Positions 1 to 64,000 of a stretch of 64,000 bases of DNA are shown here, one piece after another. The translations under genes were made by a program, and so were the position numbers. Where the stretch lies: assembly GCA_016744995.1 (NCBI GenBank), contig JADGDG010000002.1, positions 124,001 through 188,000 of the forward strand. The letters run 5' to 3'. The notes beneath the pieces were generated by a model. The model ran no database searches, had not been told where the DNA came from, and saw only the letters and a list, made by a program, of their open reading frames with translations. Numbering within the stretch: the stretch's first letter is position 1; every line of letters begins with the position of its first letter. The DNA is from Gammaproteobacteria bacterium. Its GTDB lineage: Bacteria; Pseudomonadota; Gammaproteobacteria; GRL18.

Positions 1-1347
1 ATTCAAGACAGAGTTCAACAACACAAGCTTGCACAGTCATTAGCAACACTGCAATTTAAACCGCCTCCGTTAACTGTTGGCACGGTGAACCAATGGTTTT
101 CAGGGCAGCTTATCCAAAGTATAGTCTATCAGGGCACAAAAAATGGAACAGTATCGCTATTAATTAATCAATCTGGGCAATTTAACCCTGGACCTTTGTT
201 AAAATTCACCGAGAAAGCCATTAACACTGGATTAATAAATAATACACAGTCAGTTCAGGTAAAAACAAACCTTAATCTTCAGCCAGGCCAGCAACTATTA
301 CTTCAGGTCACAAAAAATCAATCTGAGGTTTCATTTAACTTAAAACACCCGCCTGGCGAAAGCCATATCATCAGCCAGTTTATTAATCAGCATGCAGCAA
401 AACAACAAGCTCTTCCGGTATTACTTGCGACACTTAAAGAAATAGCCACTCAATCTAATTCAGCTAATACTTTTTTTACTCCAAAATTTAAAAACCAGGT
501 TGACACAGTATTACAACAATTCCCCAATTTATCTCAACTGACATCAGTGACAGCAGTTAAAGATTCAATTCAGAACTCAGGGATATACCTTGAATCTAAA
601 ATACTCAAGTCTAATATTAATAGTAACACACTTATTTCAAGCTCTGACTTAAAGGCGGCCCTATCACAACTGGTCACTTTAATTAAAAAAAATGAAGCCG
701 TATTATTACCTAAATTATTAACCCTGGAAAGCGGCTTATATAAAACCATTTCATCTGAAGGTTTATTAAAATCACAACCTCGCGGCTTAAATTTTTTCTT
801 CGATTTACCCGCAAATGTTTCTCATGCCCAGGTTCAAAAAACAGTACATGATACGAGTCTGTTTCAACTGAATAATCATCATCTGTTGCAAACCAGAATA
901 TTAGACCAATTAGAGGGTGTTTTATCTCGCATTGTAGTCAACCAGCTGCAAACCCGTGAAGGAGGTGAACAATCTTTTTTAAACCTTGAAATTCCTTTTC
1001 GACATAGTGATCAACAGGAAGTTTTGCAACTAAAAATCAGAGAAGGATTCAAACAAAAAGAAGGTCAACAAGGTAATAAAATATGGACAGTTAATCTGGC
1101 ATTTGAGCTAAAAACACTGGGCGGCATTAGAATTTATATCACCCTTGATAAACAGGATCTTGCAATTCAGTTCTGGACTGAGAATAAAGAAGCCCAGCAA
1201 TTATTTCAAAAAAACTTCAGCCTGCTGAATGAACGCTTAATTGAGGCTGATTTTACAATATCTCAACTAGCGGCTTTCCACGGCATCCCGGAAGCAGCGA
1301 AAAAAGAACAGAAACAGAGTCAATTTATTATTGATGAGAGAGTATAA
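1..1347 (+). CDS. fliK: Flagellar hook-length control protein FliK family, 5' end outside window
   Basis: FliK sets hook length and switches the flagellar export apparatus from hook to filament substrates. The frame is open from base 1, so the protein probably begins outside the window; a GTG at 85 is the first start-type codon inside but has no convincing ribosome site. The first 290 residues seen are Gln/Asn/Ser/Thr-rich and poorly conserved, as in FliK ruler regions. The last 130 form a FliK C-terminal type domain (beta-rich run around LNLEIPFRH, then WTVNLAFELKTLGGIRI and an LNERLIEADF helix). It ends 6 bp before a FlhB-like gene, a usual partner. The family is inferred from C-terminal pattern and context, since the flagellar core genes are not visible. 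Confidence 0.75.
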   Translation: MQDRVQQHKLAQSLATLQFKPPPLTVGTVNQWFSGQLIQSIVYQGTKNGTVSLLINQSGQFNPGPLLKFTEKAINTGLINNTQSVQVKTNLNLQPGQQLLLQVTKNQSEVSFNLKHPPGESHIISQFINQHAAKQQALPVLLATLKEIATQSNSANTFFTPKFKNQVDTVLQQFPNLSQLTSVTAVKDSIQNSGIYLESKILKSNINSNTLISSSDLKAALSQLVTLIKKNEAVLLPKLLTLESGLYKTISSEGLLKSQPRGLNFFFDLPANVSHAQVQKTVHDTSLFQLNNHHLLQTRILDQLEGVLSRIVVNQLQTREGGEQSFLNLEIPFRHSDQQEVLQLKIREGFKQKEGQQGNKIWTVNLAFELKTLGGIRIYITLDKQDLAIQFWTENKEAQQLFQKNFSLLNERLIEADFTISQLAAFHGIPEAAKKEQKQSQFIIDERV

Positions 1348-1353
1348 GGTCAT

Positions 1354-1671
1354 ATGGCAGATAAAAAGACTCAAAAAAATGATCAGGATAGTATGCCCTT
1401 TAAACAGGCTATTGCCCTTCATTACGATGAACAGATTTCAAATCCAATTCCTAAAGTCACTGCAACAGGACAAAATGAAGTTGCCCAACAAATAATTGAA
1501 TTAGCAAAGGAGCATGGTATCCCAATCCATGAAGATCCTGATTTAGCCGTATTATTATCACAACTTGAGCTTTACGAAGACATTCCAGAGTCTCTCTACC
1601 GAGCAGTCGCTGAGGTACTTGCCTTTGCCTATATAGTATCAGGAAAAACACCGGACAAATTTCAACTTTGA
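1354..1671 (+). CDS. FlhB C-terminal-domain-like export switch protein
   Basis: A 105-residue cytoplasmic protein matching only the C-terminal switch domain of FlhB/YscU. It has the A(I)ALHYDE strand, an N-P-I-P at residues 30-33 where FlhB has its self-cleaving N-P-T-H, and the I(P/H)EDPDLAVLLSQLEL helix followed by a YRAVAEVLAFAY helix. The membrane part is absent. The cleavage Thr-His is replaced by Ile-Pro, so self-cleavage is not expected. Stand-alone FlhB-tail proteins next to fliK are common in gammaproteobacteria and are thought to act with the flagellar exporter. The start is ATG 6 bp after the preceding stop, with AAGG just upstream. Confidence 0.8.
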   Translation: MADKKTQKNDQDSMPFKQAIALHYDEQISNPIPKVTATGQNEVAQQIIELAKEHGIPIHEDPDLAVLLSQLELYEDIPESLYRAVAEVLAFAYIVSGKTPDKFQL

Positions 1672-1725
1672 ATTAACATTTAATAGACTGATAATTGAAT
1701 ATATTAATTATTTCTCATATTTAAG

Positions 1726-1754
1726 TTGACAACTATTAAACATTGTTTTATTAT
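1726..1754 (+). promoter_or_regulatory. Sigma-70 type promoter upstream of the ynb-like genes
   Basis: A perfect -35 TTGACA (1726-1731) is followed after 17 bases by TATTAT (1749-1754). The expected start near 1761 gives a leader of about 85 nt to the ynbA-like ATG. The leader holds the hairpin at 1773-1803. A palindromic site overlaps the spacer and -10. Confidence 0.55.
1735..1751. promoter_or_regulatory. Palindromic operator-like site, copy 1
   Basis: A 17-bp sequence with core AAACA-T-TGTTT, nearly dyad-symmetric. It lies inside the promoter spacer and overlaps the -10. A second copy with one difference is at 1812-1828, 77 bp away. The position fits repressor binding; the regulator is unknown. 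Confidence 0.45.
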
Positions 1755-1772
1755 TATTGCATACCTTAATTT

Positions 1773-1803
1773 AAAGACGTAATTTAATTTCGTCTTTTTT
1801 ATT
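1773..1803 (+). terminator. Small intrinsic terminator or attenuator before the ynb-like genes
   Basis: A 7-bp stem AAAGACG/CGTCTTT (1773-1779 and 1791-1797) with an 11-nt loop runs into a T-rich tract. It may end the flagellar transcript. It also lies downstream of the promoter at 1726-1754, so it could attenuate the ynb-like transcript. Confidence 0.5.
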
Positions 1804-1811
1804 ACAACATT

Positions 1812-1828
1812 ATTAAACACTGTTTTAT
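1812..1828. promoter_or_regulatory. Palindromic operator-like site, copy 2
   Basis: Differs from the site at 1735-1751 at 1 of 17 positions (core AAACA-C-TGTTT). It ends 17 bp before the ynbA-like ATG. Paired copies on both sides of the leader suggest co-operative binding or a loop. Confidence 0.45.
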
Positions 1829-1845
1829 ATTGAAGAGCAATAATT

Positions 1846-2448
1846 ATGACACTTTATGATATCAAGCCGCAGTTTCAATCTTTTTTACGTCCATTAGTAA
1901 GGAGTCTTGCTGATAAAGGTATCACAGCTAATCAGGTTACCCTGTCTGCGGCAATCGGATCAGTTGCTATTGGTATATTGTTGTTTCTATTCCAAAAACA
2001 ACACACATTATTTCTAATACTCCCCTTCTGGATGTTTATACGCATGGCTCTTAATGCAATAGATGGGATGCTGGCAAATGAGTTTGGTCAAAAAAGTAAG
2101 CTTGGTGCTTATCTTAATGAAATATGTGATGTTATTTCTGATACTGCGCTGTTTATTCCTTTTGCTTTTATAGATCCCTTTCCTCTGTTTGCTGTTCTTC
2201 TGGTTATCTTTCTAGCCTTACTCAGTGAGTTTTCCGGTGTACTGGGAACAGCAATTGGTGCAACACGTCGTTATGACGGCCCAATAGGAAAAAGTGACAG
2301 AGCCCTCATCTTTGGTGCTATAGGTTTATGGTTGGGAGTCACAGGCTCTTTGCCGGGCTGGTTATTCTGGTTGATGCCAATTCTTGCCCTGCTTCTGTCA
2401 ATAACAATTTTTAACCGCATAAAACAGGCTTTAGTCGAAGTTAAATAA
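1846..2448 (+). CDS. ynbA: CDP-alcohol phosphatidyltransferase family protein, YnbA-like
   Basis: A 200-residue integral membrane protein with several hydrophobic helices. Enzymes of this family move a phosphatidyl group from CDP-diacylglycerol to an alcohol. The family motif is present but altered: in N-A-I-D-G-M-L-A-N...G-A-Y-L-N-E-I-C-D the first and third metal aspartates are Asn and the usual Arg is Asn. The start MTLYDIKPQFQS and the run RMALNAIDGMLA closely resemble E. coli YnbA as I remember it, which also has Asn at the two aspartate positions. The next gene's frame overlaps its stop. The alcohol acceptor is unknown and the changed motif means activity cannot be assumed. Confidence 0.75.
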   Translation: MTLYDIKPQFQSFLRPLVRSLADKGITANQVTLSAAIGSVAIGILLFLFQKQHTLFLILPFWMFIRMALNAIDGMLANEFGQKSKLGAYLNEICDVISDTALFIPFAFIDPFPLFAVLLVIFLALLSEFSGVLGTAIGATRRYDGPIGKSDRALIFGAIGLWLGVTGSLPGWLFWLMPILALLLSITIFNRIKQALVEVK

Positions 2449-2480
2449 TGCCCACACAATATAAACAAAGGATCTCTATT

Positions 2481-4319
2481 ATGAATGTAACGGCAACAAT
2501 AATAAATAACAGGTCGAATGATTTGGAGCTGGAAAAAAATTTTGCCCCAGACCTGTTATCCTCAAATAAGGATAAGCTGGATTCAGTTATTAAGCAAAAC
2601 TTCATAACACATGACAACACTGAGCTTTTTTATCGCTATTGGCCAGCAAATGGGAAGCCAAAAGGTGCAATCATTTTATTTCATCGGGGCCATGAACACT
2701 CTGGGCGTCTATCTCACATAGTCGATGAGTTAAATCTGTACAATTACGATTGCTTTGCCTGGGATGCCAGGGGACATGGTCATTCTCCCGGTGAGCGGGG
2801 TTTCAGCCCCAGTATGGCAACATCTGTTCGGGACATCCAGAGTTTCATCAAGCATATCTCCACCCGCTATGGATTTAAAGAACAGGATATGGCCATAATT
2901 GCACAAAGTGTCGGTGCGGTTCTGGTGTCTGCATGGGTTCATGATTATGCCCCTAAAATCCGTTGTATGATATTAGCTGCACCTGCATTTAAGGTCAAAT
3001 TATATATCCCTTTTGCACGAACCGGGATAAAAATCATGCACAAATTGGGTGGTAATTTTTTTGTTAATAGTTACGTAAAAGCAAAATATCTAACACATGA
3101 TCAACAAAGAATTCAATCATTTGAAACTGACCCTCTTATCTCAAGGGCTATATCATCGAATATTCTTTTATCACTCTATGATACAGCTGAGCGAATTATA
3201 AATGATGCCGCTGCCATTACAGTACCCACTCAGTTACTGATTTCTGGTTCAGACTGGGTTGTTCATCATAAGCCGCAACATAGATTTTATGAACTTCTCG
3301 GCAGTTCAGTGAAAGAAAAACATGTCTTTGAGGGTTTTTATCATGATACTTTAGGTGAATCCGGACGCAAACCTGCGATCGACAAAATACGCCAATTTAT
3401 TTTAAAAAATTTTTCTCAACCAGCCTCTATATCTGACCTGAGTAATGCTGATAAAAAAGGTTATACACAGGAAGAATCAAGACAATTAGCAACACCACTA
3501 TCACCTTACTCATTAAATAATCTCTATTGGATATTCACTCGACTGGCTCTTAAGGCTGGCGGATATTTTTCTAAAGGGATCAGACTGGGCCAGGAAACTG
3601 GGTTTGATTCTGGCAGTACCTTAGATTTTGTCTATCGCAACACACCTGAAAGTACATCAGCAATCGGTAAGCTTATAGATGCTAACTATTTAAATTCAGT
3701 TGGCTGGCGTGGTATCAGACAACGTAAAACCAATATTGAAGCACTTCTGCACCAGGCATCCGATACTTTGTGCATTAAAGGCAAACCTGTCAACATCTTA
3801 GATATTGCTTCTGGTCATGGGCGCTATGTATTAGAAGCCATTGAAAAAATGAAAAACAAGGCAGATTCAATTTTATTACGTGATTATAGTGACTTAAGTG
3901 TTCAGCAAGGAAAAGAATTAATTAAAGAAAAAAACTTAAATGACACCACTCATTTTATCAAAGTCAATGCATTTGATGCCTCAACTTACTCCCAACCTGA
4001 GCGGCCTGTCACACTAGGTATTGTTTCAGGCCTCTATGAATTATTTTCAGATAATGATCTCATCAGGCAGTCCTTGCAGGGTTTTTCTTCTGCAATACAA
4101 ACAGGTGGGTATCTTATCTACACTAATCAGCCATGGCACCCACAATTAGAAATGATAGCCCGAACTCTCACCAGTCATCGTAATGGCCAGCCATGGATAA
4201 TGCGTCGTCGAACTCAGACAGAAATGGATCAATTGGTTGAGTCCGCTGGTTTTACTAAAGTTGAACAGCGTATAGATGATGATGGGATCTTTACAGTTTC
4301 ATTGGCAGTGCGGAACTAA
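2481..4319 (+). CDS. ynbC: Alpha/beta hydrolase fused to SAM-dependent methyltransferase, YnbC-like
   Basis: About 612 residues in two halves. Residues 45-320 form an alpha/beta hydrolase of the monoacylglycerol-lipase type, with the FAWDARGHGHSPGERG strand-loop and nucleophile Ser about 143 in A-Q-S-V-G-A (Ala replaces the first Gly of GxSxG). Residues about 390-612 form a class I methyltransferase, with SAM-binding loop ILDIASGHGRY near residue 440. E. coli YnbC has the same hydrolase family, and the neighbours on both sides match YnbA and YnbD. I start at the ATG at 2481, which has AAAGGA 8 bp upstream, rather than the ATG at 2448 that overlaps the ynbA stop. Hydrolysis plus methylation of one lipid is plausible but not shown. 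Confidence 0.75.
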   Translation: MNVTATIINNRSNDLELEKNFAPDLLSSNKDKLDSVIKQNFITHDNTELFYRYWPANGKPKGAIILFHRGHEHSGRLSHIVDELNLYNYDCFAWDARGHGHSPGERGFSPSMATSVRDIQSFIKHISTRYGFKEQDMAIIAQSVGAVLVSAWVHDYAPKIRCMILAAPAFKVKLYIPFARTGIKIMHKLGGNFFVNSYVKAKYLTHDQQRIQSFETDPLISRAISSNILLSLYDTAERIINDAAAITVPTQLLISGSDWVVHHKPQHRFYELLGSSVKEKHVFEGFYHDTLGESGRKPAIDKIRQFILKNFSQPASISDLSNADKKGYTQEESRQLATPLSPYSLNNLYWIFTRLALKAGGYFSKGIRLGQETGFDSGSTLDFVYRNTPESTSAIGKLIDANYLNSVGWRGIRQRKTNIEALLHQASDTLCIKGKPVNILDIASGHGRYVLEAIEKMKNKADSILLRDYSDLSVQQGKELIKEKNLNDTTHFIKVNAFDASTYSQPERPVTLGIVSGLYELFSDNDLIRQSLQGFSSAIQTGGYLIYTNQPWHPQLEMIARTLTSHRNGQPWIMRRRTQTEMDQLVESAGFTKVEQRIDDDGIFTVSLAVRN

Positions 4320-4371
4320 TCAGTGTCTGTTTGTAATTTATTTCTTAAAGGTACTTGTTCTGGTAATTATT

Positions 4372-5763
4372 ATGAATAATTTTATTTCTCAAAGAATTGC
4401 CAGTCGTTCAAATTGGAAACAATCTATTTTATGGCTGCTGTTTCTCGGATCTTTCTTTTTTATCAGTTATAATTTTTCCAATTGGCTGGCATCACAGCAA
4501 GCAGAAGTATCTCATTTGTTTTTTTCCTGGGAGTATTCAATTCCTTTTGTTGCCTGGACTATTATCCCCTATTGGAGTATTGATATTCTATATGTCATCT
4601 CTCTATTTGTCTGCAATACAAAAAAAGAATTAAATATTCATGCAAAAAGACTGTTAACAGCACAAATCATTGCAAGCCTCTGTTTTATCTTATTTCCAAT
4701 GGGTTACACCTTCGAACGACCAGAAACCAGTGGCCTGTACGGCTATTTATTTCAAGCATTGGACGCCTTCGATCAGCCTTTTAACCAGGCTCCCTCATTG
4801 CACATTGCCTTATTAGTTATAATATGGGTTATTTACCTTCAACATTTACCCAAAGTTTTGCACTGGCCCTTTCATTTGTTATGTGTATTAATCGGGATTT
4901 CTGTATTAACCTGCTATCAACACCATTTTATTGATATACCAACTGGTGCACTTTTAGGCTGGTTTTGCATCTGGTTATGGCCGGATAATGGACAGCAAAT
5001 GTTAGTTCAAAGTCCACAAATAAAAGGCAGCAAAGGTAAGCACCATTTAAAAATCGCCTTATATTATTTAACTCCATCTGTAATTCTCAGCATTATAGCA
5101 ATATCACTACATGGCTGGGCTTTATGGCTTTTTTGGCCTGTATTTTCACTATTTATGGTGGCTTCATTTTATGCCTTCATCGGCACTGAAGGTTTTCAAA
5201 AATCTAAAAATGGAAATCTGAGTCTGGCAAGTCGATGGTTATTGTTTCCATATCTTTTTTCTACAACAATTAATTCTGCTTTATGGAGCCTCAGGCTGAA
5301 GATAAATAAGTCATCAAAAACAAAAACCACAAATAATATTATTGATAATTTGTGGCTGGGACATTTCCCTTCCATAAATGAAATCCAGGAGCAAAAATAC
5401 CAGACAGTCATTGATATGACAGCTGAAATGCAAAAACCAACAACAAATAAAAGCAAAGAGCTTAGCTGGCATACTTTAGCCAGTCTGGATTTATTACCAC
5501 CAGAAAAACAAAATTTGTTAAAAGCAGTTGATTTAATTGAATTACATATCAATGCAAAAAAAAATGAAACAATTTTAGTTAGCTGTGCTTTGGGTTACTC
5601 AAGAAGCGTTATAACTGTGGTTATATGGTTGGTTTTAAGCCTGCGGGTCAAAACAATTGAAGGGGCCATTGAACTGGTAAAAAAGAAGCACCCACAAGCT
5701 ATTATAAAAAGGAGTGATTATATTTATTTATCAACTATTATTAACCAGACAAAACAGTCTTAA
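4372..5763 (+). CDS. ynbD: Membrane PAP2 phosphatase fused to dual-specificity phosphatase, YnbD-like
   Basis: About 463 residues with many membrane helices in the first 310. The PAP2-type lipid phosphatase motifs are APSLH (near residue 140) and YQHHFIDIPTG. The cytoplasmic tail carries a cysteine-phosphatase loop C-A-L-G-Y-S-R-S (Cys about 405, Arg about 411, the CX5R motif). PAP2 plus DUSP is the YnbD layout, and WEYSIPF..WTIIPYWSIDILY agrees with it. An open frame extends upstream to 4276, but MNNFISQ at 4372 gives a normal N-terminus before the first helix; its ribosome site is weak. The last 33 bp overlap the convergent tatD. It probably dephosphorylates a lipid or lipid-head phosphate; the substrate is unknown. 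Confidence 0.75.
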   Translation: MNNFISQRIASRSNWKQSILWLLFLGSFFFISYNFSNWLASQQAEVSHLFFSWEYSIPFVAWTIIPYWSIDILYVISLFVCNTKKELNIHAKRLLTAQIIASLCFILFPMGYTFERPETSGLYGYLFQALDAFDQPFNQAPSLHIALLVIIWVIYLQHLPKVLHWPFHLLCVLIGISVLTCYQHHFIDIPTGALLGWFCIWLWPDNGQQMLVQSPQIKGSKGKHHLKIALYYLTPSVILSIIAISLHGWALWLFWPVFSLFMVASFYAFIGTEGFQKSKNGNLSLASRWLLFPYLFSTTINSALWSLRLKINKSSKTKTTNNIIDNLWLGHFPSINEIQEQKYQTVIDMTAEMQKPTTNKSKELSWHTLASLDLLPPEKQNLLKAVDLIELHINAKKNETILVSCALGYSRSVITVVIWLVLSLRVKTIEGAIELVKKKHPQAIIKRSDYIYLSTIINQTKQS

Positions 5764-6552
5764 GTAGTTATCACGGGTAAGTCTGGCGATCGATTCAACG
5801 CTGGTATTACGCAGTTGTGCTAAAAATTCTGCAATGTGTGCTACATAAGCTGGTTGATTCTTCTTACCCCTCATGGGTACTGGAGCCAGGTAAGGTGAGT
5901 CAGTTTCAATGAGTAGTCGGTCATCAGGAACAAATTTAGCCACTTCCTGAATTGATTTAGCATTTTTAAAGGTCACTATGCCTGAAAATGAAATATAAAA
6001 ACCCATTTCAAGTGCTTTCTCAGCAGTTGGTAAATCTTCTACAAAACAATGCATGATCCCGCCAATTTTTTCAGCATGTTCTTCCTGAAGGATCTTTAAG
6101 GTATCATCCCGTGCATCACGGGTATGAATAATCAGTGGTTTTTGGGTTTCAATAGCCGTTCTGATATGAATTCTAAAACGTTCACGCTGCCATTCAAAGT
6201 TTTCATTAAGTGGATCACGACCATCATTCATAAAATAATCAAGACCAGTTTCACCAATAGCAATCACTTTTTTATCTTTAGATAAAGCAGATAGTTGCTC
6301 AATACTGGTTAGAATTTCAGGAGAATGACAGGGATGAAGCCCAACCGAGGCATGTACGTTAGGATAATTTTTTGCAGTTTTTAAAACTCGGGGAAAGCTA
6401 TCCAGATCAACTGATATGCTTAAAATATCGTAGACCTGGTTGTGTTTTGCTAATGCAATGACATTATCCATATTATTATCAAACTCAGCTAAATCCAACA
6501 TATCAAGATGACAATGAGAATCAACAAATTTGAGTGGTGTGTGCATCGACAT
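5731..6552 (-). CDS. tatD: TatD family metal-dependent deoxyribonuclease
   Basis: A 273-residue TIM-barrel hydrolase. It shows the HxH metal site in VDSHCHLDM, GETGLDY (metal Glu), IIHTRDA, a buried His in IMHCF and the terminal METAL-type motif LLIETDSPYLAP. TatD proteins are 3'-5' exonucleases used in DNA repair and nucleotide turnover. The length is normal. It is the last gene of the run tmk-holB-pilZ-tatD, a standard gammaproteobacterial order. The start could be ATG at 6552 or 6546; neither has a strong ribosome site. The 3' end overlaps the convergent ynbD-like gene. Confidence 0.95.
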   Translation of the reverse strand: MSMHTPLKFVDSHCHLDMLDLAEFDNNMDNVIALAKHNQVYDILSISVDLDSFPRVLKTAKNYPNVHASVGLHPCHSPEILTSIEQLSALSKDKKVIAIGETGLDYFMNDGRDPLNENFEWQRERFRIHIRTAIETQKPLIIHTRDARDDTLKILQEEHAEKIGGIMHCFVEDLPTAEKALEMGFYISFSGIVTFKNAKSIQEVAKFVPDDRLLIETDSPYLAPVPMRGKKNQPAYVAHIAEFLAQLRNTSVESIARLTRDNYLRLFCLVNNS

Positions 6553-6626
6553 GAGGTATAACTTCTTTTAGGATGGATTTTAAATGTACAGACTTATGAT
6601 TATTACGATCTTGCGTTTTAATGAGC

Positions 6627-6980
6627 TTACATAGTATGGGTAGGTCGATCGGATTTTAGGGCACCCGCAAGATAAGTTTCAATCTTTTTTTGAGCCTGAC
6701 CGTTATCCTGATCACTAAACTGTACACCCACGCCAGCAGCACGGTTACCCTGCGACCCAAGCGGTGTGATCCAGACAATTTTTCCTGCAACAGGCAGCTT
6801 GTCTTTTTCATCAAGCAGTGTGAGCAGCATAAACACTTCATCACCCAGTTTATATTGCTTATTTGTAGGGATAAATAATCCACCATTAGAAATAAAGGGC
6901 ATATAGGCTGCATAGAGTGCATTTTTGTCTTTAATAGAAAGTGACAAAATACTTTGTCTGGCCTGGCCGGGTCGCATCAT
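6627..6980 (-). CDS. pilZ: Type IV pilus assembly protein PilZ
   Basis: A 117-residue cytoplasmic protein of the PilZ fold, with FISNGGLFIPTN, GDEVFMLLTL, KIVWITP and AAGVGVQFSD in order. It is needed for type IV pilus biogenesis in Pseudomonas. Like the founding PilZ it lacks a clear N-terminal RxxxR, so cyclic-di-GMP binding is doubtful. Its place between holB and tatD is the classic location and supports the specific name over a generic PilZ-domain call. Confidence 0.92.
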   Translation of the reverse strand: MMRPGQARQSILSLSIKDKNALYAAYMPFISNGGLFIPTNKQYKLGDEVFMLLTLLDEKDKLPVAGKIVWITPLGSQGNRAAGVGVQFSDQDNGQAQKKIETYLAGALKSDRPTHTM

Positions 6981-7077
6981 AGTACCGAATACTCTTTCTT
7001 CAAACGGGTTAAACTCAATGAAGCATCTGAAATCACTGGCGCAAATTCAGGTGCGATTCATATTAACATAAAAAAGA

Positions 7078-8208
7078 TTATTTTTTACAATTTTTCCAAT
7101 CAATCAGCAGATTTTCGAAAAGCAGGTTAATGTTAACCGAACCCTGAATTTCATAATATGCTTTATTAATTAAATCAGATAGTTGCAATATTCTTTTTAA
7201 GTATAGTCTATTTGATAATAGTTTCAAGTCATCATAATAATCAATGTTACTTATTGTGTCATGTGCACAGTTATGGGCAAATCTCGCCACATCAGAAACC
7301 ATGGAATCCATCCAGTAAATAACGTCATATGGTGTAAGATAAAGTTGTTTTTTAGCAGTTTTAGTGCGTTTAGCTTTGGTTTGCTTGCCTTTGGCTTGCT
7401 TAAAGAGTGCTTCGGCAATTTTAACTGGATCAGACAACTCATTAATAATTGAAAAAAGGTGCTCAAAAATACTGCGTCTGAATTCCAGCTGTTCTCCTCT
7501 GGACAAATCCAGTGCTAGTAAAGGCGCACCGGAAGACAATGATAAAAGTAACTGAGCATTCTCATTTTCTGGGATCAGGCACTGCTCCAGCCAATGAGTT
7601 GCAACTTGTCTCTCGGGAAGCATCAGATCGATAGTCTGGCATCGGCTTCTGATTGTGGCTAGTAGTGCCTGTTTTTTATTGCTAAGCAAAATAATGATTG
7701 TATCAGCAACTGGCTCTTCCAAAGTTTTTAACAAACTATTGGCTGCATTCAAATTCATTGCTTCAGCAGGCTCAATAATGATTATTTTTTTGCCTCCAAA
7801 CTGACTGCTTAAAACGCTCCATTGAATGAGTGCTCTGATATCATCTACCGGTATCACTTTTTTATCTTCAGGTGTTGTAATATGGTAAAGATCAGGATGA
7901 TTAGCAGAATGAAAAAGTAGACAGGAACGACAAGATAAACAAGGTTCAATTTGTCCCGATTTCAATTCCGGTGACTCACATAACAAAGCTTTAGCCAGAT
8001 AAAAAGCCAGCTGTTTTTTTCCTATACCTGCAATACCAGCTAAAAGTAATGCATGTGGAAAGTTCTGAGCTTCTTGCATCTGTGAAAAATGTTGAGTAAA
8101 GAGTTTATTCCAGACAGAAGCTTGCCATGGAAAAAAAGCACTTTGTATATAAAGGGGTGAAGCTAGTTCATCATCCTTAGTAGAAGGTGTTTTTGCCATA
8201 TTATTCAC
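7078..8208 (-). CDS. holB: DNA polymerase III delta-prime subunit
   Basis: A 376-residue clamp-loader subunit. It has the P-loop LLLAGIAGIGKKQLA, the four-cysteine zinc module (C-E-S...C-L-S-C-R-S-C), and SLLKTLEEPVADTIIILLSN, which carries the conserved TLEEP. It helps load the sliding clamp at the replication fork. It starts 11 bp after tmk. Near residues 275-295 there is a lysine-rich low-complexity stretch (QAKGKQTKAKRTKTAKK) that I do not know from other HolB proteins; it falls before the C-terminal collar domain. A second possible start is the Met at residue 4. Confidence 0.93.
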   Translation of the reverse strand: MNNMAKTPSTKDDELASPLYIQSAFFPWQASVWNKLFTQHFSQMQEAQNFPHALLLAGIAGIGKKQLAFYLAKALLCESPELKSGQIEPCLSCRSCLLFHSANHPDLYHITTPEDKKVIPVDDIRALIQWSVLSSQFGGKKIIIIEPAEAMNLNAANSLLKTLEEPVADTIIILLSNKKQALLATIRSRCQTIDLMLPERQVATHWLEQCLIPENENAQLLLSLSSGAPLLALDLSRGEQLEFRRSIFEHLFSIINELSDPVKIAEALFKQAKGKQTKAKRTKTAKKQLYLTPYDVIYWMDSMVSDVARFAHNCAHDTISNIDYYDDLKLLSNRLYLKRILQLSDLINKAYYEIQGSVNINLLFENLLIDWKNCKK

Positions 8209-8219
8209 TTAACCTGAAG

Positions 8220-8849
8220 TTAAACCTGAACAGTTAATTTTTCCATCACTACCGACAGTTGTTTATGAACATCTTCTATTGATGGTTGGGTATCTATTAC
8301 ATGAAAACGTTCTGGATTATCATTGGCCAGTTTAAGATAAGCTTCTCTGATCCGATTAAAAAAACTCAATTGTTCCTGTTCAAAACGGTCGGTTTCCCCT
8401 CGCTCTCGTACTCGTTGCATACCAATATCAACGGGAATATCCAGAAGTATTGTAGCATCGGGTCTTAAACTGCCTTGCACCCATTGCTCCAACTGAGCAA
8501 TTTTTTCCCAGGATAAGCCACGCCCTCCTCCCTGATAGGCAAAACTGGCATCCGTAAAGCGATCACTGAGAACCCACTTTCCCGCTTCAAGAGCAGGAAT
8601 GATTAGTTCATTTAAATGTTGAGAGCGGGCAGCAAACATTAATAATAATTCAGCATCATCACATAGACTGGTATTTGCCTTATCAAGTAAAAGATCACGA
8701 ATTTTTTCTGCAACCGGCGTCCCGCCAGGTTCACGAGTTGAAATGAATTCAATATTTTTTTTATTCAAATAATTCTGAATGAAATGAATATTGGTTGATT
8801 TTCCAGCACCTTCGGAGCCTTCAATCGTAATAAATTTACCTTTGTTCAT
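8220..8849 (-). CDS. tmk: Thymidylate kinase
   Basis: A 209-residue kinase that converts dTMP to dTDP. The P-loop is EGSEGAGKST, followed by the TMP-binding TREPGGTPVAEKIRDLLL, the DRFTDAS motif, the glycine-rich YQGGGRGL lid region and LLDIPVDIGMQR. Length is usual. It sits between mltG and holB in the conserved run and is probably co-transcribed with both. Confidence 0.97.
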   Translation of the reverse strand: MNKGKFITIEGSEGAGKSTNIHFIQNYLNKKNIEFISTREPGGTPVAEKIRDLLLDKANTSLCDDAELLLMFAARSQHLNELIIPALEAGKWVLSDRFTDASFAYQGGGRGLSWEKIAQLEQWVQGSLRPDATILLDIPVDIGMQRVRERGETDRFEQEQLSFFNRIREAYLKLANDNPERFHVIDTQPSIEDVHKQLSVVMEKLTVQV

Positions 8850-8876
8850 TGTGAGTACTCTATTAAACGGTTCTGT

Positions 8877-9917
8877 TTATTTTTTTCCACGGCCCTTAAG
8901 AATGTATTTTCTAACTGCACGATTATGGGCTTTAAGATTGTTGCTGAAGACATGTCCACCAGAACCATCTGCAACAAAATACAAGCTTTTTCCCTTATCA
9001 GGATGTAAGACTGCATGGATCGCCTCACGCCCTGGTATAGCAATGGGTGTTGGCGGCAGGCGTGATATCTGATAGGTATTATAAGCCGTTTTCTCATTAA
9101 TATCCCGACGACGGATATTACCTTTATAGCGTTCTCCCATACCATAGATGATGGTCGGATCAGATTGCAGGCGCATTTTTTTATTCATACGCCGGATGAA
9201 AACACCGGCAATTTTATCACGTTCATTACTGACACCCGATTCTTTTTCAACGATTGATGCCAGTATTAATGCTTCATAGGCTGTTTTAAGCGGTAGATCC
9301 TTATCTCTTAACTGCCACTCCTGTTCCAGTACACTCTGCATACCGTCATAGGCACGCTTAAGAAACTGGAAATCTGTCGTCCCTTTAGGGAACTTATATG
9401 TATCTGGATAAAGAAGACCTTCCAGATGACTATATTGGGAGTTTAACTGCTTCGATAACTGAGCAATAATTTCTTTATTATTAGCTTGTGCAAAAATTTC
9501 TGTAGCTTTCAAATTGGGATCATTTTTTATCCGTTCAAGTGCTTCATTAAATGTCCAGCCTTCAACTATTGTCAATGAATATTGGTTAACCACGCCAGAA
9601 ACAAAAAGATCGATAACATCAACAACTGTCATACCTGATTTAAGGGAATATTCACCGGCTTTTATTTTTGTTGCCTGTTTTGATAAACGGGCATAAAGTC
9701 GAAAGTATTCGGGGTGTTTTATCACTTTTGTCTGATTTAGCTTTTCTGCAATATTACGTACCCTGTCACCTTTATTCACTGTAAATATCAGATCTGAGGT
9801 GCCCTGTACGCTAATGGGAGTCTGTAGATAAATCTTATATTCATTCCAGTACCAGCCAGCAGCAAATGTTGCCAAAATAATGAACACAGCAATTAATTTA
9901 AAAAATTTTTTTATCAT
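8877..9917 (-). CDS. mltG: Endolytic murein transglycosylase MltG (YceG)
   Basis: A 346-residue inner-membrane protein with one N-terminal helix (residues 5-25) and a periplasmic YceG domain. It cleaves nascent glycan strands and is proposed to end their elongation. The catalytic Glu lies in LASIVEKESGV, followed by RRMNKKMRLQSDPTIIYG and TAYNTYQISRLPPTPIAIPGREAI-type motifs. The C-terminal FVADGSGGHVFS is typical. It lies between pabC and tmk. The region just upstream holds five copies of a 16-bp tandem repeat, so its leader is unusual. Confidence 0.96.
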   Translation of the reverse strand: MIKKFFKLIAVFIILATFAAGWYWNEYKIYLQTPISVQGTSDLIFTVNKGDRVRNIAEKLNQTKVIKHPEYFRLYARLSKQATKIKAGEYSLKSGMTVVDVIDLFVSGVVNQYSLTIVEGWTFNEALERIKNDPNLKATEIFAQANNKEIIAQLSKQLNSQYSHLEGLLYPDTYKFPKGTTDFQFLKRAYDGMQSVLEQEWQLRDKDLPLKTAYEALILASIVEKESGVSNERDKIAGVFIRRMNKKMRLQSDPTIIYGMGERYKGNIRRRDINEKTAYNTYQISRLPPTPIAIPGREAIHAVLHPDKGKSLYFVADGSGGHVFSNNLKAHNRAVRKYILKGRGKK

Positions 9918-9930
9918 ATTTGATCGAATT

Positions 9931-10016
9931 CAAAGTCCAGTATTATCAAAGTCCAGTATTATCAAAGTCCAGTATTATCAAAGTTCAGTATTATCAAAGT
10001 TCAGTATTATCAAAGT
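9931..10016. repeat. Tandem repeat, five copies of a 16-bp unit
   Basis: Five head-to-tail copies of CAAAGTCCAGTATTAT start at 9931, 9947, 9963, 9979 and 9995; the last two have T instead of C at position 7. A partial sixth copy follows. The array fills most of the gap between the pabC stop and the mltG start. There is no spacer variation, so it is not a CRISPR. Confidence 0.95.
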
Positions 10017-10034
10017 CAAATGAAAGCATTATTA

Positions 10035-10991
10035 TTATCTGACATCAGGCCGCTTAATAGTTTTATTAATCACTGCCGCTAATCGTGACATTATAGTTCT
10101 TTCAGAGTGCAATGGCTCGTGATCCCAATAAGCTTCTTCAGCGATGCTAATTGAAGCAACCGGTACAATACCAAAAACACTATTGCACAAGAAAATCTCT
10201 GAGGCCATCATTAAATCGTGCAAACTGTAATGCTCTTCCCCTACTATAATATCCATTTGATCGGCTAAAACCAAAATGGCTTGTCGTATTGTACCTTGAA
10301 CACCACAAGTATCAATTTTAGGGGTATATAAATGCCCGTTATTAACAAAAAAAATGTTGCTGCTCGTGCCTTCAATGATCTTTGACGTCATTGATGGTGG
10401 ATAAGTAGATGAGTGGTAAGAACCTCTGAGCATAATCCCTTCCTGATAAGCTGTACCAGAAAACTCATTACGTCCAAGTACCTGTTCAAGGCGATTCAGG
10501 TGTTTAATTCCAGCCAGCGCAGGCTGAACAGCAAGACGTGTCTGACAAACTGTAACAGCTATACCACAATGATAATCAGCGGCAGCACGCTCAGGCCATC
10601 CATGTATTGTAATAACAATGGTGGGTATTTGTGATCCAGGATATAGATACCCCCGACCACCCTGCCCGCGGGTCGCTATAATTTTTATAACTCTATCTGA
10701 CGATGAAGACATTTCAAGCAATGCATCTTGTGCAATCATGGAGTGGATTTGTTCTAGAAACAGATCTTCTTTCGGCAAACTAATTGCCAGACGCTTTGCC
10801 CCCTTATTAAGTCGCTGCCAATGAAGCTCCCAGTTGACTAATACCTCATTAACATAAGCGATTGTTTCAAAAAGACCATCACCATAAGCCAGTCCACGAT
10901 CACTGATATCAACAATGTCCGTAAAGGCTTTTTCTGTCAAAGTAATGTCTTTAGATTCACCTTGTGTTTCATTGCGTGGTAACATTGTCAT
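10035..10991 (-). CDS. pabC: Aminodeoxychorismate lyase (4-amino-4-deoxychorismate lyase)
   Basis: A 318-residue fold-type IV PLP enzyme that releases pyruvate from aminodeoxychorismate to give p-aminobenzoate for folate. Visible are DRGLAYGDGLFETI, the PLP lysine in AGIKHLNRLEQVLGRNEF, EGTSSNIFFV and the CGVQGTIRQAIL motif. It is longer than the usual 270 residues. About 28 extra residues precede the DRGL motif, and an insertion (GSYHSSTYPPSMTSK) precedes IIEGTSSN. It lies 13 bp after pabB, so the two steps of p-aminobenzoate synthesis are coupled. Confidence 0.93.
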   Translation of the reverse strand: MTMLPRNETQGESKDITLTEKAFTDIVDISDRGLAYGDGLFETIAYVNEVLVNWELHWQRLNKGAKRLAISLPKEDLFLEQIHSMIAQDALLEMSSSSDRVIKIIATRGQGGRGYLYPGSQIPTIVITIHGWPERAAADYHCGIAVTVCQTRLAVQPALAGIKHLNRLEQVLGRNEFSGTAYQEGIMLRGSYHSSTYPPSMTSKIIEGTSSNIFFVNNGHLYTPKIDTCGVQGTIRQAILVLADQMDIIVGEEHYSLHDLMMASEIFLCNSVFGIVPVASISIAEEAYWDHEPLHSERTIMSRLAAVINKTIKRPDVR

Positions 10992-11004
10992 AAAATCTTT
11001 AGGC

Positions 11005-12480
11005 TCATTTTAGTGTTTGCAGTATGCCCTTGGCCTTAGCGCGAGTTTCTTCTAATTCATTTTTTGCAATAGAATCAAATACCAGTCCTGCTCCTGCTCT
11101 AAAACTGAGCTTATGGTGTTTTTCATCTGAAAAAGTTTCTAATACCATGGTCCTGATTAAAATATTAAGATCCATACTGCCATCCAAATTTATATACCCC
11201 ATCGAACCAGTATAGGCACCCCGTGAACATTGTTCTAGTTCGGCAATAATTTCCATACAGCGCACCTTAGGACAGCCTGTAATAGTCCCCCCTGGAAATA
11301 GTGCCCTGATAATTTCACCAGGAGTTTTTCCCTCCTGCAACTTGCCCCTTACATTAGAAACAATATGATGAACATGGGCATAACTTTCATTGCTCATTAA
11401 TTCATCCACGATAACACTGCCAGGCTGGCAAACTCTTCCCAAATCATTACGAATTAAATCAATTAGCATAATATGCTCAGCTTGTTCTTTAGGATGGGCA
11501 TGAAGTTCATTAAGCAAACGGGAATCTTCTTTTTCAGAAGTACTTCGAGGATGGGTTCCGGCAATGGGTCGAGACTCCAGAACATTATTTTTAACTTTTA
11601 GCAGACGTTCAGGAGATGAGGAAATGATGGTTGCAATTCCTTGCTCTGTTTGAATACTAACAAGACCTGAAAAAGGTGCTGGATTTTCCTGACTCAAAAA
11701 TTGAGATAATGAAAAGGCGTTTTTTATATGATCTTCAGACTGAAACTTTGTAAGCCAGAGTCTGGAAAGGTTAACCTGAAAAACATCACCCTCTTTTATA
11801 TATTTTTTTACTCTGGAAACTGAATCAATAAATAAATGGTCGTCTTCTTCCTGAAGTGATTGCTTTAAATGCTGAAGAGGTAATTTATCATTATTAGATG
11901 CCTGTATTAATTTTGCATCACTTAAAAGTTTGTCTAAACATTGACTATGCTTAATTCCAGCTTCACTAAGAAAAAAAAGGCTACTTTTATTATGATCATA
12001 AATTAATGCCTTTTTAACCCTTGCAGCATAAGCGACAGGTAATAATTGTCTATCAATAGATTGTTTTAAACAAGGTTCGATTTGCTGTGCCAGCTCATAG
12101 GCTAAAAAAACAAACCATCCTCCGGTGAAAGGTAAATCAGTGGCCTGAGGCTGGGATTGTTTTTCTATGGTAAATAACTTATCAAAAGCATCGAGAAATA
12201 AATCATCCGGCTGAATATCAATTGAGCTTGTGGAGCTTAATTTAAGTTGATGATCCAGTTTTAACCACTCTTCAGGTTCTACAAACAGAATATCAAATCC
12301 CGAGGATTGAGCATCAGTCAGCTGATTATATTCAGTTTCAGATTGATTTAAACTGGAGCTGGATTTTTTACTAGAAGAGCTTAATAAAAAAGGGTATTTT
12401 TTTGGATAGTGATGATAAAAATGAATTAGCTCAGGAAATTCCTTTTTTGAAAGTTCAGTCAATTGACAATCATGAGTCAT
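11005..12480 (-). CDS. pabB: Aminodeoxychorismate synthase component I
   Basis: A 491-residue chorismate-using enzyme that, with a glutamine amidotransferase, makes aminodeoxychorismate. It has FSGLVSIQTEQG, SSSPERLLKV, ESRPIAGTHPR, DLIRNDLGRVC and FPGGTITGCPKVRCMEII. The active-site motif is PIAGT, while E. coli PabB has PIKGT; PIAGT is also the TrpE form. Adjacency to pabC supports PabB over TrpE. A serine-rich stretch near residues 33-47 is low-complexity. No amidotransferase (pabA) is seen in the window. Confidence 0.88.
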   Translation of the reverse strand: MTHDCQLTELSKKEFPELIHFYHHYPKKYPFLLSSSSKKSSSSLNQSETEYNQLTDAQSSGFDILFVEPEEWLKLDHQLKLSSTSSIDIQPDDLFLDAFDKLFTIEKQSQPQATDLPFTGGWFVFLAYELAQQIEPCLKQSIDRQLLPVAYAARVKKALIYDHNKSSLFFLSEAGIKHSQCLDKLLSDAKLIQASNNDKLPLQHLKQSLQEEDDHLFIDSVSRVKKYIKEGDVFQVNLSRLWLTKFQSEDHIKNAFSLSQFLSQENPAPFSGLVSIQTEQGIATIISSSPERLLKVKNNVLESRPIAGTHPRSTSEKEDSRLLNELHAHPKEQAEHIMLIDLIRNDLGRVCQPGSVIVDELMSNESYAHVHHIVSNVRGKLQEGKTPGEIIRALFPGGTITGCPKVRCMEIIAELEQCSRGAYTGSMGYINLDGSMDLNILIRTMVLETFSDEKHHKLSFRAGAGLVFDSIAKNELEETRAKAKGILQTLK

Positions 12481-12582
12481 ATTCTAAATTTTTATCATTG
12501 TGATAAGAGGTAATAGGACATCTCTCTCTGAAACATTCCTGCTGAGAAATACCCTGAGAGAAACATAAACCCGTCTGATCAG

Positions 12583-13821
12583 TTACACTTTTCCTAGAAT
12601 CAAAGTACCATTGGTACCACCAAAGCCAAATGAATTTGACACAGCATAGTCAATTTTCATTTCTTTAGCCACAAGCGGCGCATAATCCAGATCGCAGTCA
12701 TCGCTTGGATTTTCAAGGTTAATGGTCGGTGGTGCAACTTGATCACGTAGTGCCAATGCAGAAAATATCACTTCGATACCACCCGCAGCGCCCAATAAAT
12801 GTCCGGTCATAGACTTCGTTGAACTCATTGTTAAATTATAAGCATGGTCACCAAAAGTTCGTTTGGCCGCTTCAGTTTCTGCTAAATCACCTGCTGGAGT
12901 TGAAGTACCATGAGCATTCACATAATTAATTTGTTCAGGATTTAAACCTGCATTTCTAAGAGCAGAGTCCATGCAGCGACTTGCACCTTCACCACCTTTA
13001 GATGGCAGTGTCATATGGTATGCATCACCACTCATACCGAAACCAAGCACCTCGGCATAGATTTCTGCACCACGAGCCCTGGCAAATTCATACTCTTCCA
13101 GAACCACGACACCTGCACCGTCACTCAAAACAAATCCATCCCGGTCTCTATCCCAGGGTCTGGATGCAGCTTGTGGATCATCATTTCGTTTCGACAAGGC
13201 TCTGGCGGCAGAAAATCCAGCCAGTCCACAATATGAACTGGTCATTTCAGCACCGCCAGTGATCATAACATCAGCATCGCCATACTCAATAATTCGAGCA
13301 GCATCACCAATACTATGGGTTGCTGTTGCACAGGCAGTGGACATAGCCAGATTAGGACCCTTCATGCCATATTTAACTGACAGATTACCAGATATCATGT
13401 TGATAATATTACTCGGAACAAAAAATGGAGAGACCTTACGAGGGCCCCCCTTCAAGTAATTATCATAACCTTTTTCAATTCCGGGCAAACCACCAATACC
13501 GGAACCAATATAAACACCCACTTTCCATGCATTTTCTTCAGTGATTTCAAGACCTGAATCTTCAATAGCCTGGATGGCTGCAGCCATACCATAATGAATA
13601 AAGGTATCCATTTTTTTAGCATCTTTAGGAGTCAGATATTCATTGATATCAAAGTTTTTTACTGAACCTCCAAACTTGACATTGAAGGCACTGGTATCAA
13701 AATGTTCAATCGGAGCAATCCCACTCTTACCAGCAAGAATATTATCCCATGATTCAGTGACATTTAGTCCAACCGGACTAACCATACCCATTCCAGTAAT
13801 AACAACTCGTCTTTTAGCCAA
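12583..13821 (-). CDS. fabF: 3-oxoacyl-ACP synthase II (FabF)
   Basis: Condensing enzyme that elongates acyl-ACP with malonyl-ACP. The catalytic Cys is in [12 protein letters not shown] and the two His are in [11 protein letters not shown] and [10 protein letters not shown]; the C-terminus [14 protein letters not shown] is typical. I choose the TTG at 13821, which gives the usual N-terminus [10 protein letters not shown] and has GGAG 7 bp upstream. The ATG at 13833 would add MEIV, has no ribosome site and would consume the GGAG as codons. It follows acpP, with a hairpin terminator between them. Confidence 0.95.
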
Positions 13822-13861
13822 GACAATCTCCATAAATAATAACAGGGTTAATTAAACCACC

Positions 13862-13923
13862 AAAAAAGTAAAGCCGGATTTTAATAATACAGGTATCACA
13901 AGCATTATTAAACACGGCTTTAC
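13862..13923 (-). terminator. Intrinsic terminator between acpP and fabF
   Basis: An imperfect stem of about 20 bp (13868-13888 against 13904-13923, arms starting GTAAAGCCG) encloses a 15-nt loop. On the minus strand it is followed by six T residues (13867-13862). It should end many acpP transcripts and let part of the transcription reach fabF. Confidence 0.75.
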
Positions 13924-13978
13924 AATAAAACATCTGAACGATTAAATAATTATAGACAATATACCTATAGATATTTAA

Positions 13979-14218
13979 TTATGCGTCAGTATTTGCACTG
14001 ATATAATCAATTGCCAGCTGAACGGTAGTGATCTTTTCAGCTTCTTCGTCAGGAATTTCAGTGCCAAACTCTTCTTCAAGCGCCATGACCAGTTCAACGG
14101 TATCTAAAGAGTCTGCACCCAGATCATCAACAAATGAAGCTTCAGATTTTACTTCGTCTTCTTTAACACCTAACTGCTCAACAACGATCTTTGCAACTCT
14201 TTCTTCAACACTACTCAT
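13979..14218 (-). CDS. acpP: Acyl carrier protein
   Basis: A 79-residue acidic carrier protein of fatty-acid synthesis. The phosphopantetheine serine is in [13 protein letters not shown] and the helix [19 protein letters not shown] follows. An in-frame ATG 30 bp further upstream would add [10 protein letters not shown]. The start used here gives the normal MSSVEERV and has GGAG about 9 bp ahead. A 283-bp gap separates it from fabG, so it may have its own promoter, and a strong hairpin follows it. This fits the need for far more ACP than other Fab proteins. Confidence 0.98.
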
Positions 14219-14428
14219 TTTAAATCTCCATAATTCTTTGTAACTCACCTATGTACAAAATTACATACTGAACAGATGACAGAAAGTCCCTGAAAATTAG
14301 GCGTGTTTATTTACGTGACGCTATTTTAGTGAAATCTTATCCGATATACCAGTATTAGATGCTAAAATTTCACATATTTAGTTTATTAAAATATTCAAAA
14401 ATACAGGTTTACCTCTGCTTTTCTATAA

Positions 14429-14444
14429 ATAGTTATATAACTAT
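14429..14444. promoter_or_regulatory. Perfect 16-bp palindrome upstream of acpP
   Basis: ATAGTTATATAACTAT is fully dyad-symmetric and lies in the fabG-acpP gap, about 210 bp before the acpP ATG. Shorter arms (ACAGGT/ACCTGT) flank it at 14403 and 14454. It could be an operator. AT-rich palindromes also arise by chance, and I see no known Fab regulator site. Confidence 0.3.
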
Positions 14445-14501
14445 CTGATAAACACCTGTTTATTGAAACAAGCTGGAAACTAAATACTAACTAAATCCTA
14501 A

Positions 14502-15245
14502 CTAGGGCATGTACATGCCTCCGTTTACGTTCAAGGTCTCACCAGTAATATAAGCCGCTTCATCTGATGCCAAAAATCCAACTGCAGAGGCAATTTCATC
14601 AGCTTCGCCAAGACGGTTTAAAGGAATTTGCTTTAATAAGGCAGTTTTTGCTTCATCGGGTAAATTACGCGTCATATCTGTATCAATAAATCCTGGTGCC
14701 ACCGCATTTACAGTCACTCCCCGAGAGCCAATTTCTCGAGCCAGTGATTTAGTAAAGCCTAAAATACCTGCTTTTGCTGCTGCGTAATTTGCTTGTCCGG
14801 CATTGCCCGTCAAACCAACAACAGATGCAATTGATATAATACGGCCTTTACGAGCTTTCATCATCGTCCGCAAGCAGGCTTTAGACAGCTTAAAAACTGA
14901 AGTCAGATTGGTCTGTATAATGTCATCCCATTCTTCATCTTTCATACGCATCATCAGATTATCACGAGTGATTCCCGCATTATTAATCAATATAGAGGGC
15001 ATCGCATAATCATCTTTCATTGCTTTTAATAGCGCATCAATACTGCCCTGTTCTGTGACATTAAGCACCATACCCTGCCCTTTTACAGCATTTTCTTTCA
15101 GGTAGTCAGAGATGTTGTCTGCCCCTTTCTGCGAAGTAGCTGTACCAATCACTGTCACACCCTTACTTCCTAGCTTGAGAGCAATTGCTTTACCAATTCC
15201 TCGGCTTGCACCACTAATTAGTGCAACTTCATTTTCCATAGACAT
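14502..15245 (-). CDS. fabG: 3-oxoacyl-ACP reductase (FabG)
   Basis: NADPH-dependent short-chain reductase of fatty-acid elongation, 247 residues. It has cofactor loop SGASRGIGKA, NNAGITRDNL, catalytic Ser in SIASVVG and Tyr-Lys in YAAAKAG, and the C-terminal ITGETLNVNGGMYMP. The ATG at 15245 overlaps the fabD stop as TGATG and has GAGGA 9 bp upstream, so translation is probably coupled to fabD. Confidence 0.98.
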   Translation of the reverse strand: MSMENEVALISGASRGIGKAIALKLGSKGVTVIGTATSQKGADNISDYLKENAVKGQGMVLNVTEQGSIDALLKAMKDDYAMPSILINNAGITRDNLMMRMKDEEWDDIIQTNLTSVFKLSKACLRTMMKARKGRIISIASVVGLTGNAGQANYAAAKAGILGFTKSLAREIGSRGVTVNAVAPGFIDTDMTRNLPDEAKTALLKQIPLNRLGEADEIASAVGFLASDEAAYITGETLNVNGGMYMP

Positions 15246-16195
15246 CAAGATAATTCCTCAAAAGTTTTATCAATTGTTGCAGTATCAAATATTGGATATA
15301 TCGATATCTGACGATTAATTCGCTTATTCAGGCCAGTTAAAACCTTTCCCGGACCACACTCAATAATTTGATCAGTCCCTTCTGCAATCATTTTGTTGAT
15401 CACTTCAACCCATCTGACTGGCTTATAAAGCTGTTTTACCAATGAGCCTCGAATTGAGTCTGTGTCACTTTCAATAGTGACATGGACATTATTAATTACT
15501 GGGATAACAGGACGTTCAAAAGAGATGGTTTGTAGTTTTTTTTCCAGCTTAACAGCCGCACTATCCATGAGTGCACAATGTGATGGCACACTGATCGGCA
15601 ATTTAATTACTTTTTTTGCAGCTCCATTTTTTGCCAGTGCCATGGCCTGCTCAACTGCATCTGCATGACCTGCAATAACAACTTGCCCGGGCGCATTAAA
15701 GTTAACAGCAGATACAATGCGTTCACTGGTCTGTGCAACTTCTTCACACACTTTAATCACATCATCATTCTCCATACCCAGGATAGCAGCCATAGCACCT
15801 TCACCTGCTTCAACAGCATCCTGCATATAACGACCACGAGAAGCCACAAGATCTATAGCATCTGAAAAGTCAATGGCTTCTGCACAAACCAAAGCGGTGT
15901 ATTCACCAAGACTGTGTCCGGATAAAACGGCAGGTACTTTCCCATTTCTGTCTTTCCATATTTGCCAGAGTGCGTAACCTGCAGACAACATAGCAGGCTG
16001 TGTAATACGGGTTGAGTTAAGTTTTGATTCCGGCCCTTTCTGTGTTATTTCCCAGAGGTCATAACCAAGAACATCACTAGCCTGTTGAAAAGTAGAGGCA
16101 ATAATTTCGCCATAAGAAGGGTTTTCATCAGCAATTGTGCCAAGCATCCCAACTGATTGAGACCCCTGACCTGGAAAAATAAAGGCTATTGACAT
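15245..16195 (-). CDS. fabD: Malonyl-CoA:ACP transacylase (FabD)
   Basis: Loads malonyl groups onto ACP. The N-terminus IAFIFPGQGSQSVGM, catalytic Ser in GHSLGEYTAL, substrate Arg in VASRGRYMQ and His in SVPSHCALM are all present, at the usual length of 316 residues. AAGGA precedes the ATG. It is coupled to fabG by a one-base stop/start overlap. Confidence 0.98.
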   Translation of the reverse strand: MSIAFIFPGQGSQSVGMLGTIADENPSYGEIIASTFQQASDVLGYDLWEITQKGPESKLNSTRITQPAMLSAGYALWQIWKDRNGKVPAVLSGHSLGEYTALVCAEAIDFSDAIDLVASRGRYMQDAVEAGEGAMAAILGMENDDVIKVCEEVAQTSERIVSAVNFNAPGQVVIAGHADAVEQAMALAKNGAAKKVIKLPISVPSHCALMDSAAVKLEKKLQTISFERPVIPVINNVHVTIESDTDSIRGSLVKQLYKPVRWVEVINKMIAEGTDQIIECGPGKVLTGLNKRINRQISIYPIFDTATIDKTFEELS

Positions 16196-16313
16196 CGTTT
16201 CATCCTTTTTCCGGTGATATTTTTAAATGATATAGCATCCTAAGAAGCCTGCAGTAGTACAGATTTCTTACATTTTAAAATATCAATAATTATTAGTATG
16301 CAACAATTATATA

Positions 16314-17276
16314 TTAAAATTTTATTAAAGCAGAACCCCAGGTAAATCCACCGCCAAAAGCTTCTAACAAAATTGTTTCTCCACGCTTTATTCTGCCATC
16401 TCTTACTGCAGTATCGAGCGCCAAAGGAACGGATGCGGCTGATGTGTTACCATGATTTTGGACTGTTGTGACAACGCGTTCAGTGGACATTTTCAGTTTT
16501 CTTGCCGTGGCATTGATAATTCGAATGTTTGCCTGATGAGGTACCAGCCAGTCAATATCTGACTTTTCCATATTATTAGCCGCCAGTGTCTCATCGACAA
16601 TTCGTCCCAGTGTATTGACTGCGACTTTAAAAACTTCATTACCTTTCATTTCAATATGAATGGCATCTAATCCATCAGAGTTTATATCTGAGATCCCACC
16701 ATTTGTTTTCAGCAGTTCAGCAAAACTTCCATCGGCATGGATGTGAGTTGATAATATCCCAGGTTCTTCACTGGCTTCAATAATAACTGCTCCAGCACCG
16801 TCTGCAAACAAAACACAGGTTGAGCGATCAGACCAGTCAACAATCCGTGAAAGAGTTTCAGAACCAACAACCAATGCTCGTTTTGCAGCCCCTGTTTTTA
16901 TGTATTTATCAGCAATATCCAGTGCATAAATAAATCCAGTGCAGACAGCTTGTACGTCAAAAGCAGGACTGCCGTGAATATCAAGACGCTGCTGTAATAG
17001 GCAGGCTGTACTTGGAAAAACTCTGTCAGGCGTTGTGGTAGCAACAATAATAAGGTCGATTGACTGGGGATCAATATTAGCTGACTCAATAGCATTTCTG
17101 GCAGCAAATTCAGCCAGGTCACAGGTTGTTTCACCCTCTGTCACAATATGGCGCTGCTTAATACCAGTACGTTCCGTTATCCATTGATCAGATGTGTCAA
17201 CTATTTTTTCAAGATCAGAATTGGTTAACACTTTGTCTGGCAAATAACTGCCAGTACCCATAATACGAGAAAACAT
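16314..17276 (-). CDS. fabH: 3-oxoacyl-ACP synthase III (FabH)
   Basis: Starts fatty-acid synthesis by condensing acetyl-CoA with malonyl-ACP. The Cys-His-Asn triad is seen in [23 protein letters not shown] and [11 protein letters not shown], and the C-terminal [16 protein letters not shown] is standard. Length is 320 residues. It lies between plsX and fabD with gaps of about 118 bp on each side. Confidence 0.98.
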
Positions 17277-17395
17277 TTATAAAGATTGTCCTATTCTTTA
17301 AATAATCAAAAATTGTAGCACAAATACAATGTATTCATTCATTTACTTACAGAATTTGTGAGCAGACATGAATATTGAGAGCAAGTCAACGACAA

Positions 17396-18427
17396 TTAAT
17401 TATCATCAACGAAGGTATTTTCTAATACTTTACTGATGCGTTGAGGCACATTATTTTCAACTTCCAGCATGGCTACTTTGATTGCATTGCTGAATGAAAA
17501 CCGATCCGCACCACCATGACTTTTGACAACAATTCCTTTAAGACCAAGCAGGCTGGCACCATTGTATTTGCGGGGATCAACTTTGCTCTTAAAGGCATTT
17601 AATACCGGCATAGCAACCAGACCGGCCAATTTGGTCAGTATATTTCGGCTGAATTCTCGTTTAATAAAATAAACAATCATTTTTGCCACACCTTCAGATG
17701 TTTTTAATGAAATATTACCCACAAAGCCATCAGCAACAACTACATCAACCACACCCTTGTAAATATCATCGCCTTCAATAAAACCATAATAATTCAATGA
17801 GCTGTTTGATATTAACGTTGCAGCTTGCTGAACCTGCTCATTGCCTTTCATAGCTTCCTGACCAATATTCAATAAGCCAATACTGGGGTTTTCGATATTA
17901 TCAATTGCACTGGTAAGAACCGAGCCCATTACAGCAAATTCCAGTAAATGCTGCGCTGAAAGATCAACATTTGCTCCAAGATCAAGCATATGAGTATGCC
18001 CGGTTTGAGTTGGTATCGCAGAACAAATGGCAGGTCGATCTATACCCGGTAGTGTTTTTAGTACAAACCGTGCAGTAGCCATTAATGCCCCGGTATTACC
18101 GGCACTGATGCAGGCGTCAGCATCATCTGACTTAACAAGATTAATGGCGACACGCATGGATGAATCTTTTTTTCCGCGTAAAGCAGAGGCAGGCTTCTCG
18201 TCCATGCCGACCACTTGTGTGGCATTATGAATGGTGATCTGTTTTCTGAGCAAATCTGGACAATCATGTAAGTGCTGTTCGATTGCCGCTTCATCACCAA
18301 CTAAAATAATTTTCAAACGAGTGTATTTTTTCAGGATATCGATAGATGCGGGTACCGTAACATCAAGACCTACATCACCACCCATGGCATCAATTGCTAT
18401 AGTACTATTATGTAAGTTGCTTATCAT
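17396..18427 (-). CDS. plsX: Phosphate acyltransferase PlsX
   Basis: Makes acyl-phosphate from acyl-ACP for the first acylation of glycerol-3-phosphate. The 343-residue protein has [49 protein letters not shown] and [17 protein letters not shown]. It is the first gene after the rpmF terminator. Its expression therefore depends on read-through or on an unseen promoter in the short gap. Confidence 0.97.
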
Positions 18428-18458
18428 TATTTACCATTATATAAATTTTCCCTGGCAC

Positions 18459-18496
18459 AAAAAAACAAAGCCTCAGGTTATTCTGAGGCTTTGTTT
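18459..18496 (-). terminator. Strong intrinsic terminator between rpmF and plsX
   Basis: A perfect 14-bp stem (18463-18476 with 18483-18496, core AAAGCCTCAG/CTGAGGCTTT) has a 6-nt loop. On the minus strand it runs into a T tract. It ends rpmF transcription about 30 bp before the plsX ATG and probably sets the ratio of ribosomal protein to lipid enzymes. Confidence 0.85.
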
Positions 18497-18554
18497 CAAG
18501 TCAGGTGATCCAAAAAATGAACTACCTATATCAGAGTTATAGAGGCTAAATAAC

Positions 18555-18725
18555 TTACTTTCCTAAAACCTTACGACCTTTATAGTAACCATCTGCAGTG
18601 ATATGATGACGACGATGTGTTTCACCACTGGTTGGATCGATTGATAAGGTTGGTGCACTCAGTGAATCGTGAGAACGACGACTACCACGACGAGCTGGAG
18701 TACATTTACTTTTTTGAACGGCCAT
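18555..18725 (-). CDS. rpmF: 50S ribosomal protein L32
   Basis: A 56-residue basic ribosomal protein. The translation begins [20 protein letters not shown] and ends with [21 protein letters not shown]-type residues, an unmistakable L32. It has one Cys and is not the four-Cys zinc form. It sits after yceD, the universal bacterial partner. The terminator at 18459-18496 follows. Confidence 0.97.
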
Positions 18726-18887
18726 TTGATTTTCCTTTTAACTCTATAAATTACAATATTATAAATATATTATTCATTTCTAAAAAATAAAAATGAGGTT
18801 TCTGACTACTTTGGTTATAAACATGGGCTATAAAGCTTACTTGTAACGGTATGCTTTCCAACACTTAAACTAAACCAAAATAAAAAA

Positions 18888-19457
18888 TTACTTTTTGAGT
18901 TGTTTTAAAATGGCAAAAGGATTGTCTTCATCTTTCTGTTCAGACAGCCCTGCACCTGCGTCATTAGCCTCAACATCATCCCCTGTTATAAATTCAACAT
19001 GTACATCACAGTCTTTGCCAATCTCAGACTCTGAATGCATGGGAATTTGCGGGAGCGCCAACAACAACTCATCTTCAATTAAAATTCTTGGGTCAAAAAG
19101 TTCTTTTTTCTGCAACCAGAAAATATCATACAGAGAATCTTCTGCTTGTTGCTGATCAAAATCATTTTGCACAAAGGCTATTGAAACAGGGCATTTTAAC
19201 TCAAGTTTAAAATTATCCATGCAGCGCTGACATTGCAAAGTCACTTCAGCACTCACTTCCCCTGTTACAATTCGATTGCCTGATATATCACGCTCAAAAA
19301 CCAGGTCATACTGTATATCACCCATATTTTCAATGATTGATTTAGTAAATCGGACTAAATCTTTGTGCGATTCTTCCAGTGAAATGACACCCTTTAGGGT
19401 GATACCCTGGTCAGTATACCGCTGATAATCAACTCTTTGCGGGATACGTTCCCTCAT
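18888..19457 (-). CDS. yceD: YceD family (DUF177) protein, 23S rRNA accumulation protein
   Basis: A 189-residue acidic cytoplasmic protein. The family is linked to 23S rRNA accumulation. The Cys pair motif LQCQRCMDNFKLEL lies mid-protein, and the acidic C-terminal third (DVEANDAGAG, SEQKDEDNPF) ends with the usual NPFAILKQLKK. Upstream is a near-consensus promoter (19487-19515). rpmF follows 162 bp downstream. Confidence 0.93.
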   Translation of the reverse strand: MRERIPQRVDYQRYTDQGITLKGVISLEESHKDLVRFTKSIIENMGDIQYDLVFERDISGNRIVTGEVSAEVTLQCQRCMDNFKLELKCPVSIAFVQNDFDQQQAEDSLYDIFWLQKKELFDPRILIEDELLLALPQIPMHSESEIGKDCDVHVEFITGDDVEANDAGAGLSEQKDEDNPFAILKQLKK

Positions 19458-19486
19458 AAATTCCCACTAACCCAGAATAATGCGGT

Positions 19487-19515
19487 ATTTTATTGTTTTT
19501 GTATATTCTTGTCAA
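19487..19515 (-). promoter_or_regulatory. Sigma-70 promoter for yceD-rpmF and the fab run
   Basis: On the minus strand TTGACA (19515-19510) is followed after exactly 17 bases by TAAAAT (19492-19487). Transcription should start near 19480, about 23 bases before the yceD ATG. It is one of the best promoter matches in the window. Confidence 0.8.
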
Positions 19516-19574
19516 AATATTAAAGCAATTAAATCCATTATTTTCAATTATTTGCTCACGTCTGCCTTTTTTTA

Positions 19575-19604
19575 TTGACATATGACAGATTTAAGCCATA
19601 TTTT
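19575..19604 (+). promoter_or_regulatory. Sigma-70 type promoter for the pyruvate carboxylase genes
   Basis: TTGACA at 19575-19580 is followed by TATTTT at 19599-19604 with an 18-base spacer. Its start would lie about 30 bases before the pycA GTG. It is divergent from the yceD promoter about 60 bp away. Confidence 0.55.
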
Positions 19605-19639
19605 ATAGATAGTCAATCAAAAATGATCGGGGAAGATAA

Positions 19640-21058
19640 GTGATAAAAAAAATTCTTATCGCTAATCGCGGTGAAATTGCAGTACGGATAGTACGTGCCT
19701 GTGCAGAAATGAATATCACATCTGTTGCTGTTTATGCTGATGCCGATAGCCATGCTCTACACGTAAAAAAAGCAGATGAAGCCTATTGTCTCGGCCCTGA
19801 TCCAGTTGGCGGTTACCTCAATGCTCATCGACTGGTTAATATCGCCCTTGCATCAGGTTGTGATGCCATCCATCCAGGTTATGGCTTCCTATCTGAGAAT
19901 CCGCTATTTGCACGGATCTGCGAGCGAAGAAATATCAAATTTATTGGCCCAACTTCTGATGTCATAAAAAATCTGGGCAACAAAACTCATGCCAGAGCCA
20001 CAATGATTGAGGCGGGTGTTCCCGTAACACCGGGCAGTGAAGGCAATCTTGAAAGTATTGACGATGCATTGAGAGTAGCTGAGGGCATCGGTTATCCTAT
20101 TATGCTAAAAGCCACATCGGGTGGCGGTGGACGCGGGATCCGATTATGTAATAACAAGACTGAACTTAAACACAACTATCCACGAGTTATTTCTGAAGCG
20201 ACTAAAGCTTTTGGATCTGCCGATGTGTTTATGGAAAAATGCATTTTGAACCCCAAACACATTGAAGTACAAATTTTAGCTGATGAGCATGGCCAGGTTA
20301 TCCACTTATTTGAACGCGATTGCTCAATCCAGCGAAGACACCAGAAACTCATTGAAATTGCCCCATCACCACAATTGAACAACGAGCAAAGAAGCTTTAT
20401 AGGCGAACTCGCAGTTAAAGCTGCTCAAGCATCAGGTTATACCAATGCTGGTACGGTGGAATTCCTCATGGCTGAGGACAATAAATTTTATTTTATGGAA
20501 GTCAATACACGACTGCAGGTTGAACATACCATAACAGAGCAAATTACAGGTATTGATATTGTCCAGGAGCAATTTCGTATTGCCAGTGGCCTTAAATTAC
20601 GTTTTAAACAGGAAGATATTCAAATTCGGGGATATGCCTTAGAATTTCGTATTAACGCCGAAGATCCAAAAAATGACTTTTTACCTACTTATGGTCGTAT
20701 TACTCGTTACTTAGCCCCCGGAGGACCGGGGGTTCGCACCGATGCCGCAATCTATACCGGCTATGTGATCCCACCCTACTACGACTCTATGTGTGCAAAA
20801 CTTATTGTTTGGGCACTTGAATGGGATGAAGTCATTCAACGTTCAAAACGAGCATTAAAAGATATGGGTGTTTATGGAGTCAAAACAACTATCCCCTATC
20901 AGCACGCAATTTTAAACTCCGATGATTTTATTAATGCTTCCTTTAATACAAGTTTTGTTGAAGAGCACCCGGAATTAATCAATTATTCGGTTAAATGTTC
21001 ACAACAACATCTGGCACTTGCATTTGCTGCAGCAATTGCAGCCCATCAGGGAATGTAA
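19640..21058 (+). CDS. pycA: Pyruvate carboxylase subunit A (biotin carboxylase)
   Basis: A 472-residue ATP-grasp biotin carboxylase. It has KKILIANRGEIAVRI, HPGYGFLSEN, the glycine-rich loop KATSGGGGRGIR, MEKCILNPKHIEVQI and FYFMEVNTRLQVEHTITEQITG. It carboxylates biotin carried by the partner subunit. The GTG start has GGGGAAG upstream. The adjacent carboxyltransferase/biotin subunit supports pyruvate carboxylase over acetyl-CoA carboxylase AccC, as does the absence of a nearby accB. Confidence 0.88.
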   Translation: MIKKILIANRGEIAVRIVRACAEMNITSVAVYADADSHALHVKKADEAYCLGPDPVGGYLNAHRLVNIALASGCDAIHPGYGFLSENPLFARICERRNIKFIGPTSDVIKNLGNKTHARATMIEAGVPVTPGSEGNLESIDDALRVAEGIGYPIMLKATSGGGGRGIRLCNNKTELKHNYPRVISEATKAFGSADVFMEKCILNPKHIEVQILADEHGQVIHLFERDCSIQRRHQKLIEIAPSPQLNNEQRSFIGELAVKAAQASGYTNAGTVEFLMAEDNKFYFMEVNTRLQVEHTITEQITGIDIVQEQFRIASGLKLRFKQEDIQIRGYALEFRINAEDPKNDFLPTYGRITRYLAPGGPGVRTDAAIYTGYVIPPYYDSMCAKLIVWALEWDEVIQRSKRALKDMGVYGVKTTIPYQHAILNSDDFINASFNTSFVEEHPELINYSVKCSQQHLALAFAAAIAAHQGM

Positions 21059-21108
21059 CAATTCGTGCATACCAGAGCAATCAAATATTAAATAGACAGG
21101 GTATAACA

Positions 21109-22917
21109 ATGGCAAAAATCAGAGTAACCGAAACAGTTTTAAGAGATGGTCATCAATCTCTTATTGCCACACGTATGCGTACAGATGATATGCTGCCCAT
21201 TTGTGAAAAACTGGATAGAATTGGTTTTTGGTCTCTTGAAGTCTGGGGTGGAGCCACTTTTGACAGTTGCATTCGTTTTTTAAAAGAAGATCCCTGGGAG
21301 CGCCTGCTGCAATTAAAAAAAGCACTACCCGACACCCGCTTACAAATGCTGCTCAGAGGCCAGAATTTATTAGGTTATCGCCATTACTCTGATGATCTTG
21401 TAAAAGAATTTGTAAAACTTTCAGCCCAAAACGGCATTGACGTATTTCGTATTTTTGATGCCTTAAACGACGTGCGCAATTTGAAAACGTCTATAAAAGC
21501 AGTTAAGAAAAACGGCAAACACGCACAGGGGGCAATTTCATACACAACCAGTCCAGTCCATAACAATAAAATTTTTGTCAAAATGGCGAAACGAATGGAA
21601 TCAATGGGCTGTGATTCCATTGTTATAAAGGACATGGCAGGCTTACTGACACCCTATAAAACATCCGAACTGGTCAAATCATTGGTTGATTCAATTGATA
21701 TCCCTGTCCATATTCATTCTCATGCTACAGCTGGCCTCGCCTCTATGTGCCAGATGAAAGCAATTGAAGCCGGCTGCCGTGGTATTGATACAGCCATTTC
21801 ATCATTTGCAGAAGGAACCAGCCATCCAACAACAGAAAGTATGGTCGCAGCTTTAATTAATTCACCTTATGATGCTGGATTAAATTTACCCGACTTACAG
21901 AATATCGGCAGCTATTTTTATCAGGTCAGAAAAAAATACCATCAGTTTGAAAGTGAATTTACAGGACTGGATACCCGAGTTCAAGTGAATCAGGTACCCG
22001 GAGGTATGATTTCCAATTTATCCAATCAATTAAAAGAACAGGGTGAACTCAAGCACATGAACGAGGTATTGGAAGAAATACCCAGAGTTCGTGCTGAGCT
22101 TGGCTATCCACCACTAGTTACACCGACATCACAAATAGTAGGCACTCAGGCAGTACTTAATGTGTTAACTGGTGAACGTTACAAAACCATAACCAATGAG
22201 GTCAAACTGTATCTGCAAGGTAAATATGGCAGGGCACCCGGTAAAATAAATAAAAAAACCAAACAATTAGCTATTGGCAATGAAGAAGTAATTGAATGTC
22301 GTCCCGCAGATTTACTAAAACCAGAACTTTCAAAACTTAAATCAGAAATAGGTGATCTGGCTAAAAGCAAAGAAGATATCATTATTTATGCCATGTTTCC
22401 TGACATTGGTAAAGAATTTCTTGAACAGCGTTCCGCGGGGACACTCACCCCCGAATATCTGGAGCCTGTTGGTGAAAGCGAGGCATTATGCCCCAGTGCA
22501 CCCACAGAATTCTTAATTACTTTGCATGGGGAAGAGTATAATATTAAGGTCACGGGAACCGGACATCATAATCAGGAACGTCGGCCATTTTATATGACTC
22601 TTGATGGCGTCCCAGAAGAAATTCAAGTTGAAATCCTCTCTGAACTTGACGGCTCTTTAGACAGGCCTACAGGGAAAAACAGTAAGCGTCCAAAAGCAAC
22701 TGAACCAGGCCATGTTACAACCTCTATGCCAGGAGTTATTGTTGATGTGCTCGTCAAAGTAGGAGATGAAGTTGAAGCAGGCACAGCGGTTATTATTACT
22801 GAAGCCATGAAGATGGAAACTGAAATTCAGGCACCAATATCGGGAAAGATCTCTGAAGTTTATATCAGCAAGGGAGATTCAGTGAATCCTGATGAGATTT
22901 TAATTGCTATTGCATAG
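21109..22917 (+). CDS. pycB: Pyruvate carboxylase subunit B (carboxyltransferase plus biotin carrier, OadA-like)
   Basis: About 602 residues. The N-terminal TIM barrel carries ETVLRDGHQSLIATRMRT (metal Asp), VIKDMAGLLTPY (carbamylated Lys) and the HIHSHATAG metal site. A conserved carboxylase region follows (residues about 300-470). After a short linker comes a biotinyl domain with ITEAMKMETEIQAP, whose central Lys is biotinylated. OadA of the sodium-pumping decarboxylase has the same layout, but no OadB or OadG membrane subunit is seen and pycA is directly upstream. The enzyme would therefore make oxaloacetate. The ATG at 21109 is preceded by ACAGG; longer frames upstream lack support. Confidence 0.88.
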   Translation: MAKIRVTETVLRDGHQSLIATRMRTDDMLPICEKLDRIGFWSLEVWGGATFDSCIRFLKEDPWERLLQLKKALPDTRLQMLLRGQNLLGYRHYSDDLVKEFVKLSAQNGIDVFRIFDALNDVRNLKTSIKAVKKNGKHAQGAISYTTSPVHNNKIFVKMAKRMESMGCDSIVIKDMAGLLTPYKTSELVKSLVDSIDIPVHIHSHATAGLASMCQMKAIEAGCRGIDTAISSFAEGTSHPTTESMVAALINSPYDAGLNLPDLQNIGSYFYQVRKKYHQFESEFTGLDTRVQVNQVPGGMISNLSNQLKEQGELKHMNEVLEEIPRVRAELGYPPLVTPTSQIVGTQAVLNVLTGERYKTITNEVKLYLQGKYGRAPGKINKKTKQLAIGNEEVIECRPADLLKPELSKLKSEIGDLAKSKEDIIIYAMFPDIGKEFLEQRSAGTLTPEYLEPVGESEALCPSAPTEFLITLHGEEYNIKVTGTGHHNQERRPFYMTLDGVPEEIQVEILSELDGSLDRPTGKNSKRPKATEPGHVTTSMPGVIVDVLVKVGDEVEAGTAVIITEAMKMETEIQAPISGKISEVYISKGDSVNPDEILIAIA

Positions 22918-22972
22918 AACAGTCATTTTTTGATTAAAAAAACACCAGGCAAATTAAATAAGAGCAATTGAC

Positions 22973-23539
22973 ATGCACAAACTAATATCAATGGTGTTTT
23001 TTGTCTGTTTTAGCTTAACACTTCAAGCCAGGGAAATTGCAGGCATCACTTTTCATGATTCAATTCATATCCCAGGCGTTCAATCAGCACTAAAACTTAA
23101 TGGCCTTGGGATAAGAACAAAGTTCTTTTTTAAAATATACATAGCCGCGCTTTATGTACAGAAAAATTCAAATCAGGCACAAGAAATAATATCAAGTCCT
23201 CAAGCAAAACGTATGGTTATGCATATTCTATATGATGAAGTTGATAGAAAGAGAATGACTGATGGATGGCTAAGCGGATTTAAAGATAATTTATCCGAAA
23301 CTGAATTTACAAAATTAAAACCCGACATTGAACAGTTTAATACAATGTTTGAAACAACTCATGCAGGTGATATAATTTTTCTTGATTTTATACCCGGATA
23401 CGGCTGTAGGATCACAATTAAAGGACAGGAGAAAGGTACTATCAAAAATCCGGAATTCTACCCCACACTATTAAAAATCTGGCTGGGTGAAGAGCCTATT
23501 TCAAGCAGATTAAAAAGGGAACTTCTAAAAGTTCAATAA
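22973..23539 (+). CDS. Exported chalcone-isomerase-like protein
   Basis: A 188-residue protein with a signal peptide (MHKLISMVFFVCFSLTLQA, predicted cut after Ala19). The mature part matches the chalcone-isomerase-like family: IAGITFHDSIHI, LNGLGIRTKFFFKIYIAALYV, DEVDRKRMTDGW and an LKIWLGEEPIS end. Bacterial members bind fatty-acid-like ligands or have unknown roles; they are not shown to be true flavonoid enzymes. It follows pycB by 55 bp and may share its transcript. Confidence 0.8.
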   Translation: MHKLISMVFFVCFSLTLQAREIAGITFHDSIHIPGVQSALKLNGLGIRTKFFFKIYIAALYVQKNSNQAQEIISSPQAKRMVMHILYDEVDRKRMTDGWLSGFKDNLSETEFTKLKPDIEQFNTMFETTHAGDIIFLDFIPGYGCRITIKGQEKGTIKNPEFYPTLLKIWLGEEPISSRLKRELLKVQ

Positions 23540-23891
23540 TCAGTGTATTTTTATATTGCCGTTTGTGCAACCTAAATAAATGCTATTTAGACAGGTACTA
23601 TAATAAGAACAGTAAAAACACAGGCTAAAACAAATAAAGTCATCATTTCATCTATCCTTTTATCTAAAAGAAGAGAACATCCTTATATTTGAAGTCCTTT
23701 TAAATACAGTTTAAGACTTCAATATTGTTATTTCCGTGAACATACTCTCAATACATTAAATGTTTACCGATCTTCATCTAAATTGAGCACCAGTTCTTAT
23801 ACTTATAATAGTCCTCATTGTTGTTCATGTAAAGTAATCTATTAAGAAAACAACTTATAATATTGTTTTTATTGAAGTAATAAGGCTTATA
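23540..23891. other. 352-bp intergenic region between convergent genes
   Basis: AT-rich, between the chalcone-isomerase-like gene (+) and the ion channel (-). It holds a possible 19-codon hydrophobic ORF (23587-23646, -). It also has an 8-bp inverted repeat TTGAAGTC/GACTTCAA (23689-23696 and 23715-23722) that could be a weak terminator for the pyc transcript. No tRNA-like or repeat structure was seen. Confidence 0.6.
23587..23646 (-). CDS. Possible 19-residue membrane peptide
   Basis: The frame reads MMTLFVLACVFTVLIIVPV, almost wholly hydrophobic and long enough for one membrane helix. AAAAGGA lies about 8 bp before the first ATG. No family is recognised. AT-rich DNA yields such frames by chance, so this rests only on the ribosome site and the composition. 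Confidence 0.25.
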   Translation of the reverse strand: MMTLFVLACVFTVLIIVPV

Positions 23892-24701
23892 TTAGTTTTT
23901 TTTATTTTTTAATAATATTAGCTGTTTTAGTTCTTCAATTTTTTCATCAAGCATTTCCAAAGTAACCACATGATTTTCCAGTTCTTCTTCTTTTTTTAAT
24001 TTCTCATGCTCTTCATTCAATACATTTACAACAACACCAATCACCATATTTAAAAAAGCAAATGCAGTAAAGAAAATAAAGCTGAGATAATACATCCAGC
24101 TCAAAGGATAAACTGTCATTGTCTCATACATAACATCAGTCCAGTCCTCAAAGGTCATTACACGGAACAATGTCAACATTGAAATTGCTATATCATCCCA
24201 CAACACCGGGTTGATGGTTGCAAAAAAAGTACTGCCTATCGCTGCATATATATAAAAAATAATAAACATAAGTGCAACAATATAGCCTAATTGCGGTAAG
24301 GCAATTAGCAAAGAATTGAGTAACATTTTAAGTTCTGGGATGATTGAAACCATTCTAAGAACTCGGAAGATCCGAATTAAACGACCAATAATTGCCAGCT
24401 CACTGTCTTCAACTGGAATTAAACTGGTAATAACAATTAAAGTGTCAAATATATTCCAGCCGTGTTTGAAAAAATCTTTTTTATGCTCTTCCCCTATAAA
24501 GCGAATAATAATCTCTGTAAGGAAGAAAAAGGTAATAAACCAATCCAGCAAATGAACAATCCAAAGAGTAGTTGGAGAAATATTATAGGTTTTTGCACCA
24601 ATAACAAGCGCTGAAAAAATGATAATTGAAATAACAAACAGTTCAAAAATTTTATTGCTGCGCAGTGTATTGAATCTTTCTTGTAATGAAATAATTTGCA
24701 T
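23892..24701 (-). CDS. Voltage-gated cation channel of the bacterial Nav (NaChBac-like) family
   Basis: A 269-residue single-domain channel subunit with six membrane helices. S4 has four arginines at three-residue steps (R107, R110, R113, R116). The pore loop is LTLFRVMTFEDWTDVMYE, with the filter at 183-189. A charged C-terminal helix (about 225-265) looks like the coiled coil of BacNav tetramers. NaChBac and NavAb filters read TLESW; here it is TFEDW plus a following Asp, so selectivity may differ. I start at the ATG 5 bp after the pdxJ stop. A longer frame to 24764 would overlap pdxJ by 58 bp. Confidence 0.85.
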   Translation of the reverse strand: MQIISLQERFNTLRSNKIFELFVISIIIFSALVIGAKTYNISPTTLWIVHLLDWFITFFFLTEIIIRFIGEEHKKDFFKHGWNIFDTLIVITSLIPVEDSELAIIGRLIRIFRVLRMVSIIPELKMLLNSLLIALPQLGYIVALMFIIFYIYAAIGSTFFATINPVLWDDIAISMLTLFRVMTFEDWTDVMYETMTVYPLSWMYYLSFIFFTAFAFLNMVIGVVVNVLNEEHEKLKKEEELENHVVTLEMLDEKIEELKQLILLKNKKN

Positions 24702-24706
24702 AATAC

Positions 24707-25441
24707 TTATCGGGCGTTGTTCATAATAGTTTTCATCTCTTTTATGGCATTTTCTAAACCACAAAAGAGCGCCTGTGCAATAATTGCATGGCCAATATTA
24801 AGTTCTTCAATATCTTCAAGCGCGGCAATGGCCTGGACATTATGATAATGCAGACCATGACCTGCGTTAACATGCAGCCCAAGAGATTTTGCATATAAGA
24901 TACCCTCTTTGATCCGTTCAAACTCCAACTGTTGCTCCATTCCATGATAATCTGCATAGTGACCTGTGTGGATTTCTATAACTGGTGCATTGACCTCTGC
25001 AGCCGCATCAATTTGTTTTTTGTCAGCATCAATAAACAAAGAAACTCGCACATTTGCTTCGGCTAATTGTTGGCAGGCATCAGTCATTTTATCAATCTGT
25101 GACGCAACATCCAGCCCACCTTCAGTGGTGAGTTCTTCACGTTTTTCCGGAACCAAACAACAATCTGAGGGTTTTACTTGAGCAGCAATCGTCAGCATAG
25201 GATCAGTGACAGCCATTTCCAGATTCATTCTGGTTTGCAGAACATCATTAATCAGATAAACATCACGCTCTTGAATGTGCCGTCGATCTTCTCTCAAATG
25301 AAGTGTAATGGCATCTGCACCAGCAAATTCTGCATCCATAGCCGCTTTGACCGGATCTGGGTATCGTGTACCGCGGGCCTGCCTTAATGTTGCGATGTGA
25401 TCAATATTGACACCCAATAAAATGGCTGAAGTATTACTCAA
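24707..25441 (-). CDS. pdxJ: Pyridoxine 5'-phosphate synthase
   Basis: Last step of de novo vitamin B6 synthesis, forming pyridoxine phosphate. The 244-residue TIM barrel shows [73 protein letters not shown] and [11 protein letters not shown]. It follows recO in the common rnc-era-recO-pdxJ order. Many gammaproteobacteria have acpS next; here an ion channel takes that place. Confidence 0.97.
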
Positions 25442-25497
25442 AACTTTATCCTCTATAAATTAATAACAATTCCTGAAATCAGGGAAGTTCAGCGTCC

Positions 25498-26259
25498 CTA
25501 TTTTAAACAATAAAGTTGTTTAAACATTTCACGACTTTTTAGCGGTTTATTTCCTAAATGCTGTGCTAGAGCACATTTTAATAACTGTTTACTTTGTTGC
25601 AATGATTTCTTATCACTTAATTGACCAGCGGCTAGATCTATTAAGGTTTTACCACTCAATACAAAATTATTTTCATCTTCTATAGGTGTTGTCGTAGGAC
25701 CCGAATCAATGATATATGCATATTGTTTTTCAGCTTTAACCGGTAATTCTGAATGAATATCAAAGCTAAGATTAAGGCCGTAACCAAGATATTCCAATAG
25801 TTTCAACTCAAATATTCTCAACGGCATTTCATAGTGTTCAGAATTCTGGTTAATCGTATGAGAAAGAACCGTTAAGATTTGTGTGTAGAGTTCAAAGATT
25901 GAATGACAATCTGTATTTGATGGTAATAAACGCAACAACAATTCATTCAGATAGTAGGCACAATATAAAGACTTTCCAGATAAAGACCAGGAAGCTGAAA
26001 GCGATTCGGCTCCCAGCTCAATATTTTTTAAAATCAGTAGTTCACCTTTTCCAGTTAGTGAGACTTTAAGTTCCTGGAACGGTTGTATAAGTGTAGACTG
26101 GTTTTGTTTAGATTTTTTGCCCTTAACCCCTTTAGCGATGGCACTGATCAGGCCAAAATCACTCAGGAAGAAATTAATAATTAAGCTGGAATCTCTATAA
26201 TCATAATGATGGAGGACAATGGCCGATTTATCATCCAGGTCGACTCTAGAATTCATCAT
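25498..26259 (-). CDS. recO: DNA repair protein RecO
   Basis: A 253-residue recombination mediator that loads RecA with RecR. The N-terminal OB-fold starts with AIVLHHYDYRDSSLIINFFLSDFGLISAIAKGVKG, and the helical part has CAYYLNELLLRLLP. No zinc-finger cysteines are seen, as in E. coli RecO. Its start overlaps the end of era by 14 bp, implying coupled translation. Confidence 0.93.
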   Translation of the reverse strand: MMNSRVDLDDKSAIVLHHYDYRDSSLIINFFLSDFGLISAIAKGVKGKKSKQNQSTLIQPFQELKVSLTGKGELLILKNIELGAESLSASWSLSGKSLYCAYYLNELLLRLLPSNTDCHSIFELYTQILTVLSHTINQNSEHYEMPLRIFELKLLEYLGYGLNLSFDIHSELPVKAEKQYAYIIDSGPTTTPIEDENNFVLSGKTLIDLAAGQLSDKKSLQQSKQLLKCALAQHLGNKPLKSREMFKQLYCLK

Positions 26260-27169
26260 TCTTTATAAAATCGAAATATCCCAGACTTTTCAGAGCCTTT
26301 TGATCATCAGACCAGCCTTCTTTAACTTTCACCCATAGTTTCAAAAAGACTTTTTTATCATAAAGCCTTTCCATTGAGATCCTTGCCTGTTTACCCACTT
26401 CTTTAAGCTGCTGACCTTTATTACCAATGATAATACTTTTCTGATTGCTTCGTTCCACCCAGATAATAGCAGAAATTTTGATAATTTTTTCTTCATCTTC
26501 AAAGGCTTCAACTTCAACTGCAATTGCATAGGGCACTTCCTGCCCCAACAAACGCATTAATTTTTCTCTGATAAGTTCTGCAGCAAGAAAACGGTCAGAC
26601 TTATCGGTAATTTGTTCTTCTGGAAAATAAGCTGCTGATAAATTTAGGTGAGACTCAATTTTCTGTTCAAGCTCTGCAACATTGCTCCCCTTTGAGGCAG
26701 AAAGAGGCACGACATGTGCAAAATCAAGCCGTTGACTTAACTCTTCAATAAAGGGAAGTAATATTTCTTTATCTTTGATTTTATCCACTTTATTGATTGC
26801 CAAAATTATTGGCTGTTCACATCGAGATAAAAGTTCAATAGCATATTCATCTTCAGTAGTGAGTTTAATACCATCAACAACAAAAACAATGACATCAACA
26901 TCCTGTAATGTAGACATTGCTTCTTTATTCATATAAGTATGTATTGCACCCTTATATTTTTGATGCAGACCGGGAGTATCAATATAAACAGCCTGAGCAG
27001 TCTCAGTGGTTTTGATACCCAGCAATCGATGGCGTGTTGTTTGTGGTTTTTTTGAAGTAATACTCAGGTGAAACCCCAGTATATAATTTAATAAGGTCGA
27101 TTTACCTACGTTTGGTCGTCCAATTATGGCAACATAACCACTTCTATAGTTTTCTGGATATTCGGTCAT
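26246..27169 (-). CDS. era: GTPase Era
   Basis: A 307-residue GTPase that binds 16S rRNA and assists 30S maturation. G1 is GRPNVGKSTLL, G3 is DTPGLH, G4 is NKVDKI and the G5-type SASKG follows. The C-terminal KH domain includes IIIGNKGQQLKEVGKQARISME. Length and order (after rnc, overlapping recO) are standard. Confidence 0.98.
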   Translation of the reverse strand: MTEYPENYRSGYVAIIGRPNVGKSTLLNYILGFHLSITSKKPQTTRHRLLGIKTTETAQAVYIDTPGLHQKYKGAIHTYMNKEAMSTLQDVDVIVFVVDGIKLTTEDEYAIELLSRCEQPIILAINKVDKIKDKEILLPFIEELSQRLDFAHVVPLSASKGSNVAELEQKIESHLNLSAAYFPEEQITDKSDRFLAAELIREKLMRLLGQEVPYAIAVEVEAFEDEEKIIKISAIIWVERSNQKSIIIGNKGQQLKEVGKQARISMERLYDKKVFLKLWVKVKEGWSDDQKALKSLGYFDFIKNDEF

Positions 27170-27246
27170 TGTGATATTTTGTGTGAATTAAAATAGTTTT
27201 AGATAAGAGAAAAAATTAAAATTTAATCAGTTAGTAATTTTTATAA

Positions 27247-27918
27247 TTACCAGGGAATTTTTTCCAACATGAGTTCAGCACTTTTTTGCTCAGCCGCACG
27301 TCGACTACTACCCTCTGCTGTAATGGTGAGTTTCAGTTCTTTAATCTGGCAATCAACCTGAAAAATTTGAGCATGCTCTTTACCATTTACTGATATAACT
27401 TTATACTGTGGTAGTGCATATTTTCTTGCTTGCAGTTGTTCCTGTAAGCGGGTTTTAGGATCTTTTAAATCCAGAGTTTTGATATTATCAAGGCGTTCTT
27501 TATACCAGGACAGAATACAGCTTCGTGCCTGTTCAATGCCAGAATCCAGTGTAATCGCACCAATAATGGCTTCCATAGCATCAGCAAGAATTGACGCCCG
27601 GCGAGAACCGCCACTTTTCAATTCACCACCACCCAATTTAAGATACTGCCCAACCCCAATCTGACGTGCAATGCTTGCTAAGGTATCTCCTTTAACAAGC
27701 AAGGAGCGATAACGACTTAAATTACCTTCATTATCATCAGAAAAACGCACATAAAGTTCTTCAGCCATCACATAACCAATAACTGAATCACCAAGAAACT
27801 CCAGGCGCTCATTATTGTTTTTACCCATACTTCGATGGGTTAATGCATTTTCTAAAAAATTAATGTCATTAAACGTATAACCTAATTTTTTGCAAAGACT
27901 TGTCAGATTTGTATTCAA
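27247..27918 (-). CDS. rnc: Ribonuclease III
   Basis: Cleaves double-stranded RNA in rRNA and mRNA processing. The 223-residue protein has the signature NERLEFLGDSVIGYVMAEELY, the acidic DAMEAIIGAITLD and a C-terminal dsRNA-binding domain (DPKTRLQEQLQARKYALPQY, then EGSSRRAAEQKSAELML). The ATG overlaps the stop of the upstream DUF4845 gene by 4 bp. Confidence 0.98.
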   Translation of the reverse strand: MNTNLTSLCKKLGYTFNDINFLENALTHRSMGKNNNERLEFLGDSVIGYVMAEELYVRFSDDNEGNLSRYRSLLVKGDTLASIARQIGVGQYLKLGGGELKSGGSRRASILADAMEAIIGAITLDSGIEQARSCILSWYKERLDNIKTLDLKDPKTRLQEQLQARKYALPQYKVISVNGKEHAQIFQVDCQIKELKLTITAEGSSRRAAEQKSAELMLEKIPW

Positions 27919-28301
27919 TTACGAACCAGCTCAACAGATTTATTGCGCTCAACCAAGATAAAAACATTGCCCATAAAATGAATTTTATCATCATATTCAA
28001 GATAGACTGTGACTGTATCACCATCTTTTTCAATATCAAAAGCATCCTGGTCAATGTCCCTGACCTGATTAATAAGCATACGATTTTGAATCAGTTTCAT
28101 GATATCTCTTTTAGATTTTTGTGTGATACCGGGTTCTTCTTCTAAAGACTCTAAAATTCGGTTCATGGTATGATTACTAATAACATAGGGAGTAACAACC
28201 ATTGCAAGATAAGCAAAATAGAGGAAAAGAGTTATAATAACGAGCCAACCAGTGATCGTGAAACCTTTTTGATGTTTGTATTTCAAACTCTGCTTTAACA
28301 T
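27915..28301 (-). CDS. DUF4845 membrane protein
   Basis: A 128-residue protein with a pilin-like N-terminus (QKGFTITGWLVIITLFLYFAY), a single membrane helix and a small periplasmic domain ending in VERNKSVELVR. The family is found between lepB and rnc in gammaproteobacteria and is uncharacterised. The type IV pilin resemblance is limited to the N-terminal segment. It is translationally coupled to rnc. Confidence 0.88.
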   Translation of the reverse strand: MLKQSLKYKHQKGFTITGWLVIITLFLYFAYLAMVVTPYVISNHTMNRILESLEEEPGITQKSKRDIMKLIQNRMLINQVRDIDQDAFDIEKDGDTVTVYLEYDDKIHFMGNVFILVERNKSVELVRN

Positions 28302-28385
28302 TTTTTATCCTTTTTTATCCCATTAAACTAAAAAATCAGTTTTAAATGATATTATCTCATTAATGAGTATAGTTAAGCTGTAAAA

Positions 28386-29249
28386 TTATTCAATTGAATC
28401 GCCTATACGCTCCCAGAAGAGCCCCTGTCCTACATCCCAATTAAACCAGATCATGAAGGCTTTGCCAACCAGATTCCCCTCTGGTACCAGCCCCCAAAAC
28501 CTGCTATCGTGACTTTCATCACGGTTATCACCCATCACAAAATAATGACCTTCAGGTACAACAAGGTCAATTGTCGCATTCTTATAAAAATCTGAAAAAT
28601 ACATATGACTCGGATCCGGCTTGCCCGGAACTAATAAAATATTGTGCTTCACTCCGAGTAAATCTTCATTTATCAGGGAAGCATCATTCATTTTTTTCCC
28701 TGAACCCTTTCCTTGATAGGAACCTGAGCTTTGTTGAACCATAGGTTTACCATTAATAAAAAGTTGTTTATTTCGATAAACGACATGATCTCCAGGTACA
28801 CCGATCACACGTTTAATAAAGTTAATAGAAGGATTAACAGGATATCTAAAAACAGCAACATCACCATTTTTGGGCTTTCCGGAATCAATAATTTCAGTGT
28901 TTAAAACGGGCAGGCGTACGCCATAACTGAATTTATTAACCAGAATAAAATCACCGACCCATAAATTGGGCATCATAGATTGCGATGGTATACGAAATGG
29001 CTCAAAAATAAAAGAACGTAAAATTAATACAATAAAAAATACTGGAAATAAGGATTTTGCATAATCAATAATAATGGGATCAGCTAATATGCCATCACGC
29101 TCCTCGGCAGTCAGGTTTTCTCCCTTACTGGCAATTTGTGCCTGCTGCTTAGCCAATCGATCTTTTTCCCAAAGGAACTTATCTAATATCCAGATAAAGC
29201 CAGATACAAAGGTTAAAACAACTAATACTAAAGCTATATCAAAATCCAT
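28386..29249 (-). CDS. lepB: Signal peptidase I
   Basis: Cleaves signal peptides from exported proteins. Of 287 residues, the N-terminal helix and a second helix (FPVFFIVLILRSFIF) precede the catalytic domain. The Ser nucleophile is in RIPSQSMMPNLWVGDFILVNKFSYG, the catalytic Lys in FIKRVIGVPGD, and the GDNRDESHDSRFWG box is intact. It follows lepA by 47 bp, the usual pairing. Confidence 0.97.
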   Translation of the reverse strand: MDFDIALVLVVLTFVSGFIWILDKFLWEKDRLAKQQAQIASKGENLTAEERDGILADPIIIDYAKSLFPVFFIVLILRSFIFEPFRIPSQSMMPNLWVGDFILVNKFSYGVRLPVLNTEIIDSGKPKNGDVAVFRYPVNPSINFIKRVIGVPGDHVVYRNKQLFINGKPMVQQSSGSYQGKGSGKKMNDASLINEDLLGVKHNILLVPGKPDPSHMYFSDFYKNATIDLVVPEGHYFVMGDNRDESHDSRFWGLVPEGNLVGKAFMIWFNWDVGQGLFWERIGDSIE

Positions 29250-29296
29250 TCTTTTCTCTTTGTTTTATTTTTTTGGAGGGGATGATGGGTTCAGGT

Positions 29297-31099
29297 TTAA
29301 TCTTTACCAATATGCAGCACAGCTAAAAAAGCTTCCTGTGGTATCTCAACGTTGCCCACCTGCTTCATGCGTTTCTTGCCTGCTTTTTGCTTTGCCAATA
29401 ATTTTTTCTTCCTGCTGATATCACCACCATAACATTTTGCAGTGACATTTTTTCTCAAGGCTTTGACATTAGTGCGGGCGATGATCTTAGAGCCAATAGC
29501 CGCCTGAATGGCAACATCAAACATCTGCCGCTGGATTAATTCTTTCATTTTTTCAGTTAAATCACGGCCCCGGCTTAAAGCCAGATCCTCATGGATAATT
29601 AATGATAATGCATCAACTGGCTCACCATTAATCAAAATATCCATTTTCACTAATTTTGAGGCCTCAAAACGCTCAAAATGATATTCCAAAGAAGCAAAAC
29701 CACGACTGACGGACTTAAGGCGATCAAAAAAATCCAAAACAACTTCATTCATTGGCATTTCAAAGGTCATATTGACCTGATTACCAACATATTGCATTTT
29801 TTTCTGTACACCACGCTTTTCTATACATAAACCTATCACATTACCCACATACTCATGAGGTAATAAAATATTTGCTGAGATAACTGGTTCACGAATTTCT
29901 TCAATGGTTGAACGATCGGGCAAAGCTGCCGGATTATCAACTTTGATGATTTCACCCTTGGTCGTCAACACTTCAAATATAACCGTTGGTGCAGTGGTGA
30001 TCAGATCGAGATCATATTCACGCTCAAGTCTTTCCTGGACAATCTCCATATGCAGCATACCAAGGAATCCGCAGCGAAAACCAAACCCCAGAGCCTGAGA
30101 CACTTCTGGTTCAAAAAACAATGCCGCATCATTGAGCTTTAATTTTGACAATGCTTCGCGCAAACCTTCATAATCATCTGATGTGACCGGAAAAAGACCG
30201 GCAAAAACTCGTGGCTGAATTTCTTTAAAACCTTTTAAAGGCTTATCACAAGGATGGTGTGCAGTTGTTAAGGTATCTCCAACCGGAGCACCATAGATAT
30301 CTTTAATGCCAGCAATAACATACCCAACTTCTCCTGCAGCAAGATATTCCCTGGCCTCACGCTTAGGAGTAAAGATACCTACGCCATCGACAGAGTGCGT
30401 TCGTCCAGTGGACATCACCTGCATTTTATCTTTACGTTTTAATGTACCTTGCATAACGCGCACCAGAGAAACAACGCCTAAATAAGAGTCAAACCAGGAA
30501 TCAATGATCAGAGCCTGCAATGGTGCTTCACGATCACCCTCTGGTGCAGGAATGTGTTTAGTCAGATATTCCAGCAATTCTTCAACACCTGCACCAGTCT
30601 TCGCGCTACATTGCGGCGCCTCCATTGCATCCAGACCAATTACCTCTTCAATTTCAGTGATCACTTTGTCAGGATCAGCAGCAGGCAAATCTATTTTATT
30701 CAGAACGGGTAAGACTTCAAGCCCCTGCTCAATTGCGGTATAACAATTGGCTACACTCTGTGCTTCAACACCCTGTGAAGCATCAACAACTAACAATGCT
30801 CCTTCACAGGCTGCCAGAGAACGCGAAACTTCATAAGAAAAATCAACATGCCCCGGAGTATCAATAAAATTAAGCTGGTAAGTCTGACCATCTTTAGCAT
30901 GGTAATCAAGAGTCACACTCTGTGCCTTGATGGTTATACCCCGCTCACGTTCAATGTCCATGGAATCCAGAACCTGAGCTTGCATTTCCCGATCACTTAA
31001 GCCACCACAAATTTGAATAATTCTATCAGACAGGGTCGATTTGCCATGGTCAATATGGGCAATTATTGAAAAATTTCGTATAAAGTTTAAATCAGCCAC
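29297..31099 (-). CDS. lepA: Elongation factor 4 (LepA)
   Basis: A 600-residue ribosomal GTPase. G1 is [11 protein letters not shown]2 [11 protein letters not shown]3 [12 protein letters not shown] and G4 [10 protein letters not shown]. The C-terminal domain unique to LepA is seen in KAKGYGG-like [25 protein letters not shown]. It back-translocates or assists ribosomes in initiation and stress. It is encoded between the sigma-E operon and lepB. Confidence 0.98.
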
Positions 31100-31207
31100 T
31101 CAATCTCCAGAAAATCATTCTTATGTCAATAATTTATATCAATAAACAGGCGGAGGATCATAACAAAAAAAGGGGTAAAAGTAGAGGAAAGTCTTCATAT
31201 AGCAAGA

Positions 31208-31447
31208 TTAAACAGAAAGGTATTGTTCAAAGGCTGCTTTATCAAAAAAATAATGACAAATCTCATTTTCTGCCGCATCTGTAAGAACAGGGATAAGTGT
31301 TCCATATTTGTCCTTTAATGATTGTTCTTTATCAACATTAATCATTTCTAAAACAAGGTTGTGGCTTGTTTCATAGGGTTTTAATAATTGCCGCATATCT
31401 TCACACAAGTGACAGCCATTTTTATAAAAAAATTTGAATTTATTCAA
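31208..31447 (-). CDS. Glutaredoxin-like thiol protein (DUF836 type)
   Basis: A 79-residue thioredoxin-fold protein with redox motif CHLC in FFYKNGCHLCEDMRQLL. It keeps the IPVLTD cis-Pro loop. Small glutaredoxin-like proteins of this kind are common between mucABC/rse genes and lepA in gammaproteobacteria. Its target is unknown; a link to the cysteine-rich RseC next to it is only positional. Confidence 0.85.
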   Translation of the reverse strand: MNKFKFFYKNGCHLCEDMRQLLKPYETSHNLVLEMINVDKEQSLKDKYGTLIPVLTDAAENEICHYFFDKAAFEQYLSV

Positions 31448-31492
31448 GTATTTATTCCATTTCAGGTATTTGAGTATAGACAGAATACAGAT

Positions 31493-32038
31493 TTATGCAG
31501 ACAAATTGCATTGATCCTCAATTTGATATGACGGCTTGATTGAGGTGATTTTTTTTAATACGACGGGCTCATACTGGTAGGACATTTTTTGTTGCAAAAA
31601 ACCGTTTTGTCTATCGTGGGCTATTTTTTTTGAAGCAAACAAACCCATTATCAGACCTGAAAAGGAAGCCAGTATAGAAGCCAGATCAATCCATTCAGGT
31701 AACCAGATTTTAGCAGCAAAAACGGCTAGACCGCCAAACAAAATCATCGTCGCTAAAGGTAGGAAATAGATCAGTAATGAACCGCTGACTAATGCAGACT
31801 CCTGCAAACCGATGATCACTCTATCACCAGTTTTTAATTCAGTCATATCAGTATCGCGTTCTTTATGTTGAATATTCAGGCAACGAACAGATGCAAGCTT
31901 ATTACCTAAAACTTTAGCCAGCACTGATGTGCCACAGGTGTTTTTAACCGAACAGTGGCCACAACTTGACTTTCGCTGAGTCTCAACCCAGACATATTTA
32001 CCTTCACATCGAGTAACAGTCGCCTGTTCTTCAATCAT
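31493..32038 (-). CDS. rseC: RseC/MucC family membrane protein
   Basis: A 181-residue inner-membrane protein. The cytoplasmic N-terminus has a cysteine cluster (SSCGHCSVKNTCG) and two membrane helices follow (LLIYFLPLATMILFGGLAVF and LASILASFSGLIMGLF). RseC is a minor modulator of the sigma-E system, and relatives take part in SoxR reduction. The ATG overlaps the rseB stop by 8 bp. Confidence 0.9.
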   Translation of the reverse strand: MIEEQATVTRCEGKYVWVETQRKSSCGHCSVKNTCGTSVLAKVLGNKLASVRCLNIQHKERDTDMTELKTGDRVIIGLQESALVSGSLLIYFLPLATMILFGGLAVFAAKIWLPEWIDLASILASFSGLIMGLFASKKIAHDRQNGFLQQKMSYQYEPVVLKKITSIKPSYQIEDQCNLSA

Positions 32039-33119
32039 TATTCATAGCGCTCACATTTAAGCTATTGAGTTTTATTGCTTTAATAAAATGAAAGGCACTC
32101 ACTATCGGTATAGCACCAATGACAGTCACCTGATGCCCTTCAATGGTTTCACCGACCACATTAACTGGACCAAGCTTTAAAATGCCGTTAATGACTTTTC
32201 TTGATTGCTCACTCTCTTCAATAAAAACTGACACCGATGATATACCATCACTCAGTTGAAATTGATAGGCTAATTTATCAGTCTTCTTAATATAGGCTTT
32301 TCGAAATGAGACCGGCTCATAACCTGCAGGAATACTTTCTTTAATAAAATACCGTTCAAAAGCTTGTTTTAATCCGTGAAATTGTTCCTGACAAGTTTTT
32401 GACTGGCTTAAAACGTATTTACTGTCCATTTTAGAATGTATACTTATATCCGTAAAAATATACTGCTCAACAACTTTGCCTTTATTGTCTAATAATTTAT
32501 ATTTTAATAGGGTTGAGGTATCGGGTTCAAACCACAATTTATAACTATATCGGTAAGGATCTTTACTTTTAATCAATAAGCCTACTGCCGCCATACCTGC
32601 TACAGTTTCAATACCTGATAAATTAAAATGATAATATCGCTGCAGTTCATGATAAAAATTATTTATACGAAAGGGAAAACTTGAAGACATAGCCTTAAAC
32701 TGGTATTGCCAGTTATTACTCAGAGAACAAAACTGGTTGTCCAAAACTCTTGAACTCTTTTTCTGTCCACTGTCCATTGGTACATAGGTTTCAATGACCT
32801 GACCGCTTTCATTATTTTCTCTATGCACTTTAAGTGTTTGAATTTTATCTTCAAAAAAATAAACAAATGTCCCATCAAATAACTGATTTGAACCATTCTT
32901 AACATATTTATCTAATAGTTTTTTAATTGATAAGTTATTATATTTTTTATTGTCAGGCTGTGAATTTGAAACTGCAGAACCTGGTAAAATATTTTCGCTA
33001 ACTTTTGACTGTGATTCACTGACTGATGTGAAGCCGGATAGAACGACAAACAATAAAATGGAAAATACAAAATTTAATCTGAATAATTTCATGAACTGAA
33101 CGCTCATATTTTTTAGCAT
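32031..33119 (-). CDS. rseB: Sigma-E regulator RseB/MucB
   Basis: A periplasmic protein of up to 362 residues with a signal peptide (LFRLNFVFSILLFVVLSGFTS). RseB shields the anti-sigma factor RseA and releases it on envelope damage. The N-terminal lipid-binding-like domain has SNQLFDGTFVYFF, and the C-terminal part has PAGYEPVSFRK and VSVFIEES. Alternative starts at 33104 or 33092 would shorten the region before the signal sequence; no ribosome site decides between them. Confidence 0.92.
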   Translation of the reverse strand: MLKNMSVQFMKLFRLNFVFSILLFVVLSGFTSVSESQSKVSENILPGSAVSNSQPDNKKYNNLSIKKLLDKYVKNGSNQLFDGTFVYFFEDKIQTLKVHRENNESGQVIETYVPMDSGQKKSSRVLDNQFCSLSNNWQYQFKAMSSSFPFRINNFYHELQRYYHFNLSGIETVAGMAAVGLLIKSKDPYRYSYKLWFEPDTSTLLKYKLLDNKGKVVEQYIFTDISIHSKMDSKYVLSQSKTCQEQFHGLKQAFERYFIKESIPAGYEPVSFRKAYIKKTDKLAYQFQLSDGISSVSVFIEESEQSRKVINGILKLGPVNVVGETIEGHQVTVIGAIPIVSAFHFIKAIKLNSLNVSAMNND

Positions 33120-33190
33120 ATTTTATTTACCAGACTCTATGTCAACCACTTAAATTTTATATAATACCGGATTTTATTAAAATATGTATT

Positions 33191-33940
33191 TTATTCACTA
33201 AGCTGATAAGTTGCTGTGCGAATTTTAGGTTGTAGATTATAGGCCGCCCGGTAATTTTCATGCTCATTGATATATTGCCTGACTTGTCTGGACAGTGCAG
33301 GATCAGCTTCTATCCACTGATACTTCTGTTTTTTATCCTGGTTCATGGCATTGCTCCCAACCGTTGCTGTTGAAGCATAGGATGCTGGAAGAGATGAAGA
33401 TAACTGAATTAATGAAGGATTTGGCTGACTCTGAAGCACGCCAGATGTGGCTGCAACATTATCACTAAACTGACCGGATTGATCTGAATTAAGACTTTGT
33501 AAAGAAAAAAGAGTAACAAACATGACAGAGGCAGCAACAGATAAGCCACTAATAACCTTATGCTCAGAGCTCTTCTTAAACAGTGTCTGAAACCAGCTAT
33601 TATTGGCAATATCTTCAGTTATGCCTGCTTGTAAAGAAACAGCATCATCTGAAAAATGGGCCGGTAAGCTTTCTAAAGCATGAGAAATATTGTTTCTTAA
33701 ATCATTACTCGTGATTATAGCCTCAGATACTTGTTCGTTCATACAGTCATTAACAAGCTGCGATCGAATATATTGTTGTTTATATTCAGAATCATTGAGC
33801 AAGGCATCAATAATTAAAGACGTTTCAATATCAGATTGCTCTGCATCAATAAATGCAGAGAGCCTTTCGTTTAACTTTCGGTCATTCAACTTTTGGTCAC
33901 TCATATTCGGCTCATTAGTTTGCTGCTGTTGTTTAAGCAT
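33191..33940 (-). CDS. rseA: Anti-sigma-E factor RseA/MucA
   Basis: Single-pass inner-membrane protein that holds RpoE until cut by stress proteases. The cytoplasmic N-terminal part has the RseA motif LNERLSAFIDAEQSD...ALLND. The membrane helix SGLSVAASVMFVTLFSL is near the middle, and the periplasmic tail ends VRQYINEHENYRAAYNLQPKIRTA-like. I start at the second ATG, which has GAG 6 bp ahead. A later in-frame Met (MSDQKL) is also possible. It follows rpoE by about 45 bp. Confidence 0.92.
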   Translation of the reverse strand: MLKQQQQTNEPNMSDQKLNDRKLNERLSAFIDAEQSDIETSLIIDALLNDSEYKQQYIRSQLVNDCMNEQVSEAIITSNDLRNNISHALESLPAHFSDDAVSLQAGITEDIANNSWFQTLFKKSSEHKVISGLSVAASVMFVTLFSLQSLNSDQSGQFSDNVAATSGVLQSQPNPSLIQLSSSLPASYASTATVGSNAMNQDKKQKYQWIEADPALSRQVRQYINEHENYRAAYNLQPKIRTATYQLSE

Positions 33941-33984
33941 GTTCATCTCGCTAAATCAAATCACTGTGTCAGTATCAAACTCAA

Positions 33985-34569
33985 TTAAAGTAAGACTTTA
34001 ATCTCATTATCTATTGCCTCCCTGGCCCTAAAAATTCTCGAACGTACCGTCCCTACAGGACAGTCCATAATATCCGCTATTTCATCATAACTCATTGCTT
34101 CAAATTCCCTTAATGTGATAGCAATTTTTAATTCTTCCGGCAAGCCGGAGATCACTTGATTGATAGCTTCTTTAATCTGCTCTGTGGCCAGACTCGCTTC
34201 AGGTGTTGTATTATCATGCATCGCACTACCGCCATCATAAAATTCTGCATCAACCACATCCACATCAGAGCGTGGCGGACGACGACTCTGGGCAGTTAAA
34301 TAATTTTTAGAGGTATTAATCGCAATTCGATACAGCCAGGTGTAAAATGCACTATCGCCTCTAAATCGAGGTAATGCTTTGTACGCTTTAATGAACGTTT
34401 CCTGTACTACATCCAGTACTTCATCCCGGTCATGCACATAAGGCAAAACTAACTTGGCCAGTTTATGCTGATATTTTATAACTAAAAGATCAAATGCACC
34501 TTTATCGCCCCGCTGTACTCTTCTGACTATCTCCAGATCAATTTTATTTTGCGATTCATTATCGCTCAT
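33985..34569 (-). CDS. rpoE: RNA polymerase sigma-E factor
   Basis: ECF sigma factor of the envelope stress response, 194 residues. Region 2 reads KLAKLVLPYVHDRDEVLDVVQETFIKAYKALPRFRG..FYTWLYRIAINTSKNYL and region 4 reads LPEELKIAITLREFEAMSYDEIADIMDCPVGTVRSRIFRARE. The ATG at 34569 has GGG 6 bp upstream; the ATG at 34575 directly abuts it. The promoter at 34661-34688 matches sigma-E itself, so the operon is autoregulated. Confidence 0.98.
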   Translation of the reverse strand: MSDNESQNKIDLEIVRRVQRGDKGAFDLLVIKYQHKLAKLVLPYVHDRDEVLDVVQETFIKAYKALPRFRGDSAFYTWLYRIAINTSKNYLTAQSRRPPRSDVDVVDAEFYDGGSAMHDNTTPEASLATEQIKEAINQVISGLPEELKIAITLREFEAMSYDEIADIMDCPVGTVRSRIFRAREAIDNEIKVLL

Positions 34570-34575
34570 CAGCAT

Positions 34576-34910
34576 CCCATTTTTTCATTTGCAGGTCATA
34601 AGTGAAAGTTTACATGAATAAAAAAAGTCCGACAAATGAATAATCGCTATTCTCTGACATTTAAGACAGAAACAATAAAAAAAAGTTCATTGAAATAAGA
34701 GCCTTTAGCCAAAAAAAATCATATTAAGTGACTTTTATCAACTTAGCTGTATTTTGAAAAATCAGCTATAGTAAATTCTATGTTGTTTTATAGCTTTGTC
34801 TAAAGATCACTGACTTCTTTTGCTTGCCTAAATCTAATTTTATAGTATTAATAAAATTTATTATCATATAATATTGTTTATATGAACAACCAATTAAAAA
34901 TACAGAACTT
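34576..34910. other. 335-bp divergent control region between rpoE and nadB
   Basis: Carries the sigma-E promoter for rpoE on the minus strand. On the plus strand a TATAAT (34867-34872) lies 39 bp before the nadB ATG but has no good -35 at the right distance. No terminator, repeat or small gene was seen. Confidence 0.6.
34661..34688 (-). promoter_or_regulatory. Sigma-E type promoter for rpoE-rseABC
   Basis: On the minus strand GAACTT (34688-34683) is followed after 16 bases by TCTTAA (34666-34661). The sigma-E consensus is GAACTT, 16 bases, TCTGA. The spacer starts with a T run, also usual for this class. The RNA would begin near 34655, giving a leader of about 85 nt before rpoE. Confidence 0.75.
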
Positions 34911-36524
34911 ATGAAAACTGAGTGTTTTGATGTCATTATTGTGGGAACAGGTGCTTCTGGGTTAACAGTTGCCCTGGAGTTGGCTAAAAGCAGGTCAGAG
35001 CAAAATACTAAAATAGCACTCATTTCTAAAGGTCCTATTCTTGATGGCTCAACACTTTATGCCCAGGGTGGTATTGCAGCGGTACTGGATGAAGACAATG
35101 ACAGTATCGATTTTCATGTTAAAGATACAATCAATGCAGGCGCAGGACTCTGCCATGAGGACAGTGTTAATTTTACTATTGAGCACAGTAAAGCAGCCAT
35201 ACAATGGGTAATTGATAAAGGAGTCAAATTTTCAAAAGAAGAGGATAACTATCACCTGACACGTGAGGGCGGTCATAGCCAGCGTCGGGTCATACATGCC
35301 GACGACGCAACAGGAAAGGCATTGTCTGAGGGCTTAGTTGCTCAGGTTAAACGACACCCAGATATTACACTATTTGAACATCATATGGCTGTCGACCTCA
35401 TTATATCCCCCTCCTCTCACAGTCAAAAAAAAGAGGGGCAATGTATTGGTATATATCTGCTCAACACCCAGAATAACCAAGTCACCGAAGTGCCTGCCAA
35501 ATTTACAGTTTTGGCCACTGGAGGCGCCAGCAAGGTCTATTTGTATACCAGTAATCCAGACACTTCAACTGGAGACGGCATAGCCATGGCCTGGCGAGCA
35601 GGATGTCGGATTGCCAATATGGAATTTAATCAGTTCCACCCAACCTGCCTTTTTCATCCTAAAGCAAAATCTTTTTTAATTACTGAAGCCCTGCGTGGTG
35701 AAGGAGCCAAGCTCAAGTTACCTGATGGTACCGCGTTTATGCATAAATTCGATGAACGCGAAGAATTAGCACCTAGAGATATAGTTGCCCAGGCCATTGA
35801 TTATGAAATGAAACGCACAGGTTCAGATTTTGTCTATCTTGATATCACCCATAAATCACCCGAGTTTATAATAGCTCACTTCCCTACTATCTATAAACGC
35901 TGCCTCACATTTGGTATTGATATCACCAGCGAGCCCATTCCTGTTGTGCCTGCCGCCCACTATACCTGTGGCGGCATTATGACAAATCTAGATGCACAAA
36001 CCGATATTCCAAACTTATATGCGATTGGTGAAACAGCCTTTACCGGACTTCATGGAGCTAATCGAATGGCCAGCAACTCATTACTGGAATGTCTTGTTTT
36101 TGGTAAAGCAGCTGCTGACAAAATTAAATCTGAGTTAACCTATTATGATTGTATGCCCGAATTACCACCATGGGATGATAGTCGGGTAACTGGCTCTGAA
36201 GAAGGAGTGGTCATCACCCACAACTGGGATGAATTACGCCGTTTTATGTGGAATTATGTCGGTATTGTTCGCAAAAACAAACGTTTATTATTAGCCAAAC
36301 AGCGAATAAGATTACTCCAGCGTGAAATTGACGACTATTATCGACAATATATTATTAATAGTGATTTAATTGAGTTAAGAAACCTTGCTACCGTTGCAGA
36401 ATTAATAATAGATAGTGCGATGAGGCGCAAAGAAAGCCGTGGCCTCCATTATACCTTAGACTACCCGTATAAAGATGATCAGACATTTCTTAACGATACC
36501 ATTTTAGTGCCACATAATTATTGA
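34911..36524 (+). CDS. nadB: L-aspartate oxidase
   Basis: FAD enzyme that oxidises aspartate to iminoaspartate, the first step of de novo NAD synthesis. The FAD loop is VIIVGTGASGLTVALEL, with STLYAQGGIAAVLDEDD-like, REGGHSQRRVIHADDATG, ATGGASKVYLYTSNP, EFNQFHPTCLFHP and GLHGANRMASNSLLECLVFG. Length (537) is normal. It is divergent from rpoE, an arrangement seen in several gammaproteobacteria including E. coli. Confidence 0.97.
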   Translation: MKTECFDVIIVGTGASGLTVALELAKSRSEQNTKIALISKGPILDGSTLYAQGGIAAVLDEDNDSIDFHVKDTINAGAGLCHEDSVNFTIEHSKAAIQWVIDKGVKFSKEEDNYHLTREGGHSQRRVIHADDATGKALSEGLVAQVKRHPDITLFEHHMAVDLIISPSSHSQKKEGQCIGIYLLNTQNNQVTEVPAKFTVLATGGASKVYLYTSNPDTSTGDGIAMAWRAGCRIANMEFNQFHPTCLFHPKAKSFLITEALRGEGAKLKLPDGTAFMHKFDEREELAPRDIVAQAIDYEMKRTGSDFVYLDITHKSPEFIIAHFPTIYKRCLTFGIDITSEPIPVVPAAHYTCGGIMTNLDAQTDIPNLYAIGETAFTGLHGANRMASNSLLECLVFGKAAADKIKSELTYYDCMPELPPWDDSRVTGSEEGVVITHNWDELRRFMWNYVGIVRKNKRLLLAKQRIRLLQREIDDYYRQYIINSDLIELRNLATVAELIIDSAMRRKESRGLHYTLDYPYKDDQTFLNDTILVPHNY

Positions 36525-36618
36525 TTAACAACAAGTAAGCATATTTATTTTTTCTGATACTCAGGAGAAGCAACCTGATCAATGCAGTAGTGAATTACAA
36601 TCTGAGAATTCTGAAGTA

Positions 36619-38148
36619 TCAGGCCAGAGTCTTATAAAACTCTGGCATTCCTTTTAACCCCGCTGATTTATAGTCCTCAAGCAAAGCCTGTATCATTGTA
36701 GTATTTAGAGAATTATTTTGACTGCCAGAATGATCTTTAAAATGACCGTGCTTTATATTCAAAGATTCACCACCCAAAGCCTTAGAGCCATAGTACATAT
36801 AATCATAAAGCCTTCGAAGTGAAATTTGATGAGTTTTTCCTGAATATTCATAGAGCCAGTCACTAAAAGCCAGAAAATGCTCAAATGCCTGATCAGCTAA
36901 TAATATTTTTAGTGAATTCTTAAAATGCCCGCTATTAGCAAGCAACTCCCAATAACGGGCAAAACGACTAACCCGCTGAATCAAAGCAAAGTTAATTTGC
37001 CTGGTAGCCAGAATGCTATAAGGTGCAGTGGGTTCAAAAATTAACTGATACTCCTCAGAATGACGAATAACAGGCGTTCCTCTCAAACGTTTTAAAATTC
37101 CTAATTGAATATCATGTGGTTTAAGTTCATACAGCTGATTGAAACCTGAAGCAAAACTATTTAAATCTTCACCGGGCAAAGCAAAAATCAAATCGGCATG
37201 GATATGTGCCCTGGAATGAGCCTTAAGCCAGTTGAGATTCTCTTGGGTCTTTTTATTATCCTGCTTTCGACTAATTAAGCTTTGTACTTGCGGATTAAAG
37301 CTTTGCACACCTAACTCAAATTGCAAACAACCTTCAGGAAATTTTGCAATAGCTTCTTTTAAAGCACTTGGCAACCGGTCAGGAATAATTTCAAAATGTA
37401 AAAAGAGCTGTTCATCAAGGCGTGCAAGAAAAAAATCAAGTATTTTCAAACTGGTCTGAATTTTTAAATTAAACGTTCTGTCAACAAATTTAAAATTTCG
37501 GGCACCCCGGTTATAAAGATCTTCCATTTGTTTCAGAAAAACATCGATGTCAAAAGGTAATGAAGTTTTATCCAGTGCAGACAGACAAAATTCACACTTA
37601 AAGGGGCAGCCTCTTGATGCCTCTACATACAATACTCTATTTTTAATATCTTCTTCCGTATAGTATTGATACGGTAATTTAAGCTTATCCAGTACCGATT
37701 CCTGATGGTCAAATATTTTTTCTTTTGGAAAAGAGTCATCAGTTTTATGTTTCTTAAGGATCAGACGGCAAAGAGCATAAAAAGCCGTGTCGGCTGCTCC
37801 TCGTATAAGGAAATCAGTTAATTGATAAATTTTCTGTTCTTCATATTCATAACTCACTTCCGGCCCACCAATTATAATCGTAATTTCAGGGGCAATTACC
37901 TTTAATAAAGCAATGACTCTGGTGGTGTGCTCTGTATTCCAGATATAGACACCAAAACCTATAATTTCAGGCTTTTGGAGGAGGAGCTTTTCAACAATAT
38001 CTGTCGGTCTCAGGTGACTTGTAAACTCTAAAATTGAGGTTTGTGATTGAAGTTGACCAAGATTTGCATAGAGATAGCGAAGACCAATCGAAGCATGAAT
38101 ATAACTGGCATTAATAGTGGTGAGAAGAATATTAGATTGACTGGTAAT
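36619..38148 (-). CDS. B12-binding domain radical SAM protein (DUF4080 type), ATT start or 5'-damaged
   Basis: About 509 residues if read from an ATT at 38148. Residues 1-100 match a B12-binding half (ILLTTINASYIHASIGLRYLYANL, then PEIIGFGVYIWN and IIIGGPEVSYEYE). The radical SAM core follows, with its cluster motif in EASRGCPFKCEFCLS (CxxxCxxC), then HIHADLIFALPGED. The C-terminal third is the DUF4080 region. The frame is open from the TAG at 38176-38178, but the only in-frame ATG, GTG or TTG in the N-terminal part is the GTG at 37857, which would delete the B12-binding domain. The ATT has AGG 5 bp upstream. The substrate is unknown. Either initiation is unusual or the start has been lost. 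Confidence 0.75.
   Translation of the reverse strand: MTSQSNILLTTINASYIHASIGLRYLYANLGQLQSQTSILEFTSHLRPTDIVEKLLLQKPEIIGFGVYIWNTEHTTRVIALLKVIAPEITIIIGGPEVSYEYEEQKIYQLTDFLIRGAADTAFYALCRLILKKHKTDDSFPKEKIFDHQESVLDKLKLPYQYYTEEDIKNRVLYVEASRGCPFKCEFCLSALDKTSLPFDIDVFLKQMEDLYNRGARNFKFVDRTFNLKIQTSLKILDFFLARLDEQLFLHFEIIPDRLPSALKEAIAKFPEGCLQFELGVQSFNPQVQSLISRKQDNKKTQENLNWLKAHSRAHIHADLIFALPGEDLNSFASGFNQLYELKPHDIQLGILKRLRGTPVIRHSEEYQLIFEPTAPYSILATRQINFALIQRVSRFARYWELLANSGHFKNSLKILLADQAFEHFLAFSDWLYEYSGKTHQISLRRLYDYMYYGSKALGGESLNIKHGHFKDHSGSQNNSLNTTMIQALLEDYKSAGLKGMPEFYKTLA
36623..36646. terminator. Terminator-like hairpin downstream of nadB
   Basis: A perfect 8-bp stem GCCAGAGT/ACTCTGGC with an 8-nt loop, about 100 bp after the nadB stop and overlapping the last codons of the convergent radical SAM gene. 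On the plus strand it is followed by ATTCCTTTT, only a weak T tract. It could work for nadB. Confidence 0.35.
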
Positions 38149-38208
38149 AATAGCCTGGCAGCCTGATAGATTTAGCTAGATTTATAAATTGGACACACAA
38201 ATTAATTG

Positions 38209-38255
38209 CATACCCATACAACGATGAAAATTGTGCTCTCATGTTGATGGGTATG
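38209..38255. repeat. 9-bp inverted repeat with 29-nt loop
   Basis: CATACCCAT (38209-38217) and ATGGGTATG (38247-38255) are perfect complements in the gap after the Tyr/Asn/Pro/Gly-rich gene. No T tract follows on either strand, so it is not a standard terminator. It could stabilise the mRNA end. Confidence 0.4.
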
Positions 38256-38269
38256 GCGCAGATAGCAAA

Positions 38270-39052
38270 CTACTGCGATGGCTGTTGATATGGGTTTCCA
38301 TAACCATAAGGATTATTATAGGGGTTACCATATGGGTTGCCATATTGAGGCTGTGGCTGATAGTAGTTGTTTTGCGGCTGTCCATATTGATAGCCATATG
38401 GGTTGTAGACCTGTGCTGGCTGAGCAATAGGAGCAGGAGCAGCTTCGACCGCAGCTTGCGTAACTGTTTCAGTTACCTCTTCTGCAGCTTTAACAACCGG
38501 TGCAGCAACCACATCAGCTGTTTGCATCATAGATTCAACCATTGGCAGAACTGAAGGCATTGGTGCCGGAGCTGCAGCCACTGGCTTTATTTCAACTGGA
38601 ACAGCTTTAGCTGCAACCTCTTCAGTTGCAGCAGCTTCTTCAACTTCAATAACAGCCTTGGTAATGATTGTTTTTTGTTCTACTTTCTCAACAATAACAG
38701 CCCCTGATGCTGTTTCAGTGGCAGGAATTACTGCTACAGGTTTAATATCAACCGTTTTTACTTTTTCAATACTGACTATAACAGGCTGTAAAGCAGCGTC
38801 CTGTGCACTATCATCTTGCGTTGCAGCTATTGAGTTTGTCTCGCCATAGCGCTGCTCGCTATCATAAGAAATATAAAATCCCATCCCGACAATCAATGCA
38901 AGCATTATGACATAAAAGCTCATATCAGAGGACTGCGCTGCTTCTGATGAAGTACTTTTTGAGGAGGAATTACCATTATCAATTGCACCCATTTGTTCAA
39001 GGGTATCATTTAGCTTTTTGCTTGTTTGTTTATCCACGTATCTCTTCTCCAT
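38270..39052 (-). CDS. Hypothetical single-pass protein with Ala/Val/Pro-rich stalk and NPYG-rich tail
   Basis: A 260-residue protein of no recognised family. The order is a charged, Ser-rich N-terminus (1-43), one membrane helix (SFYVIMLALIVGMGFYISY, about 45-65), then a long Ala/Val/Pro/Glu-rich stalk (about 90-210). The tail of about 50 residues is almost only Tyr, Asn, Pro, Gly and Gln, with repeats NPYG-YQYG, NPYG-NPYN-NPYG-YGNPY. The N-terminus is probably cytoplasmic and the stalk and tail periplasmic. The stalk recalls TonB-like or wall-spanning spacers, and the tail resembles adhesive or phase-separating low-complexity regions. It starts at ATG 39052, just after AGAGAAG. Confidence 0.75.
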   Translation of the reverse strand: MEKRYVDKQTSKKLNDTLEQMGAIDNGNSSSKSTSSEAAQSSDMSFYVIMLALIVGMGFYISYDSEQRYGETNSIAATQDDSAQDAALQPVIVSIEKVKTVDIKPVAVIPATETASGAVIVEKVEQKTIITKAVIEVEEAAATEEVAAKAVPVEIKPVAAAPAPMPSVLPMVESMMQTADVVAAPVVKAAEEVTETVTQAAVEAAPAPIAQPAQVYNPYGYQYGQPQNNYYQPQPQYGNPYGNPYNNPYGYGNPYQQPSQ

Positions 39053-39181
39053 ATACTATTATTAATGTTGCAGGCAATAAATTAAGAATTCTCTAATACT
39101 ATCCTAAATAGCTTTCAAAAGTAAAGCCTATCTCTTACCACCAAATCGTGTGTCTACCTGAAAGCACTCATGTCAATTGAA

Positions 39182-40159
39182 CTACATTAATTCTTCAACA
39201 GCAATTAATGTAGTAAGAATATGCTTCTGTCCTGGATTTAGCACAACTTTATTACGATTAACGTTTGCCGATTCAATGCAAACCATCGTTAACCAGGATT
39301 CATCAGACATATCACCCATCGCAGCAGATTTTTTCTGCCAGGGGTTCCAGACCACAGTAGAATTTGAATTATCCTTAGATATTATAATTTTTCTATTAAA
39401 TCCATGATCAAAAAGTTGTATTTCAGCCTGTGTATCAATAAAAACCCGATCGGTCTCACCATTAAACTTAAGCATGCCATCCTGCTGAAAGGATTGACCA
39501 CCACTTACTTTATCTCTGTAGTTTTTTTGGTCAAGCCCATCAATACTCACATTATGGATATCACTGACATTAAAATAACTGTGAAGCGCCTCAGTCACAA
39601 TAACAGGCGACTGGCCTCTGTTTTTTGTCTGCATTTCCAACTTTAAGGTCTTGTTTATTGTAATGGTAAGGGATAAGTCACAGTCGAAGTGCGGCTGTAT
39701 CTCGTGATGACTCAAACAGATATCATAACAGGGCATTGTTAATACCAGCTGAGTACCGCCATCAGGCAGACTTTGTGTGCTTTGAATTTCCCATAAACTT
39801 ACTCTTGCATAGCCATGGGCCGGTAACGCTGGATTTCCATTTAAATTTTCAAATTTTTCACTAAAATCACCAACCTCTTCATTAAAATCTCCAACCTGCT
39901 CACTAAAATCGCCAAACCAGGGCCAGCAAATGGGAATTCCACCACGAATTGCCCTGGCCTTCTGGTACTGTGCTTTATCACTTAGCCAGAGTACAGACTC
40001 ATCCTGAGCATGGGGCTTGAAATCGAGTAACTGACCACCATAAAGACTGATCCTGGCGCTGGCAAGTGAATTATTAATATTAATAATTGGCAAGCCTGAG
40101 GTTGTTTCAGTGATAGAAAGCTCATCCTCTAAAACAAATTGCTGTAGTGATTGTGTCAT
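39182..40159 (-). CDS. D-hexose-6-phosphate mutarotase (YeaD family)
   Basis: A 325-residue aldose-1-epimerase-fold enzyme that interconverts anomers of glucose-6-phosphate-like sugars. It has ARISLYGGQLLDFKP, AIRGGIPICWPWFG, LPAHGYARVSLWE, ALHSYFNV, and VVWNPWQKKSAAMGDM with VCIESANV. Between WPWFG and NPALPAHG there is an insertion of about 23 residues made of imperfect heptads (GDFSEQV, GDFNEEV, GDFSEKF), encoded by a 21-bp tandem repeat. The insertion is in frame and the motifs on both sides are intact, so the enzyme is probably active. Confidence 0.9.
   Translation of the reverse strand: MTQSLQQFVLEDELSITETTSGLPIININNSLASARISLYGGQLLDFKPHAQDESVLWLSDKAQYQKARAIRGGIPICWPWFGDFSEQVGDFNEEVGDFSEKFENLNGNPALPAHGYARVSLWEIQSTQSLPDGGTQLVLTMPCYDICLSHHEIQPHFDCDLSLTITINKTLKLEMQTKNRGQSPVIVTEALHSYFNVSDIHNVSIDGLDQKNYRDKVSGGQSFQQDGMLKFNGETDRVFIDTQAEIQLFDHGFNRKIIISKDNSNSTVVWNPWQKKSAAMGDMSDESWLTMVCIESANVNRNKVVLNPGQKHILTTLIAVEELM
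39858..39920. repeat. Three 21-bp tandem copies inside the mutarotase gene
   Basis: Units start at 39858, 39879 and 39900 and share TCAYTAAAATC-CCAA. Each encodes one GDF(S/N)E heptad on the minus strand. The unit length keeps the frame. Confidence 0.85.
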
Positions 40160-40242
40160 AATTTTTTATTAGATAAAAATTAAATAATTCATTGATTTGA
40201 TTTTAAACATTAAACTATAAACATAAACTTGTTATATTATCC

Positions 40243-40387
40243 TAGAAAAATCGGTTGGATCATAGTGAGAACGATCAGCTTGCCGAAGATTAAAGGCTTT
40301 ACAAGTTATTTTAGCTTTATTTATAGTCACCCTATGGGCGAGATCAAAATATTTTGGAAAGTCTTTTAGATTCAACCGATTTTCCAG
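40243..40387. repeat. Small inverted-repeat element, possible MITE
   Basis: GAAAAATCGGTTGGAT (40245-40260) is complementary at 14 of 16 positions to the segment 40370-40385. The arms enclose about 110 bp with no long ORF. It fills half of the 295-bp gap between the mutarotase and lipase genes. No target-site duplication is clear. It could instead be a structured RNA or a paired operator. The rest of the gap shows nothing else I can name. Confidence 0.45.
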
Positions 40388-40454
40388 AATTATTAACTAT
40401 AACAAACAAATTGCTCATAGTTTATTTGACCGTTATCAATAAAAGGATATAGTA

Positions 40455-41264
40455 ATGAAAAATCTGCTGAGGAAGCTTCTGATATTTGTGCTCATAATGT
40501 TGCCAGGCTATGTTTTTGCAGACATTGCAGTTCTCGTGCATGGGTATCATAGTTCAGGACATACCTGGCGCCATAATGGCATTACAGCGATTTTAGCCTC
40601 TAATGGCTGGCGAGATACCGGTACCTATACGCCTCAGGGATATATCGCTCTTTTCAATCAACAATTAAGCAATTCAGGGAAACAAATTGTCACAGTTGAA
40701 CTTCCCTCAGAAGCCCCCGTTGAAATTCAGGCTGATCTGCTCAACCAATACCTTGATGACATCAGCCAGCACTTTCCGGATCAGAAAATACACCTGATTG
40801 CCCATTCAGCTGGTGGTATTGTTGCCCGTCTGGCTTTGGTCAATAATTATTCACAAAATGATAAGTACAATGTAACCCAGCTTATTACCATTGCTACACC
40901 GCATTTAGGATCACCAATCGCTAATATGGCAGAAAAAGCCTCTGATACACCCATAGGTTTTTTTGCCCCCATTATAGGTGCCAGTGAAATTAATCGAGCC
41001 GAACTTCTATACCAACAAATGGGCAAAGAAGATGTCAACCACTTTCTATACAGACTCAATCGTCTGGCACATCCCCCAATGCGTTATAGTTCAATAATCA
41101 GAGCCAGTGGCTCTATTATAAATGGCGACTGGCTGGTACCACCACCAAGCCAGAATATGGCTTATGTCCCTGCCATTGGAGCTGGCGCCAAAGTATTCTT
41201 AACTCGGGGGAAACATCAGCTAAAATATGATGATGCTTATATTCTCATCCAATTATTGCCCTGA
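40455..41264 (+). CDS. Secreted alpha/beta hydrolase, lipase-like
   Basis: A 269-residue protein with a signal peptide (LLIFVLIMLPGYVFA, cut near residue 22). The mature fold starts with IAVLVHGYHSSGHTWRHNGI, the oxyanion strand. The nucleophile Ser is in LIAHSAGGIVARLAL, followed by TIATPHLGSP, a pattern of triacylglycerol lipases and esterases. A likely acid and a His near the C-terminus (GKHQLKYDD) complete the triad. AAAGGA lies about 7 bp before the ATG. The substrate is unknown. Confidence 0.82.
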   Translation: MKNLLRKLLIFVLIMLPGYVFADIAVLVHGYHSSGHTWRHNGITAILASNGWRDTGTYTPQGYIALFNQQLSNSGKQIVTVELPSEAPVEIQADLLNQYLDDISQHFPDQKIHLIAHSAGGIVARLALVNNYSQNDKYNVTQLITIATPHLGSPIANMAEKASDTPIGFFAPIIGASEINRAELLYQQMGKEDVNHFLYRLNRLAHPPMRYSSIIRASGSIINGDWLVPPPSQNMAYVPAIGAGAKVFLTRGKHQLKYDDAYILIQLLP

Positions 41265-41373
41265 TTGCTCTAAAAAAGGTCTGAAAAAAAAGAAATATTC
41301 CTCTATAATAATCGTTTAATAAATGACTTAATTTAAGTTATAACAAGGTTCACCATCAGGTCTCACACTAATT

Positions 41374-41973
41374 ATGCCATCTAGTAGTAAATATTTTCAG
41401 AATGTAGAGCAGTATCGCAAAGATATGCTGATTAAAACAGAACTTTGCCAACAGTCCATGCAATTTTGTACCACCTGGGGCTTGTTCTCACCCCGTGCCA
41501 TTGACGAGGGTTCAAAACTGCTATTAGAACATATTAAGGTAAATAGTGATGACAATTGTCTTGATATCGGCTGTGGTTACGGCCCTCTTGGACTCACTTT
41601 AGCAAAATTAGCTCCCGCGGGTAAAACAACCCTAATTGATAAAGACTTTGTTGCTGTAAATTACACAGAAAAAAACATAAAACTCAATCACTTAAAAAAT
41701 TGTGAAACCTTTTTAAGTAATGGTTTTGATCACGTAGATGCAAGAAAATTTGACCTGATCGTTTCTAATATACCAGCAAAGGTAGGTAATGAACTATTAA
41801 GTTTATTTTTAATTGATGCCTTGAATCATCTGCAACCGGGGGGACGCTTTTATGTGGTGACAATTACAGGGATCCGTAAGTATATCGAGCGTTCTTTTAA
41901 AGAAGTTTTTGGGCACTATAAAAAAGTAAAGCAAGGCAAGGCTTATACCGTTGCCATGACAATTAAACAATAA
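41374..41973 (+). CDS. Class I methyltransferase, RsmC/RlmG-like small-domain type
   Basis: A 199-residue cytoplasmic SAM methyltransferase. The SAM loop is CLDIGCGYGPLGLTLAKL and the acidic strand is TTLIDKDFVAVNYTEKNI. The catalytic position is SNIPAK where RNA/DNA guanine methyltransferases of the MTS family have NPPF or NPP. FSPRAIDEGSKLLLEHI ahead of it is typical of the MTS domain. RNA is the likely substrate, but the changed NPP motif leaves this open. Confidence 0.75.
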   Translation: MPSSSKYFQNVEQYRKDMLIKTELCQQSMQFCTTWGLFSPRAIDEGSKLLLEHIKVNSDDNCLDIGCGYGPLGLTLAKLAPAGKTTLIDKDFVAVNYTEKNIKLNHLKNCETFLSNGFDHVDARKFDLIVSNIPAKVGNELLSLFLIDALNHLQPGGRFYVVTITGIRKYIERSFKEVFGHYKKVKQGKAYTVAMTIKQ

Positions 41974-42019
41974 AAATTAAATAATAAATTAGTCCTTAGC
42001 CTCCGCGGTAATAATAACA

Positions 42020-44227
42020 ATGAAAATAAAAAAACTGATCTTTAGTGCCAATGACTTTATTTCAACAGCATTCAAAGTTTTATTACTTACATTATCAATA
42101 TTACTATTAAATGCCTGCACAGATGAAGCTGAAAATAAGAAAAATTCAACAGTTCAAAAAACCAGTGTAATAGAAGCACCTCAAACTTTCACTTTTTCTT
42201 CAGAGCAAAATAACTCAACAGAAGTCAGCACAAAAGATTGGAAAGCCATTAAAGAATCTGAAATAATACGGATAATAGTCCCTTACTCATTCCAGAAAAA
42301 CAATTTTATTCCTATACAATCAAGTTCTTATGGCAATGAGTTAAGGTCAATATTAAATTTTGCAGAAGAGCACAAGCTGCGTCCTGTATTCATTTCAACC
42401 AGAGAGTTTTCTAATATGCTGCCTCTGCTTGAAGCAGGCAGTGGTGATGTTGTTATCGCAAACCTGACAATAACTGAAACACGAAAAGAACGAATTAACT
42501 TCACTATTCCCGTCATTCACAGCATAGAACAACTTGTTGTTTCCAGTTCATTCAATAAAAAAATCACCCTTGATACTCTGGGAAATTTAAAAATAGGTGT
42601 TCGAGAAAACACCTCCTTTTGGGAGACTCTTGCAGACTTAAACACTCAACAAACAAATGATCAGGAAATTCAGATCATTAAGCTTGACGACAAGCTCTCT
42701 GCTGAGGATAAATTTAATCTTATCGTACAAGGTGAAGTCGATGCCGTTATTGAAGACAGTAACCGACTGAAGCTTTTTATGTCATATCGCAAAGATATTA
42801 AGACTGTTATTGATTTAGGAAAAGAGCGTCCTATCGCCTGGGCAGTTCGAAAAAATAATCCAGAACTTCTAAAGCGACTCAATCGATACATAAAAACTGA
42901 AAAATTACTCCAGCACCTGCCTGATATACGCTTTGGCGATTTAGATATAATTAAGAAGCAACGACAGTTGAGGCTGATCACCCGTAACAATGCTTCCACC
43001 TATTTTCTTTGGAAAAACCAGCTAATGGGATTTGAATATGATCTCATCAAACAATTCGCCAAACAACAAAAAGTTAGTTTAAAAGTCCTGGTCGCCAATG
43101 ATTTTGAGCAAATGAATGACTGGCTGATACAGGGCTATGGTGATATTGCATCTGCCGGACTGATAAAAATAGCAGATCGGGAAAAGTTACCCCTTCAATT
43201 CACAGAACCCTATCTTTATGTACAAGAACTGATCGTTCAACGAAAAAATGACAAAACCATAAATTCACTATCCGATCTCGCGCAAAGGACATTTTATGTT
43301 CGTAAAAGCAGTTCCTATTTCAACACTTTGCAAAGGCTTCAGAATAAACTGAACTCAGAAGGTATTCATTTTTCCATAGAAGCAGTTCCTGAAACGATGG
43401 AAACAGAAGAAATTATAAAAAATGTCATCAGCGGTAAATATGATATTACACTAGCCGATTCCCCTATCATTGCCATTGAAGAAAGCTGGCATAGTGAATT
43501 AAAAATTTCTTTACCTTTAACTGGAGAACAAGGTCAGCGCTGGCTAGTGCGCAAGACTGATAATTTGCTTCTGAATGAATTAAATAAATTTATAAAAAAA
43601 GAATACAAGCAACTGTTTTATAACATAACTTATAATAAATATTATAAGAATTCACGTAAGTTATTTGATGAAAAAAAACGTGATAAAAATGATAAAACCA
43701 TTTCACCTTATGATCCTCTAATCAAGTCACTTGCAAAAGAATATGATTTTGACTGGCGTTTGATTGCTGCTCAGATCAATAAAGAAAGCCAGTTTAACCC
43801 TAATGCAAAATCCTGGGCTGGGGCAAAAGGTCTCTTACAGGTCATGCCCAGGACGGCTCGTGAAGTGGGGATTGATGATCTTGAAAAACCTGAGAATGGT
43901 TTACGCGCAGGTCTAAAGTATATGGCCTGGATTGATGCCCAGCTGTCAAATGAATTGCCTGCTGATGTTCAAGTCTGGTTTACCCTGGCAGCCTATAATG
44001 CTGGATTAGGACATCTCAAAGATGCCCGCAGCCTGGCAGCAAAAGAAGGCCTTAATCCTGATCGTTGGTTCGGCAATGTTGAAAAAACTTTCTTACTACT
44101 TTCAAAACCCAAATATCATAAAAAAGCACGCTATGGCTACGTTCGTGGTATAGAGCCAGTTACCTATGTAAAACAAATTCAGGCACTTTATGAGTTATAC
44201 AGCAATAAACACCCGGATGAGGCTTAG
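42020..44227 (+). CDS. MltF-like lytic transglycosylase lipoprotein with two solute-binding domains
   Basis: A 735-residue lipoprotein with lipobox LLNAC (Cys33). Two family-3 solute-binding domains follow in tandem (about 70-310 and 315-540); each shows a strand with R(I/L)I, a DI.(I/A)A loop and FT.P. The C-terminal SLT domain has IAAQINKESQFNPNAKS with catalytic Glu589, GAKGLLQVMPRTA, and AAYNAGLGHL. E. coli MltF is about 518 residues with one sensor domain. It cleaves peptidoglycan; the sensors are thought to respond to muropeptides or amino acids. The next gene starts 2 bp after its stop. Confidence 0.88.
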   Translation: MKIKKLIFSANDFISTAFKVLLLTLSILLLNACTDEAENKKNSTVQKTSVIEAPQTFTFSSEQNNSTEVSTKDWKAIKESEIIRIIVPYSFQKNNFIPIQSSSYGNELRSILNFAEEHKLRPVFISTREFSNMLPLLEAGSGDVVIANLTITETRKERINFTIPVIHSIEQLVVSSSFNKKITLDTLGNLKIGVRENTSFWETLADLNTQQTNDQEIQIIKLDDKLSAEDKFNLIVQGEVDAVIEDSNRLKLFMSYRKDIKTVIDLGKERPIAWAVRKNNPELLKRLNRYIKTEKLLQHLPDIRFGDLDIIKKQRQLRLITRNNASTYFLWKNQLMGFEYDLIKQFAKQQKVSLKVLVANDFEQMNDWLIQGYGDIASAGLIKIADREKLPLQFTEPYLYVQELIVQRKNDKTINSLSDLAQRTFYVRKSSSYFNTLQRLQNKLNSEGIHFSIEAVPETMETEEIIKNVISGKYDITLADSPIIAIEESWHSELKISLPLTGEQGQRWLVRKTDNLLLNELNKFIKKEYKQLFYNITYNKYYKNSRKLFDEKKRDKNDKTISPYDPLIKSLAKEYDFDWRLIAAQINKESQFNPNAKSWAGAKGLLQVMPRTAREVGIDDLEKPENGLRAGLKYMAWIDAQLSNELPADVQVWFTLAAYNAGLGHLKDARSLAAKEGLNPDRWFGNVEKTFLLLSKPKYHKKARYGYVRGIEPVTYVKQIQALYELYSNKHPDEA

Positions 44228-44228
44228 T

Positions 44229-46160
44229 GTGACTCATTCAAATAACCCGCACGACTCAAATAATCCACCAGAATCTTTTTCTTTTAAGCGTATTATTGCT
44301 TCAGCACTTCAATACAAATCAAAACTGATTTATGCCAATTTTATTGCCATTTTTGCCGCATTACTGTCAGTACCAATTCCATTAATCTTACCTTTAATGG
44401 TCGATGAAGTGCTGCTTGATAAACCTGCAACGGCTATCTCGGCAATGAATATGATATTACCCCAGAGTTGGCAAAGTGCAGTTTTTTATATCATTACTGC
44501 TTTATTGTTTTCAGTGTTTCTTCGCTTATGCTCTGTCGCACTCAATGTCTGGCAAATGCGTATTTTCACTATTTTAGCCAAATCCATTACTCTGCAAATG
44601 AGAGAGAAACTATCACTATATCTAAAAAAAATTGCAATCAGTGAATATGAAACCATTGGCAGTGGTGGTTTTGCATCACATTTTGTTACCGATATAGAGG
44701 TTGTTGATCAATTTATCAGTGCTACCATCAGTAAATTTATTGTTGCAGTTCTATCCATTATCGGCACTGCTGTTGTTCTTTTATGGATTGACTGGCAGCT
44801 TGGCCTGATACTGATAGTTTTTAACCCTATTGTGATTTTTATTACCATTCGAATGGGGAAAAAAGTCAAAAAACTTAAACTTAAAGAAAACAATGCCATT
44901 GCACTTTTTCAACAGGCATTAGTTGAAACACTGGATGCTATTCATCAGATACGCGCTGCTAACCGGGAAACACATTACATTCAACGTTTAATTGATCAGG
45001 CCGCTCAAGTCAAAAAATACTCTATTGCATACTCCTGGAAAACAGATGCTGCAGGTCAGCTTTCCCATGTGGTTTTTTTATTTGGTTTTGATTTTTTTCG
45101 TGCAGTCAGTATGATAATGGTACTGACATCCGATCTCTCCATTGGCCTGATGTTTGCTGTCTTTGGTTACCTCTGGTATATGATGGGCCCTGTGCAACAG
45201 GTATTAAATATTCAATATGCCTATTTCAGTGCCAAAGCATCTATCAGCCGATTAAACAAAATTTTTGAGCTGGATCAGGAAAAATTTATTCCATGTAAAA
45301 TTGATCCTTTTGAAAATGAAAAAACTATTGCAATTGAACTTAAAAATATATGCTTTAAATATCCTCAAAAAACAACTGCAGTTGAAGCTCCTGCTCTAGC
45401 TGAAGGCTCTATGCCAATGCCCGCTGAAGGCTCCAGGCACATTACGGATTCCACGCCAACTATACCTGATGAAGAGACCGCATTAGAAAATGATTACATA
45501 TTAAACAACCTTTCTCTTAAAATTAATAAAGGAGAAAAATTAGCTCTGGTTGGTTCCAGTGGTGGTGGTAAATCAACTCTGATCCAGATTTTATTAGGGC
45601 TTTATCCCATTGATTCGGGTGATATTTGCTTTGGCGGCATATCAATTTCTGACATTGGCTTTGAGAAAGTCCGGGAAAACACGGCTGCAGTTTTACAACA
45701 CCCTGCTCTTTTTAATGATACAGTTCGTGCCAACCTCTGTCTCGGCAATAATTTAAATGATGAGCAGCTTTGGCAGGCCCTCGAAATAGCTCAACTGGAT
45801 GGTACCGTAAAAAAACTACCGGAGCAGCTCAATACTATTGTCGGCCGCCAGGGCATACGCCTCTCAGGAGGACAAAGACAACGACTAGCCATTGCTCGTA
45901 TGATATTAACGGATCCAAAACTTATTATTTTAGATGAGGCAACTTCGGCACTGGACAGTGAAACAGAAAATAAACTGCACAGTTCTCTGCAAACTTATCT
46001 TAAAGATAAAACCACATTAATTATTGCTCATCGTTTAAGCGCAGTAAAACAAGCCGATAGAATTGTTGTTATAGATAAAGGCAAAATTATTGCTGATGGC
46101 ACTCATAAAGACTTAGTCAGTAGTAATGAACTTTACTTCAGACTATATGGTATGCATTAG
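44229..46160 (+). CDS. ABC exporter, fused permease and ATPase
   Basis: About 643 residues in the type IV exporter layout. Six membrane helices (about 25-320) precede an ATPase with Walker A GSSGGGKST, Q-loop VLQHPALF, signature LSGGQRQRLAIAR, Walker B LIILDEATSALD and H-loop IIAHRLS. Within the ATPase, before YILNNLSLKI, an insertion of about 38 residues (APALAEGSMPMPAEGSR and an acidic run) is unusual. The GTG at 44229 has GAGG 6 bp ahead; an ATG at 44217 has none. Substrate unknown; lipid or peptide export is possible. It is coupled to the MltF-like gene. Confidence 0.85.
   Translation: MTHSNNPHDSNNPPESFSFKRIIASALQYKSKLIYANFIAIFAALLSVPIPLILPLMVDEVLLDKPATAISAMNMILPQSWQSAVFYIITALLFSVFLRLCSVALNVWQMRIFTILAKSITLQMREKLSLYLKKIAISEYETIGSGGFASHFVTDIEVVDQFISATISKFIVAVLSIIGTAVVLLWIDWQLGLILIVFNPIVIFITIRMGKKVKKLKLKENNAIALFQQALVETLDAIHQIRAANRETHYIQRLIDQAAQVKKYSIAYSWKTDAAGQLSHVVFLFGFDFFRAVSMIMVLTSDLSIGLMFAVFGYLWYMMGPVQQVLNIQYAYFSAKASISRLNKIFELDQEKFIPCKIDPFENEKTIAIELKNICFKYPQKTTAVEAPALAEGSMPMPAEGSRHITDSTPTIPDEETALENDYILNNLSLKINKGEKLALVGSSGGGKSTLIQILLGLYPIDSGDICFGGISISDIGFEKVRENTAAVLQHPALFNDTVRANLCLGNNLNDEQLWQALEIAQLDGTVKKLPEQLNTIVGRQGIRLSGGQRQRLAIARMILTDPKLIILDEATSALDSETENKLHSSLQTYLKDKTTLIIAHRLSAVKQADRIVVIDKGKIIADGTHKDLVSSNELYFRLYGMH
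45381..45495. repeat. Insertion with direct repeat inside the ABC exporter gene
   Basis: GCTGAAGGCTC occurs at 45399 and again at 45423 (24 bp apart, in frame). It yields AEGS-MPMP-AEGS in a part of the ATPase where relatives usually have a short loop. Confidence 0.55.
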
Positions 46161-46189
46161 CAGAAAACAACACAGGTAAGTCAGTAGGT

Positions 46190-46699
46190 TTACTGGATTA
46201 GAATTCGAGTAAGGTACAAATCACTGATAACCTTTTTTCCACTCAAGTTTTTTAAACGCTCAGCAACTCTTAGTGTTAATTCTTTTTGAAGAGTTTTCTT
46301 TTGTTTTTGTGTTTGAATTACTTGTCGCTTTAAACCGGAAGTATAAGTAATAATCGTATCTTTGATAGCTGCCATATGATGTCCAATTAACCATTTGTCA
46401 GCTGATTCATTAATTTTACAATAGATTTCCAGTGTCAAAAATGTCAGTGTATCATTTTTTTGCTGATCAATAACATTGACCACAAAAGTATGCACTTTAA
46501 AGTAAGTTGATGAATCGCTTTTATTATCTGAAATCTCAGTATTTATCTTGCCTGATGCGTCTTTCTTTTTTGCCTTAAAGGTAGCTCCCATTCCCTCAAA
46601 ACGAGCCTTTTGGCTGGGAAGTTCTTCCGTAGCAAGGCTTGTGGAAATGAAAAAAATGGGCACAAAAAAGAAGATAGAAAAATATGAAATAAAACGCAT
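46190..46699 (-). CDS. FliL-like flagellar basal-body protein
   Basis: A 169-residue protein with an N-terminal hydrophobic segment (MRFISYFSIFFFVPIFFISTSLA), acting as a signal peptide or anchor. The second half fits FliL: FVVNVIDQQKNDTLTFLTLEIYCKI, then HHMAAIKDTIITYTSGLKRQ-like, ending LTLRVAERLKNL...VISDLYLTRILIQ. FliL stabilises the stator around the motor. No other flagellar gene is adjacent, so this is probably a second, orphan copy. The N-terminal half is Lys/Asp/Ser-rich and unlike canonical FliL. Confidence 0.7.
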   Translation of the reverse strand: MRFISYFSIFFFVPIFFISTSLATEELPSQKARFEGMGATFKAKKKDASGKINTEISDNKSDSSTYFKVHTFVVNVIDQQKNDTLTFLTLEIYCKINESADKWLIGHHMAAIKDTIITYTSGLKRQVIQTQKQKKTLQKELTLRVAERLKNLSGKKVISDLYLTRILIQ

Positions 46700-46781
46700 T
46701 TATTAACTCAGTATATATGCAGTAAAGTACCAGTTCTCAGACATGTTCCTTGATTAGTATAAACTAATTGCTCCCATTCAC

Positions 46782-47189
46782 CTACTCAGTATTATGCATA
46801 TGGACCGCCGTTTGGTAAAATGAGCGATCCAGAGTGGTGCGCAAATCACCATCAATAGACAGTTCATCCATTGCTTTTTGCATACATAACAGCCACTGCT
46901 GACTTTCTTTGGCCCCAATCGAAAAAGGCATATGGCGTCGACGTAACATCGGATGGCCATATTTTTCAATATAAAGATCGGGCCCGCCTAACCAGCCGGA
47001 CAAGAACATAAAAAGCTTTTCTCTTGAGACTTTCAAAGACTTTGCATGCATTTTCCTGATCGGCTGTGTTTCAGCAAGTGTCTCCATATGATCATAGAAG
47101 CGATTAACGAGTTCAGAAAGTCGTTGTTCACCACCTAAAGCAGCATAAATGTTTAGATTTTCAGGATTTATTTGATTAGTAGAAGACAT
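46782..47189 (-). CDS. Group II truncated haemoglobin
   Basis: A 135-residue globin. It has YAALGGEQRLSELVNRFYDHM, the FLSGWLGGPDLYIEKYGHPMLRRRHMPFSIG core with the proximal His, and the group II Trp in QQWLLCMQKAM. Group II truncated globins bind oxygen or NO and are linked to redox stress defence. It sits next to htpG on the same strand, 89 bp apart. Confidence 0.95.
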   Translation of the reverse strand: MSSTNQINPENLNIYAALGGEQRLSELVNRFYDHMETLAETQPIRKMHAKSLKVSREKLFMFLSGWLGGPDLYIEKYGHPMLRRRHMPFSIGAKESQQWLLCMQKAMDELSIDGDLRTTLDRSFYQTAVHMHNTE

Positions 47190-47278
47190 AAGAACGCAGA
47201 TTTAACTCGGATAAGATAATCCACCCTCCAGGTGCAAATGCCCTGAGACACAAAGAGGGAGGAGAATAAGCAAGCAAT

Positions 47279-49219
47279 TTAGCTGGTTAGTTCAAGCAGC
47301 ATTTTATTCAAACGGCTGACAAAGGTCGCAGGATCATCTAATTGACCGCCTTCACTCAATAAAGCCTGTTCAAACAAAATACGGGTCCAGTCATCAAAAC
47401 GTTCACCCTCGACATCAGTGCTTAAACGTTTAACCAGTGGATGCTCAGGATTCAGCTCAAAGATGGGCTTATGTCCCATAACATCCTGACCCGCTTGCTG
47501 CAGAAGGCGCTCCAGGTTGGCACTCATATCATGCTCACCGGTCACCAGACAAGCGGGGGAATCAGTAAGACGATTAGTCATTCTGACTTCTTTAACATCA
47601 TCACCAAGAGAGTCTGTTACTTTTTTCAGAAAATCTTTGTATTCTTCCTGAGTTTTTTCATGTTCTTTCTTCTCGGTCTCATCTTCCATTTCTCCCAGGT
47701 CAAGTTCACCGCGGGCAACAGAAACGATATTCTTTTCCTCATAAGTCGGCAACGACGACATCAGAAATTCATCAACACGGTCTGCCAATAACAGGACTTC
47801 AATTCCCTTCTTACGGAAAACTTCAAGATGTGGACTATTTTTAGCAGCAGCAAAACTATCAGCAGTGATATAGTAGATATCCTTCTGCCCTTCTTTCATG
47901 CGTGAAATGTAATCATCCAGAGAGACTTCCTGCTCTTCTTTATCATCTGTAGTACTGGAAAAACGCAGTAATTTTGCAACTTTATCACGATTAGCAAAGT
48001 CCTCACCCGGACCTTCTTTCATAACACGACCAAACTCTTTCCAGAATGCCTGATAATCTTCTTTCTGATTATTGGCCATTTTTTGTAACAGGCTCAAGAT
48101 TTTTTTCACAGAGCCTGAGCGTATATTATCCAGAACCCTTGAGTTTTGCAGAATTTCACGAGAAACATTCAGCGGTAAATCATTTGAGTCAATAATACCT
48201 TTTACAAAACGCAGATAGTTCGGCATCAGTTTTTCGGTTTCATCCATAATGAAAACACGACGAACATAAAGTTTAATACCATGCTGACGTTCGCGCTCCC
48301 ACATATCAAAGGGCGCACGCTTTGGTATAAATAACAAAGAAGTATATTCATACTTGCCTTCAACCTGATTGTGGGAACGTGCCAGAGGCTCTTCAAAATC
48401 ATGGCCGACATGCTTATAAAACTCAGTGTATTCGTCATCAGAAATATCATTTTTTGAACGGGTCCAAAGAGCCGAAGCACTATTGACTACCTCATATTCA
48501 ATAACATCTTCTATGTCTTTATCTTCTTCTGCTTCTGCTTCACCATCCTCAGTGGGCATTGGAGGCACAGCTTCTTTTAGCATCTCAATGGGCACAGTGA
48601 TGTGATCTGAATATTTACGAACAATTGTTCTGAGACGCAAGCCATCCAGAAATTCATCTTCATCCTCTTTAAGGTGCAGAGTAATTTCTGTCCCACGCAA
48701 CTCTTTATCAACCGTTTCAATATTGAACTCACCTTCACCGGCAGATTCCCATAACACCGCCTGATCGGATGCAGTACCAGCACGGCGAGTACGCAAGCTG
48801 ACTTTGTCAGCAATAATAAAAGATGAATAAAATCCCACACCAAACTGACCAATAGCATTGGCATCTTTTTTCTGATCACCGGTTAAAGAATCTAAAAACT
48901 GACGAGTCCCTGATTTGGCGATGGTGCCAATATTATCAACTACTTCATCACGAGACATGCCAATACCATTGTCAGAAATAGTAATAGTTCGGGCATCTTT
49001 ATCAAACGACAGAGAGATTTTAAGCTCTGTATCACTTTCATATAATTTACTTTCGCTAATCGCCTCAAAACGCAATTTATCAATAGCATCTGACGCATTG
49101 GAAACCAGTTCTCTCAGAAAGATTTCTTTATTACTGTAAAGCGAGTGAATCATCAATTTTAAAAGTTGGTTCACTTCTGTCTGAAAACCTAATGTTTCCT
49201 TATGCGCTTCTACACTCAT
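47279..49219 (-). CDS. htpG: Molecular chaperone HtpG (Hsp90)
   Basis: A 646-residue Hsp90. The ATPase domain has [27 protein letters not shown] and [12 protein letters not shown]. The middle domain has [10 protein letters not shown] and LNVSREILQ, and the C-terminal dimer domain ends RLNKMLLEL. It folds late clients in the cytoplasm under stress. The promoter at 49269-49296 matches the heat-shock sigma factor. CCCCTTAGG on the plus strand gives CCTAAGGGG-type sequence, with AAGGGG acting as the ribosome site. Confidence 0.98.
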
Positions 49220-49268
49220 TCATTATTCCCCTTAGGATAAATTCAGTTTTATTTGATATTGTTACAAA

Positions 49269-49296
49269 ATGTGGGGCTTAATTATTCAGTTTCAAG
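49269..49296 (-). promoter_or_regulatory. Heat-shock (sigma-32) promoter for htpG
   Basis: On the minus strand CTTGAA (49296-49291) is followed after 14 bases by CCCCACAT (49276-49269). The consensus is CTTGAA and CCCCATNT. Transcription would begin about 40 bp before the htpG ATG. Confidence 0.8.
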
Positions 49297-49370
49297 AGAT
49301 CCTCGAATACTTTAATTGAATCGGGTAAAATAGTTGCAATAAAGCCTGCTTTTTTAAGATTAAGGATTAA

Positions 49371-51008
<1,638 letters not shown>

Positions 51009-51124
51009 TGTTAAAACTGCCTGGAAATATGATGGACAATCGCACATGTTGAAATTTTTACAATGACAGGCAGTCCCATCCAAAAAAGCTTGACTTACCC
51101 ATGGCATCAGGACACAAATAAACC

Positions 51125-51736
51125 ATGTTTACTGGAATTGTACAGGGCACTGCTCCTGTTGTAGAGATCATAAAGAAAAAGAACTTTCAAACTCATATCA
51201 TTGAACTTGATGATCCCTTACTCAAAGGCATAGAGAAAGGTGCTTCTATAGCTCACAATGGCTGTTGCCTCACCGTCACAGGGATCAATGGCCATAAAGT
51301 GTCATTTGATTTAATGCAGGAAACACTCCAGATCACCAATCTTAGGGATCTAAAAACAGGCAGTCATGTTAATATTGAACGTGCCGCCCGTTTTGGCGAT
51401 GAAATCGGCGGCCACCAAATGTCAGGTCATATTTTATTTACGGCCAATATTATTGAAGTAGATTATAGTGAAAATAATTGTCAGATCTGGTTTAAGATCC
51501 CCGGGCAATTTAAACGTTTTATATTCAGCAAAGGCTATATTGGCATAGATGGTATCAGTCTGACCATTGGTGAAGTCAAAGATTCGAGCTTTAATGTTAA
51601 CCTGATCCCTGAAACTCTGCAGCGAACCAATATTGCAGACAGAAAGCCGGGCGATAGAATTAACATTGAAATTGATCCGCAAACTCAGTCCATTGTTGAG
51701 ACAGTTGAACGATTTATGTCTGATAAATTTCCCTGA
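51125..51736 (+). CDS. ribE: Riboflavin synthase alpha chain
   Basis: Converts two lumazine molecules into riboflavin and a pyrimidine. The 203-residue protein is two lumazine-binding repeats. The first starts [12 protein letters not shown] with [10 protein letters not shown] and [13 protein letters not shown]; the second has [17 protein letters not shown] and [12 protein letters not shown]. It is away from other rib genes, next to pgm. No FMN riboswitch was found upstream. Confidence 0.96.
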
Positions 51737-51788
51737 TCAATCTTAAACCTGTATACAAATCTCTGTTCTGATCAACCACTGCACTTTG

Positions 51789-51863
51789 GTAGGTAATGAT
51801 GGGGTAGATAATGATGGGGTAGGTAATGATGGGGTAGATAATAATGGGGCAGCTAATGATGGA
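51789..51863. repeat. Tandem repeat, five copies of a 15-bp unit
   Basis: Units begin at 51789, 51804, 51819, 51834 and 51849. The first and third (GTAGGTAATGATGGG) are identical, the second and fourth differ mainly by G to A, and the fifth is degenerate. It lies between the convergent ribE and T6SS kinase genes. One plus-strand frame reads V-G-N-D-G style pentads but has no start codon with a ribosome site. Confidence 0.93.
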
Positions 51864-51883
51864 GCGGGAATAAAGAGTTCTTT

Positions 51884-54505
51884 TTAGTAATTTGGTTTAA
51901 TTTTATCTCTATCTATAACAGGCATATTAATTTTTTGTAGTAATCTTTTATTTAAGGACTCTTTTGCTATCCTTCGACTATTTTCTAATATTTTTTTCTG
52001 TTTTTCAGCTTTTTTTCTAAGACTTTTTAGGCCGCTATGATACCTTTCAAACTTCAAACCACTGGTAACAACTTCTATAGTTTGTTGATATCTTTTATTA
52101 AAAAACATTTGCCTGGCCTGATTATAGTAGGCCTGAGTTATCTTTAGTTTTGCTTCTCTGGCAATATAGGGATCATTCCTACCCAGGATACGTTTTAGAA
52201 CAGCATAGGTTCGGATAGCAGAGGTCATATCCTGAGCTTTAAGTTGAGAACTCAAAGAGGTTTTTAAACCTTTGATTTTTGCCAGGCGCTGCCGGGCCTT
52301 TTGTTTCACCTGTACAATATTTTCCAAAGCCACCAGGATAGCTTCTTCATCATCCATACCAAAAATGCCTCTGGTATAGTCTTTTGACTTATCAAGTAAA
52401 CGCCTTGCTTCAACCAAACGTTGTTTATCTCGCATTGAAACTGATTTTTTCAGATATAGGAAAGCCAGTGTTTGTTTTTTCTCATTCAACCATAAAGAAC
52501 GATTACCTAATTTATCATGTAATTGCGTGAATATAATGGTGACATTATTATCCCAACCTTGTGAAAATTTATGTTCATTAATAAGTTCAGATAGATTTTC
52601 TTTTAATTCACTTATATTTTGTGAAGACACCTTGATTCCAGTGTTTAATTCTTCAGGATCACCAGTCAAATAAATGTTACCATTATCCTGTGAATTTTCT
52701 AGTGATTTTGATTTATCGATAAGATTTTGCAATATAATATCATCAGGAAAAATGCTATATGCTTTAGCAAGCAATTGGTTTGCTTCATTAAATTCATGAT
52801 CTGATAATAATCGTTCTATGTGATCCTGGTAGATTAATAATAAACGCTGATCTTTCACCAAAGGATGATTATTTTCAATTTTTTTTACTTGATTAACAAG
52901 CTCTAATATCTGTTTATGTTCAACACTGGTACTGGGTAATTGTGAAAATTGAAGAATTTCTAATAACTCATTAAATTGACTATTGAGATAATTAATTTCT
53001 AAAAATTTATACTTTTCAAAAGATTCTGCCAATCGAGCTACCTGAGCAGAATCAGAATAATACAATTGTGAAACCCTTAATAACTCATAGGTTTCATTGT
53101 ATTTATTATTTTTATACGTCTCATCATTCATGGAAAATGCATTATTTAAAAAAGGACTCTTTAAGGTAATAATACTCTGCTCAACTAATTCCAACCATTG
53201 AGTCTTAATCTTCTCCAGAACATAAAGTCTGGTCTGATGATCAAGTGTGCTGATATGATGCTGTATTCTAGAAATTTCATCACTTACCACATCTGATTTT
53301 AAAGAATTGACCTGTTCAATAAATTTTGTCTGTTGATAAAAGTAATATTGTTCCTGTATTTCAGAAAAAAAAATAGTAGCAAAAACAATCATTATAATAA
53401 ATGAAGAAATTAATATCGGCAGCTTACTTTTCTTCTTAAAATTATAAGCATTGATAAACATTTCCATATTTTCAAAGCGATTTTTACCTTCAAATTCCAA
53501 CGCTTTTTTTATTGCCTGAGATTTCCTTTTTAATTGTGATTTATCCAGAGAGGCTATTTTCTTTAATTTAAACGATTTTTTTTTAGCTTTATCTGCAGGC
53601 AATCGTTTATAAGGGTGCTTCCCAGTTAATAGTTCATAAAACACACAGGCAATAGAATATATATCATCATGAGGTTCAGGAGCTTCCCCTTGAAGCATTT
53701 CCAAACTAGCATAGGTAGGTGTCAAAGCCCCAAGAGCAGTTGGATCAAACAGGGTTTTATCTTTTTTATTATTATCCTGTAACTGTTCATGAGAAATTTG
53801 ACAGGCACGGGCAATACCAAAGTCAAATATTTTTGCTACTTTAGTATCTGTAATAAAAATATTACTGGGTTTTAAATCTGAGTGAATAATACCATGCTGA
53901 TGTGCATATAGAAGCGCATTGGAAATAGCATTTATAATTATAGTGCCTTCTTCTTCAGTCATTCCCTGAGGATATTCTTCCGCAATCAACTCATCAAGTG
54001 GCTGCCCCTGCAACAATTCCATTGTCATATAAACAACATCACCATCACGATCAAAATCATGTACATTAACAATATTAGGGTGTGATAATTGTTGAGACTT
54101 TCTTGCTTCACGTTGTAAAGCAATCAATGATTCCGGATGATTTCGAAATTCTTCATTTAAAACTTTTACTGCAATATAAGGATTCTTGTCATGTGCTTCT
54201 TTCTTCCTCAGATCAATTGTCTTATATACTTTACCCATACCGCCAACACCAAGAACTTTCACAAGAACAAAGCGATTATTAATAACACTACCAATACTGA
54301 CTGTAATTTTTTTATTGCGAGTATTCTTCTTCTGTTTTTTTTTTGCATTTAAATTTACAGAAGCAATCTGAGCTACCTCCTGATTTTCTTTTAATGGCCT
54401 ATAAATAACTGTTTTATTATGTTCAGACTGAGCAATAATTGTTCGTTCATTCCCAGGAGGATTGGCAGCTTTTTTAATTTGTAGAACGGTTAAATTATCG
54501 GTCAT
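51884..54505 (-). CDS. ppkA: T6SS-associated Ser/Thr protein kinase (PpkA-like)
   Basis: An 873-residue membrane kinase. Residues 79-340 form the kinase: glycine loop LGVGGMGKVY, Lys114, H-S-D-L-K-P-S-N (Asp210) and DFG 228-230. The usual HRD Arg is Ser. A membrane helix follows at 361-381, then about 490 residues rich in helices and Lys/Gln that look like TPR or coiled-coil repeats. Unlike Pseudomonas PpkA there is no obvious von Willebrand domain. The N-terminal tail carries T22 in TIIAQS and T32 in TVIYRP, which resemble motifs in the TssL tail. It lies 11 bp after the phosphatase gene and probably phosphorylates TssL and/or itself for the FHA protein. Confidence 0.85.
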   Translation of the reverse strand: MTDNLTVLQIKKAANPPGNERTIIAQSEHNKTVIYRPLKENQEVAQIASVNLNAKKKQKKNTRNKKITVSIGSVINNRFVLVKVLGVGGMGKVYKTIDLRKKEAHDKNPYIAVKVLNEEFRNHPESLIALQREARKSQQLSHPNIVNVHDFDRDGDVVYMTMELLQGQPLDELIAEEYPQGMTEEEGTIIINAISNALLYAHQHGIIHSDLKPSNIFITDTKVAKIFDFGIARACQISHEQLQDNNKKDKTLFDPTALGALTPTYASLEMLQGEAPEPHDDIYSIACVFYELLTGKHPYKRLPADKAKKKSFKLKKIASLDKSQLKRKSQAIKKALEFEGKNRFENMEMFINAYNFKKKSKLPILISSFIIMIVFATIFFSEIQEQYYFYQQTKFIEQVNSLKSDVVSDEISRIQHHISTLDHQTRLYVLEKIKTQWLELVEQSIITLKSPFLNNAFSMNDETYKNNKYNETYELLRVSQLYYSDSAQVARLAESFEKYKFLEINYLNSQFNELLEILQFSQLPSTSVEHKQILELVNQVKKIENNHPLVKDQRLLLIYQDHIERLLSDHEFNEANQLLAKAYSIFPDDIILQNLIDKSKSLENSQDNGNIYLTGDPEELNTGIKVSSQNISELKENLSELINEHKFSQGWDNNVTIIFTQLHDKLGNRSLWLNEKKQTLAFLYLKKSVSMRDKQRLVEARRLLDKSKDYTRGIFGMDDEEAILVALENIVQVKQKARQRLAKIKGLKTSLSSQLKAQDMTSAIRTYAVLKRILGRNDPYIAREAKLKITQAYYNQARQMFFNKRYQQTIEVVTSGLKFERYHSGLKSLRKKAEKQKKILENSRRIAKESLNKRLLQKINMPVIDRDKIKPNY

Positions 54506-54516
54506 AATAAGTGCTA

Positions 54517-55230
54517 TTAGTGTTTCTTTATAACAATGATAGAAATATTGTCGGAAGCATCACTAAGCAAGGCCTCTCCCAGTAGTTTATTGGCAATATG
54601 ATCTGTTTTATCTTCTTTTAGACTTGATATGATGACATCACTGGCAATTTCACTATATAAACCATCGCTGCATAATAGTAATTTATCTCCTGATTGAATT
54701 TTAAACTGATTGATATCAACCTTTAATTCTTTATTGATACCAATTGCACGAGTAATAACATTAGATTTTGGATGTGACTGAGCCTGCACTAATGATAACT
54801 GCCCACTATCAACCATCTCTTGTACTAAAGAATGATCCTTAGTGATTTGATAGAGTTTATTATTTCTAAAAATATACAAACGACTATCACCAACCCATAA
54901 GCAGTAACAAATATCATCAAAAATATAAGCAATAACAACAGTACTACCAGAAATAGTATTATCATTATCTATTAGTGAGCCTGAATTAATTTTTTCATTT
55001 ACTTCTATCAATGTCGCTTCTATTTTATCAATAGAGCTTTCGAGATTATTACCTTCTAATTTTAGCTGCATTAATTCATTAACAATCGACTGACTAGCCT
55101 GATCACCTGCTGAATGACCACCCATACCATCAGCAACTGCAAACAAGTTGAATTCAGGGTGAGTTAATATGGAATCTTCATTATGCTTTCTGACATAACC
55201 TTTATGTGTTCTCTGAGCACTGCTAATCAT
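54517..55230 (-). CDS. pppA: T6SS PP2C-family protein phosphatase (PppA-like)
   Basis: A 237-residue metal-dependent Ser/Thr phosphatase that opposes the T6SS kinase. Motifs are in order: RKHNEDSIL, AVADGMGGHSAGDQAS (two metal Asp), CLWVGDSRLYIF, LLLCSDGLYSEI and ASDNISIIVI. All metal-binding acids are present. It starts 2 bp after tagF and is followed by the kinase, the common tagF-pppA-ppkA order. Confidence 0.93.
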   Translation of the reverse strand: MISSAQRTHKGYVRKHNEDSILTHPEFNLFAVADGMGGHSAGDQASQSIVNELMQLKLEGNNLESSIDKIEATLIEVNEKINSGSLIDNDNTISGSTVVIAYIFDDICYCLWVGDSRLYIFRNNKLYQITKDHSLVQEMVDSGQLSLVQAQSHPKSNVITRAIGINKELKVDINQFKIQSGDKLLLCSDGLYSEIASDVIISSLKEDKTDHIANKLLGEALLSDASDNISIIVIKKH

Positions 55231-55232
55231 AT

Positions 55233-55994
55233 CTAAACACCTATTAAAGCTGGTGTATCACCGACAACAAAAAGTGACTTGAGATTATGCCATACTTCCC
55301 GATCCCAATTACCATCAAGAAATGAAGAAAAACCATCCATCTCTGGCAAACCTTCACAAACCAGAAATGAGGGTTTTATGTCTTCAGAACCAGAAGTCCA
55401 CCATAAACTATAGGCAGAAAATGCCTGTTCAATAAAAAAATGGCTGATAGCAGGAAATGAACTCAGAGGATTGGCATTAACTGGATCCATAGAAAAATGA
55501 CCCTGAAAGCGTTTTTCTTTATGAATTTCATTCAATTTCTCATTGCTATTAATTCGACTGATAACAGGAGCACCTAATTCAATAAGACTTGCTTCTAAAT
55601 CATCTAATTGAAAATTATCATCCAGAGTTGATAAAGCAATCTCTTCTGCCTGTTCCAGCCAATGATGACATTCATCAATGAGTGCAACTGGTTTTACTGC
55701 TTCTGTAATGTGTGAAGCGATAGTCAGAGGAAAATATCGTCCCACTCTATCAACACTTGGAATAACAACCCCGACGAAAGAATTTTCACCACAATTACCA
55801 TCTGATAAAATAAATTTCCATACCGGTGCCACCAGAAAATAATCCAGCCATTTATCACCTAATTGTTCCTGACTGGTTGCCATTGCTTTTTGTAACCAGC
55901 TATCCCAGGGATCAATAAATGTTCTGGGAAGATTTCGTGAGAGAAAATCCCCATGAGTGGGTAATTTTCCATAAAATCCATTTAGTTTACTCAT
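55233..55994 (-). CDS. tagF: T6SS accessory protein TagF
   Basis: A 253-residue cytoplasmic protein that in other systems represses T6SS firing after translation. The N-terminal signature is GFYGKLPTHGDFLSRNLPRTFIDPWDSWLQ, followed by PVWKFILSDG and VGVVIPSVDRVGRYFPLT, all typical. It stays separate from PppA here; in some species the two are fused. It lies between tssM and pppA. Confidence 0.93.
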   Translation of the reverse strand: MSKLNGFYGKLPTHGDFLSRNLPRTFIDPWDSWLQKAMATSQEQLGDKWLDYFLVAPVWKFILSDGNCGENSFVGVVIPSVDRVGRYFPLTIASHITEAVKPVALIDECHHWLEQAEEIALSTLDDNFQLDDLEASLIELGAPVISRINSNEKLNEIHKEKRFQGHFSMDPVNANPLSSFPAISHFFIEQAFSAYSLWWTSGSEDIKPSFLVCEGLPEMDGFSSFLDGNWDREVWHNLKSLFVVGDTPALIGV

Positions 55995-56024
55995 ATAAAT
56001 TTATAACCTCTGCTACAACTTTCA

Positions 56025-59000
56025 TCAATTGAGTGATTCAGGTGCTCTATAGCGCTTTAACAAATTATGACTAAAGGGATTCTTGACACTATTGGCAATC
56101 AGTTCAAATTTAGCCTTCTTCCCTTCTAATATATAATCAACAATAAAGTGATCATTTAATTTGGTACGCTTAAGTTCATAATTATCCATAATTCTAAAAA
56201 ATGCCCAGGGACCATTTTCTTTGTAGGCAACCCGATCACCATGGAGATCTTCAAATATTATTTTAGCTTCATTGTGATCAGTATTTCCCGGCCACGTCAT
56301 CTTGCTGGGTATTAAAGGGCCATGTTGGTAAACCACTTTTTGTTTCCCTAGTCGCAGTTCAAAGCGAGCAATATTTGAGTCAAGAAACATTGGCTTTAAT
56401 GAATAATTAATTTTTGGAAAGTCTTTATCTTCCTTAAAAAAAACCTTGCGTATATTTTCAGCTCGTTGAAATTGTTTAAGTGCCTTATGACTGATCGCCA
56501 AACTAAATCCTTCCACCTTTTTTAATGTCCAGGGGATCCGTCCTGTGTTAACAAAGTCTTTCAAATACGTATCAAAAAAGCTTGATTCAATACCATCTGG
56601 CCTAAAATATTCAGTAAAATCTACCAAAGAAGCTTCATTATTTGCTTTTGAATGCAATGGGTAACGATTTTTCATACTGCGCTTATAAAAACCCATAACG
56701 CTGGACTGATAAACATTATTCAGAAACTGATTGCTCTGCGCAAGAACCAGCCCCCATGAATTACGAGAAATTGATTTCAACCAGCTTTTAAGCGGTTCTG
56801 GTGATCTGGAGGCTAATAATTTCAGCTTGCCAACCGGATCCTGTGCGCCGCCTTTTAGTCGTGCTTTTGCCAGTTGATAAGCCGTTTCACCATCATCCAT
56901 AGTATTAGCCAGATTATTCAGATAAGCCTGTAGTTCGGCCAAAGCCATCATTATTTCATTGAGATGTGCAGGTCTGTTATTTTGCTGTTCAATGGTTTTA
57001 TTGATATCAAAAAACTGTTTCTCAACAATATCAGTAGGCTTATCTGGCAGGTTTATAAGTTTGCGATCATTAACCCGTCTAACCATCCTAATCATTGAAC
57101 CCGTTCGACCTGTTACCTTTCGGGTTAGTTCATTAGTTAACCCCTTGTTCTCTTCTAGTATTTTTCCATTAATTGGCAGTTGACCAAGACGGGTATTTTC
57201 AGCAACATTTTCAATCACACCACGAAACGGTGAATAAGGTCCAGTGATCTGATTCAGGGCATTAATCGCCTGATTAACCGTAGCAAAATGATTGATTGAT
57301 AACTCATTTATGGCACTGTTCCAATAACGGGCATAATCTTCAAGATACAATGATTTTACCTTATCACTGAATAAGGTAATATCTGATAGAGTAAAATCAC
57401 CATTTTTTGTACCAAGAACCCAATTTTCTTCTGAGATTTCTTTAACATATAAAAAACTATCTTTCAGAAAAATATTTTTATAACCATCATAAGTATACAA
57501 ATAGGGAATAGAACGAGTAGTACCTGAAAATACCATATTCATTTCAGGACCTACCTGTGCTGAGAAAGTAAATGCTTCATTGTTGGCATTTTTTGCTTCC
57601 AGCTTTATACGATTATAAATCTGTTGATGTAAAGGCACTTTTTTTAACACCGCTCGGGCCTTTTCAACCAGTGCATGATTAATTCTTATGGTGCCGAAAT
57701 CTGAAGTAAAGAGATTGCCAAGATGTTTTTTTAATTGTGATTGTAATTCTGCCTGGCCTTTCATGTGAGTGGTCCAATCCAGTTCCATCCATTGTTCAAC
57801 AAATTTATTTTCAAAATGTTTGGGCAAGCCCATCATAAGATAAGCTTTCAATGCTTCAAATAAATAGTCTGGTTCATTAATACTCGAACGTATCTGTTGT
57901 TCCAGACGATGTTTCAGAGCAGGCATAAAGAATTGTTTAAGTTGTTCTGTATAAGCAAGAGAGATAAAATCATTAAAATTATTACCCTGATACAAACCCA
58001 ATTGCATGGATATTGGCACTGATTGTGCGGACGGAAATATTTCATTCAGTGAATTAAGATACTGTAATTGAGTATTAATAGAATCAAAACGAATGCGATT
58101 TAAATTAAGCAAGTCATCATTGTATTGAGTTAATTGTTCATCAACTTTTTTAATATTAAGTTCATTTAATGTAAAGCTGGTAGACCATCCCAAAGCACTG
58201 ACCGCAGCAATAAGAATGGCACTTGCATATGAAATTCGCTGTAGCCAGAGGATTTTTTTTTCAAAACGACGATTGACTCCAACAAGGTTAGCTTCGGTAA
58301 AAATCACCTGTTGTAACAAGTTTTTAATAAAATAGCTTTTTCCTTTAGTTTGCATGGCAGACAATGCCTGTCTATCAATATCAAAAGAATCCATCAGGTT
58401 GCCCATAATACGGTCAATGGGAGTCCCTTCCTGTGTGCCACTGGTTAAATAAACACCACGCAAATTGGGGCTTTCATGAAAGCGGGAAGAGGAGAAGGTC
58501 TGTCCTATAAAGCTATTAACACCCTCTCTGATAGCTTCTAACTGCACAGGAAATTCAACTATTTTTCCTCGACGCTGAGGATCTCGTTCATAATTCAAGC
58601 GCCATAACAGGCGCTCATTAATATTCTGCAGTAATTGTTCAAATTGCTCACTAAATAAATAACCTGGAGTTTGTTCCTGATCAATATCATAATTTTCTGG
58701 AAAGGTCATTCCCCAGACCTGTTCCCGTTCATCACGTCCCAGATCATCAAAAAATTCTGAAAAACCAGCAACCAGATCACTTTTTGTTATTAATAAATAA
58801 ACCGGGAATTGAATATTAAGCTGTTCTTGAAGCTCTAAAAGTCGACTGCGAATGGCATGAATGTGGGTGTTTTTTTCCTGTTCTGTCTGAGTCAGAATAT
58901 CCTGAAGACTAATTGCGACCATAACACCATTAATGGGTTGTCTTTTACGATGTCTTTTTAACAACTTTAAAAAACTACCCCAGGCAGCTGAATCATTTTC

Positions 59001-59582
59001 AGCATGACTATCCTGAGTGGTATAACGACCAGCCGTATCAATTAAAACAGCTTCATCAGAAAACCACCAGTCACAATTTCTTGTACCTCCAACTCCTCTG
59101 ACAGCTTCATGACCATATTTTTCAGCCAGAGGGAATCTTAGTCCAGAATTCACTAATGCCGTTGTTTTACCTGAACCAGGTGGTCCGATAATGACATACC
59201 AGGGTAGATCATAAATATACTGCTTACCATGATTGTACTTGCTTGAGTGCTTAAGGATATGCATAGCATCATCAAAGCGTTCACTCAGGACTTTAACTTC
59301 TTCATCTGATACATGCTGATCATTAGTATGACCATCTTGTTTCAAACCTTCAATTAGCTGCTCATTATTTTTCTTCGCCTGTGCCTGAATACGAAGATTA
59401 TTTAAGCCCCACAGTAAAAGTAACACCATAATCGAAATCAGACGTGTGATTTCAGATCCCAGAGGCACTTTACCTGCAATAGCCACAAGAGGACCCAAAA
59501 ACCAGATCAGAATTGACAAAGCAATGACACCAAGAAGTGTTACAAACCATTTCTTAGTAAATATCTCCTTAATGGTTTTCAT
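56025..59582 (-). CDS. tssM: T6SS membrane protein TssM (IcmF)
   Basis: An 1185-residue inner-membrane protein that forms the trans-envelope complex with TssL and TssJ. Two N-terminal helices (WFVTLLGVIALSILIWFLG and the next) precede a cytoplasmic NTPase domain with Walker A GPPGSGKTTALVNSG and VLIDTAGRYT. A third helix lies near residue 440 (ISYASAILIAAVSALGW), followed by the large periplasmic part. Walker A is intact, which is not true of all TssM. Its ATG overlaps the tssL stop by 4 bp. Confidence 0.96.
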   Translation of the reverse strand: MKTIKEIFTKKWFVTLLGVIALSILIWFLGPLVAIAGKVPLGSEITRLISIMVLLLLWGLNNLRIQAQAKKNNEQLIEGLKQDGHTNDQHVSDEEVKVLSERFDDAMHILKHSSKYNHGKQYIYDLPWYVIIGPPGSGKTTALVNSGLRFPLAEKYGHEAVRGVGGTRNCDWWFSDEAVLIDTAGRYTTQDSHAENDSAAWGSFLKLLKRHRKRQPINGVMVAISLQDILTQTEQEKNTHIHAIRSRLLELQEQLNIQFPVYLLITKSDLVAGFSEFFDDLGRDEREQVWGMTFPENYDIDQEQTPGYLFSEQFEQLLQNINERLLWRLNYERDPQRRGKIVEFPVQLEAIREGVNSFIGQTFSSSRFHESPNLRGVYLTSGTQEGTPIDRIMGNLMDSFDIDRQALSAMQTKGKSYFIKNLLQQVIFTEANLVGVNRRFEKKILWLQRISYASAILIAAVSALGWSTSFTLNELNIKKVDEQLTQYNDDLLNLNRIRFDSINTQLQYLNSLNEIFPSAQSVPISMQLGLYQGNNFNDFISLAYTEQLKQFFMPALKHRLEQQIRSSINEPDYLFEALKAYLMMGLPKHFENKFVEQWMELDWTTHMKGQAELQSQLKKHLGNLFTSDFGTIRINHALVEKARAVLKKVPLHQQIYNRIKLEAKNANNEAFTFSAQVGPEMNMVFSGTTRSIPYLYTYDGYKNIFLKDSFLYVKEISEENWVLGTKNGDFTLSDITLFSDKVKSLYLEDYARYWNSAINELSINHFATVNQAINALNQITGPYSPFRGVIENVAENTRLGQLPINGKILEENKGLTNELTRKVTGRTGSMIRMVRRVNDRKLINLPDKPTDIVEKQFFDINKTIEQQNNRPAHLNEIMMALAELQAYLNNLANTMDDGETAYQLAKARLKGGAQDPVGKLKLLASRSPEPLKSWLKSISRNSWGLVLAQSNQFLNNVYQSSVMGFYKRSMKNRYPLHSKANNEASLVDFTEYFRPDGIESSFFDTYLKDFVNTGRIPWTLKKVEGFSLAISHKALKQFQRAENIRKVFFKEDKDFPKINYSLKPMFLDSNIARFELRLGKQKVVYQHGPLIPSKMTWPGNTDHNEAKIIFEDLHGDRVAYKENGPWAFFRIMDNYELKRTKLNDHFIVDYILEGKKAKFELIANSVKNPFSHNLLKRYRAPESLN

Positions 59583-60688
59583 AAATTACTCCATAAAGTC
59601 TGAAATTGTTTCCCATTTATATTTAAACTGGATTCCTGCTGTTGTCTATTCCTTTGCGGTGGTTTAACAAGACGTTCCATTTTAGGAAATTGAGAAGTTG
59701 TTGACTGATAGCTTTCATCTACTTCTTCATTAGATTCTAAGTGCTTTGATGGAGAGACAACAGCAGGACCCAGTTTTATAATTTCACTAATAACAGGAGT
59801 TGATGATTGATCGAGCATATAAGTAAAACTGGAAAACATGGCCAGCAAAATAACTGCTGATAAAGCACCTACGACCCATAGAGGGACATAACGAATTAAT
59901 GCCCCTCGTTTATCGGTGACTCCACGCCAATTATTTGATAACTCTTTATTAAAATCATTTTTTAAACTTCGCAACTGACGATATAGATCTTCTCGTAAGT
60001 GTTCAACCTCACCAAAGCCGTTATCAAGCACACGGTATTTCCCCTGAAATCCAAGGCTCATACAGATATACATTAATTCAAGAATATCTAAATTTTTAAC
60101 AGGCTCTTTCAGCAATCGCTCTAACAGCAAGTAGAATTTTTCCCCTCCCCAGGTTTCCCCGTGAAACATGCTGAGAAGACTTTGCTGGCTCCAGTCACTT
60201 TCCTGTCCCCATGGTGTACTGGCCACTATTTCATCTAAGGAAGTACAAAGAATGTATCGAGCCTGAAGAATTTTGTCATTGGCAATCCCTGAACGACCGC
60301 TATTAATTTCAAACTGCTTAATTTCATCCTGCAATTTGTGCTTCAACTGAGCTACATTTTTATGCATTATAGAATTAGATAATTTAATCATCAGTGATAA
60401 TAATGTTGATGCATTGTGTACCAGTTCATTAAGAGTATTGAATGAAATAGTTTCATCTGCAACCATTTTTGTCAGAGGACGGTTATCCGTCATAATATAT
60501 CTGGATGACTGTTTATGTATTTGTTTTGAGCTAGATTGATGATTTGTTTGCTGATTATTCCGATAACTAATTATAGTTTGATCGGATGAACCTGAGCTTG
60601 ACTGAGATAATGATTGACGCTTTCCACCCGGTCTGGGTCTTATTACGGTGTTATCGTTAGGAAAACGAATCACTGTTTTATCATCCAT
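59579..60688 (-). CDS. tssL: T6SS membrane protein TssL (DotU)
   Basis: A 369-residue protein with a long polar tail (1-75), a cytoplasmic DotU domain (ILCTSLDEIVASTPWG, MFHGETWGGEKFY, CMSLGFQGKYRV) and a single C-terminal helix (VPLWVVGALSAVILLAMFS). About 90 periplasmic residues follow without an OmpA domain. The tail holds three similar motifs: T5 in TVIRFP, T14 in TVIRPRP and T38 in TIISYR. In Agrobacterium, TssL Thr14 is phosphorylated by PpkA and then bound by Fha, so these threonines are strong candidates. A 13-bp repeat lies at its start codon. Confidence 0.94.
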   Translation of the reverse strand: MDDKTVIRFPNDNTVIRPRPGGKRQSLSQSSSGSSDQTIISYRNNQQTNHQSSSKQIHKQSSRYIMTDNRPLTKMVADETISFNTLNELVHNASTLLSLMIKLSNSIMHKNVAQLKHKLQDEIKQFEINSGRSGIANDKILQARYILCTSLDEIVASTPWGQESDWSQQSLLSMFHGETWGGEKFYLLLERLLKEPVKNLDILELMYICMSLGFQGKYRVLDNGFGEVEHLREDLYRQLRSLKNDFNKELSNNWRGVTDKRGALIRYVPLWVVGALSAVILLAMFSSFTYMLDQSSTPVISEIIKLGPAVVSPSKHLESNEEVDESYQSTTSQFPKMERLVKPPQRNRQQQESSLNINGKQFQTLWSNL

Positions 60689-60714
60689 AATTATTATCCA
60701 TAATTATTATCCAT
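60685..60714. repeat. 13-bp direct repeat across the tssL start region
   Basis: CCATAATTATTAT occurs at 60685 and 60698, followed by a partial third copy. The first copy contains the complement of the tssL ATG. The repeats place extra ATGG sequences just upstream of the start. Confidence 0.7.
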
Positions 60715-60752
60715 TATTTCTTTAATACAAACCAATTAACATATAAAACTTA

Positions 60753-62084
60753 CTATTTAATCGCCCAAAATTCCATTTCAAGATCTGGGAAGTTACCACT
60801 GACATGAATGGCAAAACCACCTGAGTTTGCTAATTGAGACCAGGTTTCCGATTGACTGTCTAATTCAAAATAAGTAAAACCCGAATGATATGGAATTTGA
60901 CGAGGTGCAATGGGTAAAACCTGTAATTTAACACCGGGTAATTGCAAATTAACTAAATCACGGATGTGTTCAACAGGTCCTATTTTAACCTGCGTTGGGA
61001 AACTACTGCGGACTTTTTCATTTGATATACTTGCTTTTACGGCAATAATAAAATGAGCAGTTTTAAGAAGATTTTTATCATTAATTGTTGCGACACTAAT
61101 GCCATAATTTCTATCTTGAAGAGTAATTTGAATGGCATTTTGTTCAAGAACCATACTCAGAGATTGACGGATCCCGGACATAATTTTAGCAAAACAATCC
61201 GTTGGTTTTTCATGATCATAATTGACTGAAAATTCAGGACGTCTGGCAGTAATAGTAAAAGTTGATAATTCTCCATATAGAGAGCTTAAGTGTTGAAATA
61301 AATATTCTGGATGTAAAATATTCTTATTTAATAAATGTCTAAACAATGATTCACTTTTATTAACTAATTGTAATAACAGGAAATCGGTAATATCTGAAGT
61401 ACCTCCTTTACCTGAAGCTGTGATCCGACCAGCAACAGATTCAGAGCGATGTGATAATAAACTAATAACTTCTTTATGATAATTTTCAATATTGAGAGAG
61501 GCTGAGCAATTTATGGTGGTTGGTATAAAGTCATCATCAATGATAATACTTTTATCTGCTCGAGACTCAACGATTTTGCATAAGCTTAATGCAATATATT
61601 CACCTTCTAATTCACTTGCGATCATTATTTTAAACTTAAGAGAACCTAAATCAATTCGTGCAACTGAATCAATCCCAATATTATTATCACGCACATCATG
61701 TTCTTCAACAAAAAAACGAGAATTATTTGAATCTTTTGATAATTTTCTGTCTGCTTCAGGCATTCCTTGTGCGATAACAGGAAGTACAAGATACACAATT
61801 TCATCTTTAATTTTAGTAGAAATATTTAAAAACAGAGGAAGAATATCAGTATTTTTAATTGAAAAGACGGTGCCATCCGGCATGACACCTTCACAGTGAT
61901 TGACAACTATTTTACCAAGACCTAAATGTTGTTCATCAATTGAAAGTTTCTTTATTCCCCATGCATAATCATTAAAAAAAACAATGCTTTTATTTCTTTG
62001 ATCCGTCATATAACGATCATGCTGCTGAAAATGCTGTGGTCTTAAAAACATTCCTTCAGACCAGATTACTTTGCTATTGAACAC
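60753..62084 (-). CDS. tssK: T6SS baseplate protein TssK
   Basis: A 443-residue baseplate component that joins the baseplate to the TssL-TssM membrane complex. The N-terminus VIWSEGMFLRPQHFQQHDRYM is the family signature. SLYGELSTFT near residue 275, and the C-terminal PRQIPYHSGFTYFELD and GFAIHVSGNFPDLEMEFWAI, also match. It lies between tssJ and tssL with short gaps, the usual tssJ-K-L order. Confidence 0.96.
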   Translation of the reverse strand: MFNSKVIWSEGMFLRPQHFQQHDRYMTDQRNKSIVFFNDYAWGIKKLSIDEQHLGLGKIVVNHCEGVMPDGTVFSIKNTDILPLFLNISTKIKDEIVYLVLPVIAQGMPEADRKLSKDSNNSRFFVEEHDVRDNNIGIDSVARIDLGSLKFKIMIASELEGEYIALSLCKIVESRADKSIIIDDDFIPTTINCSASLNIENYHKEVISLLSHRSESVAGRITASGKGGTSDITDFLLLQLVNKSESLFRHLLNKNILHPEYLFQHLSSLYGELSTFTITARRPEFSVNYDHEKPTDCFAKIMSGIRQSLSMVLEQNAIQITLQDRNYGISVATINDKNLLKTAHFIIAVKASISNEKVRSSFPTQVKIGPVEHIRDLVNLQLPGVKLQVLPIAPRQIPYHSGFTYFELDSQSETWSQLANSGGFAIHVSGNFPDLEMEFWAIK

Positions 62085-62146
62085 AAAAAACTCCCTTAAA
62101 ATTACCCATGTATTAATTTATATTAGTTAACATTTGTTCCAAATAT

Positions 62147-62656
62147 TTATTCATGTTCATCTAATAGAATACTGTCTGCAGTAAGTTTTAAAGAGAGATA
62201 ATTATGAGAACCCCGTTCTAAAGGTAAGACCAACCTCCACTTTGCTTGTCCTATTTCCTGATAGGCAACCATAACACCAATAAAATTTGCTCTCTCATTA
62301 AATTCTAACTGAGCTTCAAACCGTTCATTGGGTTCAAAGTTTTTTTCCTCTCTTCTAAGAAAGTCAGCTCCTAATATTTCTTTTTCATTTTGATATAGAG
62401 CAGCAAAATCTGCACTTTCAAAATTTGATGGAGAAACTAACGAATAAAGACGGACAACAACTGGTGAAGGACGACCATTTTGGTCAGGATTCAAGTCATA
62501 AGTGGACACAACTTTTAAATCGAGTTTTGTTTTTGTCGATAGAAAGTTTTTCGGATCAAATACTTCACGTAAGACATCACTGGAAGTACAAGAAATTAGA
62601 AATTGACTACTAAAAACCAGAAGAAATAAAGATATAATTTTTTGTCTATAAGTCAC
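62147..62656 (-). CDS. tssJ: T6SS outer-membrane lipoprotein TssJ
   Basis: A 169-residue lipoprotein. The signal sequence ends in lipobox LISC (Cys23). The mature domain has LDLKVVSTYDLNPDQNGRPSPVVVRLYSL, then ADFAALYQNEKEILGADFL and FIGVMVAYQEI, a transthyretin-like fold typical of TssJ. It anchors the TssM periplasmic domain to the outer membrane. Confidence 0.95.
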   Translation of the reverse strand: MTYRQKIISLFLLVFSSQFLISCTSSDVLREVFDPKNFLSTKTKLDLKVVSTYDLNPDQNGRPSPVVVRLYSLVSPSNFESADFAALYQNEKEILGADFLRREEKNFEPNERFEAQLEFNERANFIGVMVAYQEIGQAKWRLVLPLERGSHNYLSLKLTADSILLDEHE

Positions 62657-62695
62657 AACAATTCCTTTTGTTATAATAAGTTGATTTATTATGTA

Positions 62696-64000
62696 TTAAG
62701 CATTAACTTTTAACTTTGCCTGACGAATATCATCAATCTGGCGCTCATAAGCTTTAGAAAACTCACAAGAAAAAAATTCCGTAAAAACATCATCTTCCTC
62801 TTTAATCTCAACATATAGATCAGTAAAGGCATCCCAATAACGTGATTTTTTACTGCCCAACCCCAGAGATTTTAATTTATTAGCATTATCAGTAATTTTT
62901 TCAGGTGAAAATTTTTCAAGCAAAGAATTTAAAGCTGATTTCATCCCGGCCATCACACCAAGTTGATGCTCTTGCAACTCCACAAATGATTCCTTAATTG
63001 CCTGCTCAGAATTAAGATAACCTGATAAAGGATTAACTAACATATAATGAACCAGTTGTTCGTAATTAATACAAAACTTAAGAGGATTGTTTTCTTGTGA
63101 TTGTATGGTTGTCATTGATAAACGAAACTCATTTTTTAAATGTGCTCGTGAGATCATTGTTTTCATAAGGCCTGACATAGAATTTTTTGCAATATGAGCA
63201 ATATTTTCCATTACTTCTGGTAATTGCTCAGCTGAGATGTCATTCGGATCAAGTCCCATTGTTATCAATAAAGTAGAAATGGCTTCAGAATGCTGTTCGG
63301 GGTTGTGCTTACTAGAAGATTTAAGGTGTGTGTATTTTTCTTGAACTTGTTCGTGAGGATGAGTTTCTCGCGCCTGAATATTGGTTTTAACTTCAATTAT
63401 ATTTTTAACAACAGATGCAGAATTTTTTATCTGCTTATTTGAGTTTTCAAAATCTTTTTTAAAATCCTCAAAATTCCCAACATGATTTAGTTCTTCCTCA
63501 TGTTCAACTTTATTTGGTATAACCGACGGAGGAAATTCATTCTTTTCTTCAATAGTTATTTGAGTAGTCTTATCCAACCAGTTTTCTGGTATTGCATTGG
63601 GTAAGTCAAAATAAGACTGAGTGGATGAAATCGGATCCAATACAGAATTAATTGGATCACATTCTGATAAAATGTCATTTCCTACAACACATCCTGGTGT
63701 AGAAACCTCAGTAAAATGGCTTAAAGGATCAATATGCTGATTTATTTCCTGGGGTGCACTGGAAGAAAAGACGGCAGCTGATTGTGTTGCAACCAAAGTT
63801 GCCTGAATTGAATACTGACCCAGTTGAAAAACATCGCCATTACGGATAATGTGTGTTTTGTCACCTAGAGCATATTGATCTTTATTGATAAAAAGACCAT
63901 TAGTACTGGTATCTATAATAAGAAAATGGTTATTTTCAAAGTAAACTGAAACATGTTGCCCAGAGATGAGGCGTTCAGGATCATCGATCAACCAGTCATT
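62696..64000 (-). CDS. tagH: T6SS FHA-domain protein (TagH/Fha-like), 5' end outside window
   Basis: At least 434 residues; the frame stays open to base 64000, so the N-terminus is missing. The FHA fold is partly seen: NDWLIDDPERLISGQHVSVYFEN, then DTSTNGLFIN, which keeps the Ser/His and Asn that read phosphothreonine. A long polar linker (about 90-230) follows, then a helical C-terminal T6SS domain with SLLEKFSPEKI and RYWDAFTDLYVEIKEEDDVFTEFFSCEFSKAYERQI. FHA proteins of this type bind phosphorylated TssL or kinase. The TTG at 63991 is not a believable start because it cuts the domain. Confidence 0.92.
   Translation of the reverse strand, partial: NDWLIDDPERLISGQHVSVYFENNHFLIIDTSTNGLFINKDQYALGDKTHIIRNGDVFQLGQYSIQATLVATQSAAVFSSSAPQEINQHIDPLSHFTEVSTPGCVVGNDILSECDPINSVLDPISSTQSYFDLPNAIPENWLDKTTQITIEEKNEFPPSVIPNKVEHEEELNHVGNFEDFKKDFENSNKQIKNSASVVKNIIEVKTNIQARETHPHEQVQEKYTHLKSSSKHNPEQHSEAISTLLITMGLDPNDISAEQLPEVMENIAHIAKNSMSGLMKTMISRAHLKNEFRLSMTTIQSQENNPLKFCINYEQLVHYMLVNPLSGYLNSEQAIKESFVELQEHQLGVMAGMKSALNSLLEKFSPEKITDNANKLKSLGLGSKKSRYWDAFTDLYVEIKEEDDVFTEFFSCEFSKAYERQIDDIRQAKLKVNA

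Follow-up and report, generated by a model that had tools for sequence, protein, structure and literature searches.

A ynbA-ynbC-ynbD cluster as a candidate half of a split arc1-type phospholipid pathway in a gammaproteobacterium

Does a lipid gene cluster that lacks one of its expected members also lack the corresponding step? The question is raised by three adjacent genes in the window studied here (the whole stretch of 64,000 nucleotides that was analysed, from a gammaproteobacterial genome), which follow the order of the E. coli ynb genes without a ynbB. The original prediction held that ynbB was missing and that the cluster could draw its CDP-diacylglycerol from general metabolism. Searches of the rest of the genome and of its relatives show that a neighbouring gene absent from a window need not be a step absent from a pathway.

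The three genes in the window

The genes ynbA, ynbC and ynbD are contiguous and co-directional on the forward strand at positions 1846-5763. The ynbA gene (1846..2448), an arc1A homologue, encodes a CDP-alcohol phosphotransferase of the PIPS/AIPS branch (PF01066, 2e-7); its match to the NCBIfam archaetidylinositol-phosphate synthase, at 4.6e-20, lies below the cut-off. The ynbC gene (2481..4319), the arc1B homologue, encodes a monoacylglycerol-lipase-like hydrolase (Hydrolase_4, 2.8e-69) fused to a SAM methyltransferase (Methyltransf_20, 4.6e-136). The hydrolase Ser, Asp and His are all retained, and the predicted structure of the N-terminal domain matches monoglyceride lipases (Z about 30). 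In ynbD (4372..5763), the arc1C homologue, a PAP2 membrane domain (7.7e-8) is fused to a dual-specificity phosphatase (DSPc, 8.4e-9) with the catalytic Cys, Arg and Asp retained according to residue counts, and the C-terminal domain resembles DUSPs in structure, PTPMT1 among them (Z 16-17). Identities to E. coli YnbA, YnbC and YnbD are 48%, 54-55% and 34%, respectively. The domain make-up and gene order originally predicted are thus confirmed, and the profile searches, which could have moved the proteins to other families, returned the CDP-alcohol phosphatidyltransferase, Hydrolase_4/Methyltransf_20 and PAP2/DSPc assignments.

The reading frames of ynbC and ynbD are open from 2448 and 4276, respectively; judging from the sequence, the ATG at 2481, behind AAAGGA, and the ATG at 4372 are the likelier starts. 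Upstream, a terminator-like hairpin followed by a T run (AAAGACG...CGTCTTTTTT, 1773..1800, forward strand; read by eye and unscored) parts ynbA from flagellar-type genes. No RsmA-type GGA motif was seen by eye in the short leader between this terminator and ynbA, which counts against an arc1-type reading (see below), arc1 being induced through Gac/Rsm. Recent foreign insertion was rejected as an origin, the GC content of the cluster (0.378) being equal to that of the window (0.375) and at the median of same-sized stretches. The cluster gave no PADLOC match to a known anti-phage defence family, and no Arc3A (PF10101) was found in this genome.

ynbB and plsC elsewhere in the genome

There is indeed no ynbB between ynbA and ynbC, nor adjoining the three window genes, but the whole-genome search identified two CTP_transf_1 genes, cdsA and a full-length ynbB of 311 aa (G000:C35:738841-739773). 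The latter product is 45% identical to E. coli YnbB over its whole length and conserves the S..KR....KD.G..PGHGGxLDRxDS block, so that it is YnbB-like rather than CdsA-like; cdsA matches only the C-terminal half and lies separately, in its usual frr-ispU-cdsA-dxr-rseP-bamA setting. The ynbB gene overlaps a gene for a PlsC-type acyltransferase, in the order B-P. This pair lies on contig C35 and ynbA-C-D on C12, at least about 437 kb apart as calculated from the lengths of the contigs. All five reading frames are intact, and the catalytic residues of YnbB and PlsC are retained. Loss of ynbB is therefore rejected, and the claim that the cluster depends on general metabolism for want of this gene is not supported, since an orthologous ynbB is present, unlinked, with its partner plsC.

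In nearly all of 80 relatives, ynbA-ynbC-ynbD-X forms one operon with plsC and ynbB. For all five genes studied here, the nearest relatives come from the same small set of gammaproteobacterial loci, in which the genes make up a single operon A-C-D-X-B-P (identities of 65-69% for A, 65-70% for C, 65-69% for B and 56-63% for P). Among 369 genomes sampled across the class, YnbB (E<=1e-40) was found in 8/10 genomes with YnbC and in 19/359 of the others (Fisher p 1e-8); the remaining 2/10 have a divergent ynbB adjoining ynbC. Three relatives of the same genus or family that lack YnbC gave only CdsA-level matches. A similar split, with ynbB kept, was found at L043 and L030, in one genome each. At L115 and L092 the apparent absence of an adjoining ynbB is probably due to contig ends, and these were left out of the split count. 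Rankings by similarity correlate moderately from gene to gene (0.1-0.5), which counts against the five genes being one split pathway.

The ynb operon of the relatives is arc1A-F of Pseudomonas aeruginosa (PA2541-PA2536), antagonism resistance cluster 1. In a family-wide search, a published PA2541 deletion primer matched the start of ynbA in the P. aeruginosa A-C-D-X-P-B operon; an earlier search limited to one Pseudomonas group gave no match. The window genes would therefore be arc1ABC, one half of an arc1-type pathway that is split. The genome holds contiguous orthologues of arc1A, arc1B and arc1C as well as orthologues of arc1E (plsC) and arc1F (ynbB). The genes do not form a single linked operon, and arc1D (X) was not found in the genome by a profile of 9 X proteins at E 0.1, an absence that is not final in a draft assembly of 65 contigs with a completeness of 95.8%.

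A variant signature in YnbA

CDP-alcohol phosphotransferases carry the signature D1xxD2GxxAR...GxxxD3xxxD4. YnbA belongs to this family by profile homology (PF01066, and the PIPS structures at 7.5e-11), and the window protein reads N70-x2-D73-G-x2-A-N78-x8-G-x3-N91-E-x2-D95-x3-D99, short of the full set of eight signature residues. Residue counts showed Asn in place of the metal-binding D1 (N70) and D3 (N91) in every YnbA read at these positions, whereas Asp stands there in the aligned solved relatives and in the three other CDP-alcohol phosphotransferases of the same genome. The replacement of the signature Arg (R78N) is an exception among 89 relatives. D73 (D2) and D95 (D4, the catalytic base) are retained. 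E92 and D99 are fixed, D99 being present in PIPS as well, so that the site is under strong selection. The non-canonical signature weakens a simple reading of YnbA chemistry.

The best solved relatives by sequence are RsPIPS and MtPIPS (PDB 5d91, 6h53), in which D1 and D3 are Asp. R152 and R191 of YnbA are invariant and align with R153 and R191 of RsPIPS, its acceptor-phosphate arginines (PMC4634129). Near the inositol-contact Ser/Lys of PIPS the aligned residues differ (E128 and G131, in one alignment), so the acceptor of YnbA is probably not inositol phosphate; a phosphatidylinositol pathway was rejected on these grounds, even though YnbA is nearest to the PI-phosphate synthases. The N/N form of YnbA travels with ynbB and marks a branch of lipid enzymes without known substrate. 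A bolder reading, less likely than not, groups YnbA/Arc1A with a second clade (A2) in a separate branch of CDP-alcohol phosphotransferases that is marked by NxxDG...GxxxN[E/D]xxDxxxD and accompanies YnbB-type cytidylyltransferases. Each such pair might make and use a CDP-lipid of its own through a changed metal chemistry, and the result would be an undescribed bacterial phospholipid for resistance to the lipases of rivals.

A proposed split arc1/ynb pathway and its alternatives

We favour, with some reservation, the reading that the window carries half of an arc1/ynb phospholipid pathway that is split in this genome and that makes or repairs lipid for defence, as in P. aeruginosa arc1. From their sequences, the five proteins likely constitute a self-contained second phospholipid pathway, whose step order is taken solely from homology. 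The PlsC-type acyltransferase would yield phosphatidic acid. YnbB, working separately from CdsA, would use CTP to turn this into the pathway's own supply of CDP-diacylglycerol. YnbA would then move the phosphatidyl group onto a phosphorylated alcohol, probably other than inositol phosphate. PTPMT1 dephosphorylates phosphatidylglycerol-phosphate, and the DUSP domain of YnbD may take off the phosphate in a similar manner. YnbC might cut off an acyl chain, methylate the product, or both. That the pathway has no established product, as originally stated, still holds. Arc1 protects against type VI secretion (T6SS) attack, including lipase effectors (PMC8926400, PMC12663445), and by analogy a specialised lipid or lipid repair may keep the membrane intact against the phospholipase toxins of other bacteria. 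The variant metal ligands of YnbA, R78N, the missing arc1D and the broken linkage all count against the split-pathway reading.

That ynbB was lost and CDP-diacylglycerol is drawn from CdsA fits the lack of an adjoining ynbB and the presence of CdsA; given the full-length ynbB beside plsC, and that genomes with YnbC keep ynbB even if unlinked, it is very improbable. Scarcely more probable is that YnbB works for the glycolipid MPIase and not for a YnbA pathway. MPIase is raised by overproduction of E. coli YnbB, and CdsA is not replaced by YnbB, but deletion of ynbB alone leaves MPIase unchanged (PMC6362211), and YnbB is found in the same genomes and clusters as N/N-type YnbA. The split operon, the missing arc1D and the exceptional R78N could also reflect a pathway decaying in this particular genome, which the five intact frames and the other retained catalytic residues make unlikely.

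Two further explanations carry more weight while remaining doubtful. With asparagine at two of its three metal-ligand aspartate positions, in all members read and against Asp in solved and same-genome relatives, YnbA may be a lipid-binding or regulatory pseudoenzyme, or perform a different chemistry, rather than a working phosphotransferase; the retained D73, D95 and acceptor arginines and the fixed E92 and D99 argue otherwise. Equally, the cluster may handle lysophospholipids without any new head group, the YnbC lipase and the PlsC-type acyltransferase clearing or re-acylating lysolipids from attacking phospholipases and the CDP steps rebuilding ordinary phospholipid. This would suit the closeness of the YnbC N-terminal domain to monoacylglycerol lipases (Z about 30) and the finding that help against lipase effectors comes from each of Arc1A, Arc3A and Aas (PMC12663445). 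It leaves the dedicated methyltransferase and DUSP unexplained, however, and lysophospholipid build-up is tied to Arc3, not Arc1, whose defect was relieved by loss of no single effector (PMC8926400).

The split-pathway reading joins two open problems, the orphan ynbABCD operon of E. coli and the P. aeruginosa cluster for Arc1 defence. No paper linking the two was found in the literature searched, and publications that deal with ynbA in expression or screening work (PMC13031359, PMC10134817) are silent on its function. Should both be a single pathway, the Arc1 lipid could be sought through the tractable genes of E. coli K-12.

Compared with known systems, the YnbD C-terminal domain aligns with PTPMT1, a mitochondrial PGP phosphatase of DUSP fold (3rgq; Z 16.9, rmsd 2.3, 143 aligned), in a tie with other DUSPs; YnbD differs in its fused PAP2 membrane domain, and PTPMT1 is not singled out by sequence. 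P. aeruginosa arc1 has orthologous YnbA, YnbC, YnbD, PlsC and YnbB and the same A-C-D order, whereas here plsC-ynbB is unlinked, in the order B-P, and arc1D was not found. E. coli K-12 keeps ynbB inside the cluster, in the order ynbA-ynbB-ynbC-ynbD, and the cluster includes no plsC, whereas here ynbB lies elsewhere with plsC; the two share the same A, C and D proteins, a cluster without arc1D and a YnbB in the genome.

Gene content of the cluster and location of ynbB

The three genes at positions 1846-5763 of the window run in one direction (+ strand), and both Pfam matches and identity to the E. coli proteins bear out the original prediction of their domains. These are a CDP-alcohol phosphatidyltransferase (YnbA, 48% identity to its E. 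coli namesake), a Hydrolase_4/Methyltransf_20 fusion (YnbC, 55%) and a PAP2/DSPc fusion (YnbD, 34%). A terminator-like hairpin, read by eye in the sequence, precedes ynbA, and an oppositely oriented gene, presumably encoding a TatD-type nuclease, overlaps the end of ynbD. FliK-type and FlhB C-terminal-type (FlhX-type) genes were found 5′ of ynbA (85-1671, +). The gene order in E. coli K-12 is ynbA-ynbB-ynbC-ynbD, while no ynbB separates ynbA and ynbC in the window.

The further claim that ynbB is lacking does not hold beyond the window, which limited the view. A genome-wide search (5.18 Mb, 65 contigs, 95.8% complete) identified two CTP_transf_1 genes. The first is cdsA, in the usual order frr-ispU-cdsA-dxr-rseP-bamA, and its product matches E. 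coli YnbB in the C-terminal half only. The second, on another contig (L025, 8839-9774, -), is ynbB, with 45% identity to E. coli YnbB over the whole length, and it shares a 14-base overlap with a gene for a PlsC-type acyltransferase. If both loci are on one replicon, the assembled contigs place at least about 437 kb between them. A DUF4202 gene (L025, 9800-10402, -) lies directly upstream of the relocated pair, 25 bases before ynbB, and is possibly co-transcribed with it.

Linkage and co-occurrence of the ynb genes

Of 434 YnbC relatives identified by a genome scan, we read the best 80 with flanks of up to 10 kb. These loci usually run ynbA-ynbC-ynbD-X and then either plsC-ynbB or ynbB-plsC, and ynbB lies within the fetched stretch in 71 of them; a contig end cuts eight of the other nine, leaving L043 alone truly without ynbB nearby. 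X, found between ynbD and plsC/ynbB in most operons of this type (for example L142, 10733-11185; L036, 3297-3758), encodes about 150 residues, some of them in hydrophobic stretches, and matches nothing in Pfam. The genome of L043 carries ynbB-plsC on a separate contig, adjoining a CDP-alcohol phosphotransferase of a second clade (A2), and that of L030 carries plsC-ynbB on another contig and ynbA on a third. The split is therefore not unique to the window's genome, and ynbB was retained every time.

In a 369-genome sample of the class, YnbB (E<=1e-40) was detected in 8/10 genomes with YnbC vs 19/359 others (p 1e-8, treating species as independent and ignoring kinship). Three YnbC-free relatives, from the same genus or family, yielded no YnbB. 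Several gammaproteobacterial families include pairs of ynbA and ynbB that are not accompanied by ynbC (ynbB: L147-L149, L151, L153-L157; ynbA: L169, L174, L177, L179-L183, L185), and this pair may be the core module.

The YnbA signature and the predicted pathway

The most surprising point is the signature of YnbA, common to the whole family. In the canonical motif, D1xxD2GxxAR...GxxxD3xxxD4, D1-D3 bind metal and D4 is the catalytic base (PMC4634129). D1 and D3 are Asn (N/N) in all 88-89 YnbA family members readable at those columns; they are Asp in the aligned solved relatives and in the three other CDP-alcohol phosphotransferases of the window's genome. YnbA retains D2, D4, the fixed E92, D99 and E128, and the invariant R152 and R191, which align with the acceptor-phosphate arginines of the phosphatidylinositol-phosphate synthase RsPIPS. 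The window protein also has Asn for the signature Arg (R78N), the sole case among 89. Clade A2 (NL[FLM]DGMVA...N[ED]xPDRxxD; L137, 237-905; L186, L187, L189-L193) has the same two Asp-to-Asn changes and adjoins ynbB in most of these genomes. In the class-wide YnbA search, the N/N form of both clades accompanies ynbB, whereas two weak hits in genomes that lack ynbB are D/D; in one genome (G301) the N/N YnbA is paired with a ynbB of divergent type alone.

The N-terminal hydrolase of YnbC resembles monoacylglycerol lipase and keeps its triad, the C-terminal DUSP of YnbD keeps Cys/Arg/Asp and is equally close to PTPMT1 and other DUSPs, and YnbB and PlsC retain their conserved motifs. Gene content, linkage, conservation and arc1 homology were observed directly; the reaction steps are inferred, and in them PlsC, YnbB and YnbA would act in series, from phosphatidic acid through CDP-diacylglycerol to a phosphorylated acceptor, with YnbD predicted to dephosphorylate and YnbC to hydrolyze and methylate. 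That YnbB does not substitute for CdsA in E. coli (PMC6362211) fits a dedicated branch.

Correspondence with arc1 of Pseudomonas aeruginosa

PA2541-PA2536 (arc1A-F, antagonism resistance cluster 1) form an operon under Gac/Rsm control that is required for survival of T6SS attack, and four of its products resemble enzymes of phosphatidylglycerol synthesis (Ting et al., PMC8926400, whose main text does not mention the ynb genes). The junction part of the published PA2541 deletion primer, scanned against 398 genomes of the family, gave a single match, where a ynbA homologue begins, and a second published primer matches the end of the same gene. The order at this locus is ynbA, ynbC, ynbD, X, plsC, ynbB; together with the primer matches, this identifies these genes as arc1A to arc1F, respectively, X being arc1D.

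Part of a T6SS (51884-63991, -; PpkA-type kinase, PP2C phosphatase, TagF, IcmF/TssM, TssK and FHA genes) lies ~46-58 kb from ynbD on the same contig, which is circumstantial but suggests that the organism may itself engage in T6SS competition. A TssC gene is found 8.5 kb past the window end and another on contig C30.

The cluster represents a split form of the arc1/ynb pathway, and neither arc1D nor Arc3A was found in the window's genome. A 2025 study found that full resistance to V. cholerae and A. baylyi lipase effectors requires arc1A (PMC12663445); by analogy with arc1, the pathway described here would act against lipase attack.
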